This document shows, one piece after another, positions 1 to 64,000 of a stretch of DNA of 64,000 bases (position 1 is the stretch's first letter; each line of letters begins with the position of its first letter). Source of the stretch: Haloprofundus halobius (GTDB taxonomy: Archaea > Halobacteriota > Halobacteria > Halobacteriales > Haloferacaceae); assembly GCF_020097835.1 (NCBI RefSeq), contig NZ_CP083666.1, positions 1 to 64,000 of the forward strand, given 5' to 3'. A model generated the notes under the pieces. It searched no databases. It saw nothing but the letters and a program-made list of their open reading frames with translations, and was not told where the DNA came from. The translations under genes and the position numbers were made by a program.

Positions 1-80
1 CACGGACGAACTATCGACTCGGAGCCAATTTTCAGTTACCCAAAGGCCCATTTACACGCACTCCCATGTTCGGACAGAGA

Positions 81-1310
81 ATGTCTCGGAGTCCGTCGCT
101 CCCCGACCGCCCTCGGCTCGACCTCGACCCAGAGATGTCGGACGCCGAGCGCCTCGATGCGATGCAGAAGCACTTCGCGCGCATCGTTCAGGTCAACGAG
201 GAGCTAGACGAACGGTTAGCACAGGCAGACGACCGGATGGGGGACCTCCAGTCGGAGGTCGACCAACTGAAACGCCGCAACGACACGCTGAAGAAGGCGT
301 CGCTGTACCTCGCCTCCGTCGAGGAGGTTTCCGACGACGGCGTCGTCATCAAACAGCACGGCAACAACCAGGAGGTGCTGACCGAGGTGTCGCCGCAACT
401 GGCGGCCAAACTGGAGGCGGGCGACCGGGTCGCCATCAACGACTCCTTCGCGGTTCAGCGGATTCTCGACGACGAGACCGACGCCCGAGCACAGGCGATG
501 GAGGTCAACGAGTCGCCCGACGTCTCCTACGACGACATCGGCGGCATCGACGACCAGATTCGGGAGGTCAAGGAGGCGGTCGAGGACCCGCTGGCGTCGC
601 CCGAACTGTTCGAGGAAGTCGGTGTTGACCCGCCGGCGGGCGTCCTGCTGTACGGCCCGCCGGGGACGGGCAAGACGATGCTCGCGAAGGCCGTCGCCAA
701 CCAGACCGACGCGACGTTCATCAAGATGGCCGGCTCCGAACTCGTCCAGAAGTTCATCGGCGAGGGCGCGCGACTCGTCCGTGACCTGTTCTCGCTGGCG
801 GCCGAGCGCGAACCCGCCGTCATCTTTATCGACGAGATCGACGCCGTCGCCTCCAAGCGGACGGACTCGAAGACCTCCGGCGACGCCGAGGTCCAGCGGA
901 CGATGATGCAACTGCTCAACGAGATGGACGGCTTCGAAGAGCGCGGTGACGTGCGCATCATCGCGGCGACGAACCGCTTCGATATGCTCGACGAGGCCAT
1001 CCTCCGGCCGGGCCGCTTCGACCGCCTCATCGAGGTCCCGAAACCGAACGAGGAGGGCCGCCGCCGCATCCTCGACATCCACACCGACCGTATGAACGTC
1101 GCCGACGACGTGGACCTCGACGCGTTCGCCGACGACCTCGACGGGTTCAGCGGTGCGGACATCGCCAGCCTCGCCACCGAGGCGGGGATGTTCGCTATCC
1201 GCGACGAACGCACCGAAGTGAAGATGGAGGACTTCGAGGCCGCCCGCGAGAAACTCGTCGAGGCCGACGAGGACGACGTCGTCGGCGAGTTTACTGACTA
1301 CCAGTACTGA
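81..1310 (+). CDS. pan2: Proteasome-activating nucleotidase (PAN, second paralogue type)
   Basis: Hexameric AAA+ ATPase that unfolds proteins and feeds them into the archaeal 20S proteasome in the cytoplasm. An N-terminal coiled coil (about residues 30-75) precedes an OB-like region (KQHGNNQ), then the AAA module: Walker A GPPGTGKT near residue 192, Walker B VIFIDEID near 246, and the second region of homology ending in RPGRFDR. The start is set at the second ATG (MSRSPSLP), five codons inside the longer frame, because the known haloarchaeal PanB/Pan2 proteins begin this way. The C-terminus is Tyr-Gln-Tyr, which resembles but does not match the HbYX docking motif. Its 409 residues are normal for the family. 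It stands alone, followed by a repeat-filled gap. Confidence 0.95.
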
Positions 1311-1311
1311 C

Positions 1312-1364
1312 GCACTTCGGACACCCGCACTTCGGAAAATCGGACACCCGCACTTCGGACACCC
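1312..1364. repeat. Short direct repeats between pan2 and pdaD
   Basis: The unit GCACTTCGGACACCC occurs at about 1312-1326 and again at 1350-1364. A third copy between them is split by the insert AAAAT. The array fills most of the gap after pan2. It has no coding potential and could be slippage-generated or part of the transcript end. Confidence 0.7.
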
Positions 1365-1427
1365 GTACCGCGGCTTTCCGCACCCTGTTTTCGCAAGCGC
1401 TTACTTCCCGCCGCGTCGTCTTCCGGT

Positions 1428-1901
1428 ATGAGCACGATTCGCGTCGTGAGCGGCGTCGCGACCGGACCGACGCCGATGTCGTCGTACGACGCCGCCCTCG
1501 CCGAGGCGAACATCCACAACTACAACCTCGTCGCCGTCTCGTCGGTCGTCCCCGCCGACGCCGACGTCGAGTTCGTCGGCACCGCGCCGGAACTCGGCCC
1601 CGCCGGCGAGCGACTCACCGTCGTCGAGGCCCGCGCGACGGCCGCCGGACCGGGTCGGGTCTCCGCCGGCCTCGGGTGGACGACCGGCCCCGGGCCGGGA
1701 CTGTTCTACGAGTCGGCCGGCGAGACGGACGCAGAGACCGTCCGCGAGCGTGTCCTCGCGGGCCTCGACGCCGGCCGCGACCTCCGCGAGTGGACGTTCG
1801 AGGACGAACGCGTCGAAGTCGCCTCGACGGGGGCTGACTCCGGCGAGTACACGACCGCACTCGTGGTCGCGGTTTACGGCGACAGCGAACCGATCTTATA
1901 A
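1428..1901 (+). CDS. pdaD: Pyruvoyl-dependent arginine decarboxylase
   Basis: Decarboxylates arginine to agmatine, the first step of archaeal polyamine/agmatine synthesis; in archaea agmatine is also needed for the agmatidine base of tRNA-Ile2. The 157-residue length and the motif VAVSSVVP fit the family. The Ser38-Ser39 pair is the expected self-cleavage site, leaving a pyruvoyl group on the beta-chain N-terminus. The Gly-rich segment around residues 75-90 and the C-terminal beta region are also typical. The ATG at 1428 is the only sensible start. It is probably transcribed alone, and the next gene begins 60 bases downstream on the same strand. Confidence 0.93.
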   Translation: MSTIRVVSGVATGPTPMSSYDAALAEANIHNYNLVAVSSVVPADADVEFVGTAPELGPAGERLTVVEARATAAGPGRVSAGLGWTTGPGPGLFYESAGETDAETVRERVLAGLDAGRDLREWTFEDERVEVASTGADSGEYTTALVVAVYGDSEPIL

Positions 1902-1961
1902 ACTTGCTCCTGCCGACGCCTTTTTACTCGGATACCGCCTAAAGCGGACGATTGAGTTAGT

Positions 1962-2345
1962 ATGAACGGCAACACCCCCTTCGCGGGCGTTCCGGACGCC
2001 GTCGACGCCGACCAACCGGACCTCTCCGCCGAACTCACCGGCGACCAGAAACAGCAACTCCGCCGAGCGGTCGCCAGCATCGTCGCACAGACGCGGGAGT
2101 ATCTCCCCGACGGTTACGCTATCGGTTCGGAACTCTCCTACGACTCGAACGGCCCGCGGGCGACTGTCGCCGTCCACCCCCCGGCGGGTCACGCCGTCAG
2201 CGCCGGCTTCAATCCCGACACCGACGACCTGGAGTCGGGCCTCGACGACGAGGACCGCCGCGAAGTCGCGCGGGGTCTGGCCGCGAGCGCCGCGATGCAG
2301 GCGATGGCCGCCGTCGGCGACGGCGTCACGCCGACCGCGCGATAA
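1962..2345 (+). CDS. DUF5811-type haloarchaeal protein
   Basis: Acidic 127-residue soluble protein with no signal peptide or membrane segment. The sequence (ELTGDQKQQLRRAV, then a short beta region with YAIGSELSYD and a C-terminal helix rich in Ala) matches my memory of the haloarchaea-only DUF5811 family, whose function is unknown. It follows pdaD on the same strand, and the spacing of 60 bases leaves room for its own promoter. No catalytic motif can be seen. Confidence 0.8.
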   Translation: MNGNTPFAGVPDAVDADQPDLSAELTGDQKQQLRRAVASIVAQTREYLPDGYAIGSELSYDSNGPRATVAVHPPAGHAVSAGFNPDTDDLESGLDDEDRREVARGLAASAAMQAMAAVGDGVTPTAR

Positions 2346-2469
2346 GCGCCTCCGAAGGTCCGTCTCGTTCTCCACGACGTCGACTCGACAGCGGCGGCGC
2401 TCGTCGAGACCCGATTCACGAACGGGAGGCGGACACCTGCGTCGTCGCTACGGTGCGTCGGCGGCTCCG

Positions 2470-2700
2470 CTACTCGGCAGTCGATTCGACTGGCGAGTCG
2501 ACGAACAGCGCGTAGCCGACGATTGCCGAGGCGGGCAGCGCGCCGAGCGCCACCCCGTGCGCCATCGCGAGCGACGATGTCGCCGCGGTCGCTATCCCCA
2601 CGAGCAACAACGCGGGGATAGCAAGCAACAGGACGTCGTAGCACGATACCCCTGTGGGCACGTCGACTACGGCGTCGAACGGGTCGTCACTAACACTCAC
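2470..2700 (-). CDS. Small two-helix membrane protein, unknown
   Basis: 76 residues. A short acidic N-terminus is followed by two hydrophobic helices (about 22-45 and 48-68) and an acidic tail, so it is likely an integral membrane protein. I do not recognise a family. It is convergent with the DUF5811 gene and lies just outside one end of the first TnpB element. Codon use is like that of neighbouring genes, so it is probably genuine. Confidence 0.6.
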   Translation of the reverse strand: MSVSDDPFDAVVDVPTGVSCYDVLLLAIPALLLVGIATAATSSLAMAHGVALGALPASAIVGYALFVDSPVESTAE

Positions 2701-2741
2701 GAACGTTCACCTCACCCGAGTGTACGGAACACAGCGAGTGA

Positions 2742-2800
2742 ACTATCCCACCCTACTCGCTCGCTTGCGCTCGCTCCTTGAGGGTGGGGCTTCCTGCTTC
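2742..2800 (-). ncRNA. Putative omega-RNA / sense-overlapping RNA 3' part at tnpB end
   Basis: The last codons of tnpB and the sequence just past its stop form a hairpin (CCCACCCT pairing with AGGGTGGG, GAGCGAGCG-rich loop). In halobacterial IS1341-type genes, sense-overlapping transcripts from exactly this part are known, and in TnpB systems they act as omega-RNAs whose 3' tail is the guide. Here the guide would be read from the minus strand beyond about position 2742. The 5' limit of the RNA is not visible from sequence. Confidence 0.5.
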
Positions 2801-3991
2801 GATGACGCGCTTTGCAGGAACCGAAGTGGTTCCCGTAGGGAGCGCAGTCTCCACAGGCGTTGATTCGGAGCGTCCCGATCCTAACTGCTTGATACCGCGA
2901 GAAAGAATGTTCCACGCTGCGTTCCAGTCTCTGTCGGCGGTGAAGCCGCACGAGGGACAGGAGTGTTCGCGAACCCACAGCGGTTTGTCGGTCGAGACAC
3001 CGCACGCCGCACACTCTTTGGTCGTTCCGCCTGGATCGACCGCGACAAAATGCGTGCCTTCGCGTTCGCACTTGTACTCGAGCATTCGAAGGAACGTTCC
3101 CCACGCTGCTCCGGCACGGTTCCGTGAGTTGCCGTCAAGTTCGACCAGACCTTTCGCGTCCAGGTCTTCGACCGCGACGAGATCGTACTCTCGTGCGTAG
3201 TACGCCGAGAGTTTGTGAAGGAAGTCGCGGCGCTTGTTCTTCAGATCGGCGTGGCATTCGGCCACGCGACGGCGTTGTTTCTCGTAGTTGCTCGACCCGT
3301 GCTCTCTGCGTGAAAGCTTCCGTTGCTCTCGCTCGAGTCGGTCGCGTTCGTCCGAGAGGTCGGCCGATTCGATCGCGTGGCCGTCGGTGTCGTGGGCGTA
3401 TTTCAGAATACCCACGTCGATCCCGACGACGGTCTTTGGACGGTCGGGCTTCTCCGGCGGCTCTCGGTCAACTTCGACACCGAACGTAGCGAACCACTCG
3501 CCCGTCGGTTCCTTCTTGAGTGTGACCTGCTTGAGTGCGGCGTTGTCGGGGATCTCTCGATGGAGCCGGATCGGTATGTCCGCGAGTTTCGAAAGTGACA
3601 GCACAGTCTGGTCGCCCTTCTTGTCGAGCTTGAAGCCAGACTGATTGTACGTGAAACTGCGGAACTCGCGCGGTGGCTTCCACTTGAGCATCCCGACGCC
3701 GTAGCCGTTCTGCTTGAGCGCAGAAAGGCTACTGAGGTTGTTGAACAGGCGTTCAACGACGGTTTGGAGAACTTTCGAGTACACGTCCGAGAGTCCGTCC
3801 CACCACTTCTTGAGGTCGGGTAGCTCCGATCGAAGTGTGGTCATGGACGGCAGTTCGCCGTGGTTCTCTCGGTACTCGTTGAGGCGGTAGCGGGTATGGT
3901 TGTACAGTTGCCTACAGATATCGCGATGTCGGTCCAACTCCTCGCGGTGGGCGTCGGACGGCTCGAGACGATACTTGTAGGCGTAGTACAT
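2753..3991 (-). CDS. tnpB: TnpB RNA-guided nuclease (IS1341/OrfB family)
   Basis: 412 residues. TnpB proteins are omega-RNA-guided DNA nucleases ancestral to Cas12. Helix-turn-helix and OB-type N-terminal regions precede a split RuvC domain. The acidic residues are visible: Asp in VVGIDVGILKYA, Glu in VAVEDLDAKGL, and Asp in TADRDWNAAWNIL. A zinc finger (CAAC ... CPSC) sits between the last two, so it looks catalytically intact. The start ATG shares one base with the stop of the upstream RHH gene (TGATG), implying translational coupling. The 3' end of the gene runs into the element's end hairpin, where the guide RNA of such elements is normally encoded. Confidence 0.93.
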   Translation of the reverse strand: MYYAYKYRLEPSDAHREELDRHRDICRQLYNHTRYRLNEYRENHGELPSMTTLRSELPDLKKWWDGLSDVYSKVLQTVVERLFNNLSSLSALKQNGYGVGMLKWKPPREFRSFTYNQSGFKLDKKGDQTVLSLSKLADIPIRLHREIPDNAALKQVTLKKEPTGEWFATFGVEVDREPPEKPDRPKTVVGIDVGILKYAHDTDGHAIESADLSDERDRLEREQRKLSRREHGSSNYEKQRRRVAECHADLKNKRRDFLHKLSAYYAREYDLVAVEDLDAKGLVELDGNSRNRAGAAWGTFLRMLEYKCEREGTHFVAVDPGGTTKECAACGVSTDKPLWVREHSCPSCGFTADRDWNAAWNILSRGIKQLGSGRSESTPVETALPTGTTSVPAKRVIEAGSPTLKERAQASE

Positions 3992-4113
3992 CAGCTCTCG
4001 CGTTCCTCAATGAGTTCGTCGAGTTGACCACGGACGAACGACGAGAGGTTCAGGTGGTTCTCCTCAACCCACTCGGCTTGGTCCTCTCGAATGGTGATAT
4101 TCTTGCGTCTCAC
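3991..4113 (-). CDS. Ribbon-helix-helix protein paired with tnpB
   Basis: Small protein with the pattern RRKNITIREDQAEWVEEN followed by LNLSSFVRGQLDELIEE, a classic ribbon-helix-helix DNA-binding fold (strand, helix, turn with Ser-Ser-Phe, helix). I place the start at the GTG of 4113 (VRRKNITI), giving about 40 residues. Two ATGs further up (4143 and 4173) would add a tail unlike this family, and the upper region looks like an operator. It is the first gene of the operon with tnpB and shares one base with it. The likely role is autorepression of the element. Confidence 0.7.
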   Translation of the reverse strand: MRRKNITIREDQAEWVEENHLNLSSFVRGQLDELIEERES

Positions 4114-4115
4114 AA

Positions 4116-4143
4116 CATACGCACTATGCGCACAAATGCGCAT
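4116..4143 (-). promoter_or_regulatory. Triple TGCGCAT-type repeat upstream of RHH-tnpB operon
   Basis: Three near-identical copies (ATACGCA at 4117, ATGCGCA at 4126, ATGCGCA at 4136, plus-strand reading) are spaced 9-10 bases apart, about one helical turn. They lie between a TTATGCG element that could serve as TATA box and the GTG start of the RHH gene. RHH repressors typically bind short repeats at this spacing, so this is a plausible self-operator. Binding is inferred. Confidence 0.5.
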
Positions 4144-4323
4144 AAGTCCTGCGGAACGTGGGCCTGTGGGCATACCGTAGTAGAGTGTCTGAAAAACGAG
4201 CGGCGCTGTATTCCCTCCCTGCTCGCTTCGCTCGCTGAGGAAGGGGGCTTAGTGCCTCGATTCAGCTAAAATCTCCGCCGACTGTTCTTCTCGATGACTG
4301 TTCGACCCGCCGCCCGCTATCGA

Positions 4324-6126
4324 TTACTTCCCCCAGAACGGGTCCCGACGGCGGTGTTTGTCGAGATACCCCTGCAGCGCCTCCAGTTCGTCGCCGGGAA
4401 TCTCGCTCGACAGTTCCTGTTCGAGAATCTTCGCGTGTTTCTCGGGGAGTTCGACCCACAACTCGTCGCCCTCGTCTATCTGACGGCCGACCGTCGGGCC
4501 GTCGATGGCGACGCTGACGCGGTTGCCCGCGCGGACCTGTTTGACGTCCTCGCCCTGTTGTTGAATACCCGACAGCTGACCGACGCGCGTCGGCTTGTCC
4601 CCGTCGAACTTGACGACGCGCATGTTGTTTTTGAGGGTGCCGGACATGACCTCGACGCCGACGACGGCGGGGTCGTTCTGGCGGAACACGTGGTCCTGGA
4701 GGATGCGGAAGCGCGCCGGGCGGACGATCTTGTCGAGCACCGTCTCCTGCTGGGCGCGTTTTCGCTCGGTGACGAACTCGTCGTACTCTTCGATGAGTTG
4801 GTAGATGACGTCGTCGTCGAACAGCCGCACGTCGCTGTCGTCGAGTTCGTCCTCGGCGTTCGGCAGCACGTCGACGTTGAACGCGAGGATGACCTTGTGT
4901 TCGTCCTCGCGGGCGGTTCCGGCGACGGCGACGTCGCGGGGGGCCACGTCGCCGACTTCCGCGCGGAGAATCGGAATCTCGGCCTCTCTCAGGGCGTTTG
5001 CCATCGCTTCGAGGCTCCCGAGCGTGTCGGCCTTCACCACGACGCCTTCCTCCTCGGTGTTGACCTCTATCTCGGCGAGTTCGGCCTGCACGTCCTGTAT
5101 TACGTCGTCGACCTCGCGGCTCCGGACGGCGCGGACCGGCGCGCCCGCCATCGCGTCGTCGAGGTCGGGGGCGGCGATCTTCACACCCGCCGCGGCTTTC
5201 ACTTCGTCGACGCGCTCGAACCGCTTCTCGGTTCGAATCTCGGCGAGCGGGCGCGGTTGCAACAGCGCGCGAATCTCGGTGACGATGGGACCGTTGGTCC
5301 CGCCGACGACGATGGTGTCGCCCTCGCGGACGGTGCCGTCGTACAGCACCACGTCGAGCGTCGCGCCGAAGCCGCGCTCCTCCTTGACTTCAAGCACCGT
5401 CCCCGCACCGGGACCGGCGATGTCGACGGCCATCTCGGCTTTCATGTAGCGCTGCGACAGCCCCATCAGGACGGCGAGCAGGTCCGGAATCCCCTCGCCG
5501 GTCATCGCCGAGACGGGGATGACGCCGACGTTCTTCTGGAAGTTCTGGACGCGCCAGTAGAGGTCAGCCGACAGCCCCTCGTCGGAGAGCTGGCCGATTA
5601 TCTCGTAGAGGTTCGTGTCGAGCATCCCCCGCGCGCGGTCGCTCTGGGCGTCGTACGACGGCTTGATGGGCGACCCCTCCTGCGGGTTCCACCCCGGCGT
5701 CGTGTCGACTTTGTTGGCGGCGACGACGAACGGCGTCCCGGTCCGCTTGAGGATGTCGAGCGCCTCGACGGTCTGCGGCTGGAAGCCGTCGTTGACGTCG
5801 ACGACGAGGATGGCGATGTCGGCGAGCGCGCCGCCGCGCGAGCGCAGCGTCGAAAACGAGTGGTGCCCCGGCGTGTCGATGAACAGGAGACCGGGAAGGT
5901 CGAAGTCGTCGGGGTCGACGAGGCTGCCGGCCATCGACGACACCGTGTCGAGCGGCACCGCGGTGGCACCGATGTGCTGGGTGATTGCGCCGGCCTCACC
6001 CTCGCTGACGGCCGACCCCCGAACCTTGTCGAGGAGGCTGGTCTTCCCGTGGTCGACGTGACCCAGAACGGCGACGATGGGTGTGCGAAGCGTCTCGGTT
6101 CGTGGTGGCTGGTCCGTATCTGACAT
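4324..6126 (-). CDS. infB: Translation initiation factor aIF5B (IF-2 family GTPase)
   Basis: 600-residue GTPase promoting ribosomal subunit joining and initiator tRNA placement. The motifs are G1 GHVDHGKT (about residues 22-29), G3 DTPGHH (about 82), G4 NKVD (about 136) and SAMTGEG as G5, then domain II, the TLGSLEA domain III, and a C-terminal domain ending in RDPFWGK. The length fits archaeal aIF5B, which lacks the long eukaryotic N-terminal extension. No intein is present, although archaeal infB genes often carry one. The stop lies about 60 bases from the end of TnpB element 1. Confidence 0.97.
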   Translation of the reverse strand: MSDTDQPPRTETLRTPIVAVLGHVDHGKTSLLDKVRGSAVSEGEAGAITQHIGATAVPLDTVSSMAGSLVDPDDFDLPGLLFIDTPGHHSFSTLRSRGGALADIAILVVDVNDGFQPQTVEALDILKRTGTPFVVAANKVDTTPGWNPQEGSPIKPSYDAQSDRARGMLDTNLYEIIGQLSDEGLSADLYWRVQNFQKNVGVIPVSAMTGEGIPDLLAVLMGLSQRYMKAEMAVDIAGPGAGTVLEVKEERGFGATLDVVLYDGTVREGDTIVVGGTNGPIVTEIRALLQPRPLAEIRTEKRFERVDEVKAAAGVKIAAPDLDDAMAGAPVRAVRSREVDDVIQDVQAELAEIEVNTEEEGVVVKADTLGSLEAMANALREAEIPILRAEVGDVAPRDVAVAGTAREDEHKVILAFNVDVLPNAEDELDDSDVRLFDDDVIYQLIEEYDEFVTERKRAQQETVLDKIVRPARFRILQDHVFRQNDPAVVGVEVMSGTLKNNMRVVKFDGDKPTRVGQLSGIQQQGEDVKQVRAGNRVSVAIDGPTVGRQIDEGDELWVELPEKHAKILEQELSSEIPGDELEALQGYLDKHRRRDPFWGK

Positions 6127-6335
6127 GAAAATCGCCCCGGAGAAGTTCTCTTATCCGTCGAATATCGGGGGTCGAAGTTAAGTGTTTCAACTCCGCACGC
6201 TGTCGATTTCGAGCTGGGAGAACTACCACGACAGGCGACCGTCACCGAGAAGCGACAGTCTCGGGACGCCGCCGCCGACAGACGCTCGTCAGACGACCCC
6301 GTGGCGTTTATGTGACCGGACTCGAATAGGCGGCT

Positions 6336-6584
6336 ATGGCCGACATACTCGCCGAGAACCTCTCGGGCAAAGCCGTCATGGGTTCGGACGGAACCGAACT
6401 CGGCATGCTGTACAACATCACGATGAACCACAAGACGGGCGCACTCACGGATCTGCTCGTCTCCCCGGACGAGGAAGCGCTCGGCGTCGATACTGGGTCG
6501 TTCGACCGCGACGACGCCGGTCGGTTCCGCATCCCGGTCAGTCACGTCAAAGCGGTGAAAGATTACATCGTCGTCCAGCGTTAG
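6336..6584 (+). CDS. PRC-barrel domain protein
   Basis: 82 residues with the PRC-barrel pattern: LSGKAVMGSDGTELGMLYNI at the start, then LTDLLVSPD and FRIPVSHVKAVKDYIVV. PRC barrels mediate RNA or protein contacts; archaeal stand-alone forms are linked to RNA metabolism and cell division. The stop is four bases before the nob1 start, so the two are one operon, consistent with an RNA-processing role. The start ATG is preceded by GGCGGCT only. Confidence 0.88.
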   Translation: MADILAENLSGKAVMGSDGTELGMLYNITMNHKTGALTDLLVSPDEEALGVDTGSFDRDDAGRFRIPVSHVKAVKDYIVVQR

Positions 6585-6588
6585 GTAG

Positions 6589-7047
6589 ATGCAAGTTCTC
6601 GATTCTTCGGCGTTCATCCACGAGTACCACACCGACGAGCAGACGGCTTCGATACCCGACGTCCAGGCGGAACTGGAAGGCGAGCACGCCTTCCGTTTCG
6701 ACGCGATGGAAGGTGCGGGGATGCACATCCACATTCCCGCCGAGGGGGCCGTCGAGACTATCGGTCGCGCCGCCGCGGAGACGGGCGACGCCGACGTGCT
6801 CTCGGAGACGGACATGCGGCTTCTCGCCACCTCCTTCGAGTTGGACGCGACGCTCGTCACCGACGACTACGCGATGCAGAACGTCGCCGAACATCTCGGC
6901 GTCTCGGTGAAGGTCATCGCCCGCGACGGCATCGAAGAGCAGCGCAACTGGCGCTTCCAGTGCGCCGGCTGCGGCCGCGAGTTCGACGAGAACCACGACC
7001 GCTGTCCCATCTGCGGGTCGGACCTCACGCGAAAGAATCCGGCGTAG
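6589..7047 (+). CDS. nob1: rRNA maturation endonuclease Nob1
   Basis: PIN-domain nuclease that trims the 3' end of 16S rRNA precursors. Acidic catalytic residues are visible in MQVLDSSAFI (Asp5), in DADVLSETDMRLL and in LVTDDYAMQN. A C-terminal zinc ribbon is formed by CAGC and CPIC (about residues 126-145). The 152-residue length is typical for archaeal Nob1. It is transcribed with the PRC-barrel gene. Confidence 0.95.
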   Translation: MQVLDSSAFIHEYHTDEQTASIPDVQAELEGEHAFRFDAMEGAGMHIHIPAEGAVETIGRAAAETGDADVLSETDMRLLATSFELDATLVTDDYAMQNVAEHLGVSVKVIARDGIEEQRNWRFQCAGCGREFDENHDRCPICGSDLTRKNPA

Positions 7048-7088
7048 TCACGCCGTTCGGCCTCTCCGACCGCACGTTGACATCTCCT

Positions 7089-7841
7089 CTACGCACCCGG
7101 AATCAGACCTGTCGCGATAGCGTACTGGCCGAGGAACTGGTAGGCGTTGAACAGGCCGTGGACGACGGCGACGACGACGAGGTTCTCGGTCCGCTCGTAC
7201 AGCAGCGCCAGAACCGCGCCGAGGACGAAGATGACGGCGATGCTCGCGACTTTGCCGCCGCCGCTGCCGATGAGCGCCAGCCAGTGGGCGACGGCGAAGA
7301 CGGCGCTGGCGACCACGACGGCCACCGCCTGCCCGTAGACACGGCGGAGCTTCTCCTGGACGATGCCGCGGAAGATGAGTTCCTCCATCGGACCGACGAA
7401 GAAGATGGTCACCGGCACCATGTAGAGGAAGTAGACGGGGTTCTGCTGGCCGGCCGTGATGACCTGGTTTGCCGCCACCTCGATGCCGAATTGCTGGATG
7501 ACGGCGGAGACGGCGACGAGTGCACCGACGAGGATGACGAGTCCGCCGCCGATCCAGCCGAGGTCGCGGAGCGTCGGGACGCGCCAGCGGACGATGTTCC
7601 ACTCGTCTCGTTTCGAGAGGTAGAGGTAGGCGGCGATGCCGAAACCGACGTACTGTAGCGACCCGAGAACGGCACGCGTCGCGGGTGTCTGCGCCGAGAT
7701 TCCGAGGGACTGGAGCACGAACAGACCGACGAGGGAGACGCCGATACCCACGGCGAACGCGCCGGCGACGACGAAGACGACGGTTCCGGCGGCCTGTAGG
7801 TGCGTCGCGGACTGCGACTGCGGGGAAGGTTCTGACTGCAT
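7089..7841 (-). CDS. CPBP-family intramembrane glutamic/metallo-protease
   Basis: 250-residue multi-pass membrane protein (about 7 hydrophobic segments) with the CPBP/Abi motif GPMEELIFRG near residues 150-160 and a later HGLFNA motif. The paired Glu residues and His are the expected active-site residues of this Rce1-like family. Family members process prenylated proteins or act in bacteriocin immunity; the haloarchaeal substrate is unknown. It is convergent with nob1. A second CPBP protein lies near 56 kb. Confidence 0.88.
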   Translation of the reverse strand: MQSEPSPQSQSATHLQAAGTVVFVVAGAFAVGIGVSLVGLFVLQSLGISAQTPATRAVLGSLQYVGFGIAAYLYLSKRDEWNIVRWRVPTLRDLGWIGGGLVILVGALVAVSAVIQQFGIEVAANQVITAGQQNPVYFLYMVPVTIFFVGPMEELIFRGIVQEKLRRVYGQAVAVVVASAVFAVAHWLALIGSGGGKVASIAVIFVLGAVLALLYERTENLVVVAVVHGLFNAYQFLGQYAIATGLIPGA

Positions 7842-7930
7842 CTGTTCGGCGTACAGTACTGGCCGACGCCGAATAGATGCACCGGTCGGGTTCGGCGACG
7901 GGGGAGCGATCGACCCGTTTCGCGTCTCGC

Positions 7931-9217
7931 CTACTCAACTTCGAGACGCGTCTTGTCGCTCACCGCGTCGGCCTCTTCGAAGTCGCCGCCGCCGAGAAGC
8001 CCACGAGCGGCGCGCTTGCCCCACTCGACGGCCGGCTGGGTGAACGTCGAGACGTTCTCCAGTTCGCCGTAGAGCACGCAGGCGACCTCCATCCCGTAGA
8101 GCAACTCGCCGACACCGCGCTCGTCGACGCGGTCGATTTCCACTCGGACATTCGGCTGGCCCGCCGCGGCGAGACTCGCCTCCGTCGCCTCGAACTCCGC
8201 GTCCAGCAGTTCGCCGAGCGTCGACCCGCCGAGGTACGACAACCCTTCGAGGTCGGTCTCGGGAATCGGTCGGTCCTCGCGCTCCCGCGGTCGGACGAGC
8301 GTGACGAGTTTGTCGTGGCGCCCTGCCCGATACAGTTGCAGTTGCGAGTGCTGGTCGGTCGCACCGAGCGCACGAGCGGGCGTCTGGCCGACGCCCTCCT
8401 TGCCCAAACTTTCGGCCCACAGTTGCGCGAACCACTCGGCGAAGTACTCTAGTGATTCGGCGTAGGGCATCATCGCGTTGACCGTCGCGCCGCGGCGGTC
8501 CAGCGCGTAGGCGGCCGCGCCGTACGCATACGCCGGGGAGTCGAACAGCGACCCCGACAGCTTCTCGGCCTCGTCGGCCGCGCCCGCGAGAATCGCGTCG
8601 AGGTCGTGACCCTGAATCGCCGCGCAGGCGAGGCCCACAGTCGAGAGCGCCGAGAAGCGACCCGGAACCCCATCGGGTACCTTCAGTGCAGGCAGGTCGT
8701 GTTTCTCCGCCAGTTCGCGGAGGTTCCCTTCCTCACCCGTGGTGACGAACGTCCGCTCGGTCCAGTCGACGCCCGCCGACGCCATCGCCTCGCGGACGAC
8801 GAGGAAGTTCGCGAGCGTCTCGGCGGTCGTTCCGGAGCGGGAGACGACGTTTACGGCCGTCTCGCCGAGCGGCAGGGAGTTTAGAAGCCGAGCCGTGTCC
8901 TCGGGGTCGACGTTATCGAGGAAGTGCGCGTCGACGTCGCCGCCGAGCGCCTCCGAGACGGTCGCAGCGCCGAGGGCGCTGCCGCCGATGCCGACGGTCA
9001 AAACGGCCTCGGCGTCGCCGAACGGTTCGACCGCGGCGCGAATCTCGTCCGGGTCGGCCGTCTCCGGCAAATTGAGGGCAGCGTAGCCGTGCTCGGCGTC
9101 GGCGCGGCCCCGCTCGATGCGCTCGTGGGCGTCGGCGACGCGCTCGTCGAGGCGCTCTAACTGCTCGCGGCTCAGTCCGGGCGTCGAGTCGAGAACGTTG
9201 CCGAGGTCGACGTACAT
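7931..9217 (-). CDS. pgi: Glucose-6-phosphate isomerase
   Basis: Interconverts glucose-6-phosphate and fructose-6-phosphate; in haloarchaea this works mainly in gluconeogenesis and supplies fructose-6-P for GlmS (gene at 37.7 kb). SIS-fold signatures are present: VGIGGSALGA near residue 75, SRSGTTAET near 128, and the ATDQHSQLQLY and EWGKRAARGLL regions near the end. The true start is the ATG at 9217 (MYVDLGNVLD), giving 428 residues; the open frame extends upstream with low-complexity sequence that is not part of the protein. Confidence 0.95.
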   Translation of the reverse strand: MYVDLGNVLDSTPGLSREQLERLDERVADAHERIERGRADAEHGYAALNLPETADPDEIRAAVEPFGDAEAVLTVGIGGSALGAATVSEALGGDVDAHFLDNVDPEDTARLLNSLPLGETAVNVVSRSGTTAETLANFLVVREAMASAGVDWTERTFVTTGEEGNLRELAEKHDLPALKVPDGVPGRFSALSTVGLACAAIQGHDLDAILAGAADEAEKLSGSLFDSPAYAYGAAAYALDRRGATVNAMMPYAESLEYFAEWFAQLWAESLGKEGVGQTPARALGATDQHSQLQLYRAGRHDKLVTLVRPREREDRPIPETDLEGLSYLGGSTLGELLDAEFEATEASLAAAGQPNVRVEIDRVDERGVGELLYGMEVACVLYGELENVSTFTQPAVEWGKRAARGLLGGGDFEEADAVSDKTRLEVE

Positions 9218-9352
9218 GGCCGAACGCGCGCGCGCCGACACCAAAGGCGTTGTCCTCGCCCGCAGGCGACGAGAGTCGTCGTCGGGCGCCGTGAGAGCGA
9301 GCGGGGCCGCCAGACCAATCGGCTTAATCGCCCCCGGTACCAACTGGGAACG

Positions 9353-9865
9353 ATGGCCGACGGTTACAACGGCGTCTTCGGCGCGTTCCCGTACGCGCTC
9401 AGGCGCTCGACCTCGTGGCTGTTCCGCGTCTACGTCGCCGTGAGCGCGCTCGTCGCGCTGTTCGTCTCGCTCGTCGTCGGCGCGGGACTCGTGGTCCTCA
9501 TCGGGAACACGGCCGGCTTCGCCGGGGGGCAGTTGACGCTCTCGCGGTCCTTCTACGCCGTCGTCGGTCTCCTCCTCGTCGCGCCGATTCTCGCGCCGAC
9601 GCTGTTCGTCGCCCGCCGACATCGCCGCGAGGAGAGTCGGGCGAACGAACACTACGACTTCGCGCTCGGTCTCTCGGGGTTCGTCTTCCTCGCCTCGCTG
9701 TACGCCGGCGCGATAATCACCGTCCCGCCCGACCTGCAGACGCCCGTCGACGGCGCGCTCGCGCCGCTCGTCGAGTTGCTCTACGGTCTGCCACAGTTGG
9801 CAGGAGTGGTCCCGCCGCTTCTGGCAGCGCTTCTCATCTTCGGACTCCACCGACGGCTCCGGTGA
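9353..9865 (+). CDS. Four-helix membrane protein, unknown
   Basis: 170 residues with four clear hydrophobic helices (about 25-52, 64-85, 103-122 and 145-165), so an integral membrane protein with short loops. I do not recognise the family. It is divergent from pgi with about 135 bases between. The ATG at 9353 follows a purine-rich stretch (GGGAACG). No catalytic residues stand out. Confidence 0.7.
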   Translation: MADGYNGVFGAFPYALRRSTSWLFRVYVAVSALVALFVSLVVGAGLVVLIGNTAGFAGGQLTLSRSFYAVVGLLLVAPILAPTLFVARRHRREESRANEHYDFALGLSGFVFLASLYAGAIITVPPDLQTPVDGALAPLVELLYGLPQLAGVVPPLLAALLIFGLHRRLR

Positions 9866-9955
9866 CTCGCCGACGCGCCCCGTGACTGGCGTCACCGCGT
9901 CGCACCCCGCCGAGACGACGAAACCGAAAAACGTCCCGACGACCTATCGCTGGAC

Positions 9956-10432
9956 ATGACTGACGACGAATCCAAGGAAGGGACGTTTCTCGTCACCGCG
10001 GCGGACGACGAGACAGCCGTGTTGAAGGACGTCGAGGACGGGCAGGTGCACACGCTGGTGTCGAACCCCGGCGTCGAGCGGCACGACGCCGTCGAGGGCG
10101 TCGTCGCGCCCGACCCGCCGATGAACGTCACGTGGCAACTCGTCGAAGTCGAGTCGCGCCGTCCGCTCCGCATCGAGGAGAGCAGCGAGTCGCCGACGAC
10201 GATGGCCCGCGATCTCGCCGCCGAGCAACCGGTGGGCGAACTGACGCGGCGAGAACGCGCCGGAACCGGTGAGATTCACGTCGTCACGGTGCCCGAGGAG
10301 ACGACCGAACAAGCCGTCGCCGACGTGCTCGACGACGAGGAGGGACTGCTCTCGCGGGCGGCACGACTCGGTGTCAATCGGGTCGAAGTGCGGTCGTCGC
10401 CCGGCGTCGTCGTCGTGCGCTACATGCCCTAA
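9956..10432 (+). CDS. DUF5812-type haloarchaeal protein
   Basis: 158-residue acidic soluble protein. The N-terminal GTFLVTAADDETAVLKDVEDGQ and central PPMNVTWQLVEVESRR agree with my memory of the DUF5812 family, restricted to haloarchaea and of unknown function. The C-terminal half (EIHVVTVPEETTEQAVADVL) looks like a small alpha/beta fold. The ATG at 9956 is preceded by 90 bases without a gene. Confidence 0.8.
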   Translation: MTDDESKEGTFLVTAADDETAVLKDVEDGQVHTLVSNPGVERHDAVEGVVAPDPPMNVTWQLVEVESRRPLRIEESSESPTTMARDLAAEQPVGELTRRERAGTGEIHVVTVPEETTEQAVADVLDDEEGLLSRAARLGVNRVEVRSSPGVVVVRYMP

Positions 10433-10544
10433 CGTCGCCGCACGAAGAGGGAGACGCATCGCTGTGAGTTTCGGAAGTTTCGAGAACGTCGCGTCGGGGA
10501 TACCTCATACATCGGCGGCGCGGCGCGCCGTCCGGAGAATTCGA

Positions 10545-10829
10545 TTACTGGATGTGGCCTTCTTGCCGGAGCTGCTCGGCGTCCTGGTCGGTGTAGCGCC
10601 ACTCGATGTTGGCTTTCTCGTCCTGCCAGTCCCACGGTTCGACGAGGACGACGTCGCCCTCGTTAATCCACGTGCGGTACTTCATGCGGCCGGGGATGCG
10701 GCCCATGCGTTCTTTGCCGTCGTTGCAGCGGACGCGGACGTGGTTGCCGCCGTTGTGCTCTGTGACGACCGCGAACATCTCGTTGTCGTTGGGCATTCGA
10801 AGGTTTCGACGCCCGGATTCCTCGCTCAT
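10545..10829 (-). CDS. eif1A: Translation initiation factor aIF1A
   Basis: 94-residue OB-fold protein that helps the small subunit bind initiator tRNA and scan for the start. Family signatures are visible: [20 protein letters not shown], the S1-like [24 protein letters not shown], and [22 protein letters not shown]-like stretch (ATAGTATAAATAG, plus-strand reading about 10828-10842) touches the start codon, suggesting a very short leader. Confidence 0.96.
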
Positions 10830-10937
10830 AGTATAAATAGCGCCCGGAGACGGTTAAGACGTTTGGGGTCCGCGTTAGCGGATGTCACAACCTGTCACGA
10901 GCGACGTGTGATTTCGCCGACTGACATCCAGCAGCAC

Positions 10938-11282
10938 TCACCCCGTCGGCCCCGCCTTGCTCTGCACGCGCCACCCGCCTTCCATCGTCTCGTCACGTTC
11001 GACGTACGCTATCTCGGTTTCGTCGCCGACCACTTCCCCACCCTCGACGGCTTCGACGCGGAACGGCACGTCGAGGCTGTCGCCGCAACAGCCGACGTCG
11101 ACGAACGTCTCGAACGTGTCGCCTCCTGTCGGAGTATCGAGCTTTCGACGGAGATACCCCCGATAGCGGTCCGACGAAATCTGGTCGCGGCCCCAGTCGC
11201 TGAGATTCTTCGGATGCGAGAGGACGACCCGCGTCGCGGTTCGTCGCCTGCTCTCGTCGTCGTGGTGCGTTGATTCGGCCAT
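10938..11282 (-). CDS. Haloarchaeal conserved-looking hypothetical protein
   Basis: 114 residues from the ATG at 11282 (MAESTHHDDES). A basic patch (SRRRTATRVVLSHPKNLSDWGRDQI) is followed by a beta-rich half with a Cys-Cys pair (VDVGCCGDSLDVPF). No family recognised. A nine-codon longer start exists but is less likely. It is divergent from secF. Confidence 0.6.
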   Translation of the reverse strand: MAESTHHDDESRRRTATRVVLSHPKNLSDWGRDQISSDRYRGYLRRKLDTPTGGDTFETFVDVGCCGDSLDVPFRVEAVEGGEVVGDETEIAYVERDETMEGGWRVQSKAGPTG

Positions 11283-11361
11283 CGAGAGGTGTATGCGACG
11301 GAGGCACATGAGGGCACGGGAATTTAAGAAGGCTTATTCGACGGGCTGACTACCGGCCGAC

Positions 11362-12252
11362 ATGGTTGCATTCGACGTACCGGAGGTCGATTTCACCCGG
11401 TACACGAATCGTCAACTCGCGGCGGTTCCGCTCACGGTTCTCGCGCTCGCGCTTCTCGTTATCGCCGTGACGTTCGCGACGACGGGCACGCCCGTGGCGC
11501 TCGGAACCGAGTTCTCCGGCGGGACAGAGGTTCGACTCGCCGTCGACGCGCCCGACGGACAGGCCGAGCAGGTCATCCGGCAGGCGTTCGACGCCGACAT
11601 CGAGTCGATTCAGTCCGTCCCCTCCGACGGGACGTACGTCGTCACCTTCGGCCCCGACACGGACCCCGCGCAGTTGGAACAAACGGTAGAGAACCCGCCG
11701 AACGATGCGGCCGAACGACTGGAGATTCAGAGTCTCTCGACGGTTTCCGCCAGCTTCGGCGGTGACACGCAGCTACTGGCGCTCGGCGGTGTGGTCGTCG
11801 CGTTCCTCGGGATGAGCATCGTCGTCTTCGTCCTGTTTCGGACGTTCGTCCCGTCTATCGCCGTCGTCATCTCGGCGTTCTCGGACGTGGTCATCCCGGT
11901 GGCGCTGATGAACCTCTTCGGCATCGAACTGTCGCTCGGGACCGTCGCCGCGCTGTTGATGCTCATCGGCTACAGCGTCGACTCGGACATCCTCCTGAAC
12001 AGCCACGTACTGCGGCGGTCGGGCGACTTCTACGAGTCGACGTACCGCGCGATGCAGACGGGTGTCACGATGACGCTCACCTCGATAGCGGCGATGATCG
12101 TGATGGCCGTCACGGCGACGCTGTTCGGCATCCAACTGTTGGCCGCCATCGGGTTGATTCTCGTCTTCGGACTGGCCGCCGACCTGATGAACACGTACAT
12201 GCTGAACGTGACCCTGCTTCGCTGGTACAAGTACGAGGGGGTGAAACGATGA
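11362..12252 (+). CDS. secF: Protein-export membrane protein SecF
   Basis: 296-residue RND-like subunit that, with SecD, helps drive post-translocation steps of Sec export in the cytoplasmic membrane. One N-terminal helix, a periplasm-side domain (GTEFSGGTEVRLAV), then five helices with the SecF motif around LMLIGYSVDSDILLN. The order secF-secD is the reverse of the bacterial one and usual for archaea. Its stop overlaps the secD start (ATGA at 12249-12252), so the two are translationally coupled. Confidence 0.95.
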   Translation: MVAFDVPEVDFTRYTNRQLAAVPLTVLALALLVIAVTFATTGTPVALGTEFSGGTEVRLAVDAPDGQAEQVIRQAFDADIESIQSVPSDGTYVVTFGPDTDPAQLEQTVENPPNDAAERLEIQSLSTVSASFGGDTQLLALGGVVVAFLGMSIVVFVLFRTFVPSIAVVISAFSDVVIPVALMNLFGIELSLGTVAALLMLIGYSVDSDILLNSHVLRRSGDFYESTYRAMQTGVTMTLTSIAAMIVMAVTATLFGIQLLAAIGLILVFGLAADLMNTYMLNVTLLRWYKYEGVKR

Positions 12253-13850
12253 GCGCGCTCCGCGACAACTGGCGGATCATCCTGCTCGTCGTGCTCGTCG
12301 TCGCCAGCGTGTTCGCGCTGTTCGGTCCCGCCGGCGGCGTCGCCGGGTCCGCGGACGGAAACCAGTCCGTCGGAAACGACACCGTCGCAGGGACGAGCGA
12401 CGGACCGACCAACCTCGTCTACGGACTCGACCTCTCCGGCGGGACGCGCATCCGCGCGCCGCTGGTCGGGGTCACCGCCGAGGAGGTGGAGTTCGAAAAC
12501 GACTCCGCCGCGGCGGTCGAGCAGAACGTCGCCGCCGAACTCCCGAACACGGACGTGACGGATATCACCGCCCGTCCCCCGACGGAGGACCGTCGGGCGA
12601 CCGTCGAAGCGACGACGGAGAACGTCTCCACCGACGACCTCGCCGCGGCGCTCGACGCCGCCGGGTACGAGTACGGGAACGTTCGCGAGGGGGTCACCGA
12701 GGAGACGCGACAACAGACCGTCGACGTCATCAGCAACAAGATCAACCAGGCGGGCCTCTCCGGCGGGTCCGCGCGAGTCGTCTCCACGTCGACCGGCGAG
12801 TACTTCGTGCTCATCGAGGTGCCGGACGAGGACCGTTCGGACGTGCTCGAACTCGTGAGCCAACAGGGCCAAGTGCAGGTCGACGTCTACTACCCCGCCG
12901 AGGAGAACGGCTCGACGGAGTACCGCCGCGAACTGGTGCTCGAACAGGGCGACTTCCAGAGCATCGGGACGGCGCAGCCGTCGCAGGAGGGTCAGGCCCC
13001 GAACGTGCCGGTCGTCGTCCGCGAGTCCAAAGCGCCCGAGTTCCAGGAGAAGATGGTCGAAACCGGCGTCGCCGGCGAGGGCGGGTCGGCCTGTAGCTAC
13101 GACGAGAACCCCAACGGCACCCAGCCGTGTCTGCTGACCGTCGTCGACGGCGAAGTGGTCTACTCCGCCGGCATGAGTCAGGGTCTCGCGAACGACATGC
13201 GCAGCGGTCAGTGGGAGAGCAGCCCGCAGTTCGTCCTCCAGACGGCGAACTACTCGGAGGCCCAGCAGCTCGCCATCAACCTCCGCGCCGGCGCGCTCCC
13301 CGCGCCGCTGGACATCGGCCCGGACGGAGAGGGGACATCGTCGTACATCTCTCCCACGCAGGGTGAGAACTTCCGAATCAACTCGCTCATCACCGGCATC
13401 ATCGCGGTGTTCGCCGTCAGCGGCGTCGTCTTCCTCCGCTACGGCTCCGCCCGCGTCGCGGCCCCGATGGTCGTGACGGCGCTGTCGGAGGTGGTCATCC
13501 TCCTCGGGGCGGCGGCGCTGTTGCGCTACCCGCTCGACCTCTCGGTCATCGGCGGCTTCATCGCCGTCATCGGAACGGGGGTGGACGACCTCATCATCAT
13601 CGCCGACGAGGTGATGGCAGAGGGCGACGTGAATTCGCGGAAGGTGTTCCAGTCGCGGTTCAAGAAGGCGTTCTGGGTCATCGGCGCGGCCGCCGCGACG
13701 ACCATCATCGCGATGAGTCCGCTAGCGGTGCTGTCGCTCGGCGACCTGCAGGGCTTCGCCATCTTCACCATCCTCGGCGTGCTCGTCGGCGTGCTCATCA
13801 CGCGCCCCGCCTACGGCGACATCCTGCGAGCGCTCCTGACCGACCGCTGA
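12249..13850 (+). CDS. secD: Preprotein translocase subunit SecD
   Basis: 533 residues. The N-terminal helix (about 10-28) is followed by the P1-type domain beginning YGLDLSGGTRIRAPL, and six C-terminal RND-type helices with the motif AVIGTGVDDLIIIADE. Works with SecF in a membrane complex that uses ion gradient energy to pull exported proteins outward. The extracellular part holds two Cys (ACSYDENPNGTQPC) that could form a disulfide. Overlaps secF by four bases. Confidence 0.95.
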   Translation: MSALRDNWRIILLVVLVVASVFALFGPAGGVAGSADGNQSVGNDTVAGTSDGPTNLVYGLDLSGGTRIRAPLVGVTAEEVEFENDSAAAVEQNVAAELPNTDVTDITARPPTEDRRATVEATTENVSTDDLAAALDAAGYEYGNVREGVTEETRQQTVDVISNKINQAGLSGGSARVVSTSTGEYFVLIEVPDEDRSDVLELVSQQGQVQVDVYYPAEENGSTEYRRELVLEQGDFQSIGTAQPSQEGQAPNVPVVVRESKAPEFQEKMVETGVAGEGGSACSYDENPNGTQPCLLTVVDGEVVYSAGMSQGLANDMRSGQWESSPQFVLQTANYSEAQQLAINLRAGALPAPLDIGPDGEGTSSYISPTQGENFRINSLITGIIAVFAVSGVVFLRYGSARVAAPMVVTALSEVVILLGAAALLRYPLDLSVIGGFIAVIGTGVDDLIIIADEVMAEGDVNSRKVFQSRFKKAFWVIGAAAATTIIAMSPLAVLSLGDLQGFAIFTILGVLVGVLITRPAYGDILRALLTDR

Positions 13851-14003
13851 GCGGCCGACGTCGACTCGTTTCTGACCGATTTCCGGCTCTCGTCCGGTTC
13901 TGAACCCGCTCTCGGTCGACTGTCCGGTTCGCTGCACTCTTTCGGTGTCGCTGTCCGACTCGAATCCTATACGCACAAGACGGTGGGGTTCGAACCGGAT
14001 ACT

Positions 14004-14123
14004 ATGCACGTACCATCGCTCGGCACACCGGAAGGCGCGTTCGACTACCTGATGATCGTACTGCTCGCGACCACCATCGTGTTCGGCCTGTTCTTCGGCG
14101 CGCTCGAAATCGGACTCTTCTGA
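14004..14123 (+). CDS. 39-residue single-helix membrane protein
   Basis: Starts MHVPSLGTPEGAFDYLM and continues as one hydrophobic helix ending in EIGLF. ATG at 14004, stop TGA at 14121-14123. It lies between secD and the oppositely oriented rnhB, in a gap that would otherwise be empty. The clean charge pattern (polar N-terminus, one helix, no frame disruption) argues for a genuine small protein. It might be a Sec accessory peptide, but that is only position-based inference. Confidence 0.55.
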   Translation: MHVPSLGTPEGAFDYLMIVLLATTIVFGLFFGALEIGLF

Positions 14124-14131
14124 CCGGCGCG

Positions 14132-14779
14132 TCAGAACTCCGACAGCGCCGACTGTTCGGCGGCCGCCAGCACGTCGGCGCAGGTCTGCCACGACGCGCG
14201 GGCGCAGTCCGGGAGGGTGTCGTGTTCGCGGACGTAGTTGCGGAGAAACGTGCGCGTCGTCGGGTCGCTCGGATAGCCGCTGCCGACCTCGCCGTACTCG
14301 TCGGCGATGGCGGCGACGCGGGCGTCGCGCTCGACTTTCGCGACGACGCTCGCCGCGCTGACGACCGGATGCGACTCGTCGGCACGGTGTTTCGAGCGCA
14401 CGTCGATTTTCGGTCCCTCGGCTTCGACGGCCGTCCGAACCCGGCGACCGAACCGGGCTTCGTCCACGTCGCCCGCGTCGACGACGGCGAGATCTCCGCT
14501 CTGGGCGACGGCTGCGAGCGCCTCCGCCTGCGCGGCGACGGTCAGTCGGTTCATGTCCGTCTCCGGGTCGTCGATGCGTGCCGGTTCGACGAGGGCGACG
14601 CCGACCGACACCGCCGACGTTCCGCGAAGTTTCGCCGCCAACGACTCCCGCCTCGACGGCGACAGTCGTTTCGAGTCGTCCAACCCGTCCGGCAGCGCCG
14701 ACGGCGGCGCGCGAACCGCCGCCGCGACCATCGGCCCGAGTACCGGCCCCTTCCCCGCTTCGTCGGCCCCGAGTTGCAT
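14132..14779 (-). CDS. rnhB: Ribonuclease HII
   Basis: Cleaves RNA in RNA/DNA hybrids and removes misincorporated ribonucleotides. 215 residues. The first catalytic acids are in GADEAGKGPVLGPMV (Asp5, Glu6), the Asp of AVVDAGDVDE and the later Asp in the VSAASVVAKVERD region complete the set, and GSGYPSDP is the conserved family segment. Start at the ATG of 14779 (MQLGADEAGKG), typical for archaeal RNase HII. Confidence 0.95.
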   Translation of the reverse strand: MQLGADEAGKGPVLGPMVAAAVRAPPSALPDGLDDSKRLSPSRRESLAAKLRGTSAVSVGVALVEPARIDDPETDMNRLTVAAQAEALAAVAQSGDLAVVDAGDVDEARFGRRVRTAVEAEGPKIDVRSKHRADESHPVVSAASVVAKVERDARVAAIADEYGEVGSGYPSDPTTRTFLRNYVREHDTLPDCARASWQTCADVLAAAEQSALSEF

Positions 14780-15462
14780 GCCCGCGCCTCTCGCGGCGAG
14801 CGCTAAGGTGTTTTCCCTCCGCCGCCTCCGTCGGCTCCGCGATCTTCGTCGCCGTCGTCGCCCTCCTCGTCGACACCGAACGCCGACACACGGCCGCTAC
14901 GGTGTCGTCTCACGGGATACGTCAGAAGCGAACATAGTGTCAGTAGATGAAGGCTGTGACAATCACTTACTATCCCGACGCTGTAGAGAGGTCCGCGGGA
15001 GGCAAGGTGTGTCAACCGTGTCGGGTACTGTGGACCCCCCGTTAGACCGCTGGTGTGTCAGACGCCTCCCGCAATCGGTCAGCACCCGTGCGACGGCTAA
15101 CGGCACCTGGTAATAATTCTTGCCATGAAGGCAACTCAATAAAGGGCCCTCTCGTCGGCTCTCGGACCGGCGACCGTTCCCGGAACTCGGTCTCCGTCTC
15201 CCGGAACTCCGTCCACGCCTCCCGGAATCTCGGACGGGAGCGACTCGTTCGAACGGGATCGAAGCAGGAGCGACGCCGTCGGCGGGACGGTACGCGTCCG
15301 GTCGGATGGACGACAGTTTGACGGTGTCCACCGCGTTGCTCATGAAGTCGGGTCCGCGCAGCGCCGGTCGTCCGACAGCGTCCGTCCGTCTATTCGGAAA
15401 ATAGGACATTAATCTTGTGGATTGTTATCACATTTCGAGAGTGACCGCGGCGACTCGACTCG
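14780..15462. other. 683-base gap between rnhB and pus10 without a confident gene
   Basis: No protein family is recognisable. One minus-strand frame (from an ATG at about 15342, MSNAVDTVKLSSIRPD) stays open to 14963 but turns Arg/Ser-rich and repetitive. The region holds three copies of a CTCCCGGAACTC-like unit (15177-15230), a hairpin TTGCC/GGCAA around 15119-15134, and AT-rich stretches at 15110-15145 and 15395-15430 that could be promoters, the second for pus10's antisense side. A structured RNA cannot be excluded, but I see no SRP or RNase P RNA hallmarks. Confidence 0.5.
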
Positions 15463-16758
15463 CTATCTGAAGCACTCCTCGCGCTCGAACGGTTCCTCCT
15501 CGCCTTCGACGGCGAGTACGTCGAGCGCGGTGACGACGGCGGAGACGCCGAGCAGGCCGGCCAGGCTGGGTTCGGTCCGGCCGTCGTCGCCGGAGACGAG
15601 TTCCTTGATGTAGAGGCCGCCTTCGCCGTGGATTTCCACCGTCGCGTGGCGGGCGTCGACGCGTTCGGCGCTCGCGTCGTAGACGTGACGCGTCCGCGTG
15701 AGGTTCGCCCGCCGGTGGTCGACCCGCTGTGGGGTGTACTGTTCGACGGTGGCCCCGACGAGTTCCTCGACGGCCTCCGAGAGCGCCGCCTCGCTCACGT
15801 CGGCGTCGAACTCGACTTCGGCGCGGTACGTCTTGCTCGCGTCGAGGCTCTTGACCCGCTCGACCATGTCGTGTTCGGCGAGGCGTAGTCCCTCGACTTC
15901 GACTTTCCCGTCGGCGAACGCGTTGATGTCGCCTTCGAGGCGTTCGACGTCGACGTCGCGGCGTCTGGGTTCCTTGACCTCGATGACGAACGGGCGGCCC
16001 GTCCCGAGCATCAGCGCGTCGACGTCCTCGCGACCCGCGCCGTGGAACAGCGACTCGACGCCGTCCATCACGTCGAGGACGACGGGGGCGCTCAGCCCCT
16101 CGACGCTGTCCTCGTAGAGGTAGCCGCTGCCGCCGCAGTGGTCGCAGGTCTGTCTGCCCTGTCGACCGCTGCCGTCGCACTCGCGGCACGGCCACTCGGT
16201 CTGCGGGATGTCGCGGACGAGTTTCCGGTAGCGGCCGTAGACGAACGCCGAGTTCACCTCAGTCTCGACGCTGTCGTCGTCAATATCGAGGACGAACTGC
16301 ACGTCCGGGCGTCCGAAGTCGACGGTGGTGTCGGTGAGACGGCCGAACCGCTTGCCGACCTCGCGGTTGAACTCCGATTTGAACGGTTCGCCGGCGTCCT
16401 CCGGGAGTTCGGCCATCTCGCGCAACAGCGCCTCGTTCTCCTCGACGAGCGGCGGCGCTCGCGTCCCGACCTGGTACGTCTCGAACTCGACGGCTTCGCC
16501 CTCGCTGCCGTCGACCGTCGCCGCTGCGCGTTCGGCCCACTCGTCGAACTGTCCGCAGAGGCCCTCGCAGACCCAGCAGTCGGCGGGGTCGACGTCTGCG
16601 GGTTCCTCGTCGTCTTCCAGCGCCGCGGCGACGCGGAGCGACCGGCCGCGCTCGGCGTTGGTGAGCCCGTAGCTTCGGTCGGCGAACACCCGGCCCAGAC
16701 AGGCGTCGCAGAGCGGCCCGCCCTCGGTCAACCCGCGCGCGTCGTCGAGAATTCCCAT
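15463..16758 (-). CDS. pus10: tRNA pseudouridine(54/55) synthase Pus10
   Basis: Makes pseudouridine at positions 54 and 55 in the T-loop of archaeal tRNAs. N-terminal zinc site (CDACLGRVF and CWVCEGLC), a THUMP-like middle with a second Cys cluster (CRECDGSG ... CDHCGGSG), and the catalytic domain with Asp in GREDVDALMLGTGRPF. Start set at the ATG of 16758 (MGILDDARGL), giving 431 residues; the frame upstream is unrelated. Divergent from the EamA gene. Confidence 0.94.
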   Translation of the reverse strand: MGILDDARGLTEGGPLCDACLGRVFADRSYGLTNAERGRSLRVAAALEDDEEPADVDPADCWVCEGLCGQFDEWAERAAATVDGSEGEAVEFETYQVGTRAPPLVEENEALLREMAELPEDAGEPFKSEFNREVGKRFGRLTDTTVDFGRPDVQFVLDIDDDSVETEVNSAFVYGRYRKLVRDIPQTEWPCRECDGSGRQGRQTCDHCGGSGYLYEDSVEGLSAPVVLDVMDGVESLFHGAGREDVDALMLGTGRPFVIEVKEPRRRDVDVERLEGDINAFADGKVEVEGLRLAEHDMVERVKSLDASKTYRAEVEFDADVSEAALSEAVEELVGATVEQYTPQRVDHRRANLTRTRHVYDASAERVDARHATVEIHGEGGLYIKELVSGDDGRTEPSLAGLLGVSAVVTALDVLAVEGEEEPFEREECFR

Positions 16759-16973
16759 AGCCAGTACTCGTTCCGGCGTTCCTTTCCGTCTTGCTATTCG
16801 GCGACGCTCCGCAGTTCGGTCCGCGCTCGCGACACCACAACGGGCCGTCGATTCATCCGCTGGCGACTCGAACGGTCGTTCAGGATATATCACGGACTCG
16901 GATGAACCGCGGTATCACGGCTGCGAGAAGCTTCTTGTACCCCCGTCGGCTACGCCCGTCACCACCTATCGGA

Positions 16974-17960
16974 ATGAGCCGTTATCGAAATCTGGCGTCG
17001 TTTCTGACGCTCTCGGTTATCTGGGGTACTGCCTACGTCGCGATCGACGCCGGTCTGGCGACGCTGCCGCCGGTGCTGTTCGCCGCACTCCGCTACGATG
17101 TCGCCGGCGCGGCGTTGTTCGCCTTCGCGGTCGTCCGCAGCGACCGCTGGCGGCCGCGCACGCTCGCCGAGTGGCGACTCGTGGCCGTCGGCGGCCTATT
17201 AGTCATCGGGCTGAACTTCGCGTTTCTCTTCTCCGGACAGCGGTACGTCGGTGGCTCAATCGCCGCCATCGTCGCCAGTACCGCGCCCGTGCTGACGCCG
17301 CTTTTCGCCCGCTTCCTGCTCCCCGACGAGCGACTCGACGCGCGGGGCGTCGTCGGCGTCCTCCTCGGTCTCGTCGGTGTCGTCGTCGTCGCCACCGGCG
17401 GGAGCACCCTCGGCGGCGACCTCGTCGGCGTCGTCCTGCTCGCGTTGGCGGCGGTGAGTTTCGCGCTCGGGACCGTCCTCACCGAACGCTACGACGCGCC
17501 GCTGTCGCTGGTCCCGACGCAGGCGTGGATGATGCTCATCGGCGCTGGCGTTCTCCACACGGTCAGCGCGGCACTCGGCGAGACGTCACCGCTGTCGGTG
17601 ACGTGGACGGACGGTGCCCTCGCGGCGCTCGCGTATCTCGCACTCGTCTCCAGCGCCGTCGGCTACGTGCTCTACTTCGACCTGCTCGGCCAACTCGGGG
17701 CGGTCGAGATCAGCCTCGTGAAGTACGTCGTGCCCGTCGTCACCGCGCTCGTCGGGTGGGCGGTGCTCGGTCAGTCGCTCTCTGCGGACACCGTCGCGGG
17801 CTTCGCGCTCATCGTCGGCGGGTTCGCGCTCCTGAAAGGCGGCGACGCGTTCGACGAAGTGGTTCGCCTGCAGGCGCGCGTCAGCCGCGGCTACGACGCC
17901 GAGAACGTCTACGTGCCGGACAGCAGCGCGCGGCGTAACGCGGCGCTCGGCGACGACTGA
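16974..17960 (+). CDS. DMT-superfamily transporter (EamA type)
   Basis: 328 residues with about ten hydrophobic helices in two repeated EamA halves; typical motifs are SVIWGTAYVAIDAG at the start and SALAYLALVSSAVGYVLYF in the second half. Likely a metabolite exporter in the cytoplasmic membrane; substrate unknown. Start set at the ATG of 16974 (MSRYRNLASF), since upstream codons look non-coding. The hydrophilic C-terminal tail (about 30 residues) is common in haloarchaeal members. Confidence 0.9.
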   Translation: MSRYRNLASFLTLSVIWGTAYVAIDAGLATLPPVLFAALRYDVAGAALFAFAVVRSDRWRPRTLAEWRLVAVGGLLVIGLNFAFLFSGQRYVGGSIAAIVASTAPVLTPLFARFLLPDERLDARGVVGVLLGLVGVVVVATGGSTLGGDLVGVVLLALAAVSFALGTVLTERYDAPLSLVPTQAWMMLIGAGVLHTVSAALGETSPLSVTWTDGALAALAYLALVSSAVGYVLYFDLLGQLGAVEISLVKYVVPVVTALVGWAVLGQSLSADTVAGFALIVGGFALLKGGDAFDEVVRLQARVSRGYDAENVYVPDSSARRNAALGDD

Positions 17961-17986
17961 GACGGGTCGAATCGAGTTTTCGAGTG

Positions 17987-18547
17987 TTAGACGAGTCGCT
18001 CGACCAGCCACAGCACCGCCAGCGTCGACGCCGCGCCCAGCGCGAGCAACAGAACGAACAGGCCTCCGACGACGAGCGTGAAGAATCGCCGGTCCATCTC
18101 GCTCGTCCGCGGGTCGGCGCGGCGCGCTTCGGCGAGGCGGACGTTTCTCGCGTTCGCCTTCCACACAGCGTCGAACACGTCGCCGACGACCGGAATCGAC
18201 CCGACGACGGCGTCGACGGCGAGGTTGAACAGCATCCGCAGTACCGTCACCTTCGGCACGCCGAGGTAGGCCGCCTCGGCGACGATGTACGCCGAAATGG
18301 CCGTAATCGGTACGTCACCGACGACGGGAACCAAGCCGATTATCGGGTCGAGGCCGATTCGGTAGTTCGTCCCCGGAATCCGGATCGAGTTGTCGAGGAG
18401 GCGACCGAGGCGTCGCAGTCGGCGTAGCGTCTCCGTGTGTTCGGCGACGCGCGCCGTCGATTCGAGGCCGCCCGCGCCGCTTGCGTCGTCCGCGACGCTC
18501 ACCGTCCCGACTGTCTCCGAGTGGTCCGTCCTCGCCGGGTCGTTCAC
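17987..18547 (-). CDS. DUF4112 membrane protein
   Basis: 186 residues. The core RIPGTNYRIGLDPIIGLVPV and GDVFDAVWKANARNVRL matches DUF4112, a family of small membrane proteins of unknown function. Two or three hydrophobic segments precede a C-terminal pair of helices (VVGGLFVLLLALG and beyond). Convergent with the EamA gene, 26 bases apart. Confidence 0.85.
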   Translation of the reverse strand: MNDPARTDHSETVGTVSVADDASGAGGLESTARVAEHTETLRRLRRLGRLLDNSIRIPGTNYRIGLDPIIGLVPVVGDVPITAISAYIVAEAAYLGVPKVTVLRMLFNLAVDAVVGSIPVVGDVFDAVWKANARNVRLAEARRADPRTSEMDRRFFTLVVGGLFVLLLALGAASTLAVLWLVERLV

Positions 18548-18680
18548 ATCACCCCTTCGTCACCGACCGAGAAAACGTCTCGGCGGTCGTCGACGACGAC
18601 CGCTCCGGGAGTCGAGTTCGCGACTCTCGGTAGCGATACGGGCGGAAACGCGAGGGTACGGTCGAACGGTACGGAGAAGG

Positions 18681-18750
18681 CTCTCCGATGGGAGTCGAAC
18701 CCACCTCCGCCGGGATGGACCGGCGTGTCCCACCGCTGGACCGCGGAGAG
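18681..18750 (-). tRNA. tRNA-like sequence 1 (non-canonical anticodon loop)
   Basis: 70 nt on the minus strand fold as a cloverleaf. The acceptor is CTCTCCG/CGGAGAG (7 perfect pairs), the D-arm GTCC-AGCGGTG-GGAC, the anticodon arm CGCCG/CGGCG, and the T-arm GTGGG-TTCGACT-CCCAT. The anticodon loop is 8 nt (GTCCATCC) instead of 7, or 6 nt if the stem is extended, and the variable loop is only 3 nt, so no standard anticodon can be assigned. The D-arm resembles haloarchaeal tRNA-Gly. It is either a degenerate tRNA or a tRNA-like RNA. No CCA is encoded. Confidence 0.5.
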
Positions 18751-18774
18751 TGCGCGCCAGAGGCGAGAACACGC

Positions 18775-19128
18775 TCACGCGTCGCGGACATCGCGCACCT
18801 CCGAGGCGACCGACGCCTGTTTGACGCCGAAGCTGTCGAGCAACTGTGCTTCGAGCGTAGCCGCGTCCGACCCGTCTTCGGCACCTGCGGCGCCACCGTC
18901 ACCGACGTCCACGTCGAGTTCGACGACGAGCGTCGTGCGGACTTCGACCGTCAGGTCGTTCAGACCGGGTTGGAGGCCGCAGAGTTCGAACTCCTCGACG
19001 CTCGTCACGCCGTCTAGCGTTCGCAGTCGCTCGCGGACGGCCGTCCGGAGGTCACCGGAGGCGTCGCGCGAGACGAACACCGTCAGGTCGGCTTGCGCCG
19101 ACACGGGGGGCAGTTTCTGCACTGACAT
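18775..19128 (-). CDS. Small acidic protein flanked by tRNA-like sequences
   Basis: 117 residues from the ATG at 19128 (MSVQKLPPVSAQADLTVFVS). An N-terminal alpha/beta stretch (VFVSRDASGDLRTAVRERLRTL, then SVEEFELCGLQPGLNDLTVEV) is followed by a Gly/Asp/Ala linker and a C-terminal helix. I do not recognise a family. The start lies four bases inside the 3' side of tRNA-like sequence 2 and the stop is 25 bases before tRNA-like sequence 1, so the three could share a transcript. The upstream extension to 19158 would run into the tRNA-like sequence and is rejected. Confidence 0.6.
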   Translation of the reverse strand: MSVQKLPPVSAQADLTVFVSRDASGDLRTAVRERLRTLDGVTSVEEFELCGLQPGLNDLTVEVRTTLVVELDVDVGDGGAAGAEDGSDAATLEAQLLDSFGVKQASVASEVRDVRDA

Positions 19129-19131
19129 GAG

Positions 19132-19197
19132 GGGGTCGGGAGGGAGTCGATTCCTCACCTGTCCGCGGACCGCTCTGCCGCTTGAGCTACCGACCCC
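19132..19197 (-). pseudogene. tRNA-like sequence 2 lacking a normal anticodon arm
   Basis: 66 nt on the minus strand. The acceptor GGGGTCG/CGACCCC pairs perfectly, and the D-arm AGCTC-AAGCGGC-AGAGC is exactly canonical. Where the anticodon arm should be there is only a 10-nt perfect palindrome GTCCGCGGAC with no room for a loop, and the T-arm (GAGGA-ATCGACT-CCCTC) has a mismatch and lost the first T of TTC. It is about eight bases too short for a tRNA. It sits immediately upstream of the small gene at 18775-19128. Confidence 0.5.
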
Positions 19198-19389
19198 ACC
19201 GCGCGAAGCGATGGCTTCGGTCGGAAGACGTTTCGTCAGTCGACAGCGGACGCGGCACGCGCCGCGGTGACGACACGCGAGTCCGAGACACGCGCGTCGC
19301 TGCCGTCGAAGATCGCCGGAGAATGAACCGTGGGGCTCGACTCCGACGACCGCGAAAGATACGCAGACGCCGGAGGCGTCGCGTGCTCA

Positions 19390-19482
19390 CGCGATGACGG
19401 AGTCGAACCGACCGTACGGCTTGGATGGGCCAGACCCAACTCCGGCGCAGTTGCCGGTGGACACACCAGTCGCCATCCGCTC
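19390..19482 (-). other. tRNA-like region 3 (T-arm plus serial hairpins)
   Basis: Contains a recognisable T-arm GTCGG-TTCGACT-CCGTC (19396-19412, minus strand), preceded by hairpins TGGG/CCCA, CCGGC/GCCGG and GGTG/CACC. Flanking sequences GCGGATGGCG and CGTCATCGC can pair with one bulge but overlap the T-arm, so it is not a standard cloverleaf. Together with sequences 1 and 2 it forms a same-strand cluster within 0.8 kb. Confidence 0.35.
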
Positions 19483-19745
19483 GGTGGCGAGGGCGGGTGA
19501 CGGGGTGTGGTGGGTGTGGCTGAGCATCGTTCACCGTGCCCGCTTCTGCGGGCGCTTACAGACACGTCACGTGGTCAATACATAAACGTTATCGATGTGT
19601 GCCACGAGTTACCACGAAATCTCGTCCCTCGCATGGAGCGCGTATGGTGACACTGCGTCACGGTTTTTGGTTTTTTGGCTTCGCGAGCACGCGCGCGCGA
19701 AGGGCTTAGGCGTGGTCGGCCCCTACGGATAGTCGGAGAAATCTC
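19483..19745. other. Intergenic region before the flavoprotein gene
   Basis: No gene seen. AT-rich patches at 19578-19600 (AATACATAAACG) may be a promoter for the tRNA-like/minus-strand transcript, and a T-rich stretch at 19662-19677 (two runs of T separated by GG) could end a plus-strand transcript. The flavoprotein ATG at 19746 is preceded by GGAGAAATCTC, a plausible Shine-Dalgarno site. Confidence 0.4.
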
Positions 19746-21551
19746 ATGATTTCAATACCTCCGACGGACCCGTCCGACGCGGACGGCGACGTCCCCGAGT
19801 ACGAGGAAGTACGCGTGCCCGTGCTGGTCATCGGCGCGGGTGCCGCGGGCGCGCGGACGGCCATCGAACTGGCCGAACGCGGCGTCGAGAGCCTCGTCAT
19901 CGGAAAGCGCTCGCACGGCGACGCGCACACCACGTGGGCCGCCGGCGGCATCAACGCGGCGCTCGGAAATCTCGACCGCGAGGACGACTGGCGAATCCAC
20001 GCCGCCGACACCTACGACGAGGGCCACTTCGTCAACGACCCCGACGCGGTCGAACTGATGACCAAGCACATGCCCGACCGCATCCGCGAACTCGCCGACT
20101 GGGGGATGCCGTTCGACCGCACCGTGGACGGCAAAATCGACCAGCGCTACTTCGGCGCGCAGTCGTTCCGCCGGACCTGCTTCGTCGGCGACCGAACGGG
20201 GGAGGCGATGCTGGAGACGCTCGTCTCGAAGGCCCGAGAGCTCGAAATCCCGTACCGCGAGAACGTGATGGTGACGCGCCTGCTGTCGGACGGTGCGCGG
20301 GTCCACGGCGCCGTCGCCTACGACATGGACGACGGACACTTCGTCCGCTTCGAGGCGAGCCACGTCGTGCTCGCGGCGGGCGGCTACTCGGCGCTGTACG
20401 ACCGTCACTCCTCGCGCGACGAGGAGAACAACGGCGACGGACAGGCGCTGGCGTACGAGGCGGGCGCGGACCTGTTAGACCTCGAATTCGTCCAGTTCCA
20501 CCCGACCGGGATGGTTCAGGACCCCGACTGGGAGGAGGAGTGGTCCGGTCGTCTCGTCACCGAAGCAGTCAGAGGGGAGGGCGGCCACCTGCTCAACGCC
20601 GCGGGCGAGCGGTTCATGGAGAACTACTCGCCGACGCAGATGGAACTCGACGCCCGCGACGTCGTCGCTCGCGCTATCGCTCGGGAGGTGCGAGAGGGTC
20701 GCGGCACGGAGAACGGCGGCGTCTACCTCGATATCTCGCACCACGACCGCGAGTTCATCGAGGAGCGGCTGCCGAAGATGTACGAGCGCTTCCAGAGCCT
20801 CGGCATCGACCTCGCCGAGGAAGCGGTCGAAGTCGCGCCGACGGCGCACTACTCGATGGGCGGCGTCGACATCGACTTCAGGACGGGAAAAACGCGCATC
20901 GAGCGGCTCTACGCCGTCGGCGAGACCGTCGCGGGCGTCCACGGTGCGAACCGCCTCGGCGGCAACTCGCTCGCCGAGACGGTCGCCATCGGCAAACTCG
21001 TCGGCGAGCACGTCGCAAACGTGTTCGACGATGCCGAGGACGCCGAGCCGTCGCTGCCCGCCGGGATGCGGACGCTCGCCGAACGCGAGTTCCGCGCACT
21101 CGAAGAACTCGCCGAGAGCGACGGCGACACGACGCCCGCCGAGTTGCTCGCGGAACTCCGCGCGGTGATGGAGGACCACGCGGGCATCCTCCGCGACGAG
21201 GCGTCGCTAGAGGAGGGACTGCAGAAACTCGCCGCACTCCGTGAGAAGACGACGGACCTCCGCCTCGACGGTGACCGGACGAGTCGCGCGTTCGAGGACG
21301 CCGTGGACCTCTCGTTCATGCTCGTCGTCGCCGAGGGCGTGTTGCGGTCGGCGAAGCGCCGCACGGAGTCGCGCGGGGCGCACTACCGGACCGACCACCC
21401 TGAGACGCGCGAGGAGTGGCGCAAGAACGTCCTCGTCCGCCGCGGCGACACGGGGATGGAACTCCGTGACCGTGCGGTCGGCCTGCCGAGCGAGGAGGTG
21501 CAGGAAGCCATCGACGAGGGTCACGAACTGGAGTACTACCACCTGGAGTAG
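19746..21551 (+). CDS. FAD-binding succinate dehydrogenase/fumarate reductase-type flavoprotein
   Basis: 601 residues of the SdhA/FrdA/NadB superfamily. The FAD-binding GxGxxG is in VIGAGAAGARTAIELAERG (about residue 30). HTTWAAGGINAALGN is the segment that carries the histidine for covalent FAD in SdhA/FrdA. QFHPTGM and VHGANRLGGNSLAE supply substrate and FAD contacts. The C-terminus (ELEYYHLE) resembles SdhA. No iron-sulfur or membrane-anchor genes are adjacent, so it may act as a soluble fumarate reductase or L-aspartate-oxidase-like enzyme. Substrate cannot be fixed from sequence. Confidence 0.85.
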   Translation: MISIPPTDPSDADGDVPEYEEVRVPVLVIGAGAAGARTAIELAERGVESLVIGKRSHGDAHTTWAAGGINAALGNLDREDDWRIHAADTYDEGHFVNDPDAVELMTKHMPDRIRELADWGMPFDRTVDGKIDQRYFGAQSFRRTCFVGDRTGEAMLETLVSKARELEIPYRENVMVTRLLSDGARVHGAVAYDMDDGHFVRFEASHVVLAAGGYSALYDRHSSRDEENNGDGQALAYEAGADLLDLEFVQFHPTGMVQDPDWEEEWSGRLVTEAVRGEGGHLLNAAGERFMENYSPTQMELDARDVVARAIAREVREGRGTENGGVYLDISHHDREFIEERLPKMYERFQSLGIDLAEEAVEVAPTAHYSMGGVDIDFRTGKTRIERLYAVGETVAGVHGANRLGGNSLAETVAIGKLVGEHVANVFDDAEDAEPSLPAGMRTLAEREFRALEELAESDGDTTPAELLAELRAVMEDHAGILRDEASLEEGLQKLAALREKTTDLRLDGDRTSRAFEDAVDLSFMLVVAEGVLRSAKRRTESRGAHYRTDHPETREEWRKNVLVRRGDTGMELRDRAVGLPSEEVQEAIDEGHELEYYHLE

Positions 21552-21791
21552 TCGCCTCCGACACTACGGGCGTCGGTGGGTCGCACCGATGCTCGCCCCT
21601 CCTTCGATACTCCCGTTCCATCGCCCTTCCCACCCGTCGTGACCGGCGCTAACACGCGTCGTTGCTTCCCCGTTCGCTGACCTTAATCCCGTTCGTCGCC
21701 GACCCCCGATAATGACATGTAATCAAGCGCATGCCCCCGCCTTCAGGCGGGGGTCAAGCGACCACAGAACTACACAATCCACCGACGGCAC

Positions 21792-21929
21792 TCACTCCGG
21801 GGTCTCCACATCTTTGAGACCGCGTTCAAGTACGTCGCAATACGCCTCAGTCAAGTTCATATTGTTGCGTTCGGCGTGGTCTTTCACTCGCCCGTGGATA
21901 CTCCACGGAATGTCGATGTTCGGCCTCAT
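21792..21929 (-). CDS. 45-residue RHH-like protein divergent from tnpB
   Basis: Starts MRPNIDIPWSIHGRVKDHAE and ends with an acidic tail. The short beta strand (NIDIPWSI), then helix, NMNLTEAY turn and helix CDVLERGL match a ribbon-helix-helix protein. It is read away from tnpB; the two starts are only 38 bases apart, so their promoters must overlap (TTTTTAG at 21939-21945). It is probably the element's own regulator, and its layout differs from element 1, where the RHH gene is co-directional. Confidence 0.65.
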   Translation of the reverse strand: MRPNIDIPWSIHGRVKDHAERNNMNLTEAYCDVLERGLKDVETPE

Positions 21930-21967
21930 CAACCGACTTTTTAGACCAAGGGACCAACTAGACTACG

Positions 21968-23233
<1,266 letters not shown>

Positions 23234-23264
23234 GAGAAAGTCGCTCGCGTCGGGGGTGGCGCTA

Positions 23265-24320
23265 ATGCCAGACCCCGAGCGCGAGGATTCCCGCGCCTTT
23301 AGGCGCGTGGAGGATGTCAACGCCGCCATCGAAGTCCGCGACTTGCGGAAGCGGTACGAAGGGGTACAGGCGCTCGACGGGGTGTCGCTCACCGTGCCCG
23401 AGGGTTCCTTCTTCGGTCTCCTGGGTCCCAACGGCGCGGGGAAGACGACGTTCATCTCGATTCTCGTCGGTCTCGTCAGAAAGAGCGGCGGGACCGCCGA
23501 GGTGTTCGGCCACGACGTCGAAGACGACTACCGCGAGGCGCGCGACGCCATCGGCCTCGCCCCGCAGGAGTTCAACGTCGACCGGTTCTTCCCCATTCGC
23601 GAGGTGCTGGAACACAAGGCGGGCTACCACGGCATCCCCGCCGAGGAGGCCCGCGAACGCGCCGACGAGGTGCTCAAGCGCGTCGGCATCTACGAGAAGC
23701 GAAACACGCGCTTCGACTGGCTCTCCGGCGGGATGAAGCGCCGGTTCGTCCTCGCGCGGGCGCTCATCACCGATCCCGACTTACTCATCCTCGACGAACC
23801 GACCGCGGGCGTCGACGTCCAACTCCGCCACGACCTCTGGGAGCTCATCACCGAACTCAACGACCGGGGGACGACGATTCTGCTCACGACTCACTACATC
23901 GAGGAGGCAGAGCGACTCTGCGACGAGGTGGCGATTCTGGACTCCGGACGCATCGTCGCCGTCGACAGCCCCGAGGACCTGATGGACCGCGGTGCGGACC
24001 GCATCGAGATTCAACTCCGTAACCCACCTGCCGAAACCCCGTCGCTTTCCGCAGGCGACGGGAACGTCGAGAACGTCGAACTCGAAGACAACCGTCTCGT
24101 CGTCACCGCCCGGAAGGGCGGGTTGGTCGCTCCCGACATCGTCCGCGAACTCGACCGCGAGGGCTTCGAGATCGTCGATCTCGAAATCTCGCGCACCTCG
24201 CTCGAAGAGGTGTTCGTCGAGATGACGCGCGGCGAGGAAACCGTCGGCGAGGAGGACGATGGTGAGAGCGAGGCCGAGAAAGCGACTGCAGCGGCCCCCG
24301 GTGCGGGAGGTGACCGCTGA
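23265..24320 (+). CDS. ABC-2 type transporter ATP-binding protein (DrrA-like)
   Basis: 351 residues. Walker A GPNGAGKTT, Q-loop APQEF, signature LSGGMKRRF, Walker B LLILDEPTAGVD, H-loop TTHY, then a C-terminal DrrA-type domain and an acidic/Ala tail. Powers export with the permease that follows. The N-terminus is unusual: residues MPDPEREDSRAFRRVED come from the right end of TnpB element 2, and typical family sequence begins only at NAAIEVRDLRKRYEG. A GTG three codons upstream (23256) is an alternative start. The stop overlaps the permease ATG by one base (TGATG). Confidence 0.9.
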   Translation: MPDPEREDSRAFRRVEDVNAAIEVRDLRKRYEGVQALDGVSLTVPEGSFFGLLGPNGAGKTTFISILVGLVRKSGGTAEVFGHDVEDDYREARDAIGLAPQEFNVDRFFPIREVLEHKAGYHGIPAEEARERADEVLKRVGIYEKRNTRFDWLSGGMKRRFVLARALITDPDLLILDEPTAGVDVQLRHDLWELITELNDRGTTILLTTHYIEEAERLCDEVAILDSGRIVAVDSPEDLMDRGADRIEIQLRNPPAETPSLSAGDGNVENVELEDNRLVVTARKGGLVAPDIVRELDREGFEIVDLEISRTSLEEVFVEMTRGEETVGEEDDGESEAEKATAAAPGAGGDR

Positions 24321-24640
24321 TGGCGGTGTTCCCGACCGGGTTCAAGACGCTGACGCGCCGCGAGATTCTGCGGTTCGTCCGCCGCCCGCGCAACACGTTC
24401 GTCCCGCCGCTCATCACAAATGTTCTGTACTTCTCGGTGTTCGGCGTCATCCTCGGCGATCGCGTCGGCCAGATCGCGGGCGTCCCGTACATTCTGTTCA
24501 ATCTGCCCGGCCTCGTGGTGCTGGGTGCTATCTCGAACGCCTTCGAGAACGGGTCGTTCTCAATCTTCCACGGTCGGTGGAACGAGTACATCCCACATCA
24601 GAGTACTCAAATCTTATACAAAGGTGGTCACCATGAGTAG
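24320..24640 (+). pseudogene. ABC-2 permease, 5' part of gene split by integration
   Basis: About 91 native codons (MAVFPTGFKTLTRREILRFV to GRWNEYI) of an ABC-2 membrane permease, read directly from the ATPase gene. At 24593 the sequence leaves the permease and enters the integrated element; the frame then adds a foreign tail (PHQSTQILYKGGHHE) and stops at 24640. The stop codon lies inside the start of the element-borne permease. The lost 3' part is found at 28896-29396 in the correct frame, so the ancestral gene can be rebuilt. Confidence 0.92.
24579..24593 (+). repeat. attL: left copy of integration repeat
   Basis: GGAACGAGTACATCC, encoding WNEYI of the native permease. The first 12 bases recur at 28884-28895. 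Native sequence continues through ATCC and then departs (CACATCAG), so the crossover lies at or left of ATCC. Confidence 0.8.
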
Positions 24641-25400
24641 TTCCCTCATCCAGCTGAAATCGTTGACTCGGCGTGAAATCCTCCGGTACGTCAGGCGTCC
24701 GTACAACACCTTCCTGCCCCCGATAATCACCAATACGTTGTACTTCGCCGTGTTCGGTGTCATCTTGGGCAGTCGGATCGGGGAGATTGCAGGCGTAAGT
24801 TACATCCAGTTCGTCTTGCCCGGCCTCGTAGTATTGGGAGCTATCTCAGACGCCTTCGAGAACGCTTCTTTCTCCATTTTCCATGGTAGGTGGAACGAAT
24901 ACATCGATGAAGTGATTGTGTCTCCCATGTCCCACCGGAATATCGTAGCCTCCTACGTGACGGCAAGTGCCCTGAGAGGGATAATCACCGCCGTCATGAT
25001 TGTCGGTGTAGGGTTGGTTTTCACCGATGTTCCGTTGACGAACCCGCTGTACCTAATCAGCTTCATCCTGATTATCACCACCCTGTTCGGTGGTCTTGGA
25101 GTCATCGGCGGTCTGTGGGCAACTGACTTCGACTACCTGACGGTACTCAACCAGTTCATTCTCCGACCGCTGGTCTTCTTCGGTGCGGTGTTCTACTCGC
25201 TCGACGTCCTCCCCCCACTCTGGAGAACTGTTTCGCTGTTCAACCCGATGGTCTACATGGTGAATGGCGTTCGATATGGGATGATTGGAGTCACGGAGAT
25301 AGACCCGAATACGTCTCTTGCAGTTCTCTCTACGGCAACTGCGGGTGTACTCTTCATCGACTATCTACTATTCAAACGGGGATATGGAATAGCTGAGTAG
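24633..25400 (+). CDS. ABC-2 permease carried by the integrative element
   Basis: 255 residues, complete, six hydrophobic segments. It aligns along its full length with the broken host permease (shared TRREILR-VRRP, NTF-PP-ITN-LYF, LPGLVVLGAIS-AFEN, FSIFHGRWNEYI) but differs at many positions, so it is a diverged homologue and not a recent copy. The ATG at 24633 overlaps the stop of the truncated host frame (ATGAGTAG) and follows an AAGGTGG Shine-Dalgarno-like site. It lies directly behind the host ATPase gene and can supply the transporter's membrane part. Codon use is less GC-biased than that of the host genes. Confidence 0.93.
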   Translation: MSSSLIQLKSLTRREILRYVRRPYNTFLPPIITNTLYFAVFGVILGSRIGEIAGVSYIQFVLPGLVVLGAISDAFENASFSIFHGRWNEYIDEVIVSPMSHRNIVASYVTASALRGIITAVMIVGVGLVFTDVPLTNPLYLISFILIITTLFGGLGVIGGLWATDFDYLTVLNQFILRPLVFFGAVFYSLDVLPPLWRTVSLFNPMVYMVNGVRYGMIGVTEIDPNTSLAVLSTATAGVLFIDYLLFKRGYGIAE

Positions 25401-25918
25401 GAGAACAGGTGAATTGTATGAGAACTTAGTAAGACAATTGTCGAAGTGAGTAGAATACACAAACATACTGTGAACTACCCAACCCTCGATGAACTAATAC
25501 AGTATAAGATAAACAGCACCGTGCGCGAGCGAGAGCGTGAGAGCGGACCGGAGGGAACACCAGTTAGAACATTGAGAATTCTCCCCATAGCGACATATTG
25601 GTAACTCCGTCAGAGAAATTTTAGTTCCCTGTCTGCAATGTAATCAATTTTAACGTGTCTGTGTGGCGCTGTGAGGGGCTTCAGTCAGTCCCGAGGGAAA
25701 AGCATCATCCAGACCTTCAAATTGATTCTGAGCAATCTGTAGGCTTCTGAGTAGTTGGACGAACTGCCGATTTTTCGGTGTTACGGGAACCGAGTAAACA
25801 GGCAGTATGGAAGAAACGGACTGAGAACATAGTAGAGGACAGCTAATGGTTTTAGACACATCGAGCGGTGAGTTGTTACCCGACCTCGATGCGTCGAACC
25901 GCTTCTATGTTTAACTCG

Positions 25919-25948
25919 GTGTTGGCCTTTGCGGTGCGTAGGGCCAAC
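25919..25948. repeat. Palindromic repeat copy A (TGTTGGCC ... GGGCCAAC)
   Basis: The arms GTTGGCC and GGCCAAC flank TTTGCGGTGCGTAG. Nearly the same sequence, with one substitution and one base fewer, occurs at 28640-28668 inside the RHH gene of the same element. Two such copies near the two ends suggest a binding site for an element protein. Confidence 0.7.
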
Positions 25949-25956
25949 TACTCTGA

Positions 25957-26057
25957 GAGAGAAAGGAAAGGGGACTACAGGGGATAGGATAGGGAGTGTT
26001 TGAATGATCTTTCTTCGAGAGGGAAAGGAAAGGGGACTACAGGGGAGAGGAAAGAGA
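25957..26057. repeat. GA-rich direct repeats
   Basis: Two copies of GAGAGGGAAAGGAAAGGGGA-type sequence, each followed by CTACAGGGGA and a GGATAGGATAGGGAG or GAGGAAAGAGAG tail, start at about 25957 and 26018. The shared block AAAGGAAAGGGGACTACAGG is exact. Could be iteron-like or a regulatory site. Confidence 0.65.
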
Positions 26058-26162
26058 GAATCGGTATCCGGGTAGTACCGAACAGCTACCTTTCACAACT
26101 ACGCTAAACCCCCAATTAGTGACAGTTTGACGAGGCCGTGCTGAATACAGAGCGCGAATTTC

Positions 26163-26558
26163 TCAGTCCAGTTCCTTCTGACGGGCATGCTCGACCAATT
26201 CCTCAAGCGCGGGAGAGAGTGAAAATCGAATCGTGCCCTGTCGGCGGTCGTACTCACAATTTCTCGTCTCAGCCAGTTGTGGAATATGGTTGTGATGCAA
26301 GTCGATTTTGACATTCTCTCGCGGTGGTGGGTTGTCCGTGCCAATTCCAGCGGCTTCGTATGTCCGAACTGCGTTGACAGCCGCTTCAAATTCGGCGACA
26401 GTATCATCGAGAGATAGTAAGAAATACATCAAATACCGACGGCGAGGACTGGCCAACAGGTCACAAACGCTATTGAGTTCCTCAGTAACGACTTGGTTGC
26501 GCGTTACCGAATCAGAATCAAGATTTCCGTCATCTGAATTTGTTCTCTTGTTTGACAT
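26163..26558 (-). CDS. Winged-helix regulator (DUF7344/ArsR-like)
   Basis: 131 residues. After a hydrophilic N-terminus comes ELNSVCDLLASPRRRYLMYF, the usual opening of a family of haloarchaeal winged-helix proteins, then a wing-like region (KIDLHHNHIPQLAETRNCEYDRRQGTIRFSLS). Proteins like this occur widely in haloarchaeal proviruses and integrative elements and probably control element genes. ATG at 26558 follows AAGGGAA. Confidence 0.8.
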   Translation of the reverse strand: MSNKRTNSDDGNLDSDSVTRNQVVTEELNSVCDLLASPRRRYLMYFLLSLDDTVAEFEAAVNAVRTYEAAGIGTDNPPPRENVKIDLHHNHIPQLAETRNCEYDRRQGTIRFSLSPALEELVEHARQKELD

Positions 26559-26661
26559 TTCCCTTAATAAGTGAACGGGCTAACTTATATAGTTATGCTC
26601 TACTTTTCACACCTCTGAATTGGGTAAGATGCCGTGAGTATGAGCGGAACTAAAGCCACTT

Positions 26662-27033
26662 TTACAGAAATGGTTTCCAGCCGCCAGTTTTGAATCCAGC
26701 CCACGTGAGGGAACCACCGATGAATGCGAGGACGAAACCTAACACGGGGTTTGCGTTTGGAGGAAGTATCATATTGCCCCCACCAACCCCAATGGGATAC
26801 CCGATAAACGCCAATGGTCCGCCGAGAATAACAGCGACGGCAAAGCCCCCAATAGTGGTGAGTCCGGGGACGGTTGCTATGACATCGAGCATCTGCTGGC
26901 CTTGATCGGTGGAGTTCGGTAAGGATTGAGTAGCGCGGGAAAATGCTCCGACAACCGCCTGTACGATAGTAGCCACAACTGCGCCCTCAAGGAAGCCAGC
27001 AGTACGTTCCGGTGGTGACGGATTCCGATTCAC
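26662..27033 (-). CDS. Small membrane protein of the element
   Basis: 123 residues from a GTG at 27033 (no ATG before residue 48). Two to three hydrophobic segments (about 15-30, 53-80 and 93-115) rich in Gly. No family recognised. The ending GFKTGGWKPFL is polar. It lies divergent from the next small membrane gene, with a shared AT-rich promoter region at 27034-27125. Confidence 0.6.
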   Translation of the reverse strand: MNRNPSPPERTAGFLEGAVVATIVQAVVGAFSRATQSLPNSTDQGQQMLDVIATVPGLTTIGGFAVAVILGGPLAFIGYPIGVGGGNMILPPNANPVLGFVLAFIGGSLTWAGFKTGGWKPFL

Positions 27034-27112
27034 CTTCGAATATCATCACGATATTTGATACGTCTTTCCCCGTATTGAGCGGAGTCCGAACGGGAGTTAG
27101 AATTTCAGTATG

Positions 27113-27120
27113 TTTTATAT
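27113..27120 (+). promoter_or_regulatory. TATA box for the 65-residue membrane gene
   Basis: TTTATATA lies 24-31 bases before the ATG at 27144. With GGAGG at 27134-27138 it makes a complete archaeal promoter/leader arrangement. Confidence 0.55.
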
Positions 27121-27143
27121 ACTAACAAGTTTTGGAGGATTGC

Positions 27144-27341
27144 ATGGGATTCCTCAACTTCCTCGGTGGAGCGGTAAAGGTACTGGCAGGAGGGGCTGTA
27201 TTCCTTCTGTGTATGTTCTTGGCGAGCGCCCTAATGGCAGGGGGAGAAATGCTCCTTGCTGTAATCGCCTTCGTGATTGCCATGGTAGGCGGTCTGTATG
27301 CTCAGTACCATCGAGGCCGACAACCCCAAAGAATACGCTAA
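27144..27341 (+). CDS. 65-residue two-helix membrane protein of the element
   Basis: Starts MGFLNFLGGAVKVLAGGAVF; two hydrophobic helices, then a basic tail (QYHRGRQPQRIR). ATG at 27144 is preferred over the TTG at 27132 because GGAGG sits six bases before it. It ends four bases before the convergent integrase gene. A holin-like or surface role is possible, but there is no direct evidence. Confidence 0.65.
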   Translation: MGFLNFLGGAVKVLAGGAVFLLCMFLASALMAGGEMLLAVIAFVIAMVGGLYAQYHRGRQPQRIR

Positions 27342-27344
27342 CTC

Positions 27345-28334
27345 TCAACCGGTCGGTTGGAACAGCCGGGACTTCTCTTTCGCATCGTTTTTCGACTGCT
27401 GTAGGTAGATGAGAGTAGTATCGAGTTCGTCGTGCCCCAATAATGTCTGTAGCGACCGAATGTCGATACCTGAGCTAATCGCCTGCATAGCAAACGAGTG
27501 ACGAAGGGTGTGAGCTGTGACCTTGTGGATTCGACGTCCGTCAGAGTATTCGCTAATCGTCTCTTGGAGGCCTGCTCTTTCTGCTGTCTCTTTCACCATC
27601 TGGTTGAGGTACTCCCCTGAGATGTGGATACTGTCATTCGTTGGGAATAGATAGTCCGACTCTGCGGCGTAAGTCATGCTCTCTCGTCCTCCATAGTCCA
27701 GCCATTGCGACAATTGGAATCCGATGTACTCCTCGTTGTAGGAAACGATTCGACTGTTGTCTGTTTTCCGGGGTGGTATGAAGATCGAGTTGTCCTCTCT
27801 ATCGACGTTTTCCAGCTTACAGTTCGCCAACTCACCACGTCGGAATCCGCAATTGAACAGCAGTTTGATGATTAGCTCGTTCCGGAGTCGGGGAGCGGGA
27901 ACCTCTTCAATGAGTTGGGCCACTTCGTCAGGCTTGAGGTAGGGGTATTCGTCTTGCGTTGTACCCTGTAGGCCTTCTTTCTTCTTGGTGTCTCCCCGGA
28001 GTAGCCGCTTATCCTCGTCGTCAAGACCGTCGTACGGATTCGACGGGACGTCCGGCATTTCGTACCGTTCGGCGAGCTTGTCCATGTCCTGATAGAACTT
28101 CGAGATAGCAGAGACACGTTGGCTGATAGTCGTCGGAGCCATTCCCTCGTCTGTCAATTCCTCTATAAATACGAGTAAGTCCACAGAGTCAGCATCCCAA
28201 ATCTGCTTACCACGGGCCTCTATAAGCCACTCTCGCCAATTACGGACGTGACCGACGTACCTTTTGACGGTGGAGTCTGCCGAGTTACGACTTCGACGAC
28301 GTTTGAACCGCGGAAGTACTTCCTCAAAATCCAT
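27345..28334 (-). CDS. Tyrosine recombinase (site-specific integrase)
   Basis: 329 residues, XerC/D-like. An N-terminal SAM-like core-binding domain (residues about 20-100) precedes the catalytic domain: Arg in CGFRRGELANCKL (about 163), HTLRHSFAMQ with His-x-x-Arg (about 275), LGHDELDTT and the nucleophile Tyr in TLIYLQQ (about 310). All four landmarks are intact, so it should be active. It presumably inserted the element at the GGAACGAGTAC site in the permease gene. The start ATG shares one base with the stop of the RHH gene upstream. Confidence 0.95.
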   Translation of the reverse strand: MDFEEVLPRFKRRRSRNSADSTVKRYVGHVRNWREWLIEARGKQIWDADSVDLLVFIEELTDEGMAPTTISQRVSAISKFYQDMDKLAERYEMPDVPSNPYDGLDDEDKRLLRGDTKKKEGLQGTTQDEYPYLKPDEVAQLIEEVPAPRLRNELIIKLLFNCGFRRGELANCKLENVDREDNSIFIPPRKTDNSRIVSYNEEYIGFQLSQWLDYGGRESMTYAAESDYLFPTNDSIHISGEYLNQMVKETAERAGLQETISEYSDGRRIHKVTAHTLRHSFAMQAISSGIDIRSLQTLLGHDELDTTLIYLQQSKNDAKEKSRLFQPTG

Positions 28335-28831
28335 CAGTCAACCCTCCGGTAATACGTGGGACCGGGGTCTTCGGGCGTTCCTACACGTTCCACCATGCTC
28401 GTCTGGTCAGATAACCGGGATAATGCGTTTGCGACGTCCTGTATATCCCGGTCAATGCGTTCGGCTACCTCCTCGTCAGAGATCGACTCAGACGGCGGGA
28501 GAGCTTTGAATATCTCGTTTTTCAGGTTCGTCTTTTCGGAGGCATTGACTTCCTGCTCCAAGTTGCCAACACGCTGGTCTAAGCTGTTGAGGGTGGACTC
28601 CATCCGAGCGAGGGTATCTGTGACCTTCTCTAAGGCCTCTGTGTTGGCCTCTGCGGTGCGTGGGCCAACCGCTTCAGTGTCTGTCCCATCGTCATCAGAA
28701 AGTTCGTGTGCGACGGCAGTACGGATTAGAGCAGAGAGACTGGAATACTCCGGGGATTCGGCTACAGCATCGTCCCACTTCTGTTTCTGTGCCGGGGAGA
28801 CTGTGAGATTGACGCGCTTTCGGTCAGCCAT
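28334..28831 (-). CDS. RHH/coiled-coil protein paired with the integrase
   Basis: 165 residues from ATG 28831 (MADRKRVNLTVSPAQKQKWD). The N-terminus is a ribbon-helix-helix pattern (VNLTVSPAQ, helix, EYSSLSALIRTAV). A long coiled coil follows (about 75-115), then a C-terminal helical domain (SISDEEVAERIDRDIQDVANAL) like a small winged helix. It may act as excisionase or repressor for the integrase operon. It ends at the right integration site, about 50 bases from attR. Confidence 0.8.
   Translation of the reverse strand: MADRKRVNLTVSPAQKQKWDDAVAESPEYSSLSALIRTAVAHELSDDDGTDTEAVGPRTAEANTEALEKVTDTLARMESTLNSLDQRVGNLEQEVNASEKTNLKNEIFKALPPSESISDEEVAERIDRDIQDVANALSRLSDQTSMVERVGTPEDPGPTYYRRVD
28640..28668. 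repeat. Palindromic repeat copy B inside the RHH gene
   Basis: GTGTTGGCCTCTGCGGTGCG followed by TGGGCCAAC, matching copy A at 25919 except for C/T at one position and one missing base. Here it also codes for part of the RHH protein (VGPRTAEANTEA), so conservation is under double constraint or the copy was acquired in frame. Confidence 0.7.
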
Positions 28832-28883
28832 TTCACTTCGACCGACACACCACCGTTGAATAAAACTTGTGTAAGACAGATGC

Positions 28884-28899
28884 GGAACGAGTACAATCC
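28884..28899 (+). repeat. attR: right copy of integration repeat
   Basis: GGAACGAGTACAATCC. It matches the left copy for 12 bases, then has one extra A before ATCC. Reading native permease codons backwards from CACGAGGCG, agreement with a continuous gene ends after ATCC, so the upstream GGAACGAGTACA here belongs to the element's own att site. Confidence 0.8.
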
Positions 28900-29396
28900 A
28901 CGAGGCGCTCACTTCGCCGCTGTCGTACTCGCAGATGGTGTGGGCGTACACGCTGTCGAGCGCGCTCCGCGGCGTCATCGTCGGTATCATCATCTCGGCG
29001 GTCGGCGCGGTGTTCACGAGCGTCGGCGTCACTCGACCGCTGTACCTCGTCGCCTTCGCCGTCGTCATCACGGTGCTGTTCGCCAGTTTCGGCATCGTCG
29101 GCGGCCTCTGGGCCGACGACTTCGACGACCTGACGATGATGAACCAGTTCATTCTTCGCCCGCTGGTGTTCTTCGGTGGCGTCTTCTACGCGCTGGAGAA
29201 CCTCCCCGACGGCCCGTTGCAGACTGCGACGCTCCTGAACCCGATGTTCTACATGGTCGACGGCGTCCGCTACGGCTTCCTGGGAACCTCCGAGGTCGAC
29301 CCGAATCTCTCGCTCGGCGTGCTGACGCTGATGGCGGCCGCGATGGTCGGCGTCAACACGGTACTGTTCGAGCGCGGCTACGGGTTGACGGACTGA
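28896..29396 (+). pseudogene. ABC-2 permease, 3' part of the split host gene
   Basis: Codons ATC CAC GAG GCG onward (IHEALTSPLSYSQMVWAYTL to ERGYGLTD) continue the native permease after the element. It has no proper start of its own; an internal ATG at 28935 could give a 153-residue fragment without the first helices. High GC as in the host genes. No further damage is visible, so the split may be recent. Confidence 0.9.
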
Positions 29397-29477
29397 CGAG
29401 CGTCCGCGGCGAGGGGCGTATTTTATCCCGCTTTCGACCCCTCACTTTTCCCGCTGGCTCCGGTACGTCCCCGTGAG

Positions 29478-29915
29478 ATGTACGACAGTATCCTCGTCCC
29501 TACCGACGGAAGCGACGCGAGCAACGCCGCCGTCGAACACGCGGTCGATATCGCCCGAGTTCGGGATTCGACGGTCCACCTCCTGCACGTCGTCGACGTC
29601 GGCACCGAGATGTCGGCGGCGGCCTCCGGTCAGGTCGCACAACAGCTCTCGGACACGCTCGAACAGCAGGCCGACGACGCGCTCGACGAGGCCGTGTCGC
29701 GCACGGCGGACGCCGGTGTCGACTACGAGCGGGTGCTTCTCGAAGGGAACCCCGACTCGGCCATCGTCGACTACGCCGAGGAGAACGCCGTCGACCTGGT
29801 CGTGATGGGCGCGACCGGTCGTTCCGGCCTCGCGGAGAAGCTCCTCGGGAGCACGACCGACCGCGTGATGCGGTCGATAGAGGTACCGGTCATGCTGGTC
29901 AGAAGCGAGAACTAG
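29478..29915 (+). CDS. Universal stress protein (UspA family)
   Basis: 145 residues with the ATP-binding pattern GATGRSGLAEKLLGSTTDRV and C-terminal VPVMLVR. Begins MYDSILVPTDGSDAS, the standard opening. A soluble dimeric signalling/stress protein; its last four bases overlap the end of the convergent antiporter gene. Confidence 0.92.
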   Translation: MYDSILVPTDGSDASNAAVEHAVDIARVRDSTVHLLHVVDVGTEMSAAASGQVAQQLSDTLEQQADDALDEAVSRTADAGVDYERVLLEGNPDSAIVDYAEENAVDLVVMGATGRSGLAEKLLGSTTDRVMRSIEVPVMLVRSEN

Positions 29916-31213
29916 CTTTCGGCGTCGGTGTTCCGCTCGCTCGCTCGCCCGCGACGCCGGTCGAGCGCCTCCATGACGGGGCTGGCGCTCACCCCGTGGA
30001 CGACGACGGAGACGAGGACGACGAAGCCGACGAACGCCCAGAGCGCGTCCGCGGCGACGACGAGCTCCCGCTGCCGGAAAGAGGCGTGCGCCAGCGCGTA
30101 CGAGAGGTAGTAGAACGAGCCGATGCCGCGGATACCGAAGAAGGAGATGACGGCGCGTTCGGGCAGCGGCGCGGACGTGCCGGCGAACGAGGCGACGCCC
30201 GCGAGCGGTCGAATCACGAACACGAGCGCGAGTCCGAGCAACGCGAGCGGGAGCGTCAACGGCGCGAGGAGACCGCCGACGAGCGCGCCACCGAAGAGTA
30301 CGAGCACGGTCGACAACAGGAGTCGTTCGACCATCACAGCGAAGTCGTGGAGTTCGCGGTAGTAGTCGTGCTCCCACTCGAAGTGCCGGAGCGCGAGCGC
30401 GGCGACGAACACCGCGATGAAGCCGTAGCCGCCCACGAGTTCGGCCAGTCCGTACGCGAGAAGGGTCGCCGCCAGCGCCTCGGCACCCGCGGTCACCTCC
30501 GCGAGTTGGAGCGTCGCGGGCGCGCGGAACACCGTCCGCGCTATCACCTCGCCGACGAGATAGCCGACGACGACGCCCGCCGCGATCTTGTAGAGCACGT
30601 CGACGAGTACCCAGTCGAGGAGCCACGCCCCGTCGGCGGAGAGCGCCGCGGCGACGACGATGGCCAGGTTCGTGAACGGAAACGCCAGTCCGTCGTTGAG
30701 ACCGGCTTCGGAGGTGAGCGCGAACTGGACGGTCCCCCACTCGTGTTCGGGCGCGTGTTCCTCCTCTAACTCGGTGAGCGGCGCGCCGGCCCCGATGTCG
30801 GCGGCGAGGACGGGGTCGGTCGGCGCGACGACTGCCCCGAGGAGAATCGCCGTCGCCGGGAGCAGTCCGACGACACCCCACGCCAGGAGCGCCATGGCCG
30901 CAATCGTGAGCGGCAACGCGATACCGAGCAGTCGCCACGTCGAACTCCACGACCGCCAGTCGAACGGGCGGTCGAGTTTCAGCCCCGCACCCATGAGCGA
31001 GACGATAATCACCAGTTCGGTGAGCCGTTCGGTGACGACGGCGTTGCCGATGGGGTCGACGGTCGCCACGCCGGGCACCGAGAACAGAACCGCGCCGAGA
31101 CCGACGTAGATGATGGGAAACGAGAGCGGCCGGCGTTCGAGCAGTCGGGGTAGTGCGACCGCTCCCAGCAGCGCGAGCGCGACGACTATCAGGGCGATAT
31201 CGTAGGCGCTCAT
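29912..31213 (-). CDS. Cation/proton antiporter (CPA1/NhaP-like)
   Basis: 433 residues with about 12 hydrophobic helices. Start at the ATG of 31213 (MSAYDIALIVVALALLGAVA). Motifs GAVVAPTDPVLAADIG and EAGLNDGLAFPF are the Asp-containing core helices of Na+/H+ antiporters. Probably exchanges Na+ (or K+) for protons, a key task in halophiles. The hydrophilic C-terminus is short, with no RCK/TrkA domain. Confidence 0.92.
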   Translation of the reverse strand: MSAYDIALIVVALALLGAVALPRLLERRPLSFPIIYVGLGAVLFSVPGVATVDPIGNAVVTERLTELVIIVSLMGAGLKLDRPFDWRSWSSTWRLLGIALPLTIAAMALLAWGVVGLLPATAILLGAVVAPTDPVLAADIGAGAPLTELEEEHAPEHEWGTVQFALTSEAGLNDGLAFPFTNLAIVVAAALSADGAWLLDWVLVDVLYKIAAGVVVGYLVGEVIARTVFRAPATLQLAEVTAGAEALAATLLAYGLAELVGGYGFIAVFVAALALRHFEWEHDYYRELHDFAVMVERLLLSTVLVLFGGALVGGLLAPLTLPLALLGLALVFVIRPLAGVASFAGTSAPLPERAVISFFGIRGIGSFYYLSYALAHASFRQRELVVAADALWAFVGFVVLVSVVVHGVSASPVMEALDRRRGRASERNTDAES

Positions 31214-31347
31214 TCGGGAGACGTACCACGAGGACCGTGAAAGAGCCTCGGCGAACCCCTCTCGACGAACCCACGGAGCGAGGCGACCCGGCGGTGCGGA
31301 CCGTCCTCGGAGGGGACGTATCCCCCGCGCGGGAGGTGCGAATCGCC

Positions 31348-31524
31348 ATGTCGCTCGATGGCGTAACACACGGTATGCACCATCACCGATGCAATCTCTG
31401 CGGGCGAAATTTCGAGATTGGTGAAACGCTGCGGACGCACGTCGAGCGGCGACACCCCAAACGGGACGTTCGCTGGTGGGTCGTCGCCGAGAACCCGGAG
31501 AAGGACCTCAAGTTCAGTCGGTAA
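31348..31524 (+). CDS. 58-residue C2H2 zinc-finger protein
   Basis: Begins MSLDGVTHGMHHHRCNLCGR. The motif C-x2-C-x12-H-x4-H (CNLCGRNFEIGETLRTHVERRH) is a classical zinc finger. GGAGGTG lies six bases before the ATG at 31348, an unusually strong Shine-Dalgarno site for a haloarchaeon and the reason for this start. Single-finger microproteins are common in haloarchaea and may regulate lifestyle switches; the target here is unknown. Confidence 0.8.
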   Translation: MSLDGVTHGMHHHRCNLCGRNFEIGETLRTHVERRHPKRDVRWWVVAENPEKDLKFSR

Positions 31525-31669
31525 CGGCCGGCGGCGAGTTCGTTGAACCCGTCGAGACGAGCCCGAACGCTCCGCCGACGCTCGTCATCGAACCGTCGCC
31601 ACCGTCACTTCACCGGAACGGCATATTTCGAATCGAAACGCTTTGTTAGCCGTACGCACATCACCGAGC

Positions 31670-32866
31670 ATGACCGTGACAGTCATCCGTAACGCGACGA
31701 TTCACACGGCGACCGACGAGGGAACCGTCGAGGGCGACATCCTCGTCACAGACGGCAAAATCGCGGGCGTCGGCGACGTCGAAGCGCCCGAGGACGCCGA
31801 GGAACTCGATGTCGACGGCGCGCACGTCACGCCCGGCCTCGTCGACGCGCACAGCCACGCGGGGATGGCCGAGTGGGGCGAACCCGAAGACGGCGACTTC
31901 AACGAGGGGACTGATTCCGTAACGCCGCACGTGAGCGCGCTCGACGGCTTCCACCCGCGCGACGAGGAGCTAAAGCACGCCTTCCAGAACGGCGTGACGA
32001 GCGTCTCCGCGCGGATGGGCTCCGGTAACGTCGTCGGCGGCGTCATCTGCTCGATGAAAACCTACGGCCTGACCGCCGACGAGATGCTCATCAAGGAAGA
32101 CGGAATGAAGGCCGCGATGGGCGAGAACCCCAAGCGGTTCCACGGCGAGCGAAAGGACCGCCAGCCCTCTACTCGTCCCGGTGTCGCCGCGACGCTCCGA
32201 CAGGCGCTGATGGACGCCGAGGACTACGTCGCCAGACGGACGAAAGCCCGCGAGGAGGACGAGCCGTTCGACCGAGATCTCGGGCTGGAGAACCTCGGAC
32301 GCGTCGTCGAGGGCGACCTGCCGCTACGAGTCCACGCCCACCGCGCCGACGACATCGTGACCGTGTTCCGCATCGCCGACGAGTTCGGCATCGAGGACCT
32401 CTCCATCGAGCACGCGACCGAGGGTCACCTCGTCGCCGACGAGTTCGTCGAGCGCGACGTGCCCGCGGTCTGCGGGCCGTCGCTGTACTCGGGCGCGAAG
32501 TACGAACTCAGAAACATCACGTTCGAGTCGCCGGGAATCCTCCACGATGCAGGTGTGAAAGTCGCCATCCAGACCGACGCGCCCGTCCTCCCGCAGCAGC
32601 ACCTCGACGTCTGCGTGGGTCTCGCGGTGCGCGCCGGACTCCCCGAGGAGGCGGCGCTCGACACCGTGACGCGGAACGCCGCCGAAATCCTCGGCATCGA
32701 GGACCGCGTCGGCACGCTCGATGTCGGCACCGACGCCGACATCGCCGTCTGGGACGGGCCGTTCTACGAAGTCGGCACGAGCACGCAGCACGTCTTCGTC
32801 GACGGCGAGCACGTCTTCGACCGCGAGCGCGACGACGTGGATCCGCGAGAGGCGTACGGGTGGTGA
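31670..32866 (+). CDS. Amidohydrolase (imidazolonepropionase/dihydroorotase-like fold)
   Basis: 398 residues. Metal-binding HxH is in LVDAHSHAG, Lys/His contacts in LRVHAHRADD and SIEHATEGH, and Asp in VAIQTDAPVLPQQ; a C-terminal composite domain follows (GTLDVGTDADIAVWDG). Similar proteins are annotated only as amidohydrolases, so the substrate (a cyclic amide or imide) is unknown. ATG at 31670 (MTVTVIRNATIH). Confidence 0.9.
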   Translation: MTVTVIRNATIHTATDEGTVEGDILVTDGKIAGVGDVEAPEDAEELDVDGAHVTPGLVDAHSHAGMAEWGEPEDGDFNEGTDSVTPHVSALDGFHPRDEELKHAFQNGVTSVSARMGSGNVVGGVICSMKTYGLTADEMLIKEDGMKAAMGENPKRFHGERKDRQPSTRPGVAATLRQALMDAEDYVARRTKAREEDEPFDRDLGLENLGRVVEGDLPLRVHAHRADDIVTVFRIADEFGIEDLSIEHATEGHLVADEFVERDVPAVCGPSLYSGAKYELRNITFESPGILHDAGVKVAIQTDAPVLPQQHLDVCVGLAVRAGLPEEAALDTVTRNAAEILGIEDRVGTLDVGTDADIAVWDGPFYEVGTSTQHVFVDGEHVFDRERDDVDPREAYGW

Positions 32867-33033
32867 AGCGGCGGGTGCAGAGCTAGTCCCACTTCTATCG
32901 CTTCCATATCCTCTCGACTGACTTTCGACTCGGAGTGAGAACACACCTACATACGTCCAGTTGCAACAGCGGCCACGGACGAACCGTCGAAACGCGCCGC
33001 TGTACCGCAGACACCGACGTCCTCACCGAAACC

Positions 33034-33450
33034 ATGAACACAGACACCGGACGGCCCGCGAACACCGCGACAAACCGGGACCGACTGACGCGTCTCGGCA
33101 AGTTCATCCTCGTCGGCGTGTCCAGTTTCGTCGTCAACCTCGTGGTGTTCGCGCTCGTCACACCGCTTCTGTGGTACCTGGTGGCCGGATCGCTCTCGTG
33201 GCTGGTCGCGAACCTCTCCAGTTACAACCTGAACCGGTGGTTCACCTTCGACGACACCGGCCGGAGTTACCTGCGGGGGTACGCTCGGCACCTCTCGGTG
33301 TACTCGGTCGGCTTCGTCGTCTACCTCGCGGCGCTGTGGCTGTTCGGCCTCGTCGTCGGCAACTTCGCCGCGCTCGGACTCGCCACGGCGTTCAGCGGCG
33401 TCGTGAACTTCGTCGGCAGCGAGTTCTGGGTGTTCAGCACCGGTTCCTGA
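33034..33450 (+). CDS. GtrA-family membrane protein
   Basis: 138 residues, four hydrophobic helices. Opening LGKFILVGVSSFVVNLVVF and ending FSGVVNFVGSEFWVF are GtrA/DPMS-like signatures. The family helps move lipid-linked sugars across the membrane in cell-surface glycosylation, which suits the nearby lipid-carrier phosphatase and sugar nucleotidyltransferases. Start chosen at ATG 33034. Confidence 0.9.
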   Translation: MNTDTGRPANTATNRDRLTRLGKFILVGVSSFVVNLVVFALVTPLLWYLVAGSLSWLVANLSSYNLNRWFTFDDTGRSYLRGYARHLSVYSVGFVVYLAALWLFGLVVGNFAALGLATAFSGVVNFVGSEFWVFSTGS

Positions 33451-33486
33451 GACGCGCTCGCCTCGATTATTCTCACCCGCCGCCGC

Positions 33487-34056
33487 TCACTCCCGCCGGT
33501 CGGACGGCTCCTCGGCGGGACGTGCGAGTTCGAGACCGAGCGACGGGAGCGGCGGCGCGCCGTCGCGCCACCACCGGAGGAGACCGACCGCCGTCACGAC
33601 GAGGCCGAAGGCGACCCCTGCAGTCAGTTCCAACTGGAGGAAGAACTCGAGAATGCTGTAGTCGTACTCGGGTTCGTCGACCGGAATCAGCGGCCAGACG
33701 AGGAAGGCGAGCACCTCGACGTTCCCCTGACCGAGTTGCCAGAGCGTGTCGCCGAGGAGGTGCGAGGCGTAGCCGACGACGAACGCGTCGCCGACGCGTC
33801 GGTAGTCGAATCGGCGGGCGACGAACAGCACCGCGAGCAGCAACGGGACCGCCACGAACAGCGTGTGTGCGAGGGTCCGCCCGCCCGGGAGCAGCTGAAA
33901 CGTCCACGAGAGCGGCTTGTCGACCAGGTCGGGAAACTGCGTGCCGACGGCGAGCGCGCACGTCGCCGCCAGTCCGGACGGGGGACCGACGCGGCAAAAC
34001 TGGAGGCCGTACGAGTAGAGGAGGTAACCGAGAGCGGCGTGACCCCACGGGAGCAT
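33487..34056 (-). CDS. YdjM/DUF457-like membrane metal-dependent hydrolase
   Basis: 189 residues, about five hydrophobic segments. His/Asp pattern HAALGYLLYS, GTQFPDLVDKPL, RTLAHTLF and YASHLLGDTLW matches the membrane-bound metal hydrolase family. Convergent with GtrA and divergent from uppP. Substrate unknown. Confidence 0.85.
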   Translation of the reverse strand: MLPWGHAALGYLLYSYGLQFCRVGPPSGLAATCALAVGTQFPDLVDKPLSWTFQLLPGGRTLAHTLFVAVPLLLAVLFVARRFDYRRVGDAFVVGYASHLLGDTLWQLGQGNVEVLAFLVWPLIPVDEPEYDYSILEFFLQLELTAGVAFGLVVTAVGLLRWWRDGAPPLPSLGLELARPAEEPSDRRE

Positions 34057-34189
34057 CGCCGACGACTACGGCGGTTCGCGGGATAGGCGCTTCGACACGC
34101 CGCCCGGGTGGGCGACCCCTCGACGCCGCCCCGTCCAGCGCGCGACGGCGAAGAGCAACGTTCTTTTCGGTGCCCTCTCGCGGTAGTCC

Positions 34190-35002
34190 ATGGACCGAGA
34201 CCTCCTCGTCGCGCTCGTCGTTGGCGTCGTGCAGGGCGTCTTCGAGTGGCTCCCCATCTCCTCGGAGGGCAACATCGCGCTCGCGCTCACCGCCGTCGGG
34301 AGCGACCCGACGCAGGCCGTCCAGTTCGCGCTCTTTCTGCACGTCGGCACCGCCGTCTCCGCGACGGCGTACTACCGCGACGAACTCCGGGCGGTGCTCG
34401 CCGAGCTCCCGAAGTGGCGACCGAACGCGGCGTTCTCGGCGACACCGACGCTGTCGTTTCTCGGCGTCGCGACGCTCGCATCCGGCGTCGTCGGCGTCAG
34501 CGCCTATCTCCTGCTGGTCGAGGCGGCGTCGGCGCTGACCGGCGGACTGTTCGTCGCACTCGTCGGCGCGCTGCTCGTCGTCACCGGCGTTCTCCAGCGA
34601 GTCGCCTCGGGGTTCGAGTTCGCCGGGCGCGACGCGCCGGACCTCGTCGACGCCGTGCTCGTCGGCGTGCTGCAGGGACTGGCCATCCTGCCGGGCGTCT
34701 CCCGGTCGGGCGTCACCGCGAGCGCGCTGCTGTTTCGCGGCCACGACGGTCCCGAGTCGTTTCGGCTCTCGTTTCTGCTCTCGATTCCGGCGGCGCTCGG
34801 CGGCGGTCTCATCGCCGTACTGCAAGACGGATTGGCCGACGTGACGCTCGCAGAAGCGGGCGTCGCACTCCTCGCGGCCGCCGTCGTCGGCTACCTCTCA
34901 ATCGACGCGCTGATGCGGGTCGTCCGACACGTCTCCTTCTGGGCGGTCTGCGTCGGACTCGGCGCGCTCGCGCTCGTCGGCGGTGTCGTCGTTTCGCTCT
35001 GA
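34190..35002 (+). CDS. uppP: UppP/BacA-type lipid-carrier diphosphatase
   Basis: 270 residues, eight hydrophobic segments. Family motifs: EWLPISSEGN (about residues 21-30) and PGVSRSGVTAS (about 164). In bacteria this recycles undecaprenyl diphosphate; in haloarchaea the carrier is a dolichol phosphate, so a role in recycling the glycan lipid is inferred. It precedes the sugar nucleotide genes. Confidence 0.9.
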   Translation: MDRDLLVALVVGVVQGVFEWLPISSEGNIALALTAVGSDPTQAVQFALFLHVGTAVSATAYYRDELRAVLAELPKWRPNAAFSATPTLSFLGVATLASGVVGVSAYLLLVEAASALTGGLFVALVGALLVVTGVLQRVASGFEFAGRDAPDLVDAVLVGVLQGLAILPGVSRSGVTASALLFRGHDGPESFRLSFLLSIPAALGGGLIAVLQDGLADVTLAEAGVALLAAAVVGYLSIDALMRVVRHVSFWAVCVGLGALALVGGVVVSL

Positions 35003-35134
35003 GCGCCGTGTCGGGTCGCCTTCTCGGTCGTTCGATGCAGCACACGAAAGCCCGCTGTCTCGCTCCTCCGTGGGTAAGATTCGCATATCCGGAGTCGGAA
35101 TTCATATCTTGCTGGTCGGTGTGCGTGGGAGTAT

Positions 35135-36319
35135 ATGCAAACGCTCGTGCTCGCCGCCGGGCAGGGGACGCGGATGCGCCCCCTCACGGAGAGCCGTCCA
35201 AAGCCCATGTTGCCGGTCGCGGACCGACCGCTCGTCGCCCACACCGCCGACGCCGCCGTCGCGGCCGGAGCGTCCAAACTCGTCCTCATCGTCGGCTACG
35301 AGGCCGACGAGGTCCGAGAGTACTTCGGCGCGGAGTACGCCGGCGTCCCCGTCGAGTTCGCCGTTCAGGAGGAACAGCGCGGGACCGCCGACGCGGTGCG
35401 CGCCGGTGCCGAGTATCTCGACCCCGGTCCGTTCGCCGTCCTCAACGGCGACGCGCTGTACGACCACCCCTCACTCGAAGCGCTGTACGACGACGGCCCC
35501 GCCGTCGGCTCCTACCGCGTCGACAACCCCAGCGAGTACGGCGTCCTCGACATCCGCGACGGCAACGTCCGCGGCGTCATCGAGAAACCCGAGAACCCGC
35601 CGTCTGACCGCATCAACACCGGTGCGTACAGCTTCCCCGCCGAGGCGCAGAACTGGCTCGACGTCGAGACCAGCGAGCGGGGCGAACTCGAACTGACTGA
35701 CGTACTGGCCCGCGCCTGCGAGGAGAGCGACGTCACCGACGTCCCCTTCGACCGATGGCTCGACGTCGGTCGGCCGTGGGAACTGCTCGCGGCCAACGAG
35801 TGGAAGGTCGACGAACTCGAACGGGATATCCGCGGCGAAGTCCACGGCGGGGCGGACCTCCGCGGCGACGTCGTCGTCGAGGAGGGCGCGGAAGTCGACG
35901 CGGGCGTCGTTATCGAAGGCCCGGCGCTGATTCGCTCGGGCGCGTCCGTCGGCCCGAACGCCTACGTCCGCGGCGCGACTGTCGTCGGCGAGGACGCGAA
36001 AGTCGGCCACGCCGTCGAGGTGAAAAACAGCGTCTTGATGGAGGGCGCGACGGTCGGCCACCTCTCCTACGTCGGCGACAGCGTGCTCGGTCGCGACGTG
36101 AACTTCGGTGCCGGAACCAAGGTGGCGAACCTCCGCCACGACGGCGCGGACGTCAAACTCACCGTCAAGGGCGAGCGCGTCTCCACGGGTCGCCGGAAAC
36201 TCGGTGTCATCTGCGGCGACGAGGTGAAGACGGGAATCAACGCCAGTCTCAACTCGGGCGTCGTCCTCTCGGAGGGCGCGGCGACGAAACCGGGCGAGTC
36301 GGTCACGCGCGACCGATAA
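35135..36319 (+). CDS. glmU: Bifunctional sugar-1-phosphate nucleotidylyltransferase/acetyltransferase (GlmU-like 1)
   Basis: 394 residues. N-terminal nucleotidyltransferase (LAAGQGTRMRPLT, RPKPMLPVADRPL, LNGDALYD) and C-terminal left-handed beta-helix with hexapeptide repeats (about 240-380), which ends in the typical KTGINASLNSGVVLSEGA. It probably makes UDP-GlcNAc from GlcN-1-P. A similar protein lies directly downstream. ATG at 35135 follows an AT-rich region (TTCATATCTTG) acting as promoter. Confidence 0.9.
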   Translation: MQTLVLAAGQGTRMRPLTESRPKPMLPVADRPLVAHTADAAVAAGASKLVLIVGYEADEVREYFGAEYAGVPVEFAVQEEQRGTADAVRAGAEYLDPGPFAVLNGDALYDHPSLEALYDDGPAVGSYRVDNPSEYGVLDIRDGNVRGVIEKPENPPSDRINTGAYSFPAEAQNWLDVETSERGELELTDVLARACEESDVTDVPFDRWLDVGRPWELLAANEWKVDELERDIRGEVHGGADLRGDVVVEEGAEVDAGVVIEGPALIRSGASVGPNAYVRGATVVGEDAKVGHAVEVKNSVLMEGATVGHLSYVGDSVLGRDVNFGAGTKVANLRHDGADVKLTVKGERVSTGRRKLGVICGDEVKTGINASLNSGVVLSEGAATKPGESVTRDR

Positions 36320-36451
36320 CGTAGCGGCCAGACGACGCGACCCGACCGGGCGAAACGCGTCTGACGGACGGCGCGCTGTTCTCGCGTTCGTTACAGTCCG
36401 GCTATCCGAGGGAAAGCAAAGTTCATCCCGCTCGTTGCGGACGCCTCTTAC

Positions 36452-37702
36452 ATGTCTATTCAGTCGGCAGTCGTGCTCGCGGCGGGGGAGGGGCGACGTC
36501 TCCGGCCGCTGACGAGAAACCGCCCGAAGCCGATGCTCCCGGCGGCGACCCGGCCCATCATCGAGCACGTCTTCGACGCGCTGTTGTCGGCGGGCGTCAC
36601 CGACCTGCACGTCGTCGTCGGCTACAAGCGAGAGCGAGTGCAGAACCACGTCGGCCCGCTCTACGAGGGCGTTCCGGTCTCCTACCACGTTCAGGAGAAG
36701 CAACTGGGCAGCGGGCACGCGCTGTCGCAGGCGGCCGAGGCGGTCGGCGATGAGTTCCTCGTCGTCAACGGCGACCAGGTGGTCGCGCCGCAGTTAGTCC
36801 AGGACGTCGTCGACGCCCACGACGGATACAGCACGCACGAGGACGTCACGGCGACGCTCTGCGTCGTCGAGAGCGAGCGCGCGTCCAGATACGGCTCGGT
36901 CAAACTCGACGGTGACCGGGTGGTCGAACTCGTCGAACAGCCGAGAGAGGGGCGCTACCGTCTCGTCAACGCGGGCGTCTACGCGTTCACGTCGGCGATA
37001 TTCGATACCCTCGCGGAGACCCCGCCCGTCGACGGAACGACGGCGCTGCCCGACGCTATCGCCCGCCTCGTCGACAGCGACGCGGCCGTCCGCGGCGTCC
37101 AGTCGTCGGGCTACTGGACCGACGCGACGTACCCGTGGGACCTGCTCGCGGCGACTCGCCGCCTGTTGGCCGACGGGGCGAACGTCCTCCGGCCGTCGGC
37201 GGCCGACGGCACGACGGCGGACGCGGGCGTGCGGCGCTACGGTGACGGGGTCTGGGTCGCCTCCGGCGCGCGGGTCCACGAGAGCGCGACGCTGCAAGCG
37301 CCCGTCGTCGTCGCCGCCGACTGCGAGGTCGGCCCCGGCGCGGTCGTCGGCCCGAACGTCGCCGTCGGCCAGAACGCCACCGTCGAGTCCAACGCCGTCG
37401 TCGTCGACTCCATCGTCGACGAAGACAGCCGCGTCGGGCCGAACTCGACGCTCGTCGACTGCGTCACCGGGCAGGCCGTCTGGGTCGGCCCCGCCTGCGT
37501 CGTTAGTGGCGGTCCCGGCGACGTCCGGGTCGACGCCGAGATTCATGAGGGGAAGCGACTCGGCGCGGTGCTGGCCGACCGCGTCCACGCCGAGGGCGAC
37601 GTGAGCTTCTCGCCGGGGACGCTCGTCGGGTCGAACACGATGCTTCGGACGGGGACCACCGCCTCAGGTGTCGTCGAACCGGGTTCGGAGGTAGTGCGCT
37701 GA
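36452..37702 (+). CDS. Bifunctional sugar nucleotidyltransferase/acetyltransferase (GlmU-like 2)
   Basis: 416 residues with the same two-domain layout as its neighbour (LAAGEGRRLRPLT, RPKPMLPAATRP, VVNGDQVV) but diverged, especially in the beta-helix, which has a less regular C-terminus (NTMLRTGTTASGVVEPG). It overlaps glmS by one base, so these two are coupled. It may be the real GlmU partner of GlmS while the first acts on another sugar; sequence alone does not decide. Confidence 0.88.
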   Translation: MSIQSAVVLAAGEGRRLRPLTRNRPKPMLPAATRPIIEHVFDALLSAGVTDLHVVVGYKRERVQNHVGPLYEGVPVSYHVQEKQLGSGHALSQAAEAVGDEFLVVNGDQVVAPQLVQDVVDAHDGYSTHEDVTATLCVVESERASRYGSVKLDGDRVVELVEQPREGRYRLVNAGVYAFTSAIFDTLAETPPVDGTTALPDAIARLVDSDAAVRGVQSSGYWTDATYPWDLLAATRRLLADGANVLRPSAADGTTADAGVRRYGDGVWVASGARVHESATLQAPVVVAADCEVGPGAVVGPNVAVGQNATVESNAVVVDSIVDEDSRVGPNSTLVDCVTGQAVWVGPACVVSGGPGDVRVDAEIHEGKRLGAVLADRVHAEGDVSFSPGTLVGSNTMLRTGTTASGVVEPGSEVVR

Positions 37703-39510
37703 TGTGCGGCATCATCGGCTGTGTCGGCCGCGGCGACGAGACGCTCGACGTGTTGGTCGAGGGGCTGTCGAAACTGGAGTACCGCGGCTACGACTCGGCG
37801 GGCGTCGCGCTCTCGGACGGCGACATCGACGTCGACGTCGTCAAGCGGGCGGGCGAACTCGACGCGCTCCGCGAGGCGCTCTCGAAGCGCTCGATCAGCG
37901 GCCACGTCGGCATCGGTCACACCCGCTGGAGCACTCACGGGCCGCCGACCGACGAGAACGCTCACCCCCACACCGACTGCACCGGCGGCGTCGCCGTCGT
38001 CCACAACGGCATCATCGAGAACTACGACGAACTCCGCGACGAGTTGGAGGCCGAGGGTCACGAGTTCAGAAGCGACACCGACACGGAAGTCGTTCCGCAC
38101 CTCGTCGAGGCGGGAATCGCCGCCGGCGAGTCGCCGGAGCTGGCGTTTCGTGCGGCCGTCGAGCGACTCTCGGGGAGCTTCGCGCTCGTCTGCGTCGTCG
38201 CGGGCGAGGACGCCGTGTTCGCCGTCCGTCAGGACTCGCCACTGGTGGTCGGCGTCGACGACGGCAGCTACTACTTCGGTAGTGACGTGCCCGCGTTCCT
38301 GGCGCACACAGACCGCGTCGTCTACCTCGACGACGGGGAGTTCGCGACGCTGCGGCCCTCGGGGTGGACGGTTCGCGACGAGACGGCCGCCCGCGTCGAG
38401 AAATCCGTCGAAACCGTCGACTGGAGCGTCGAAGACACCGGCAAGAGCGGCTACGACCACTACATGCTCAAAGAGATACACGAGCAACCGCGGGCGCTGC
38501 GACAGTGTCTCTCCGGGCGCGTCGACGAGCGCCGCGGCGAGGTGACACTGCCGGAACTCGACAGCTTGGAGACGCCCGAGAGCGTCCACCTCGTCGCCTG
38601 CGGCACCTCCTACCACGCGGCGCTCTACGGAGTGCAGTTGTTCCACTCGCTGGGCATCCCGGCGCAGGCGTTCCTCGCAAGCGAGTACGCGACTGGCGTC
38701 CCACCGCTTTCGGACTCGCTCGTCATCGGCATCACCCAGAGCGGCGAGACGGCTGACACGCTGTCGGCGTTGCGGGAGGCGCGCGCCCGCGGGGCGCAGA
38801 CGCTCGCGGTGACGAACGTCGTCGGCAGCACCGCCGCCCGCGAGTGCGACTACGCGCTCTACATCCGCGCCGGCCCCGAGATCGGCGTCGCGGCGACGAA
38901 GACGTTCTCCTCGCAGTTGGTGTCGCTCAACTTGCTCGTGGAGTATCTCGCGGGCGACCGCCGCTCCAGCGAGGAGCGCCGCGAGGTGTTGCAGACGCTG
39001 CGCGACCTCCCGGGACGGATCCAGCAGGTGCTCGACGAGTCGACGGCCGAGGAGATCGCAGACGAGTATCTCGGCGGCGACGGCTACTTCTTCATCGGTC
39101 GGGGGTTGAACTACCCGGTCGCGCTGGAGGGGGCGCTGAAGTTCAAGGAGATCACGTACGAACACGCCGAGGGGTTCGCCGCGGGCGAGTTGAAACACGG
39201 GACGCTGGCGCTCGTCACCGAGCAAACACCGGTGTTCGCCGTCGTCACCGGCGAGGACGTCCCCGCCCAGAAGACGCTCGGCAACGTTCGCGAGGTCGAA
39301 TCCCGCGGCGCGCCCGTCATCGCCGTCACCGACGACGACCAACTGGAGCGCTACGCCGACGCGTCGCTGCGTGTTCCCTCGGGGTCGGCGCGCGTCGCAC
39401 CGGTGCTCGTGAACGTCCAGTTGCAGTTGGTCGCCTACTGGGTGGCGAACGCGCTCGGACGGTCGATAGACAAACCGCGGAACCTCGCGAAGAGCGTGAC
39501 TGTGGAGTGA
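37702..39510 (+). CDS. glmS: Glutamine-fructose-6-phosphate aminotransferase (isomerizing)
   Basis: Makes glucosamine-6-phosphate, the first step to UDP-GlcNAc. 602 residues. N-terminal glutaminase with Cys2 (MCGIIGCVG) and THGPPTDENAHPH. Two SIS domains follow (CGTSYHAALYG, TQSGETADTL, ATKTFSSQL), ending in DKPRNLAKSVTVE with the conserved C-terminal Lys. The substrate fructose-6-P is provided by pgi at 8-9 kb. No riboswitch/ribozyme precedes it; the gene overlaps its upstream neighbour by one base. Confidence 0.97.
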   Translation: MCGIIGCVGRGDETLDVLVEGLSKLEYRGYDSAGVALSDGDIDVDVVKRAGELDALREALSKRSISGHVGIGHTRWSTHGPPTDENAHPHTDCTGGVAVVHNGIIENYDELRDELEAEGHEFRSDTDTEVVPHLVEAGIAAGESPELAFRAAVERLSGSFALVCVVAGEDAVFAVRQDSPLVVGVDDGSYYFGSDVPAFLAHTDRVVYLDDGEFATLRPSGWTVRDETAARVEKSVETVDWSVEDTGKSGYDHYMLKEIHEQPRALRQCLSGRVDERRGEVTLPELDSLETPESVHLVACGTSYHAALYGVQLFHSLGIPAQAFLASEYATGVPPLSDSLVIGITQSGETADTLSALREARARGAQTLAVTNVVGSTAARECDYALYIRAGPEIGVAATKTFSSQLVSLNLLVEYLAGDRRSSEERREVLQTLRDLPGRIQQVLDESTAEEIADEYLGGDGYFFIGRGLNYPVALEGALKFKEITYEHAEGFAAGELKHGTLALVTEQTPVFAVVTGEDVPAQKTLGNVREVESRGAPVIAVTDDDQLERYADASLRVPSGSARVAPVLVNVQLQLVAYWVANALGRSIDKPRNLAKSVTVE

Positions 39511-39594
39511 GGGCCGTCGAACCGTTCGTCGGTCGAACGAGTCTCTCTCTCTCTCTCGGCACGAGGCCGACCCGCCGCCGTCACTCGCCGTCGA

Positions 39595-39840
39595 CTAGTA
39601 GGGCGGGTCGTCGCCCTCGACGTTGTCGCGCAACGCAGGGTCCTGCTGTTCCTCGACTTTCTGGTTGAACAACCCGTCGTCCAACTCCTGGCCCGGTTCG
39701 TCCGTCGTATCGTACGTCGAAACGCCCATCGATAGCAGTTCCTCCATCGCCTTCTGTCGATTCAGGAACTCGCCCTGTTCGACGAGACGGTCGATACGGT
39801 CGGACAGGTCGTCCGGGAGCGTCACCTCGATTCTGGACAT
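39595..39840 (-). CDS. CopG-like ribbon-helix-helix regulator
   Basis: 81 residues: MSRIEVTLPDDLSDRIDRLV then FLNRQKAMEELLSMG is an RHH fold, followed by an acidic tail (LDDGLFNQKVEEQQDP). Convergent with glmS. No toxin gene adjoins, so it is a free-standing regulator. Confidence 0.85.
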   Translation of the reverse strand: MSRIEVTLPDDLSDRIDRLVEQGEFLNRQKAMEELLSMGVSTYDTTDEPGQELDDGLFNQKVEEQQDPALRDNVEGDDPPY

Positions 39841-39965
39841 ACTCGACCGGTCGACGTTCGCCCGGATAAAACTGGGTATCGAGGAGGTGCTCTCCTCTAC
39901 ACCTTACGTTACGAGCCCCTCGAACACACGTCGCCGTCGAAACGCCTTCGACTACTTCGAGTGGG

Positions 39966-41591
39966 TCATCTCTCGTCTCCCTCCCGCAGATCCAGCCGGC
40001 GAATCTTCCCCGTCGACGTCGTCGGCAACTCGTCGGCGAACTCGATGTATCGGGGGTACTCGTACGCCGCGAGGCGCTCGCGGACCAGTTTCTCGATCTC
40101 CTCTCGGAGTTTCTCCTCGTCGGTCGTCTCTCCCGTGGGTTGGACGAACGCCTTGATGGCTTCGCCACGGGTGTCGTCGGGGACGCCGACGACGCCCGCC
40201 TGCTCGACGGCCGGGTGCTGGAGGATGGCTTTCTCGACCTCCATGGGGCCGACCCGATAGCCGCTGGTGAGGATGACGTCGTCGGCGCGCGAGACGAACC
40301 AGAGATATCCCTCTCCGTCCTGTGTGACGATGTCGTCGGTCAGGAACCACCCGCCGTCGAGTTTTTTCGCCGCCGTCTTCTCGGGCAAGCCCCAGTACTC
40401 GTCGAAGAAGAGACGCTCGTCGGCGGGCCGGACGGCCAGTTCGCCGGGTTCGCCCGTCGGGAGTCGCTCGCGGGTCTCCTGGTCGACGACGGCCACGTCG
40501 TAGCCCGGCAGCGGTTTCCCCATGCTGCCGGGCTGTGCCTCGAACCAGTTCGAGCTGTTGCCGACGACGAGGTTGAGCTCCGTCTGCCCGTAGAACTCGT
40601 TCACCGGCACGTCGTCGAACGTCTCGTCGACCCATTCGAGAATCTCCGGCGTGAGCGGTTCGCCGACCGCCGCGAGCGTCTCCACCGAGAGGTCGTATCG
40701 CTCGGTGGGGTCGCCGACGGTCATCAGCATCCGCAGCGCCGTCGGCGGCATGAACGCCTTCGTGACGCCGTGGCGAGCCATTAGGCCGAACACGTCGTCC
40801 GGGTCGAAGCCGTCGCGCGGCCAGCCGACGATGGTACAGCCGTGATGCAGCGCCGCGAACAGCGTGCCGCCGAGCGCCGCCCCCCAGGCCCAGTCGGCCG
40901 GCGTCCACAGCGTCGCGTCGTGAAGCCCCTGGTCGAAGTAGTTGTAGGCGGCCGCGGCGCGGCCGAGCCACAGCGCGTGGCTGTGGAGGACGCCCTTCGG
41001 CGGGCCGGTGCTTCCGCTCGTGTACATGATGGCGCTCGGCGTCTCCGGCGTCGAGTCGTAGGCGTCGATGCCGGTGTCGTGGTCGGCGACGAGTCGGTCG
41101 AAGGCGTGCGCGTCGCCGTGGACCTCAGTACCGAGTTCGACGACGTGTTCGAGGTCGGGACACGCGTCGCGAATCTCGTCGATTTCGTCGCGGACCGCGG
41201 GGTCGACGACGACGGCTCTGGCACCGCTGTCGACGAGGCGGTATTCGAGGGCGTCCGGCCCGAAGAGGACGGTCAGCGGTACTGACACCGCCCCGAGCTT
41301 CCAGTTCGCGAGATGCGTGATCGGGTTCTCGGGCTTCTGCGGGACGACGACGCCGACGCGGTCGCCCGCCTCGATACCCAACTCCGCGAACGCGGCGGCG
41401 AGGCGATCCGAGCGGTCGTCGAGGTCGCGAAACGTGTACGTCTCCGACGGCCCGTCGGGGTTCTCGTAGCGGAGCGCGACGCGCTCTGTGTCGTCGTGTT
41501 TCCGGAGGAAGTCCGTCGCCGGGTTGTACCGGTCCGGGAGGTTCCACGCGAACTCCCGCCGCGCCTGCTCGTAGCTCTCGTACCGTGGCAT
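39966..41591 (-). CDS. AMP-forming acyl-CoA synthetase
   Basis: 541 residues of the ANL superfamily. Motifs: AIMYTSGSTGPPKGVLH (P-loop, about 195), NEFYGQTELN, YDVAVVDQE, GWFLTDDI, SGYRVGPMEVE, and the C-terminal Lys in STGKIRRLDL. Activates a medium-chain or branched acid to its CoA ester. Start placed at the ATG of 41591 (MPRYESYEQARREF). Confidence 0.92.
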   Translation of the reverse strand: MPRYESYEQARREFAWNLPDRYNPATDFLRKHDDTERVALRYENPDGPSETYTFRDLDDRSDRLAAAFAELGIEAGDRVGVVVPQKPENPITHLANWKLGAVSVPLTVLFGPDALEYRLVDSGARAVVVDPAVRDEIDEIRDACPDLEHVVELGTEVHGDAHAFDRLVADHDTGIDAYDSTPETPSAIMYTSGSTGPPKGVLHSHALWLGRAAAAYNYFDQGLHDATLWTPADWAWGAALGGTLFAALHHGCTIVGWPRDGFDPDDVFGLMARHGVTKAFMPPTALRMLMTVGDPTERYDLSVETLAAVGEPLTPEILEWVDETFDDVPVNEFYGQTELNLVVGNSSNWFEAQPGSMGKPLPGYDVAVVDQETRERLPTGEPGELAVRPADERLFFDEYWGLPEKTAAKKLDGGWFLTDDIVTQDGEGYLWFVSRADDVILTSGYRVGPMEVEKAILQHPAVEQAGVVGVPDDTRGEAIKAFVQPTGETTDEEKLREEIEKLVRERLAAYEYPRYIEFADELPTTSTGKIRRLDLREGDER

Positions 41592-41900
41592 GATTTGCCA
41601 AACCATACCGGAACTCGGTGGTTGCGAACTTGAGTGTTCGCGAGGAGGTGACTTCGCTCGGTGGCTGTCCGAAAGAGACAGAATATCTCGGCTCTGTCGA
41701 ACCCCGATCGGTGAGGGTCTGACGAGGCCGTATCGAGTACAGCACGTCCTTCACAGAGATCCCTTCGGGTCGAGTCCGCCAGATGAGTCACTATATCCGG
41801 CTTTTAGGTAAATTATTGTATCCGTAGTTAGAGTACTCGATATTGCGTATTCAACAATATAAGCGGAAGTGATTTGGTGGTGGAGCCGAATGGAGACCGT

Positions 41901-42356
41901 ATGGCCTCCAGTCTCTTCGACAAAATGTTCGTACCGATCGCTGGTCCAGGCGACGCAGCGAACACGGCCCGGGTCATCTATCAGTTCGCCTACGAGGATT
42001 CGGCGGTGATCGTGGTTCACGTCGTCGAGAAAGGCGAAGGCGTACCCGACAAGGCATCCGTCGAGCAGCGTCGAGAGTTCGCTGAGGAGGCATATCTGTC
42101 CTTTTTTGAAATGTTTCCGAGTGACGGCCCCACGCTTCAGTACCGCACGTTATACGGGCGGAACGTCGCAATAACGATCCAGCAGGCCGCCGAAGAGGAA
42201 AACGCGACCGTAATCGCGTTCGTCCCACGCGTCGGGAGCCGTTGGCTCAAGTTCATTACCGGAGATGTTACAACTGAACTCATCAAACGAAGCAGTATCC
42301 CGGTGATTGCACTTCCGAAAGAACAGAAACGGATCGTGTTCACCCACGATACATAA
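41901..42356 (+). CDS. Divergent UspA-like protein
   Basis: 151 residues from ATG 41901 (MASSLFDKMFVPIAGPGDAA). Usp fold with VPRVGSRWLKFITGDVTTELI near the C-terminus in place of the usual GxxG(9x)GS ATP motif, so nucleotide binding may be altered. An upstream TTG (41874) is in frame but poorer. An AT-rich promoter region (41800-41870) precedes it. Confidence 0.85.
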   Translation: MASSLFDKMFVPIAGPGDAANTARVIYQFAYEDSAVIVVHVVEKGEGVPDKASVEQRREFAEEAYLSFFEMFPSDGPTLQYRTLYGRNVAITIQQAAEEENATVIAFVPRVGSRWLKFITGDVTTELIKRSSIPVIALPKEQKRIVFTHDT

Positions 42357-42380
42357 CGACTCTACACCACTACATCCGTG

Positions 42381-43391
42381 TTAGTGCCGACTCTGGCTGG
42401 AGTCTGTGCCATTCGCTCTCGACGCGGTCGTTTCGCTGGTCGTGGTCTCCTCGGGAACCCAGAGGTACGTCCAGTAGAGCGTCCCCTCGTACTGCACGAG
42501 GTACGTTCCGCCCACCTGCGTCTCGATCTGCTCGGGTTCCTCGTCGAGCGGGCGAACGCGACTCCGCGCGCGGAACTGCTCTGTCACCGACATAAAGGTG
42601 TCAGCGGGCGTCTCGTCCGGTCCGACGACGTACTGTCCGTCATCGGTCGCCGCCTCCACGACGTCGCGTTCGGCGTCCGTGAGGTCCGACAACTCGAACG
42701 CGAACCGCTCGCGCATCTCACGACCGTATTCGATGGCCGGCCGAGTGTCCGTACTGCGGTATTCGTACGTGTTCAGCGTCGTCTCGTAGCTGTCGTTCAC
42801 CTCCCACTCGGCTTCCGCGCCGTCGTCCCAGACGATGTAGGAGTACTCGGAGTCGGGAACCAACACCGACGCGTCGCGTTCGGCGTCCGTGTACAGAAAC
42901 CCCGTTCCGATGCCGACCGGGTCGCCGTCGTCCAGTCCGCGCTCGGCGAACTGCCGCCGGTCGGTCTCCGGGAGGTCGGCGAAGTGAATCGCTTCGAATT
43001 CGACGACTTCGTCCGTGACGACGTCTATGATCACGGAGTAGTGTGTGGCTGGCGTCTCTGCTGTCACCTCGTACGAGAGCCGATACACCGTCCCGTCGTA
43101 AGCGATCGACTGATTTTCGGGCAGCGGTTCCCGAGTCGCCTCCGTCGCGGCCGTCTCGGAGCCGTTTCGGAGGCCGTCGAGGAGACTCGCCTCCGGGTCG
43201 CCTCCCGGCGAGTCGGAGATGCTGTAGAGCACCTTCGAGGGAAGCTCTTCGGTCGTCACGGGCTGCATTCGGAGTTGGGCTGTCGGCGCTCGCGCACCTA
43301 GTGTGGAACCCGACGAGACTTCGTTCGTACACCCGGCCAGTGTGACTGTGAGCAGCGAGCCAGCGGCGGAGAGGAGGGCACGGCGACGCAT
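42381..43391 (-). CDS. Secreted lipoprotein, unknown
   Basis: 336 residues. MRRRALLSAAGSLLTVTLAGC is a twin-arginine-like signal with lipobox (LAGC), so it should be anchored outside the membrane by the Cys. The rest is acidic beta-rich sequence without a recognised domain. Ends in a Ser/Thr-rich tail. Convergent with the Usp-like gene. Confidence 0.8.
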   Translation of the reverse strand: MRRRALLSAAGSLLTVTLAGCTNEVSSGSTLGARAPTAQLRMQPVTTEELPSKVLYSISDSPGGDPEASLLDGLRNGSETAATEATREPLPENQSIAYDGTVYRLSYEVTAETPATHYSVIIDVVTDEVVEFEAIHFADLPETDRRQFAERGLDDGDPVGIGTGFLYTDAERDASVLVPDSEYSYIVWDDGAEAEWEVNDSYETTLNTYEYRSTDTRPAIEYGREMRERFAFELSDLTDAERDVVEAATDDGQYVVGPDETPADTFMSVTEQFRARSRVRPLDEEPEQIETQVGGTYLVQYEGTLYWTYLWVPEETTTSETTASRANGTDSSQSRH

Positions 43392-43476
43392 ACTCCCCCG
43401 ATACTGTCAGAATGAGATAAGCTTTGGGTAGCGGAGGTTTGTCACGGCAGAATTCAGCAGCGACCGGATTCCGGGG

Positions 43477-44820
43477 TCAGACGGCGGCCGATCCGGCCGA
43501 AAACGCCTTCGAACGTTCCACGCTCTCGACGGGTTGTGACTGCTGGTAGTCGAGGAATCGGACGTTCACGGTCACCGGCCGACTCGTCGTTCCGTCGAGC
43601 CCTGCTCGCAGGTCGTCGGCGAGCAACTCGTAGCCGGTGTCGGTCGTTCGGCTGACCGTCACCGTCACCGACACGCCGTTTTCCGAGGGGCTCAGACCGT
43701 TGTACTCGGTTTTGACGCTCACCAGTTCGAGCGTACTGTACTCCGTCTCCGCGAGCGTCGCCTGGACCTCCTGGTTGACGTCCTGTTCGAACGTGAGATG
43801 CTGATACGTCCCCGCGGAAGTGACCACGACGACGGCGATAAACAGGAGCACCACGACGGCGTACGCGCCGGAACGAAGCGAGATTCTCGTGTTCTCGCGC
43901 ACGCTCCGGATGACCGACGACCGGTAGCCCAGCGAGACGAGCGCGACGTACGCCGCGAGGTTGATGAACACGATGTTCATCAGAAGCAGGACGACGGCTC
44001 CGAGCACGACGACCGGCAGTCCCCAGACCGTCCCGACGCCCGCCGTCGCGGCCGCGGGGACGATAGCCGCGGCGACGGCGACGCCCGCGATGGAGACTGG
44101 GAGGTCGGTCGCGAGCGCGAGTGCCCCCGCGAATCCGGCGGTTATCGCAATCGCGAGCGTGAGTAGACTGGGGGTGAGAAACGCGCTCACCTGCCCGATT
44201 CGCGTCACGGCGAGTTCGGACGGAACGAACCCCGTCTCGCGGAGAAACAGGGTCATCACCACCGCGCCCACGTAGGCGACGACGAGGCCCGCGGCCTGCG
44301 ACGTCGCGCTGTCGACGACCATCTCCCGGTCGCTGATGACCGCGCCGACACTGGCGGAGAGTGTCGACCCCGCGAAGGGAGCGATGACCATCGCGCCGAC
44401 GATGGCGATTGCGGAGTCGAGTAAGAGCCCAGCGACCGCCACGATGGCGCTCACGACCGCGAACGCGAGGTACGTCGGCGTCGCCGGTTTGAGGTCCTCG
44501 GCTCGCTCGCGAATCTCGGCATGGGAGGTGCCCAGATTCCCCTTCGGCATCTCTGCGTATCGCTCGGTCAGGTCGTCGGCGTTCGGGACGTTCGCACGCG
44601 CGGCGTCCGTGACGACGGTGTAGGTGTCCTCGTCGAGGCCGGCGTCGTATAGGCGATCGAGCACTCCGTCGACGGCCCCGGAGGGAACCGGAAAGGAGGC
44701 GATACTCCCCTCCCGGTGACTTTCCTCGGTCGTGAACAGGTACTCCACCCCCATCTCCTCTAACTGTTTTCTCACCGCGACGCGGCTATCGTTGGGGACG
44801 AACACCTGGACGAGACGCAT
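43477..44820 (-). CDS. TIGR00341/DUF389 membrane protein
   Basis: 447 residues. An N-terminal soluble ferredoxin-like domain (MRLVQVFVPNDSRVAVRK) is followed by about eight hydrophobic helices with Gly-rich loops (VGAMVIAPFAGSTLSASVG, the DUF389 hallmark) and a C-terminal soluble tail. Function unknown. Start at ATG 44820. Confidence 0.9.
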   Translation of the reverse strand: MRLVQVFVPNDSRVAVRKQLEEMGVEYLFTTEESHREGSIASFPVPSGAVDGVLDRLYDAGLDEDTYTVVTDAARANVPNADDLTERYAEMPKGNLGTSHAEIRERAEDLKPATPTYLAFAVVSAIVAVAGLLLDSAIAIVGAMVIAPFAGSTLSASVGAVISDREMVVDSATSQAAGLVVAYVGAVVMTLFLRETGFVPSELAVTRIGQVSAFLTPSLLTLAIAITAGFAGALALATDLPVSIAGVAVAAAIVPAAATAGVGTVWGLPVVVLGAVVLLLMNIVFINLAAYVALVSLGYRSSVIRSVRENTRISLRSGAYAVVVLLFIAVVVVTSAGTYQHLTFEQDVNQEVQATLAETEYSTLELVSVKTEYNGLSPSENGVSVTVTVSRTTDTGYELLADDLRAGLDGTTSRPVTVNVRFLDYQQSQPVESVERSKAFSAGSAAV

Positions 44821-44976
44821 TGTCCGTCCATGGGGAACCACTCAGTTAGGTAATCGGAGGCTACAGTCTGTTGCATCGTGGAACGGTGACGCGGCCGGTG
44901 AAATCGCGTCCGCGAACGGAACGGGAGGGTGCCTTAGGGGAGTCGAACGCGCTCCCGTGGTGCGTTCGTCCACGGG

Positions 44977-45771
44977 CTACGACTCGAACGAGGAGCGGTC
45001 GACGTCGACGCCGCGGTTCCAGTACTCCTCGACCGTCCGGACGGCCCACTCGCGAACGTCGTCGTCGGTCGACTCCAGTAGCGCTCGCAACAGTCCGCTC
45101 TCGTCACGGAGGAAGAAGTAGACCGTCTCGTCGGCGACGCCGACGGCGAACGGAACTGGCCCGTCGGCGAGGCGGAGGTCGGCGTTCTCGGCGGCCAGCA
45201 ACTCGCGGAACCGCCGCCACGAAGCGGGGTCCTCGCGGAGCGTCTCGACCGCCCCGCGCGACAGGACGCCGCGGAGCGACTGACTGCCGTCGACCGTCGC
45301 GTCGTAGATCGTTTCGAGCATCTCGTGGTTCAGCACGTACGAGACGACGAGTTGGCGGTCGGCGCGAGCCGATAGCTCCAGCGCTCGCTTCAGCGGCCCG
45401 CTCGGTGTGGTCTGGGTCGGACGAGTGATGCGCGCGTCGTCGAACCGCTCGAAGGCGACGTCGAGGTGGGCCATCGGGAGCCATCGGACCACATCCCGGA
45501 GGCGGACCTCCGTCTTCACGTTCGACAGGAGGTCGGTGAAACTCGCGGCGACGAACGCGCCTGACGCCGTCGTCCTGTACTGCGTTCCTTCCCGCTCGAC
45601 CCAGTAGCGGTCCTCGAAATCGCGCAGAATCCGCGCCAGCGTGGGCTGTGACGCGCCGACTGTCGACTCTAACTCCCGTCGGGTGTGCGGACCACCCGCG
45701 AGCGCCTCCAGCACGCGAATCCGATTCTTCGAGCGCGCGAGGAACACGATCTCCTCGAACGGATCCGTCAT
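44977..45771 (-). CDS. Winged-helix regulator with C-terminal sensor domain (FilR1-like)
   Basis: 264 residues. N-terminal winged helix (SKNRIRVLEALAGGPHTRRE, then GASQPTLARILRDFE). Long C-terminal domain (RQLVVSYVLNHEMLET to AVGVADETVYFFLRDESGLLRALL) similar to the DUF1724/FilR1 sensor region seen in many haloarchaeal regulators. Probably ligand-responsive. Faces the Usp gene at 45939 across a shared promoter region, which may be its target. Confidence 0.88.
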   Translation of the reverse strand: MTDPFEEIVFLARSKNRIRVLEALAGGPHTRRELESTVGASQPTLARILRDFEDRYWVEREGTQYRTTASGAFVAASFTDLLSNVKTEVRLRDVVRWLPMAHLDVAFERFDDARITRPTQTTPSGPLKRALELSARADRQLVVSYVLNHEMLETIYDATVDGSQSLRGVLSRGAVETLREDPASWRRFRELLAAENADLRLADGPVPFAVGVADETVYFFLRDESGLLRALLESTDDDVREWAVRTVEEYWNRGVDVDRSSFES

Positions 45772-45938
45772 GCATCTTCTCTCTCACCCTCAGTCATAGC
45801 CTTTGAGATACGGCCACACGCCCATTCACGACGTGAATATCTCTCGCGGAGTGAATCGGATGGAGAGTGTGAAATACAGAGGCGCCCCGAATAAGTTTCT
45901 GGACAAATATATGGTTATCAGGCGCTAAGCGTGTGGTA

Positions 45939-46445
45939 ATGGCAGTACATTCGGCGTTCGCGAACGAGTCGACCGTCGTCCGGGAGCGTTCTCCCGACGC
46001 GGCGTCGACGAGCACCAGCACCGGTCGCGAAGCGGGCGTCTTCGAGCACATTCTCGTCGCGGTCGACCCCGAGATGGACGAGCGAGTGAGCGACGTCGCG
46101 CTCTCTTTGGCCGCCGACCACGGCGCCGAGGTCGACGCGCTGTCGGTCGTGCCGATGAACGCGTCGGTCGACCACTGGGATATGGTCGTCGAGCGGCGCG
46201 AGGAGAGCGCGGAAGCGGCGCTAGACGCGCTCGGAGCCGCTGCCGACGAACTCGACGTTTCGGTCGCAAAGCAACTTCGATACGGTACCCCCGCCGAAGA
46301 GATCCAACGGTACGCCGAGTATCACGACGTCGACCTCGTCGTTCTGGGCGAACCCACCCGAACCGGACTCCGTCGGTTCTTCTCGCCGAAGAGTGTCACC
46401 GAACTCGTTCGTCGGTCGACGTCGGTGCCGGTACTGACAGTTTGA
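45939..46445 (+). CDS. Universal stress protein (UspA family)
   Basis: 168 residues from ATG 45939. A 30-residue N-terminal extension precedes the Usp domain (FEHILVAVDPEMDERV), ending GEPTRTGLRRFFSPKSVTELV with the ATP-motif spacing and VPVLTV. A GTG two codons upstream is an alternative start. Divergent from the regulator at 44977. Confidence 0.9.
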   Translation: MAVHSAFANESTVVRERSPDAASTSTSTGREAGVFEHILVAVDPEMDERVSDVALSLAADHGAEVDALSVVPMNASVDHWDMVVERREESAEAALDALGAAADELDVSVAKQLRYGTPAEEIQRYAEYHDVDLVVLGEPTRTGLRRFFSPKSVTELVRRSTSVPVLTV

Positions 46446-46529
46446 TCTTCGTTCGGGGTCGCCGAGGCAGCGCTCTCACGGCCTAACACCCGAAAATCGT
46501 CGAGAAACGTTCGCTTCTCTCTCGCTGCC

Positions 46530-46895
46530 TCAGCCGTTCGTCTCCGGTTCTATCGAGACGTTTTCGAGGTGTAGCCCTACGTCGTCGACGGTGAGTTCGA
46601 TGGCACCGATTCGGTGTTCACGTCCGTCGATCGTCACGGTCGCGCCGTCGGTCGCGACGGTCGCGTCTTCGACGGTGTACGTCGCGTCGTCGATAGCCAA
46701 CTCGGGGAAGCCGGGTCCGGTCAGGTGGACGTCGGTGATGCTCACGGTCAGATCCGTCACGTCGATTTCGTGGGAGTCGGACGCGTCGCCGTCGGCCGTC
46801 GTCGGGTCGGTGGCGAGCGCGGGTGCGCTCGCGCTCCCGAGAACGACGGTGAGGACGACGAGCGCGCCGAGTACGTATCTCTGGAACTCGTTCAT
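46530..46895 (-). CDS. Small secreted protein, unknown
   Basis: 121 residues with a Sec signal (helix about 7-30, cleavage near ASAPALA) and an acidic beta-rich body with repeated short strands (ITDVHLTGPG, AIDDATYTVEDATV). Might be a surface or cell-wall protein. No family recognised. Confidence 0.65.
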   Translation of the reverse strand: MNEFQRYVLGALVVLTVVLGSASAPALATDPTTADGDASDSHEIDVTDLTVSITDVHLTGPGFPELAIDDATYTVEDATVATDGATVTIDGREHRIGAIELTVDDVGLHLENVSIEPETNG

Positions 46896-47115
46896 TAGTC
46901 TGTGACCTCCGCTGCGTGTGCAGTATCGCTCGCGGTGAGGAAAGACGTTGTGGCAACACCCTCGTTTGCTGTCTATTCTTCCCCTTACGAACGCTTCGAC
47001 GGGGAGTACGACAGAAGAGCGGGAACTGTTCTACAGGCGGAGCAGGCCGAGTGCCTCGGGGCTTGACCCCGAGGCGATTCACGATGTGGATTCCGCGGTG
47101 TTCGTCGCGGGGACG

Positions 47116-47541
47116 CTACCGCAGTCCGAGTTCGACGAGTCGCGACTCGAAGGATTTGGCGTCCATCCGCGTGGCTGCGAAGATGCCGTCGGCGACGACG
47201 AGAGGGTAGTAGTGACGGGTTCTGTCCGGTCTCCACCCGAGGTCGCGTCTGCACTCGCAGACGAGGCGGACGAACTCCCGGCCGACGACGCGCGACATCT
47301 CGTCCGGGAGCGCAACGTCGTGGTCGTGCCACGTCTCCGTCCCGTTCGACTCGGTGTCGACGTTCCGGTGGCAGTCTGTACACATCCGGACGAGGTTCTC
47401 CGCCCGGGTGTTCTGTCGAGACCCGTCGATGTGGTGGACGCGGAGTCGGTCGGTCGCGCCGCACACGGTACACCGTTCGTCGTCTCCCTCGATTCCTCCC
47501 GCTTCGATCCCCGCTCTCGTCTCTCCATCCCCTCCCTGCAT
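47116..47541 (-). CDS. HNH endonuclease
   Basis: 141 residues from ATG 47541 (MQGGDGETRAG). HNH core: CTVCGATDRLRVHHIDGSRQ, then ENLVRMCTDCHRNV, with zinc Cys pairs (CxxC twice) and the HH and N/H catalytic residues. C-terminal alpha region of unknown role. A GTG at 47568 could extend it. No methylase or recombinase adjoins. Confidence 0.85.
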   Translation of the reverse strand: MQGGDGETRAGIEAGGIEGDDERCTVCGATDRLRVHHIDGSRQNTRAENLVRMCTDCHRNVDTESNGTETWHDHDVALPDEMSRVVGREFVRLVCECRRDLGWRPDRTRHYYPLVVADGIFAATRMDAKSFESRLVELGLR

Positions 47542-47661
47542 GCGTTTCCTGAAACACACTCTAGTCACTACTAATGAATGTATGGAATCGAAACCTAAAA
47601 TGCGGTCGGTGGGATGCGGATGACGTCACCCGATGGCAAGCAGGGTCGACTCTCTGGGCGT

Positions 47662-49614
47662 CTACAACCAGCTCAGTTGTTCGTTCAGCCAATCGACGAC
47701 TGGAAGGACGTATCCGGTGTCGGTCGCGAGGTAGATGGTCCCCGAGAGGAGGAGGAAACTCGTCGTGAGTCCGCAGACGCAGCCGAGAACGACCGCACCG
47801 GCCGGTCTCGTCTGCGACGGGGCGACGGAGTGTGCGAGCAGCCACACGGCCAGACAGACCGCCGCGACGAGGTTGAGCAGCGCGTGGAGTTGCATCGCTT
47901 CACCGATGTTCGCCTGCAGCACGAGCACGTACGTGAGGACGACCTGCGTGCCGATAGTCACGGTACCCAGATAGGAGAACCCGAGCGCGCGCGGATAGTC
48001 GAGCAGTTCCCTGCTCTCGACGAAGCGGAACGCCGCGTAGACGAAAAGCGGCATCGCCGGGAGCAGGTATCGAACGGTGATAGAGGCGTGGATGGGCAGT
48101 CGAGGCAAGTACATGAGCGTGAGGACCACGGCGTACACCGCCACGAGCAGGTCGGTCGCCGATATCGCGTCGCGTCCCCGGGTTCTGACCCGCCGGATGG
48201 CCGCTTTCGGCAGCAGGACGAGCGTCGCGAACACCGGCATCGCTTCGAGGACCGAGAGATTGGCGCTGTGGCCGAAGTCCTTGCGGGCGACGCCTTCGAT
48301 GTAGCCGCTTCGGACGAAGACGTCGACGAGGCGGTCGACGTCGGTCACTTCGCTCATCGCTTTCGAGAAGTAGACGAAGAATCGATCTGCGAGCCCCGTA
48401 ACCGTCGCGCCCGCGGCCTGTGCGAGAACCACGAGCGGTGCCCAAAGCGGCTGTGAGGTGGCTGAACCTCCCGACTGAGTGTCGCCTCCACTCGTCTCCG
48501 CCCCGGCCGACCCGGCAGAGCTCGAGCCCCCAGAGCCGCCGGTCGAACTCGACGTACCCCCGCCGCTTCCGGTCGAGACTGCCTCGGCCACCTCGTACCT
48601 CGGCACGAATCGCGGTGGCAGGAGGGGATTCCCGGAGACGACGACGTTCGTTACGAAAAAGGGTATCAGCGAGAGGCCGAACGCGGCTAGTATCGTCGCG
48701 AGCTCGCGGCGGCTGTTCGAGGGCGCGGTCGCGAGGTCGACGACCAGCAACGGCACGAACAGGATGAACGCGTCGGCGGCGTGGACCCACGCGGCCAGGC
48801 CGACGAACACGTACGCGAGCGCGCGGAACTTCAGGCGCTCGGCGCGTTTCGTCGCCTCTCGACTCCGGTAGAAACTGTAGACGGTCGACACGACGAGCAG
48901 GGCGATGAGCGTGTGACGCTTCGGAATCGTCGCCCAGAAGCCGACCGGCGTCGCCAGTACAACGACGAATCCGGCGGCGACCCCCGCCCGGAAAGTGTGC
49001 GTCCGCGAGACGAGGCGGTAGACGAGCACGCCGGTGAGCGCGGCCGCGGCCATCGACGTGAGTTGGAGCGACAGGTGCGCAAGCCACCGACTCTCCAGTT
49101 GCGTCGCGACGGAGACGTTCGCCACGAAGACCACGGCGGCGACGGCCGCCCCACCGGTCCGCCCGAGCGACTCCCGACCGACCAGTCGGCCGAGAACCAC
49201 GCCCGTAGCGAGAATCGTGGTGCTCCAGAGACCGGTGAGGACGATACGGAGGTCGGCGACCGACGAGAGCGCCTCCAACGCCCACATTACGGGCAACGTG
49301 AGAACGATGTGTCCGACCGTCCGCGAGTATCGCCCGCCCTCCCCAGCGACCATCCCCGGCGTCTCGCCGGACGACGGACCGTACACGATGGTCGTGACTT
49401 CGAGGTGGCCGTTGGCCGCGTTGTAGAGCCCGTTCGCGACGGTGTAGTTGTCGGTGATGAAGAAGCCGACGCGCCAGAAGCAACCGAAGAACGCGAGAGC
49501 GCTCACGAAGAGCAGTAACCCGTACTGGTCGCCGAAGACGAGCGTCAGGAGTCGGCTCTTGTACTCGGTGTAGCGGTCCGTCGCGCGCTCGGTGCCGGAG
49601 AGTGTGTATGCCAT
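47662..49614 (-). CDS. Polytopic membrane protein (GT-C glycosyltransferase-like)
   Basis: 650 residues with about 13 hydrophobic helices; MAYTLSGTERATDRYTEYKS starts a hydrophilic N-terminus. A Ser/Gly/Thr-rich linker (about residues 345-395) interrupts the membrane domain, and the early loop between helices 1 and 2 has acidic residues (FFITDNYTVANGL) as in GT-C enzymes. Probably transfers sugars at the outer membrane face. It forms an operon with the secreted protein just upstream (stop at 49617, start at 49614). Confidence 0.7.
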   Translation of the reverse strand: MAYTLSGTERATDRYTEYKSRLLTLVFGDQYGLLLFVSALAFFGCFWRVGFFITDNYTVANGLYNAANGHLEVTTIVYGPSSGETPGMVAGEGGRYSRTVGHIVLTLPVMWALEALSSVADLRIVLTGLWSTTILATGVVLGRLVGRESLGRTGGAAVAAVVFVANVSVATQLESRWLAHLSLQLTSMAAAALTGVLVYRLVSRTHTFRAGVAAGFVVVLATPVGFWATIPKRHTLIALLVVSTVYSFYRSREATKRAERLKFRALAYVFVGLAAWVHAADAFILFVPLLVVDLATAPSNSRRELATILAAFGLSLIPFFVTNVVVSGNPLLPPRFVPRYEVAEAVSTGSGGGTSSSTGGSGGSSSAGSAGAETSGGDTQSGGSATSQPLWAPLVVLAQAAGATVTGLADRFFVYFSKAMSEVTDVDRLVDVFVRSGYIEGVARKDFGHSANLSVLEAMPVFATLVLLPKAAIRRVRTRGRDAISATDLLVAVYAVVLTLMYLPRLPIHASITVRYLLPAMPLFVYAAFRFVESRELLDYPRALGFSYLGTVTIGTQVVLTYVLVLQANIGEAMQLHALLNLVAAVCLAVWLLAHSVAPSQTRPAGAVVLGCVCGLTTSFLLLSGTIYLATDTGYVLPVVDWLNEQLSWL

Positions 49615-49616
49615 GG

Positions 49617-50126
49617 TTATGCGACGACGATGGTGACGGTTCGCTCTTCGAGCACCCGCGTCCCGTCACCCTCTCGAACGGAGAGTTCGACGGTCGCCTG
49701 GTAACTGTCGTCTTCGAGGCTGTCCGAGGCGATAGAGCTCCCGTCGAGCGTGAGAGAGAGGTCGCGCGAGGAACTCTCGTCGACCGTTCGGTACGTGTCC
49801 GTCGCGAACGATAGCTCGGGGATTCGGAGCGTGTAGGTGACGAGGACGGGTCCGGAGATCGAGTCGACGGAGAGATTCGCCGCCGGCGCGTCGAGTTTGT
49901 GGATACCCGACCCGGAGACGCCCGGTTCGAACGCGTAGCCGCTCCTTGGAATCGTCGTCTCGGCCGCCGTGAGATTCCCCGTCGCCCCCGAAAACGAGGA
50001 TTCAGCGGTGCTGGACGAGCGGTCCGTGGGTGTCAAATCGACACCGGCGACGACCGGCCCGCTCACGACGGCGGTGAGGAAAAAACACGAGAGGACGACC
50101 GTGACCGGGTCTCGCCATCTGGTCAT
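49617..50126 (-). CDS. Secreted beta-rich protein, operon partner
   Basis: 169 residues. Signal peptide (TVVLSCFFLTAVVSGPVVAG, cleavage about 28) and a Ser/Thr-rich body with regular beta strands (LSVDSISGPVLVTYTLRIPE). Stop and next start are separated by two bases, so coupled to the membrane protein at 47662. No family recognised. Confidence 0.65.
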   Translation of the reverse strand: MTRWRDPVTVVLSCFFLTAVVSGPVVAGVDLTPTDRSSSTAESSFSGATGNLTAAETTIPRSGYAFEPGVSGSGIHKLDAPAANLSVDSISGPVLVTYTLRIPELSFATDTYRTVDESSSRDLSLTLDGSSIASDSLEDDSYQATVELSVREGDGTRVLEERTVTIVVA

Positions 50127-50533
50127 GGATTGTAGCTGGTCGAATCGAGTTAATAAATGTATTGATGATTACGTCTCAATTGAGTGTTAGTATAATTGAT
50201 ATTTAAGGAGGAGAGTCACCGCAGAGAGATATCGACAGAAGCGGGTTCGCAACGGAGGCGTAGCAGCAGAGTCCTAACCGACCCATTTCGTCGGCAGGCG
50301 TTTGGGGGAACGTGTCAGCCTACTGTGAATGAGGGTTCACAACAATCCGGTTACGGAACCGCCAATAACAGCAGTCATCCTCCACGTACCCGAGTCGACG
50401 ACGGCGAAGGGTGATTCCTCTCGGCGAAGGAATCGATCTTCGTCGATAAAATGAGCGTCGGGCGACGAGTGTCGCCGTCTGCGGTGTCGACCCGGGCGGA
50501 TGTGCCGGGTGGGCGTTGCTGGTTCGGGGCTCT
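50127..50533. other. Intergenic region between surface genes
   Basis: No gene seen. AT-rich stretch at 50145-50210 (with TAATAAATG, minus strand CATTTATTA) probably contains the promoter of the secreted protein. Short frames here have no recognised features. Confidence 0.5.
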
Positions 50534-53437
50534 CTATCGGACGATAGAGAGGCTGTTCGTGTCGGTACTCGTGTCGTTCGCGTCCGAGTCGTCTTCGCAA
50601 CTCTCGATCTCTACGTTCGCGGAGTGGGACTCGCCGTTGACGCTGAGCGAGACGACTGCCGCGTCGCCGTCGCGCTGTGCTTCGATGTAGGCTGTACCGT
50701 CACCCACGTCAAGCGCTTGCGACTCGCCGGGTTCGAGTTCGACTTCCCACGAATCGTCGCTTTCGTTGGCGATAAAGAGGTAGGCCGTCTCGTTGTACTC
50801 GTTGGTGACGGTGAGTTCGCCGCAGTCAGTCGATTCGGCGACGATAGTCGTCTCCTCGGAGTCGTTCGAGTCGTTCGAGTCGTCCGAATCGTTCGAGTCA
50901 TCCGAATCCTCACCGTCGACGTAGAACGAGTCGTAGCCGTCGAGGTCACCGTTCACAGCGATCTGGTTGTCTTCGTCGGTGTGCCCAGCGCGGTAGGCGT
51001 ACGCCTTGAAGCTCTGGGACTCGTTGCCGAGCTGGTCGGTGAAGTCGACGGTGTGCGACTCGCCGGGTGCGAGCGTGAACTCGCCGCCGTCGACTTCTCC
51101 GAGGTCGCGTCCTTCGCCGTCGAGGATGTAGTACGCGCTGAAGTCGACGTCACCGTCGGTCGGGTTGTGTACCGTGAACTCGCCGGGCGTGTCCGTGTCG
51201 ACGGTCACGTGGTCACGGTAGACGGTCACGTTCTCGCCGTTCGTCGGTATCTCGGTCCTGGTCTCCGTGTCGACCGCCGTGGCCTCGTAGAGACTCCGTT
51301 CACCGGCGTTGCCATCGTCGAAGTGACGGTGGTCGATGTCGACTGTCTCCGTCTCCTCGGGACCGACCGTAATCGGGTCCGCGCTATCGAAGTACGAGAC
51401 TTCGACCGCCACGTCGTTCGGGTTGGTGACGGTGAACTGTTCGGGTGCGTCCGACTCGAACTCGACCGTCTCCTCGGAGTCGTCCGAGTCGTCTTCGCAA
51501 CTCTCGATTTCCACGTTCGCGGAGTGGGACTCGCCGTTGACGCTGAGCGAGACGACTGCCGCGTCGCCATCGCGCTGTGCTTCGATGTAGGCTGTTCCGT
51601 CACCCACGTCGAGCGTCTGCGACTCGCCGGGTTCGAGTTCGATTTCCCACGAATCGTCGCTTTCGTTGGCGACAAAGAGGTACGCCGTCTCGTCGTACTC
51701 GTTGGTGACGGTGAGTTCACCACAGTCGGTCGATTCGGCGACGATGGTCGTCTCCGCGGAGTCGTCGGAATCGTCCGAGTCGTCAGAGTTGTTGGAGTCG
51801 TCGGAGTCGTCCGAGTTGGAGTCGTCGGAGTCGTCCGTATCCTCACCATCGACGTAGAACGATTGGTAACCGTAGATATCACCGTTTACTGCGACGCGGT
51901 AATCATCGTCCGAGTCTTCGGCGCGATGGGCGTACGCTTTGAAGCTCTGACTGTCGTCACCGAGCTGTTCGGAGAAGTCGACGGTTCGGGACTCGCCGGG
52001 TGCGAGCGTGAACTCACTACCGTCGACCCCTTTGAGGTCGCGTCCTTCGCCGTCGAGGATGTAGGACGCCCTGAAGTCGATATCGCTGTCAGTCGGGTTG
52101 TGCACCGTGAACTCGCCGGGCGTGTCCGTGTCGACGGTCAGGTGGTCACGGTCGATCATCAGGTCGTTCGCATCGACCGGCACCTCAGTATCGGAGTCCG
52201 TGTCGACGGCCGAGACCGGATAGAACGAGCGTTCTTTGGCACGTTCATCGTCGAAGTGACGGTGGTCGATGTCGACCGTCTTCGTCTCGTCCGGGCCGAC
52301 TTCAACCGGGTCGGCGCTGTTGAAGTACGAGACTTCGACCGTCACGTCGTTCGGGTTGTAGACGGTGAACTGCTCGGGTGCGTCCGACGAGAACTCGACC
52401 GCGTCGTACGACTCGGTCGGCATCTCGTCGCGGTACACCAGCGTGTCGGTCGTCTCGGGTGTCGACGCGAGGTAATCGTTCAGCGGAACGACGGCTCTGT
52501 CGTCCGTGCGGTACACCTTCGCGGCAATCGACGCGGCCGACGCGTCGTCGTCGTAGTCTCTGTCCGAGAGTTCCACGACGGTCGTGTCCTCGGCGGAGAC
52601 GTCGACGTCTCGGGTGTCACCGTTGACGACGTACGTGAACGTGACGTCGAACTCGTTCGGGTTGGTGACGCTGAACTGGTTCGGGTGGTCGGAGCTGAGC
52701 TCGACCGACTCGACGCTCGCGTCTTTCCGCTCGACGGTCACGCCGACGTCTCGCGGCTCCTCACCGGTGACGTCGTTCAGCGGAATCGCCGTTCGGTTCC
52801 CGTCCGCGAGTCGCGTCTTCGCGTGCAGGTCGAGCGATCCTTCGCCGTCGAAGTTCTCGTCGTCGATCAGAACGGTGTGCGTCCCCTCGGCGGGCACGTA
52901 CACGCGCTCTTCGCCGTCGAGTTCGAGCGTCAGGCGCACGGCGAACGAGTTGGGGTTCGTTACTGTCACTTCCTGGGGGTTCTCGGAGCTGAGCGTGACG
53001 GACTCGATGGACTCGTGCTCGTCGGAGTGGTCTCCGTCGTCGGAGTCGCCCGCGGGCGTGTCTCCCGTGTTCGACGACTCGTCGTCGTTGGAGTTCGACT
53101 GCTTGTTCGTGTTCGACGATTTGTCGTCGTCGGAGTCGTCTGAATCGTCGGAGTCGTCCGAATCGTCTTCTCTATCGTCTGTATCGTCCGCGTCGTCTGC
53201 GGACGTATCGCTCGACGATTCCGTATTCGACTCGCTGCTGTCTGTCTCGGCGTCCGAGGCGGTTCCAGTCTCGTCGACCGTGTCGTTACTCGCCGACGAC
53301 GCCGCGTCGTCGGGTGCCGCCTGGCCAAGTGGTAGTCCTACGAACGCGACGGCCGTCGAGAGGACGACCACCACCGCAAGACCGACCACGAGGAGGGCGG
53401 ATAACTTCGATCTCTGATTCGTGGAATCGTTCACCAC
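50534..53437 (-). CDS. Large acidic Ser/Asp-repeat surface protein with internal tandem duplication
   Basis: 967 residues. N-terminal signal/anchor helix (LSALLVVGLAVVVVLSTAV), a Ser/Asp/Thr-rich stalk, then beta domains with the recurring phrase F-TVTNPNDV-VEVSYF, and two large repeats with the motifs STDCGELTVTNEY and IESCEDD (one Cys pair each). Between repeats are SDD/NDSDD stretches. It ends SIVR with no PGF-CTERM motif. Start GTG at 53437 or 53434, both after GAGGGGTCGTG. Likely extracellular adhesion or cell-wall protein. Confidence 0.85.
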   Translation of the reverse strand: MVNDSTNQRSKLSALLVVGLAVVVVLSTAVAFVGLPLGQAAPDDAASSASNDTVDETGTASDAETDSSESNTESSSDTSADDADDTDDREDDSDDSDDSDDSDDDKSSNTNKQSNSNDDESSNTGDTPAGDSDDGDHSDEHESIESVTLSSENPQEVTVTNPNSFAVRLTLELDGEERVYVPAEGTHTVLIDDENFDGEGSLDLHAKTRLADGNRTAIPLNDVTGEEPRDVGVTVERKDASVESVELSSDHPNQFSVTNPNEFDVTFTYVVNGDTRDVDVSAEDTTVVELSDRDYDDDASAASIAAKVYRTDDRAVVPLNDYLASTPETTDTLVYRDEMPTESYDAVEFSSDAPEQFTVYNPNDVTVEVSYFNSADPVEVGPDETKTVDIDHRHFDDERAKERSFYPVSAVDTDSDTEVPVDANDLMIDRDHLTVDTDTPGEFTVHNPTDSDIDFRASYILDGEGRDLKGVDGSEFTLAPGESRTVDFSEQLGDDSQSFKAYAHRAEDSDDDYRVAVNGDIYGYQSFYVDGEDTDDSDDSNSDDSDDSNNSDDSDDSDDSAETTIVAESTDCGELTVTNEYDETAYLFVANESDDSWEIELEPGESQTLDVGDGTAYIEAQRDGDAAVVSLSVNGESHSANVEIESCEDDSDDSEETVEFESDAPEQFTVTNPNDVAVEVSYFDSADPITVGPEETETVDIDHRHFDDGNAGERSLYEATAVDTETRTEIPTNGENVTVYRDHVTVDTDTPGEFTVHNPTDGDVDFSAYYILDGEGRDLGEVDGGEFTLAPGESHTVDFTDQLGNESQSFKAYAYRAGHTDEDNQIAVNGDLDGYDSFYVDGEDSDDSNDSDDSNDSNDSEETTIVAESTDCGELTVTNEYNETAYLFIANESDDSWEVELEPGESQALDVGDGTAYIEAQRDGDAAVVSLSVNGESHSANVEIESCEDDSDANDTSTDTNSLSIVR
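50590..52400 (-). repeat. 0.9-kb tandem duplication within the surface-protein gene
   Basis: The segment from about 50597 (GCAACTCTCGAT, CGCGGAGTGGGACTCGC) is repeated from about 51497, offset 900 bases, nearly identical over long runs. The copies encode about 300 residues each. Differences are scattered and mostly silent or conservative, indicating an old but homogenised duplication. Confidence 0.8.
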
Positions 53438-53839
53438 GACCCCTCAAATGGGTAATGGGTGTTTTGTTATGTACAGTAATCATGTTCCGTAGGCGGAAAC
53501 ATATGTGAGTAGTATCAATATACGATACTGTTCACCTATCCTCGACGGCGCTTTGATTTCGAATCTGGGTTTCGCACGAAAGAACGCGAACTATTCGGTC
53601 TCGACGGCGATATTCGGGGTTTTCGCTCCGAGAATCGACTCCCAAACCTGAGTTAGATCAGCCTTTTACTCACTCGACGGGGGCGTACTCTCAACGTCGG
53701 TGATTGTCGTCAAAAGTTACCAAACGTTCACTTCACTCGTAGTAAATCGTTCGCGGGGGCACCGTACCATCGGAGCGCGGGCGTCGTTTCGGGTCCGGAC
53801 TGCCGCAGCGACGTGGAGTCGTCGGTGTGTCGACCTCGG
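53438..53839. other. AT-richer intergenic region upstream of the surface gene
   Basis: No gene seen. The minus-strand sequence includes TATTGATACTACTCACATATG at 53498-53520 and could hold the promoter of the large surface gene. A second AT-rich stretch (53700-53755) precedes the end of the next gene. Confidence 0.45.
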
Positions 53840-54922
53840 CTACGCTACCGGAACCACGGTGTCGAGGTCGTCGACGTCCTCGCGTTCGACGCCGTCGAAC
53901 GAGAGCACGAACTCGGACCCGAACGCGGAGGCGGGCGTCTGAAAGCCCGCTGAGACCTCGTCGTCGAGCACACGACGCGCGGACTCCACCGCGGATTGGG
54001 CCGCGAAGTCGTACGTATCGGGCGTCTTGAGTCGTGCCGCCGCTCTGTTCCCTTCGTCGTCCTCGACCGCTCCGAGTACGTGGTTCACGCTCTGAGCGCG
54101 TTCCTGTGCGGTCGGTCCGGTGACGACGGCGTCGACGACTCCCTTCAGTACTCGCTGGGCGGGTTTCGTCGCCAGCACCGAGACGAGCGGCCGCGTGCGA
54201 CGCATCGCGCCGACGGCGAACTCCGGAACCGTCGCGTACACCTCGATGTTCTCGATGCCTGTGGTGTAGTACGCCGCCGAGACGTCGCCCCACGGCACCG
54301 TCACGCCCGTCTTCGCGCCGCCGCCGAAGTCGAACCGGCGCGTCCGCCACGCCGCCGGGACGGTCCGCAGTTCGCCGCTCTCGCGGACGACGCCTGACTG
54401 GGGGAGCTCTTCGAGTATCGATTTCAGCGTCCCCGGCGAGAAGGTGCCGAGGCCGTCCAACGCGAGCGTCAGCGACGTCGCCGATGGGAGCCTCGATTCG
54501 AGATGCGCGGCCAGACAGTCGGTCGGCACGATGTCGAACCCCACGCCCGGCAGGAGCGAAATCTCGGCCTGCTCGGCGTCGCGGTCCAGTTCGGCCGTCG
54601 CTTCGAGCACGTCGACCTCGCCCGCGAGGTCGAGGTAATCCGTTCCCTCGTCGAGACAGGCCCTCCGGAGTGGTTCCGCCGTCTGTGAGAACGGCCCCGC
54701 GCAGTTCAACACCGCGTCGAAAGCGGCGACGTGACGGCGAACGATGTCCGGGTGGTCGAGTGTGAAGACGCGGTAGTCGACGCCGAGTTCCAGCGCCTGC
54801 TCTTCGACGCGCTCGGCGCGACGCCCGGCCAGCACCGGCGAGAGTCCCCTGTCGACGGCGGTCCGAGCGACCAACGCACCGATGTAGCCGTACGAGCCGT
54901 ATACGAGAAGGTTTCCTGACAC
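53840..54922 (-). CDS. Saccharopine dehydrogenase-like / trans-enoyl-reductase-like protein
   Basis: 360 residues from GTG 54922 (MSGNLLVYGSYGYIGALVAR). N-terminal NAD(P)-binding Rossmann fold (VYGSYGYIG), RRAERVEEQALELG, LNCAGPFSQTAEPL. This is the family of stand-alone saccharopine-dehydrogenase-like enzymes of unknown substrate. The frame opens further upstream to 54964 (ATG), but the extension is not family-like. Confidence 0.85.
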   Translation of the reverse strand: MSGNLLVYGSYGYIGALVARTAVDRGLSPVLAGRRAERVEEQALELGVDYRVFTLDHPDIVRRHVAAFDAVLNCAGPFSQTAEPLRRACLDEGTDYLDLAGEVDVLEATAELDRDAEQAEISLLPGVGFDIVPTDCLAAHLESRLPSATSLTLALDGLGTFSPGTLKSILEELPQSGVVRESGELRTVPAAWRTRRFDFGGGAKTGVTVPWGDVSAAYYTTGIENIEVYATVPEFAVGAMRRTRPLVSVLATKPAQRVLKGVVDAVVTGPTAQERAQSVNHVLGAVEDDEGNRAAARLKTPDTYDFAAQSAVESARRVLDDEVSAGFQTPASAFGSEFVLSFDGVEREDVDDLDTVVPVA

Positions 54923-54987
54923 ACGGTGTGTACGACGCGGAGTCAGAAATAACACGGTGCGCATCGGAGTTCCCCGGGTATCTCCCG

Positions 54988-55026
54988 CGAGAGCGAACCG
55001 AGAGCGAACCGCGAGCGAACCGCGAG
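54988..55026. repeat. Short tandem repeat GAGAGCGAACCG
   Basis: Three copies of a GAGCGAACCG-based unit, 10-12 bases each, in the gap between genes. Looks like slippage; no other role seen. Confidence 0.6.
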
Positions 55027-55031
55027 GCCAG

Positions 55032-55829
55032 TCAGGGTGACTCGGTCAGCGTTCGGTAGAACGCGACCGAGAACACACTACACAGCCCTCCGACCAGCGT
55101 CGACACGACGACAGCGACCAGCGCGAGACCACCGGCGCCGACGAACGTCGAGGCGGGAACACCGACACTCGTCGTCGATTCGGCAGACAACACCACCGAG
55201 GAGACGCCGAGCACGCCGCCGGAGAGGGCGAGGAGGACCGCGACGACCAGCGAGTAGCCGACGACGTCTCCGAAGTTCGACCAGACCACTCCGACGCTCC
55301 GTTTGACCGAACCGACCGCACGCCGCCCGTCGACGACGACCGCTTGCGCGTAGAACTGGACGAAAAAGACGATCAGGAGGGACGTCAGTACCACGACACC
55401 GAGGACGATCACGAGCAGAGCGACGAGCGCGCTCGTATCTCCAGCACCGCCCGGGTAGCGAGCGAAGACGGCGAAGAGTCCGACCGAGAACACGACCGCG
55501 ACGACGCCGCCGACGAAGACGGCGAAACAGAGCGAGACGACGAGAAGCGACACGTAGTTTTGTTTCCCCTCGCGGACGAACGTTCGCAGCGACGTGTCGC
55601 CGTCGAGAAGTTCCTCGGACATCCCGACGAGGCCGCCGTGGACGAACGGTGCGACGAAGACGAACGGCAGCGAGACGAGCAACGAGAACAGATTCGCGAG
55701 GCCCGGACTCGTCGGTCGAAGCGCGAGCGGAGCGAGGTGAAGCAACGCAACGACGAAAACGGGAACGAACAGGATCGGATTGCGATGGAGTCCCCGAAAC
55801 GTCTCGCGGAGAGCGACCGAGACTGACAT
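55032..55829 (-). CDS. Haloarchaeal polytopic membrane protein (DUF7847-like)
   Basis: 265 residues with about six hydrophobic helices and the opening VALRETFRGLHRNPILFVPV. This layout fits haloarchaeal membrane proteins annotated as DUF7847. Function unknown. Divergent from the CPBP gene at 55994. Confidence 0.7.
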   Translation of the reverse strand: MSVSVALRETFRGLHRNPILFVPVFVVALLHLAPLALRPTSPGLANLFSLLVSLPFVFVAPFVHGGLVGMSEELLDGDTSLRTFVREGKQNYVSLLVVSLCFAVFVGGVVAVVFSVGLFAVFARYPGGAGDTSALVALLVIVLGVVVLTSLLIVFFVQFYAQAVVVDGRRAVGSVKRSVGVVWSNFGDVVGYSLVVAVLLALSGGVLGVSSVVLSAESTTSVGVPASTFVGAGGLALVAVVVSTLVGGLCSVFSVAFYRTLTESP

Positions 55830-55993
55830 ACGCTCGATTTAGTTAGCCCGTTGATAACTGTTTGTGTCTTCTGCGGCTCTTCTCGATGTCATCTCGATTC
55901 CGCTCTCTGCCACCGATCGGCGGCACTTATATCGAACACGTCCGTACTCTCGGGCGATGTCCTCCAGCAGAGCGTACGTGCGGGTGAGTCACG

Positions 55994-56788
55994 ATGAGTA
56001 CTGCTAACCGGTCTGTCACCTCGGCCGTGACGACGGTCGTCAGCGGGACCGTCCTCGGCGTGTTCGGTCTCGGATTCGGGACGCTTCTGGCAGCGCTCAT
56101 CCTCGTCGGCGTGCTCTTCTCGGGAGTCGCCGAACTCTCGCCGGTACTCATCTTGGTGGTCGGACTGGTGACGACACAGGGAGTCGGCTGTTTTCTCACC
56201 GCAATCGTGTACGCCCGGTACCGTCACCGACTCGCAGCGCTCCTGTCGCGAGCCGTCGGCCAGCGCGAGTGGCTGCCGACGCGCCGCTTTGCCATCCCGG
56301 CCCGCGTCCCCTCGCTTCGGGACCTGCTGTTGGTCGTCGCCGCGTACGTAATCGCCTTCGTCCTCATCGGAACGGTCGGCTACGCGATCTCGCTCGCCGG
56401 CGTCGAAGGCGCCTCGAACAACAGCGCGGAGCTCGGCTTGGAGAACCCCGCCCTCCTCCTGTGGCTGATTCCTGGGTCGATTTTCCTCATCGGACCCGGC
56501 GAGGAAGTGCTGTTCCGCGGCGTCGTCCAGGGGCGGTTCCGCGAGCGGTTCGGCCCCGCCGTCGCGATTGGCCTCGCGAGCGTCGTGTTCGCGTCCATCC
56601 ACTACTTCGCGCTCTCGGGAGCCGCCGGCGCACGCTTCGTCACCATCGGACTGCTTCTCATCCCTGCGGTCGTCTTCGGCGTCATCTACGAGCTTTCGGA
56701 GAACATCGTCGTCCCCGCGCTCGTCCACGGCCTGTACAACGCGACGCTGTTCGGATTTCTCTACCTGAGTACCCTGCTCAAGGCGTGA
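55994..56788 (+). CDS. CPBP-family intramembrane protease
   Basis: 264 residues with about eight helices. Active-site motif GPGEEVLFRGVVQGRF, later HYFALSG and HGLYNA His motifs. Paralogous to the protein at 7089. Substrate unknown. An AT-rich promoter (55825-55860) lies upstream. Confidence 0.88.
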   Translation: MSTANRSVTSAVTTVVSGTVLGVFGLGFGTLLAALILVGVLFSGVAELSPVLILVVGLVTTQGVGCFLTAIVYARYRHRLAALLSRAVGQREWLPTRRFAIPARVPSLRDLLLVVAAYVIAFVLIGTVGYAISLAGVEGASNNSAELGLENPALLLWLIPGSIFLIGPGEEVLFRGVVQGRFRERFGPAVAIGLASVVFASIHYFALSGAAGARFVTIGLLLIPAVVFGVIYELSENIVVPALVHGLYNATLFGFLYLSTLLKA

Positions 56789-57715
56789 ATCCGACCCGTG
56801 CCGACGGCTCGGGGTGCGACTCCGACTCGGAGCCGTCACTCTCGGCCGAAGCTGAGTTACGCCTTCGAGAGAAGCGTTCGCCCGCAGCCCCCCGACTGCG
56901 GACGAGCCATGTAGTGAGTGGATGACAGTCACAACTCACGTGCCGTCGTCAGGACCGGTCGGAGAACGCGTCTCCGGAACGTGCCCGACAGTTGATTATC
57001 TGATATCCTGTTCATAGGTCTTTTGTGTTAACTGAGTACAATGAAGTTCTCAGTACTGTTATAGGTGGATTTCGAAGGAGAGCATAATCTAGTATATTCT
57101 GGGGATACTGTCTCATACCCGGTATCGAGCACAGCGCTACTTGTCTCGTTTCTCTCGGTGCTCTGTGAGCCGCCTCATACGGTTCATAATCGCAGTCGGT
57201 CCCCGCAAGGAACTCGTATCGACCGAGGAGAATCAGAACTAGGTACATCGAAAGGAAGTGCCGAAACTCCCTCCTCTCGTCAGAAACGGGTTTGAGAGAC
57301 GACCCGAGTCGTGTTCGATTGTGATAACTCACATTGTACGAGCCCAAAATCAACGCTCAACGTTTCATAATCGGCCGTCGTCTATCGGTTTTAATCAATT
57401 TGGTCGGTGAGCCCGCTCCTGGAGCCGTCGCCGAGATTCAAGAGACGGGAAGACGGTGCTCAGAACGGTCTCTGCTCTCAAATCGACACGAACCGGGCAA
57501 TCGCTTCGGACTCGCCATACTCCCGATACAGTCCAACAGAGAACGTCTCTTGCGGGGCACTAACCCAGTTATGAACATCGAACCGCCCCCACTCACACCT
57601 CAATCGAGGATTTGGTCCGCCCTGAGTTGGTTTTCCCGAGTATGGAATTGCAGCGCTCACCGTCATTCTACAGCTCACCGGTCGCGATAGAAATACACGT
57701 CAAGACGACACGATT
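56789..57715. other. Accessory-region intergenic DNA, no confident gene
   Basis: GC falls at about 57000. Short frames on both strands (for example 57012-57353 and 57478-57678, minus) resemble eroded coding sequence (the first ends LLRNPPITVLRTSLYSVNTKDL-like text) but match no family I know. It may hold decayed transposase remnants and marks the left border of the accessory segment. Confidence 0.45.
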
Positions 57716-60700
57716 TCAGTACTCTACTGTTCGATCACGGAGCCATTCAGCGGGATACATCGCCGTCATTCCGGGTGTATCGATACGAAATTGCTGCGGA
57801 GGCGTGGTGTTCGCATATGTCTTTTCGACACGGGGCTCCCCGTCAAGCGAGTCATTGAGCGCCTGCAGTACCGTATGGCCCGCAGACTGCGTCATAACCA
57901 CCCAAATCGCGTCTTCGACGCCGCAGTCAGCGATTTTGTCGAAATCCTCGGGGGTCGCCCGACGAACGTCGTGATTCACGCGCTCGGCTTCGACAGCCAC
58001 GACGATCTCACCATCTGCGTCGAGACCCGCGATATCGAGACGACGTTGGTCGTCGATATCGTAGTACGGAATTACCTCAACAACCCTCGAATCAGGATTG
58101 TCAGCATAGGCTTCGATGAGGTACTGTCGGGCCACCTCGATGGCAAAGACGTGTTGGCTTGATTCTTCGAGATCGCCTGCACCATGGCCGTAGTCGACAC
58201 CTTGACGGTAGCTTTCTCCGATTTCTGAACGGCCCGCAGGCGTTACTGAGTACAACCGATGCGGGTGGTCAGTATCGTGACGCAACAGGCCATCGTCGAT
58301 GAGATTTTGAACGGCTTCCGATTCGATACCGACGTACTCCTGCAAGCGGAGCATCGAATCGTACAGCAGGTCGTATTCGAGTGGGTTGTATCGGAGCTGT
58401 TGGGCGTTGTAGACGGCCTGTAGAAACATGAGCTCGGTATCCGAATATGCAGAGACCGTTCGCTCATCGGGGGTGAGCTTGAGATTCAACTCACAGATCG
58501 GAATATCGTCACGGTCGACGTCATCTACCGCAGAACAACACGAAATAGCGCGTTGCATACCCTCGATACTCGGATCGTATCGGTTTTCGCACTTCGTACA
58601 GCAGAGTGCACGACGCGACGTACTGTAACGGACCGTCGGTGGCATCCGCTTCGTGTAGGGAAGCGCTGAATCGACCCGACGCTGGGCTCGTATCTCAACG
58701 GATTCGTCCTCCGCTTCGTCGTCTTCGTCTTCTCCGACCACCGTATTCGGCAGGCTCATCGTCAGTCCGTAGTCGATCATCGCCCGATCACCACATCTTG
58801 CGAGCGCTTCGTCGAATTGTTGCTGTTGGGCTTCTGTAAACGGCTGATCGCCTGCGGAATCTCCCGGTGGCAACGGGGCTGATTTAACGAGAAACGGGCG
58901 AGGCTCCGGATGATTGAAGCCAGCCGGAAGGCGGAGGAGCCATTGCCCACGTCGAAGCGCTCGTAACCGATTGCCGACAGCCTGTGCGTTCATGTCGTCG
59001 GTAGCGAGCCGTTCGGCGAGACGCCGGTCTGCGGGGACGTTGCCTGTGATGAACGTCGAGATATTGTTCAATAGCTCGTCGTATACATCCTCGCCATGGC
59101 TGCGAAGTTGGGCAGGAAACTGCATTGATAACGTCATTGAGCATCCAAAACCGCGTGATTGGGCGAGTAACTGCTTGAGCAGGTCTGAGACGGCGACGCT
59201 CGCCGCCTCTTCAATATAGACGTTGACGAGCGGTTGTGAGCTCCCAACGCTACCAGTATCTGTACGTTTTGTGCGCCGACGAAGCGCAGTCCATAGATTC
59301 GAGAGTATGACGAGTGTGAGGACGCGTTGGGCTTCACTACGGAGATCACCCGTATCGAAGATGATGACGACGTTTTCGTCGAGATGGTCTGCGAGGTCGA
59401 ACTGTGGCTCGCCATCCGCGGCAACGTGATTGAAGATGCGTGCAAGACGCTGGTCGAGCGGGATTTTCTCGACTCGGTTGGCAACGCCCTGCATGATTTC
59501 GTCGAACGACCGTGCTCGATTCGCAACGACGCCTGCGAGCATCCGTTCGAGATCGGAATCCGAAACCGTGGGAGCACTCTGTCGCTCGTGCATCTGCCGA
59601 ACTGCCGTATGAAGATCGCGGTGCGAAAACGCGTCAGAACCGCTTACCGGGTCGAACATCGCTTTCGTTAGATAGCGGATGATATCCGGTGAGCGAACGG
59701 CCTGCTCGAAGCGGTCTGTGCCCATGATCTGTGTGAGGATTTCGATGTAATGGTCGACCGTGTCCTCGACAGCTGTGGTTCGTGAGACACCGGCGTTGAG
59801 TTCATCGCGGATATCGAAAAACGAGAAGGCTGGGAGCACTTCGGCGCAATTGAAGTAGATGACGTTGTCGAGTGTGCCAAATCTCGCGAAATGTGCTGCC
59901 ATGTAATCGATCGCCATACCGTCGCCTTTCGGTTCGACGATGATGTCAGCGCCTGTAGTGGCGGTGTGATTGTGCAGTATGGCATTGGTCCCACTCGTCG
60001 TCTTGCCTGCGCCAGTTTTGCCGAACCAGCCGATGTGTAGCGACTGCAGACTCGGTGGAAGAGTGAGCGGCTCGGTCGCTGGCGTCCCGTCCTGTGTGAG
60101 TGGCGTTCCGAGGAGCAACCCTGGCCCGCGATACCGCGCCAACAGTTCCGATGGTGGCTGTGCGAGCGGCGTGCGCTCACCAGGCGTCGGCGCAACGACA
60201 CGCATACCAGCCGCTGTGAGCGCCTTGCCATCGACCGCAAAGAAGTTCGCTACCTCGGTTGCATCGGCGACGATTCCCTTACTGCGTGGTCTGCGCCACG
60301 GGAACCGATTCCTGAATTGTGTGTATGTCGGTGGGTAAAAGGTGCGTTCACGGATTTCTGTCAGCACGTTGCTCGCGTGCTGTCCGCTCGAGACACGCCC
60401 TGTGAGTTCGTACGATGTCCGACTAATGGCCGCAAACGCCGAGGCGAGTTCGTGCGCCGTTGCTGTGGCATCGTTCTCGTCGCGGTCGTCATCTGCGAGG
60501 GTATAGATACGAGCGTTCACATCGAATGATCGGTGTGTGTCGCGGGCCGCGAGTTCGTCTAGTCTGGTTTCGTCACTCTGTGGAATCGGAAGTGTCTCGT
60601 CTGGCGGGCCGAACACCGCAGCCGACAATTTACCACCGATCGTGTCCTGACTCGTTTCGAGTGCTTTTCGTCGGACATCGGCTGTGACAGTCCAATCCGG

Positions 60701-61291
60701 TTTCGCCCGGAGTAGCGTCTGATAGACTATCAGACAGTCACTCGCCGCCATCGTCTCGATGATGGCTGCAAGCGGGATTCTCGTATGCGCCTGGCTCTGG
60801 TTGCTCTCGCTGGTTTCGAACTCGCTGAAGGGCGTCAGTCGCGTTTGCCAATCTCCAGGTCGTTCGACACAACCCTCGTACTCGACAGCAGCGATGCACT
60901 CGGACGCATCGTCTGAGTCGTCCGCTGACTCGGCCCAGCGTGCGCTGAGTTCATCGGCAGTTCGGGTCGTTCGTGTGAGTTCATACGAGTCAGGAAATAG
61001 CCCTCTGAGGACGCGTTCGAGTGCGTCGGTTGCGTCGGGATTGTCGACGCCGAACAGATACGTGAGACTCGTCTCAGCGTCTCCTTCGGAGATGAGCAAA
61101 CACTCGATTGTTGGTGGAGAGGAGCGATTGACGAGGCTGAACCCTATTGGCTTGCTCTTTTGTGGGAGTTGGTGGAGACGGCGTACGTGTGTCGAGACGG
61201 TCTCTGCGTTTAGCGATTCGTCTGCTGGTCGAACGCGAATATAGGTTCGTGCATGCTCGAGCGGTACGGGAAGGTCGGTGTCATCAGCCAT
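57716..61291 (-). CDS. HerA/TraG-like DNA translocase ATPase with zinc-finger, winged-helix and nuclease-like tail
   Basis: 1191 residues. About 420 N-terminal residues without known motifs are followed by a RecA-fold: Walker A WFGKTGAGKTTSGTN (about 425), Walker B VYIEEAASV (about 694) and a MQFPAQL Q-like motif, as in VirD4/TraG and HerA translocases. Then a zinc finger (CTKCENRY ... CC, about 897), a winged helix (about 945-1040), and a C-terminal domain with the PD-(D/E)xK-like pattern LDIAGLDADGEIVVAVEAE. Probably moves DNA during conjugation or element transfer. Lower GC than the chromosome. Confidence 0.85.
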   Translation of the reverse strand: MADDTDLPVPLEHARTYIRVRPADESLNAETVSTHVRRLHQLPQKSKPIGFSLVNRSSPPTIECLLISEGDAETSLTYLFGVDNPDATDALERVLRGLFPDSYELTRTTRTADELSARWAESADDSDDASECIAAVEYEGCVERPGDWQTRLTPFSEFETSESNQSQAHTRIPLAAIIETMAASDCLIVYQTLLRAKPDWTVTADVRRKALETSQDTIGGKLSAAVFGPPDETLPIPQSDETRLDELAARDTHRSFDVNARIYTLADDDRDENDATATAHELASAFAAISRTSYELTGRVSSGQHASNVLTEIRERTFYPPTYTQFRNRFPWRRPRSKGIVADATEVANFFAVDGKALTAAGMRVVAPTPGERTPLAQPPSELLARYRGPGLLLGTPLTQDGTPATEPLTLPPSLQSLHIGWFGKTGAGKTTSGTNAILHNHTATTGADIIVEPKGDGMAIDYMAAHFARFGTLDNVIYFNCAEVLPAFSFFDIRDELNAGVSRTTAVEDTVDHYIEILTQIMGTDRFEQAVRSPDIIRYLTKAMFDPVSGSDAFSHRDLHTAVRQMHERQSAPTVSDSDLERMLAGVVANRARSFDEIMQGVANRVEKIPLDQRLARIFNHVAADGEPQFDLADHLDENVVIIFDTGDLRSEAQRVLTLVILSNLWTALRRRTKRTDTGSVGSSQPLVNVYIEEAASVAVSDLLKQLLAQSRGFGCSMTLSMQFPAQLRSHGEDVYDELLNNISTFITGNVPADRRLAERLATDDMNAQAVGNRLRALRRGQWLLRLPAGFNHPEPRPFLVKSAPLPPGDSAGDQPFTEAQQQQFDEALARCGDRAMIDYGLTMSLPNTVVGEDEDDEAEDESVEIRAQRRVDSALPYTKRMPPTVRYSTSRRALCCTKCENRYDPSIEGMQRAISCCSAVDDVDRDDIPICELNLKLTPDERTVSAYSDTELMFLQAVYNAQQLRYNPLEYDLLYDSMLRLQEYVGIESEAVQNLIDDGLLRHDTDHPHRLYSVTPAGRSEIGESYRQGVDYGHGAGDLEESSQHVFAIEVARQYLIEAYADNPDSRVVEVIPYYDIDDQRRLDIAGLDADGEIVVAVEAERVNHDVRRATPEDFDKIADCGVEDAIWVVMTQSAGHTVLQALNDSLDGEPRVEKTYANTTPPQQFRIDTPGMTAMYPAEWLRDRTVEY

Positions 61292-61604
61292 CTAGTGACG
61301 TCGGCTTCTTCAGTTTATCCTGAATATGCACGGGCCGCGATAGTGTGGTTATGGCTGCAACAGGGCTCTTGTGAACCAGATAACAAGGTGGTGGAGTTAC
61401 TGAGAGAGTACCTTTCGTTTGTCTCTCGTTCCCGTTCCTCTGTGTCATGCTTGAACGAGAGAGAGAGTACGTTTCGTTTGTCCTTGCTGGCTATTCTAGG
61501 TGATAAAGTCGGCTGTGTGCCGATTTTATGCTGGTTCCGCATCACGTTGGAGACAGACGAGACTTACGAAACGTAGGTTGAAATACAATAGCTCACCAGT
61601 AGCT

Positions 61605-61777
61605 TCCAAGCGCATATCTGATTCCTTTGGCGATCTCGGTACGAGTATTTTGCAGAAAAACAGGTCCTCACCGAAGATTATCAGCCCGAAGATATCCTCG
61701 AACGTGACGAGAAAATCGAAGAGTACCAACACGCCTTGAAGGATGTCTTGTTCAGTCATGCTCCAAAAATATCATGA
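61605..61777 (+). pseudogene. Orc1/Cdc6 replication initiator fragment (frameshifted)
   Basis: Frame 1 ends DSFGDLGTSI; the next frame continues FAEKQVLTEDYQPEDILERD and EEYQHALKDVLFSHAPK, the N-terminal region of plasmid-type haloarchaeal Orc1/Cdc6. One base appears to be lost in a T-run near 61648-61652, and the AAA domain is missing, since the frame stops at 61777 right where the Walker region should begin. A remnant of a plasmid replication gene. Confidence 0.75.
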
Positions 61778-62066
61778 CAGTAATACGGCACCTGCAGCAC
61801 CGTAGTACAGCAACGATTTTGAAAGCCCCCGCCGTGTCGCTGACTGCGACTCGTTGCGGTCCTCACTTCGTTGCGGTCCTTACTTCGTCTCGCTCAGGCG
61901 ACACGGCGGCCCCTTTCGATCCCCACCCCGTGGCTTGAGTTGACTCCTGCAGGTCGGTGTCTCGACGTTCGCAAAGCGTTCTTCTAGTACTCATCGTCGT
62001 CTCGAGGACTCTCTGTGATGCGCCTGCCAAGTTTATCACACCCCCGAGGGGTGCAGGTGTTACTTA
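61778..62066. other. Non-coding segment with a perfect inverted repeat
   Basis: Holds CCGCCGTGTCGC (61829-61840) and its exact reverse complement (61898-61909), separated by direct repeats CGTTGCGGTCCT. Similar hairpins with CTCGCTTCGCTCG-like loops sit at the ends of TnpB elements, so it may be an orphan element end. Downstream CACCCCCGAGGGGTG forms a second hairpin (62038-62053). Confidence 0.55.
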
Positions 62067-62351
62067 GTGCACCAACCAACGTTCCGACGACAGATCGGTG
62101 TTCGACTTCGAACGATTGTCTCTCAACTCTCCCGACACGGGAGACTCCCAGCACTCTCTAATCCCCGGTGTGCGCATCCAGGCTCAGACCGGTCGCTGTA
62201 TCTCATCGGCTCTGAGTCGCTGCAATGTTGTGAGTTCTGTGGTGCCGTCTTGATGCGAAGAGCGCTTCCAGATCCCGCAGGGACGACGACGTATCTCGTC
62301 GATGAGCCAACCCGTGAAAGTCGACCAGAGCAGGCGTTATTTCCAGATTGA
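62067..62351 (+). CDS. Small protein with CxxC motif, unknown
   Basis: 94 residues; the basic N-terminal third looks poor, but the C-terminal part (SLYLIGSESLQCCEFCGAVL then DPAGTTTYLVDE) looks like a genuine zinc-site protein. No family recognised, and start uncertain. Confidence 0.4.
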   Translation: MHQPTFRRQIGVRLRTIVSQLSRHGRLPALSNPRCAHPGSDRSLYLIGSESLQCCEFCGAVLMRRALPDPAGTTTYLVDEPTRESRPEQALFPD

Positions 62352-62446
62352 GAGTGTTTGAGACGAATAATCCGGCGGTTACTCAGCTTCTCGAGGTGAC
62401 CATCCCTCTCTCACAAATCAGAGATTTGTCAACAAAACGCTCCTCA

Positions 62447-62905
62447 TCAAATATCAGGGCGCGGCATCGACTCTAGCTCTTTGATTCGGCTTGTCTTTTC
62501 GACAGCGGCGTACTGTCGTTTCCAGGCGTCCTCCGGGAAGAGGCCATTGCGATCGAACAGGTCGCGTGCTTCGGGAGTGAGCTCGAAGAACTGGTAGGGG
62601 TAACCTCGGATACGGCTCCCCGGTTTGAACTCGCGGACGCGGACAACATCGACATCCGTGAGGGTGTTGAGGTGGCGACGAATCGAGTCGTCGCTGAGTG
62701 GTGGATTCATATAATCGAGTTCTTCGACGCTGGGTGCGCCCACCGGATGACCGACGATATCTGTGAGAATGTCTGCACGTTTTTTATCAGTCGCTCGCTG
62801 GAGTGCACGCCACGTGTCGAACGCTGTTTCACCCTCGTTGGTTTCGTCCTCGGGTACCGGCTCTGTCTCCGGTATCATATCTCTCTGTTGTACTGGCAGT
62901 CTCAT
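62447..62905 (-). CDS. Winged-helix (MarR/ArsR-like) regulator
   Basis: 152 residues from ATG 62905 (an ATG at 62878 is also possible). Winged-helix core: TDKKRADILTDIVGHPVGAP, SVEELDYMNPPLSDDSIRRH (recognition helix) and FKPGSRIRGYPYQFFELTP (wing). Plasmid and accessory regions of haloarchaea often carry such regulators. It faces away from the gene at 63016 and may control it. Confidence 0.8.
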   Translation of the reverse strand: MRLPVQQRDMIPETEPVPEDETNEGETAFDTWRALQRATDKKRADILTDIVGHPVGAPSVEELDYMNPPLSDDSIRRHLNTLTDVDVVRVREFKPGSRIRGYPYQFFELTPEARDLFDRNGLFPEDAWKRQYAAVEKTSRIKELESMPRPDI

Positions 62906-63015
62906 AAAGACTCGCACCTAGGTGAGTGTATTTCGCAATTAGTACCATAACTACTTGGACGTTATTGTGACGAAGAACCGTTGATTAATGAGTCGAGAAA
63001 TAGAGTAACTGACTA

Positions 63016-63615
63016 ATGGACGATGAGGCCAGCCGCCCCGAGTTAGGCGACGCTGTCGAAGAGACGATTCCGACAGAGTCGGAGATCATGGCCGAAATTG
63101 GAGATATACGGCTCTCACCATCTGATCACCAGCAAATCAAAGATTTGGTGAATGGCGACGAGATGCGCCGTATCAAGAACCACGACCGTCGGTATCTAAT
63201 CGTGGGCGCTGGTGGTGAAACCGAAGCTGCAACACGCCGCATGATCGTCTATGATCGTCTGGATGAACGTCGTGATGCAATTTCGATGCGGTTAGAAGAC
63301 TTTGGGCTGACTCCTGACGACATCGAACTGTGGACTCGTGTGTTCGACATCCTCTGCGGGCGTGCAACGCAGATCGTTGGCGTGATTGAAGACTTCGACG
63401 GAGGCTACGTGTGGGAACTTGGACTGCTCTTTGCGTCATCGTATCGAAAAAAGGTTTGGGTACTGAAGCGACGGTACGCAGACGAAAAGACTGAACACGA
63501 CCACTTTGACAATGGAATGGCTGCTTCGCACGTCAACGTGTTGTTGACCGGCAAGCGCTGTTTCGAATGGCGTGACGTAGACGAACTTCGTGACGCTGTG
63601 GACGAACTTCCTTGA
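63016..63615 (+). CDS. Nucleoside 2-deoxyribosyltransferase/TIR-like protein
   Basis: 199 residues. The C-terminal half has the pattern IVGVIEDFDGGYVWELGLLFA with Glu in a position typical of the catalytic residue of NDT- and TIR-like nucleotide-hydrolase folds, followed by KKVWVLKR. The N-terminal half is acidic and helical. Such domains cleave NAD or nucleosides in antiphage systems, but a defence role is inferred from context only. Confidence 0.55.
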   Translation: MDDEASRPELGDAVEETIPTESEIMAEIGDIRLSPSDHQQIKDLVNGDEMRRIKNHDRRYLIVGAGGETEAATRRMIVYDRLDERRDAISMRLEDFGLTPDDIELWTRVFDILCGRATQIVGVIEDFDGGYVWELGLLFASSYRKKVWVLKRRYADEKTEHDHFDNGMAASHVNVLLTGKRCFEWRDVDELRDAVDELP

Positions 63616-63643
63616 CAAATACGAGTGCTACTCGAACTTGCTC

Positions 63644-64000
63644 TCAGACCTCTTCGAATAGCTGACGTGCGTATCGATATATCGGTGCCCCAAGCCAGTC
63701 TCTTTGCTCGGCAATCGTTTCGAGTGCTGACTTCGCTGTGTCTTCGCTCAGGGCGCCTCGCTTGACGAGCGCACGGAGAACAACCGGCGAGAGTGCGACC
63801 TCTGCGTCGATGAGGTGCTGTAGCTCTGGAAGTGCGCGATAGTCGTCAGTAATTAGAAAGGCTGCATCAATCTCTCTCATTGCTGCGACGCAACTTGCTT
63901 CTCCGTCGTCGATTCGACTCGTTACGAACTTTTCGCCGGTGATGTCAAGAGAGTCGATTCGCTCAAGCTGATCGAGAACTGTTGAAGCACCTCGTCCATG
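63644..64000 (-). CDS. PIN-domain protein (VapC-like), 5' end outside the window
   Basis: 118 residues visible, running off the right edge. Acidic residues SRIDDGEASC and LITDDYRAL match the PIN active site; the C-terminus (RQLFEEV) is complete. Probably an RNase toxin or related nuclease; the partner antitoxin, if any, would be beyond 64000. Confidence 0.75.
   Translation of the reverse strand, partial: HGRGASTVLDQLERIDSLDITGEKFVTSRIDDGEASCVAAMREIDAAFLITDDYRALPELQHLIDAEVALSPVVLRALVKRGALSEDTAKSALETIAEQRDWLGAPIYRYARQLFEEV

What the first reader, a model, noticed from the sequence alone, without database searches (positions are those of the whole stretch)
18681..19482. Cluster of three tRNA-like sequences around a small gene
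Sequence 1 is a full cloverleaf but with an 8-nt anticodon loop; sequence 2 has perfect acceptor and D-arms but a loopless palindrome for an anticodon arm; sequence 3 has a T-arm amid hairpins. All are on one strand and bracket a 117-residue gene. Perfect acceptor stems in two of them argue against random decay and suggest kept tRNA-like RNAs, possibly processing signals or decoys.
Basis: partly seen in the sequence, partly recalled or inferred. Interest (0 to 1): 0.68.

Follow-up and report, generated by a model that had tools for sequence, protein, structure and literature searches.

The report
tRNA-like leader abutting a haloarchaeal gene
Across salt-loving archaea, a small-protein gene of unknown function almost always starts 2-5 bases after a shrunken tRNA, which suggests the cell's tRNA-trimming enzymes cut out its messenger RNA, as happens in mitochondria.

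Summary
The window is a Haloprofundus (Halobacteria) chromosome. Two of the three tRNA-like elements are real and conserved: TLE1 (18681-18750, -) and TLE2 (19133-19196, -). The third is a conserved T-arm/hairpin region (19317-19412), not a cloverleaf. All three persist in the five genus genomes available, while the 'anticodon' loops vary, so TLE1 and TLE2 are not decoding tRNAs. TLE2 ends 4 nt before the ATG of the 117-aa gene.

The same architecture occurs class-wide. Of 71 homologous genes examined, 67 have a T-arm plus acceptor strand, ending 2-5 nt before ATG in 66. The T-stems covary strongly. In 20 fresh loci 16 fit; all four misses are one genus. Some relatives carry a complete tRNA-Glu there, others only acceptor plus T-arm.

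Best explanation: tRNase Z cuts after the element to make a leaderless mRNA. Where a second element follows the stop codon, as here, RNase P would define the 3' end. That is an archaeal form of mitochondrial tRNA punctuation. The cleavage is inferred, not shown. Paralogues sit beside 41 of 47 TROVE (Ro60) genes in haloarchaeal tRNA clusters; the window copy has no TROVE gene in its genome.

The parts
19577..19586 (-). Promoter-like box TTTATGTATT; transcription start expected near 19557 (inferred)
   Evidence: Nearly invariant in the five genus genomes within a variable intergenic region. The start site itself is inference.
19538..19553 (-). Conserved 5' hairpin GCCCGC-AGAA-GCGGGC near the expected transcript start
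   Evidence: Conserved in the genus alignment.
19396..19412 (-).
   Evidence: Conserved in all five genus genomes; the surrounding 206 nt is found only in the genus.
19317..19345 (-). Fourth conserved hairpin CGGAG-TC-GAGCC-CCAC-GGTTC-ATT-CTCCG; its 5' half can alternatively pair with GGTTCGACTCCG of the preceding T-arm
   Evidence: Sequence and genus alignment. The window's A-to-G change keeps a G.U pair only on the - strand.
19133..19196 (-). TLE2, tRNA-like leader: acceptor 19196-19190/19139-19133, D-arm 19187-19172, vestigial anticodon arm 19170-19161, T-arm 19156-19140; discriminator position C19132; 4 nt from acceptor end to ATG
   Evidence: Counterparts are class-wide.
18775..19128 (-). 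117-aa gene, small protein of unknown function with a predicted ferredoxin-like fold
   Evidence: Homologues in 235 of 391 genomes and 64 of 86 genera of the class with profile A1; AlphaFold2 pLDDT 73; no Pfam or NCBIfam family.
18681..18750 (-). TLE1, tRNA-like element beginning about 25 nt after the stop codon; full cloverleaf with an 8-nt 'anticodon' loop of variable sequence
   Evidence: ARAGORN; 100% of pair cells kept in five genomes. In L012 similarity ends about 10 nt beyond TLE1. Post-stop elements also occur in L039, L056, L057, L075 and L076.

Best explanation
The 117-aa gene is expressed from a longer - strand transcript (promoter near 19580) in which tRNA-like elements act as cutting signals. 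tRNase Z recognises the acceptor/T-arm stack of TLE2 and cuts after the discriminator base, leaving an mRNA with about 3 nt before AUG, i.e. a leaderless mRNA, the normal haloarchaeal kind. RNase P can cut at the 5' end of TLE1 just after the stop codon and so define the mRNA's 3' end. The unit descends from a genuine tRNA-plus-gene dicistron: in some relatives the tRNA is still complete; in most it has shrunk to the parts the processing enzymes need. Shown here: the elements, their conservation and covariation, the fixed 2-5 nt distance to ATG, the loss of a fixed anticodon, and the lack of a TATA-like box at the distance needed for direct initiation at the ATG. Inferred: the cleavages, the identity of the enzymes and the promoter.
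For: Own genus: TLE1, TLE2 and the T-arm/hairpin region are far more conserved than the spacers in five genomes, while the 'anticodon' loops vary. Class-wide: 67 of 71 genes have a T-arm with a TCGA loop followed directly by the acceptor strand. T-stem cells are 89% Watson-Crick against 28% at other [AT]TCGA sites in the same loci. On 50 distinct sequences the covariation score is 0.584 against 0.107 shuffled (0/500), and slid partners give 0.13 or less. Acceptor pairing is perfect in 24 of 67 against 1.5% of dinucleotide shuffles. The distance to ATG is 2-5 nt in 66 of 67. A strict search finds 34 of 71 genes with an element ending 2-4 nt before ATG; the 16 other hits in 541 kb of the same loci are mostly further elements beside these genes. 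Out-of-sample test: 16 of 20 fresh loci fit. RefSeq's start of HALLA_RS19590 is the ATG 2 nt after the element. L151 and L152 carry a complete tRNA-Glu (59 bits) whose acceptor ends 4 nt before the ATG; if it matures as a tRNA, cutting its 3' end necessarily makes the mRNA 5' end. 0 of 56 loci have an A/T-rich hexamer at -34..-25, against 9 of 20 uncurated window ORFs. No CCA follows the element in any locus. Precedents: an element upstream of 5S rRNA is cut by tRNase Z in H. volcanii, and flanking elements release a crRNA in vivo (PMC4326828; PMC4946936). Leaderless mRNAs are defined as 0-5 nt and make up 72% of transcripts (PMC4983044).
Against: No RNA data were available; cleavage is unproven. 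TLE2 of the window has an A.C mismatch at 53-61 and an ATCGACT loop, so it may be a poor substrate. About a third of the class-wide elements have imperfect acceptor pairing. L046/L047 have no element, and genus g32 has only a degenerate one. The divergent TROVE-linked paralogues have a leader of about 70 nt with Shine-Dalgarno-like words instead, so close abutment is not universal. Post-stop elements are seen in only some genomes. The promoter control set was small and uncurated.
Confidence: 0.62

Rival explanations
1. The element is an uncut regulatory leader. The tRNA-like fold hides the start region (in many species a purine-rich, Shine-Dalgarno-like acceptor strand) and opens or closes in response to a ligand, a tRNA-binding protein or the gene product, as the tRNA-shaped yjdF riboswitch does.
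For: 29 of 66 leaders carry a 4-nt SD-like word in the acceptor region; in the window region the T-arm of sequence 3 and the next hairpin can pair in two exclusive ways. The yjdF riboswitch regulates translation through a tRNA-like fold (PMC9142559).
Against: 37 of 66 leaders, including all five of the window's genus, have no SD-like word. The middle of the element varies freely in length and sequence, which does not suggest a ligand pocket. The conserved features are those that tRNA 3'-processing needs.
Confidence: 0.17
2. The tRNA-like RNA is a partner of the encoded protein (or of Ro60 in TROVE genomes), a small structural RNA of the Y-RNA/YrlA kind. Adjacency to the gene only reflects co-expression of protein and RNA.
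For: Nearly every homologue has a tRNA or tRNA-like element beside it. Paralogues sit within 3 kb of 41 of 47 TROVE genes on the same strand. The protein is predicted to have a small ferredoxin-like fold. Bacterial Y RNAs mimic tRNA (own knowledge, not tested here).
Against: It does not explain the 2-5 nt spacing to the ATG or the loss of most of the RNA body in many species. The window genome has no TROVE gene.
Confidence: 0.15
3. The elements are decaying remnants of tRNA genes with no present function.
For: The anticodon arms are degenerate. Complete tRNAs stand at the same place in L151, L152 and L073.
Against: Strong covariation and a fixed position class-wide; conservation above the spacers within the genus.
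Confidence: 0.03
4. The motif works as DNA (a promoter or a site for a transcription factor), with the palindromic T-arm as the site.
For: Short, palindromic, at a fixed distance from the ATG.
Against: T-stem letters vary with compensation while the 7-nt loop stays close to TTCGANY; the distant acceptor 5' strand also pairs; complete cloverleaves occur at the same place.
Confidence: 0.03

Closest known systems
t-element upstream of 5S rRNA in Haloferax volcanii (tRNase Z substrate; Hoelzle 2008, 2012, as cited in PMC4326828 and PMC7714728)
   Same: tRNA-like structure directly upstream of another RNA, with the 3' side of the element as the new 5' end; haloarchaeal.
   Different: Here the downstream RNA is an mRNA and the element stops 2-5 nt before its start codon; it is conserved class-wide with one gene family. 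Cleavage is not shown here. The 2012 paper could not be read and may list elements next to protein genes.
Synthetic t-element-crRNA-t-element constructs in H. volcanii (PMC4326828, PMC4946936)
   Same: An insert between two tRNA-like elements is released by tRNase Z and RNase P in vivo.
   Different: Artificial and for crRNA; the TLE2-gene-TLE1 unit is a natural arrangement of the same form around an ORF.
Mitochondrial tRNA punctuation (reviewed in PMC9181182)
   Same: Excision of tRNAs or tRNA-like sequences frees the flanking mRNAs.
   Different: A single gene on an archaeal chromosome, with elements that have lost their decoding parts.
Haloarchaeal tRNA gene clusters with TROVE genes (PMC6333295)
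   Same: Paralogues of the 117-aa gene and their tRNA-like neighbours lie in clusters of this kind, beside TROVE genes.
   Different: The window copy is a solo unit in a genome without TROVE. The survey mentions hypothetical proteins but, in the text read, not this gene family or the abutment.
yjdF riboswitch (PMC9142559)
   Same: tRNA-like fold in a 5' leader.
   Different: Bacterial, ligand-binding, not a tRNA-derived acceptor/T-arm element next to the ATG.

Membership tests
tRNA-like processing element (t-element) | Acceptor stem stacked on a T-arm | tested here: met
   TLE1 and TLE2 in the window; class-wide statistics. TLE2 has one T-stem mismatch.
tRNA-like processing element (t-element) | Lies directly upstream of the RNA it matures | tested here: met
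   2-5 nt before ATG in 66 of 67 loci; RefSeq start agrees in one of the two annotated cases.
tRNA-like processing element (t-element) | Cleaved by tRNase Z and/or RNase P | not testable with these tools
   No RNA or enzyme data; no CCA after the element in any locus, which is compatible.
Functional tRNA gene | Scores above Rfam's tRNA threshold | tested here: not met
   No match in the window; 47 true tRNAs elsewhere in the genome.
Functional tRNA gene | 7-nt anticodon loop with a conserved anticodon | tested here: not met
   TLE1 loop is 8 nt and variable in five genomes; the TLE2 loop is absent or of variable length.
Mitochondrial-type tRNA punctuation | tRNA or tRNA-like element on both sides of the mRNA | tested here: met
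   In the window and in L039, L056, L057; not in most other genera.
Mitochondrial-type tRNA punctuation | mRNA ends made by RNase P and RNase Z | not testable with these tools
   Needs 5'/3' end mapping and depletion strains.
TROVE (Ro60) / tRNA cluster island | TROVE gene within 3 kb | tested here: not met
   No TROVE in G000; met for paralogues at 41 of 47 TROVE loci.
Y RNA (YrlA type) | Ro60-binding stem joined to a tRNA-like module | not tested
   No Rfam Y-RNA match in the window; the Ro-binding stem was not searched for specifically.
Provirus/plasmid attachment site in a tRNA fragment | Adjacent integrase and duplicated tRNA 3' end | not tested
   Orthologous elements around the same gene in five species argue against it, but no search for an integrase or repeat was made.

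The most novel reading that the evidence does not exclude
A whole archaeal class uses natural tRNA punctuation for one protein-coding gene family. A tRNA gene fused to a small ORF inside TROVE (Ro60) islands was reduced step by step to a minimal tRNase Z signal, and the encoded ferredoxin-like protein binds tRNA-like RNA and controls its own mRNA's release.
Probability: 0.2. Interest if true: 0.9.

Novelty: new variant of a known kind. Interest (0 to 1): 0.78.

Why it matters
tRNA-like elements were known as processing signals for 5S rRNA in one haloarchaeon and as tools in the laboratory. A class-wide protein gene whose mRNA start is set by such an element would show that tRNA-processing enzymes also make mRNA 5' ends in archaea, and would give a second route to leaderless mRNAs besides transcription starting at the AUG. 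The series from complete tRNA-Glu to bare acceptor/T-arm shows how a tRNA can become an mRNA-processing signal. The link to TROVE/tRNA clusters names a candidate partner for a Ro60-like system in archaea. All of this is directly testable with 5'-end sequencing and tRNase Z assays.

Tried and rejected
Rfam at gathering and relaxed thresholds: only weak tRNA-Sec-like scores for TLE1 and the sequence-3 region, judged meaningless. Single-sequence folding energy: not informative at this G+C content.

Decoding tRNA: rejected because the anticodon loops vary. Phage origin: no homologue in 50,697 phage records. Named scan with the single protein found nothing; a family alignment named Haloprofundus marisrubri, Halogranum, Halobaculum, Halolamina and others.

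A general SD-sequestering leader was rejected as the universal explanation because more than half of the leaders lack an SD-like word. Direct transcription initiation at the ATG was disfavoured because no A/T-rich box lies at -34..-25 in 56 loci.

The protein's fold search gave no significant match: top hits are archaeal EF-1 beta, DUF211-like proteins and dodecin, E 0.07 or worse, so no function is claimed. In one search I picked the wrong ORF in L040 and missed the TROVE gene; corrected.

Full report
WHAT WAS CHECKED. The window is bases 1-64000 of a 3.2-Mb contig of a 3.95-Mb haloarchaeal genome. The 117-residue gene is 19128-18775 on the - strand.

THE ELEMENTS. TLE1 (18750-18681) is called by ARAGORN as a tRNA without identity. 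TLE2 (19196-19133) has acceptor, D-arm, vestigial anticodon arm and T-arm, and its acceptor ends 4 nt before the ATG. The third sequence contains a T-arm-like hairpin but no conserved acceptor; it is followed by a conserved hairpin that can pair with it instead of with itself. None reaches Rfam's tRNA score, whereas the genome has 47 normal tRNAs. Folding energies alone are unremarkable, so the case rests on comparison.

WITHIN THE GENUS. In all five genomes the elements are kept while spacers diverge, and in one of them the sequence beyond TLE1 is unrelated. In TLE1 every one of 105 pair cells is a standard pair. Only a few stem positions vary and all stay paired; most other changes fall in the D-loop and in the 'anticodon' loop. 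With five close sequences the shuffle control for TLE1 is not itself significant (88 of 500), so TLE1 rests on conservation more than on covariation. In TLE2 the anticodon arm changes length. This excludes decoding. A box TTTATGTATT at 19586-19577 and the sequence after it are almost invariant, suggesting one transcript carries all the elements and the gene.

ACROSS THE CLASS. The gene has homologues in 187 of 391 genomes by single sequence and 235 of 391, in 64 of 86 genera, by profile. I read the leaders of 71 of them. In 67 a TCGA T-loop lies 15-45 nt before the ATG, with T-stem pairs 89% Watson-Crick against 28% at other [AT]TCGA sites in the same loci. On 50 distinct sequences the T-stem has 94.4% pairs, changes on both sides at 4 of 5 pairs, and a covariation score of 0.584 against 0.107 for shuffles and 0.13 or less for slid partners. 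Related sequences inflate such shuffles, but the slid control keeps relatedness. The acceptor partner was searched upstream: perfect in 24 of 67, against 1.5% of dinucleotide shuffles; looser pairing is common by chance and was not counted. The distance from acceptor to ATG is 2-5 nt in 66 of 67. With a strict definition, 34 of 71 genes have an element ending 2-4 nt before ATG; the 16 hits elsewhere in 541 kb are mostly post-stop elements or the L039 array. In 864 kb of the window's own genome no other element stands at an ATG.

OUT-OF-SAMPLE TEST. Twenty further homologues not used before were fetched and tested with the same kind of criterion: 16 fit. The four misses are all genus g32, whose earlier members also had degenerate leaders. 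RefSeq places the start of HALLA_RS19590 exactly at the ATG 2 nt after its element; in a second annotated plasmid the RefSeq start lies further downstream.

FROM tRNA TO SIGNAL. L151, L152 and L073 have complete tRNA-Glu genes (57-59 bits) 4, 4 and 22 nt before the ATG. L039 has a near-complete one 2 nt before it, inside an array of further tRNA-like genes. Most genera keep only acceptor, a short variable middle and T-arm. A divergent paralogue group has a tRNA-Gly(GCC)-like element about 70 nt upstream and a Shine-Dalgarno-like leader.

TROVE LINK. These paralogues and L039 lie beside TROVE (Ro60) genes: 41 of 47 TROVE loci in 43 genomes have a family member within 3 kb on the same strand, 38 of them downstream. 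These correspond to the haloarchaeal tRNA gene clusters with TROVE described in PMC6333295. The window's genome has no TROVE gene, so its copy is a solo unit.

MECHANISM. tRNase Z cutting after the discriminator would leave 1-4 nt before AUG, inside the 0-5 nt definition of leaderless mRNAs, which are 72% of transcripts in H. volcanii (PMC4983044). The leader leaves no room for a ribosome-binding site outside the element. In none of 56 loci is there an A/T-rich box at the distance needed for initiation at the AUG. tRNase Z cutting at a tRNA-like element upstream of 5S rRNA, and release of an RNA between two such elements, are established in H. volcanii. The cleavage of these mRNAs is inference; my confidence in it is 0.62.

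THE PROTEIN. No Pfam or NCBIfam family. Predicted beta-alpha-beta-beta-alpha fold, pLDDT 73; structure matches are weak and centre on archaeal EF-1 beta, DUF211-like and dodecin folds. Function unknown; an RNA-related role is a guess from its neighbours.

LIMITS. No transcript data. The homologue set was taken mostly from best matches and is phylogenetically uneven. The key earlier paper on tRNA-like elements in H. volcanii (Biochimie 2012) is not held, so part of the novelty is unverified.

Noticed in passing
G022 contig 1 around 2083695-2086400 (L040 5536-8700): Second copy of the gene in an array of tRNA-like genes (Gln, Glu, Pro/Glu-like, Trp, Glu, Lys) followed by a TROVE + Ro60-vWA gene; two larger tRNA-like elements there carry long inserted hairpins and could be Y-RNA-like.
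   Followed up: partly
47 TROVE loci in 43 haloarchaeal genomes: The small-protein family is a near-constant neighbour (41 of 47) of archaeal TROVE genes, usually downstream with a tRNA-Gly(GCC)-like element between.
   Followed up: yes
L015, L016, L019, L039, L061, L065, L076, L084; window about 19205-19225 (-): A motif like GAGAGGCATCGCTACC stands shortly upstream of the element in many species (GAAGCCATCGCTTC in the window); role unknown.
   Followed up: no
window 19317-19412 (-): GGTTCGACTCCG, CGGAGTCGAGCC and GGTTCATTCTCCG allow two mutually exclusive pairings, conserved in the genus; could be a switch.
   Followed up: partly
L054, L056, L057, L075, L076: tRNA-like elements also follow the stop codon of the homologous gene (strict search finds L056, L057, L075 and L076; L054 by eye).
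   Followed up: partly
L017 and L028, downstream of the gene: The next gene reads like Pus10, the tRNA pseudouridine synthase for T-loop positions 54/55 (by eye, not searched).
   Followed up: no
L046 and L047 (genus g23): Homologues without any element have a T-rich promoter-like box (CTTTTTG) about 35 nt before the ATG instead.
   Followed up: no
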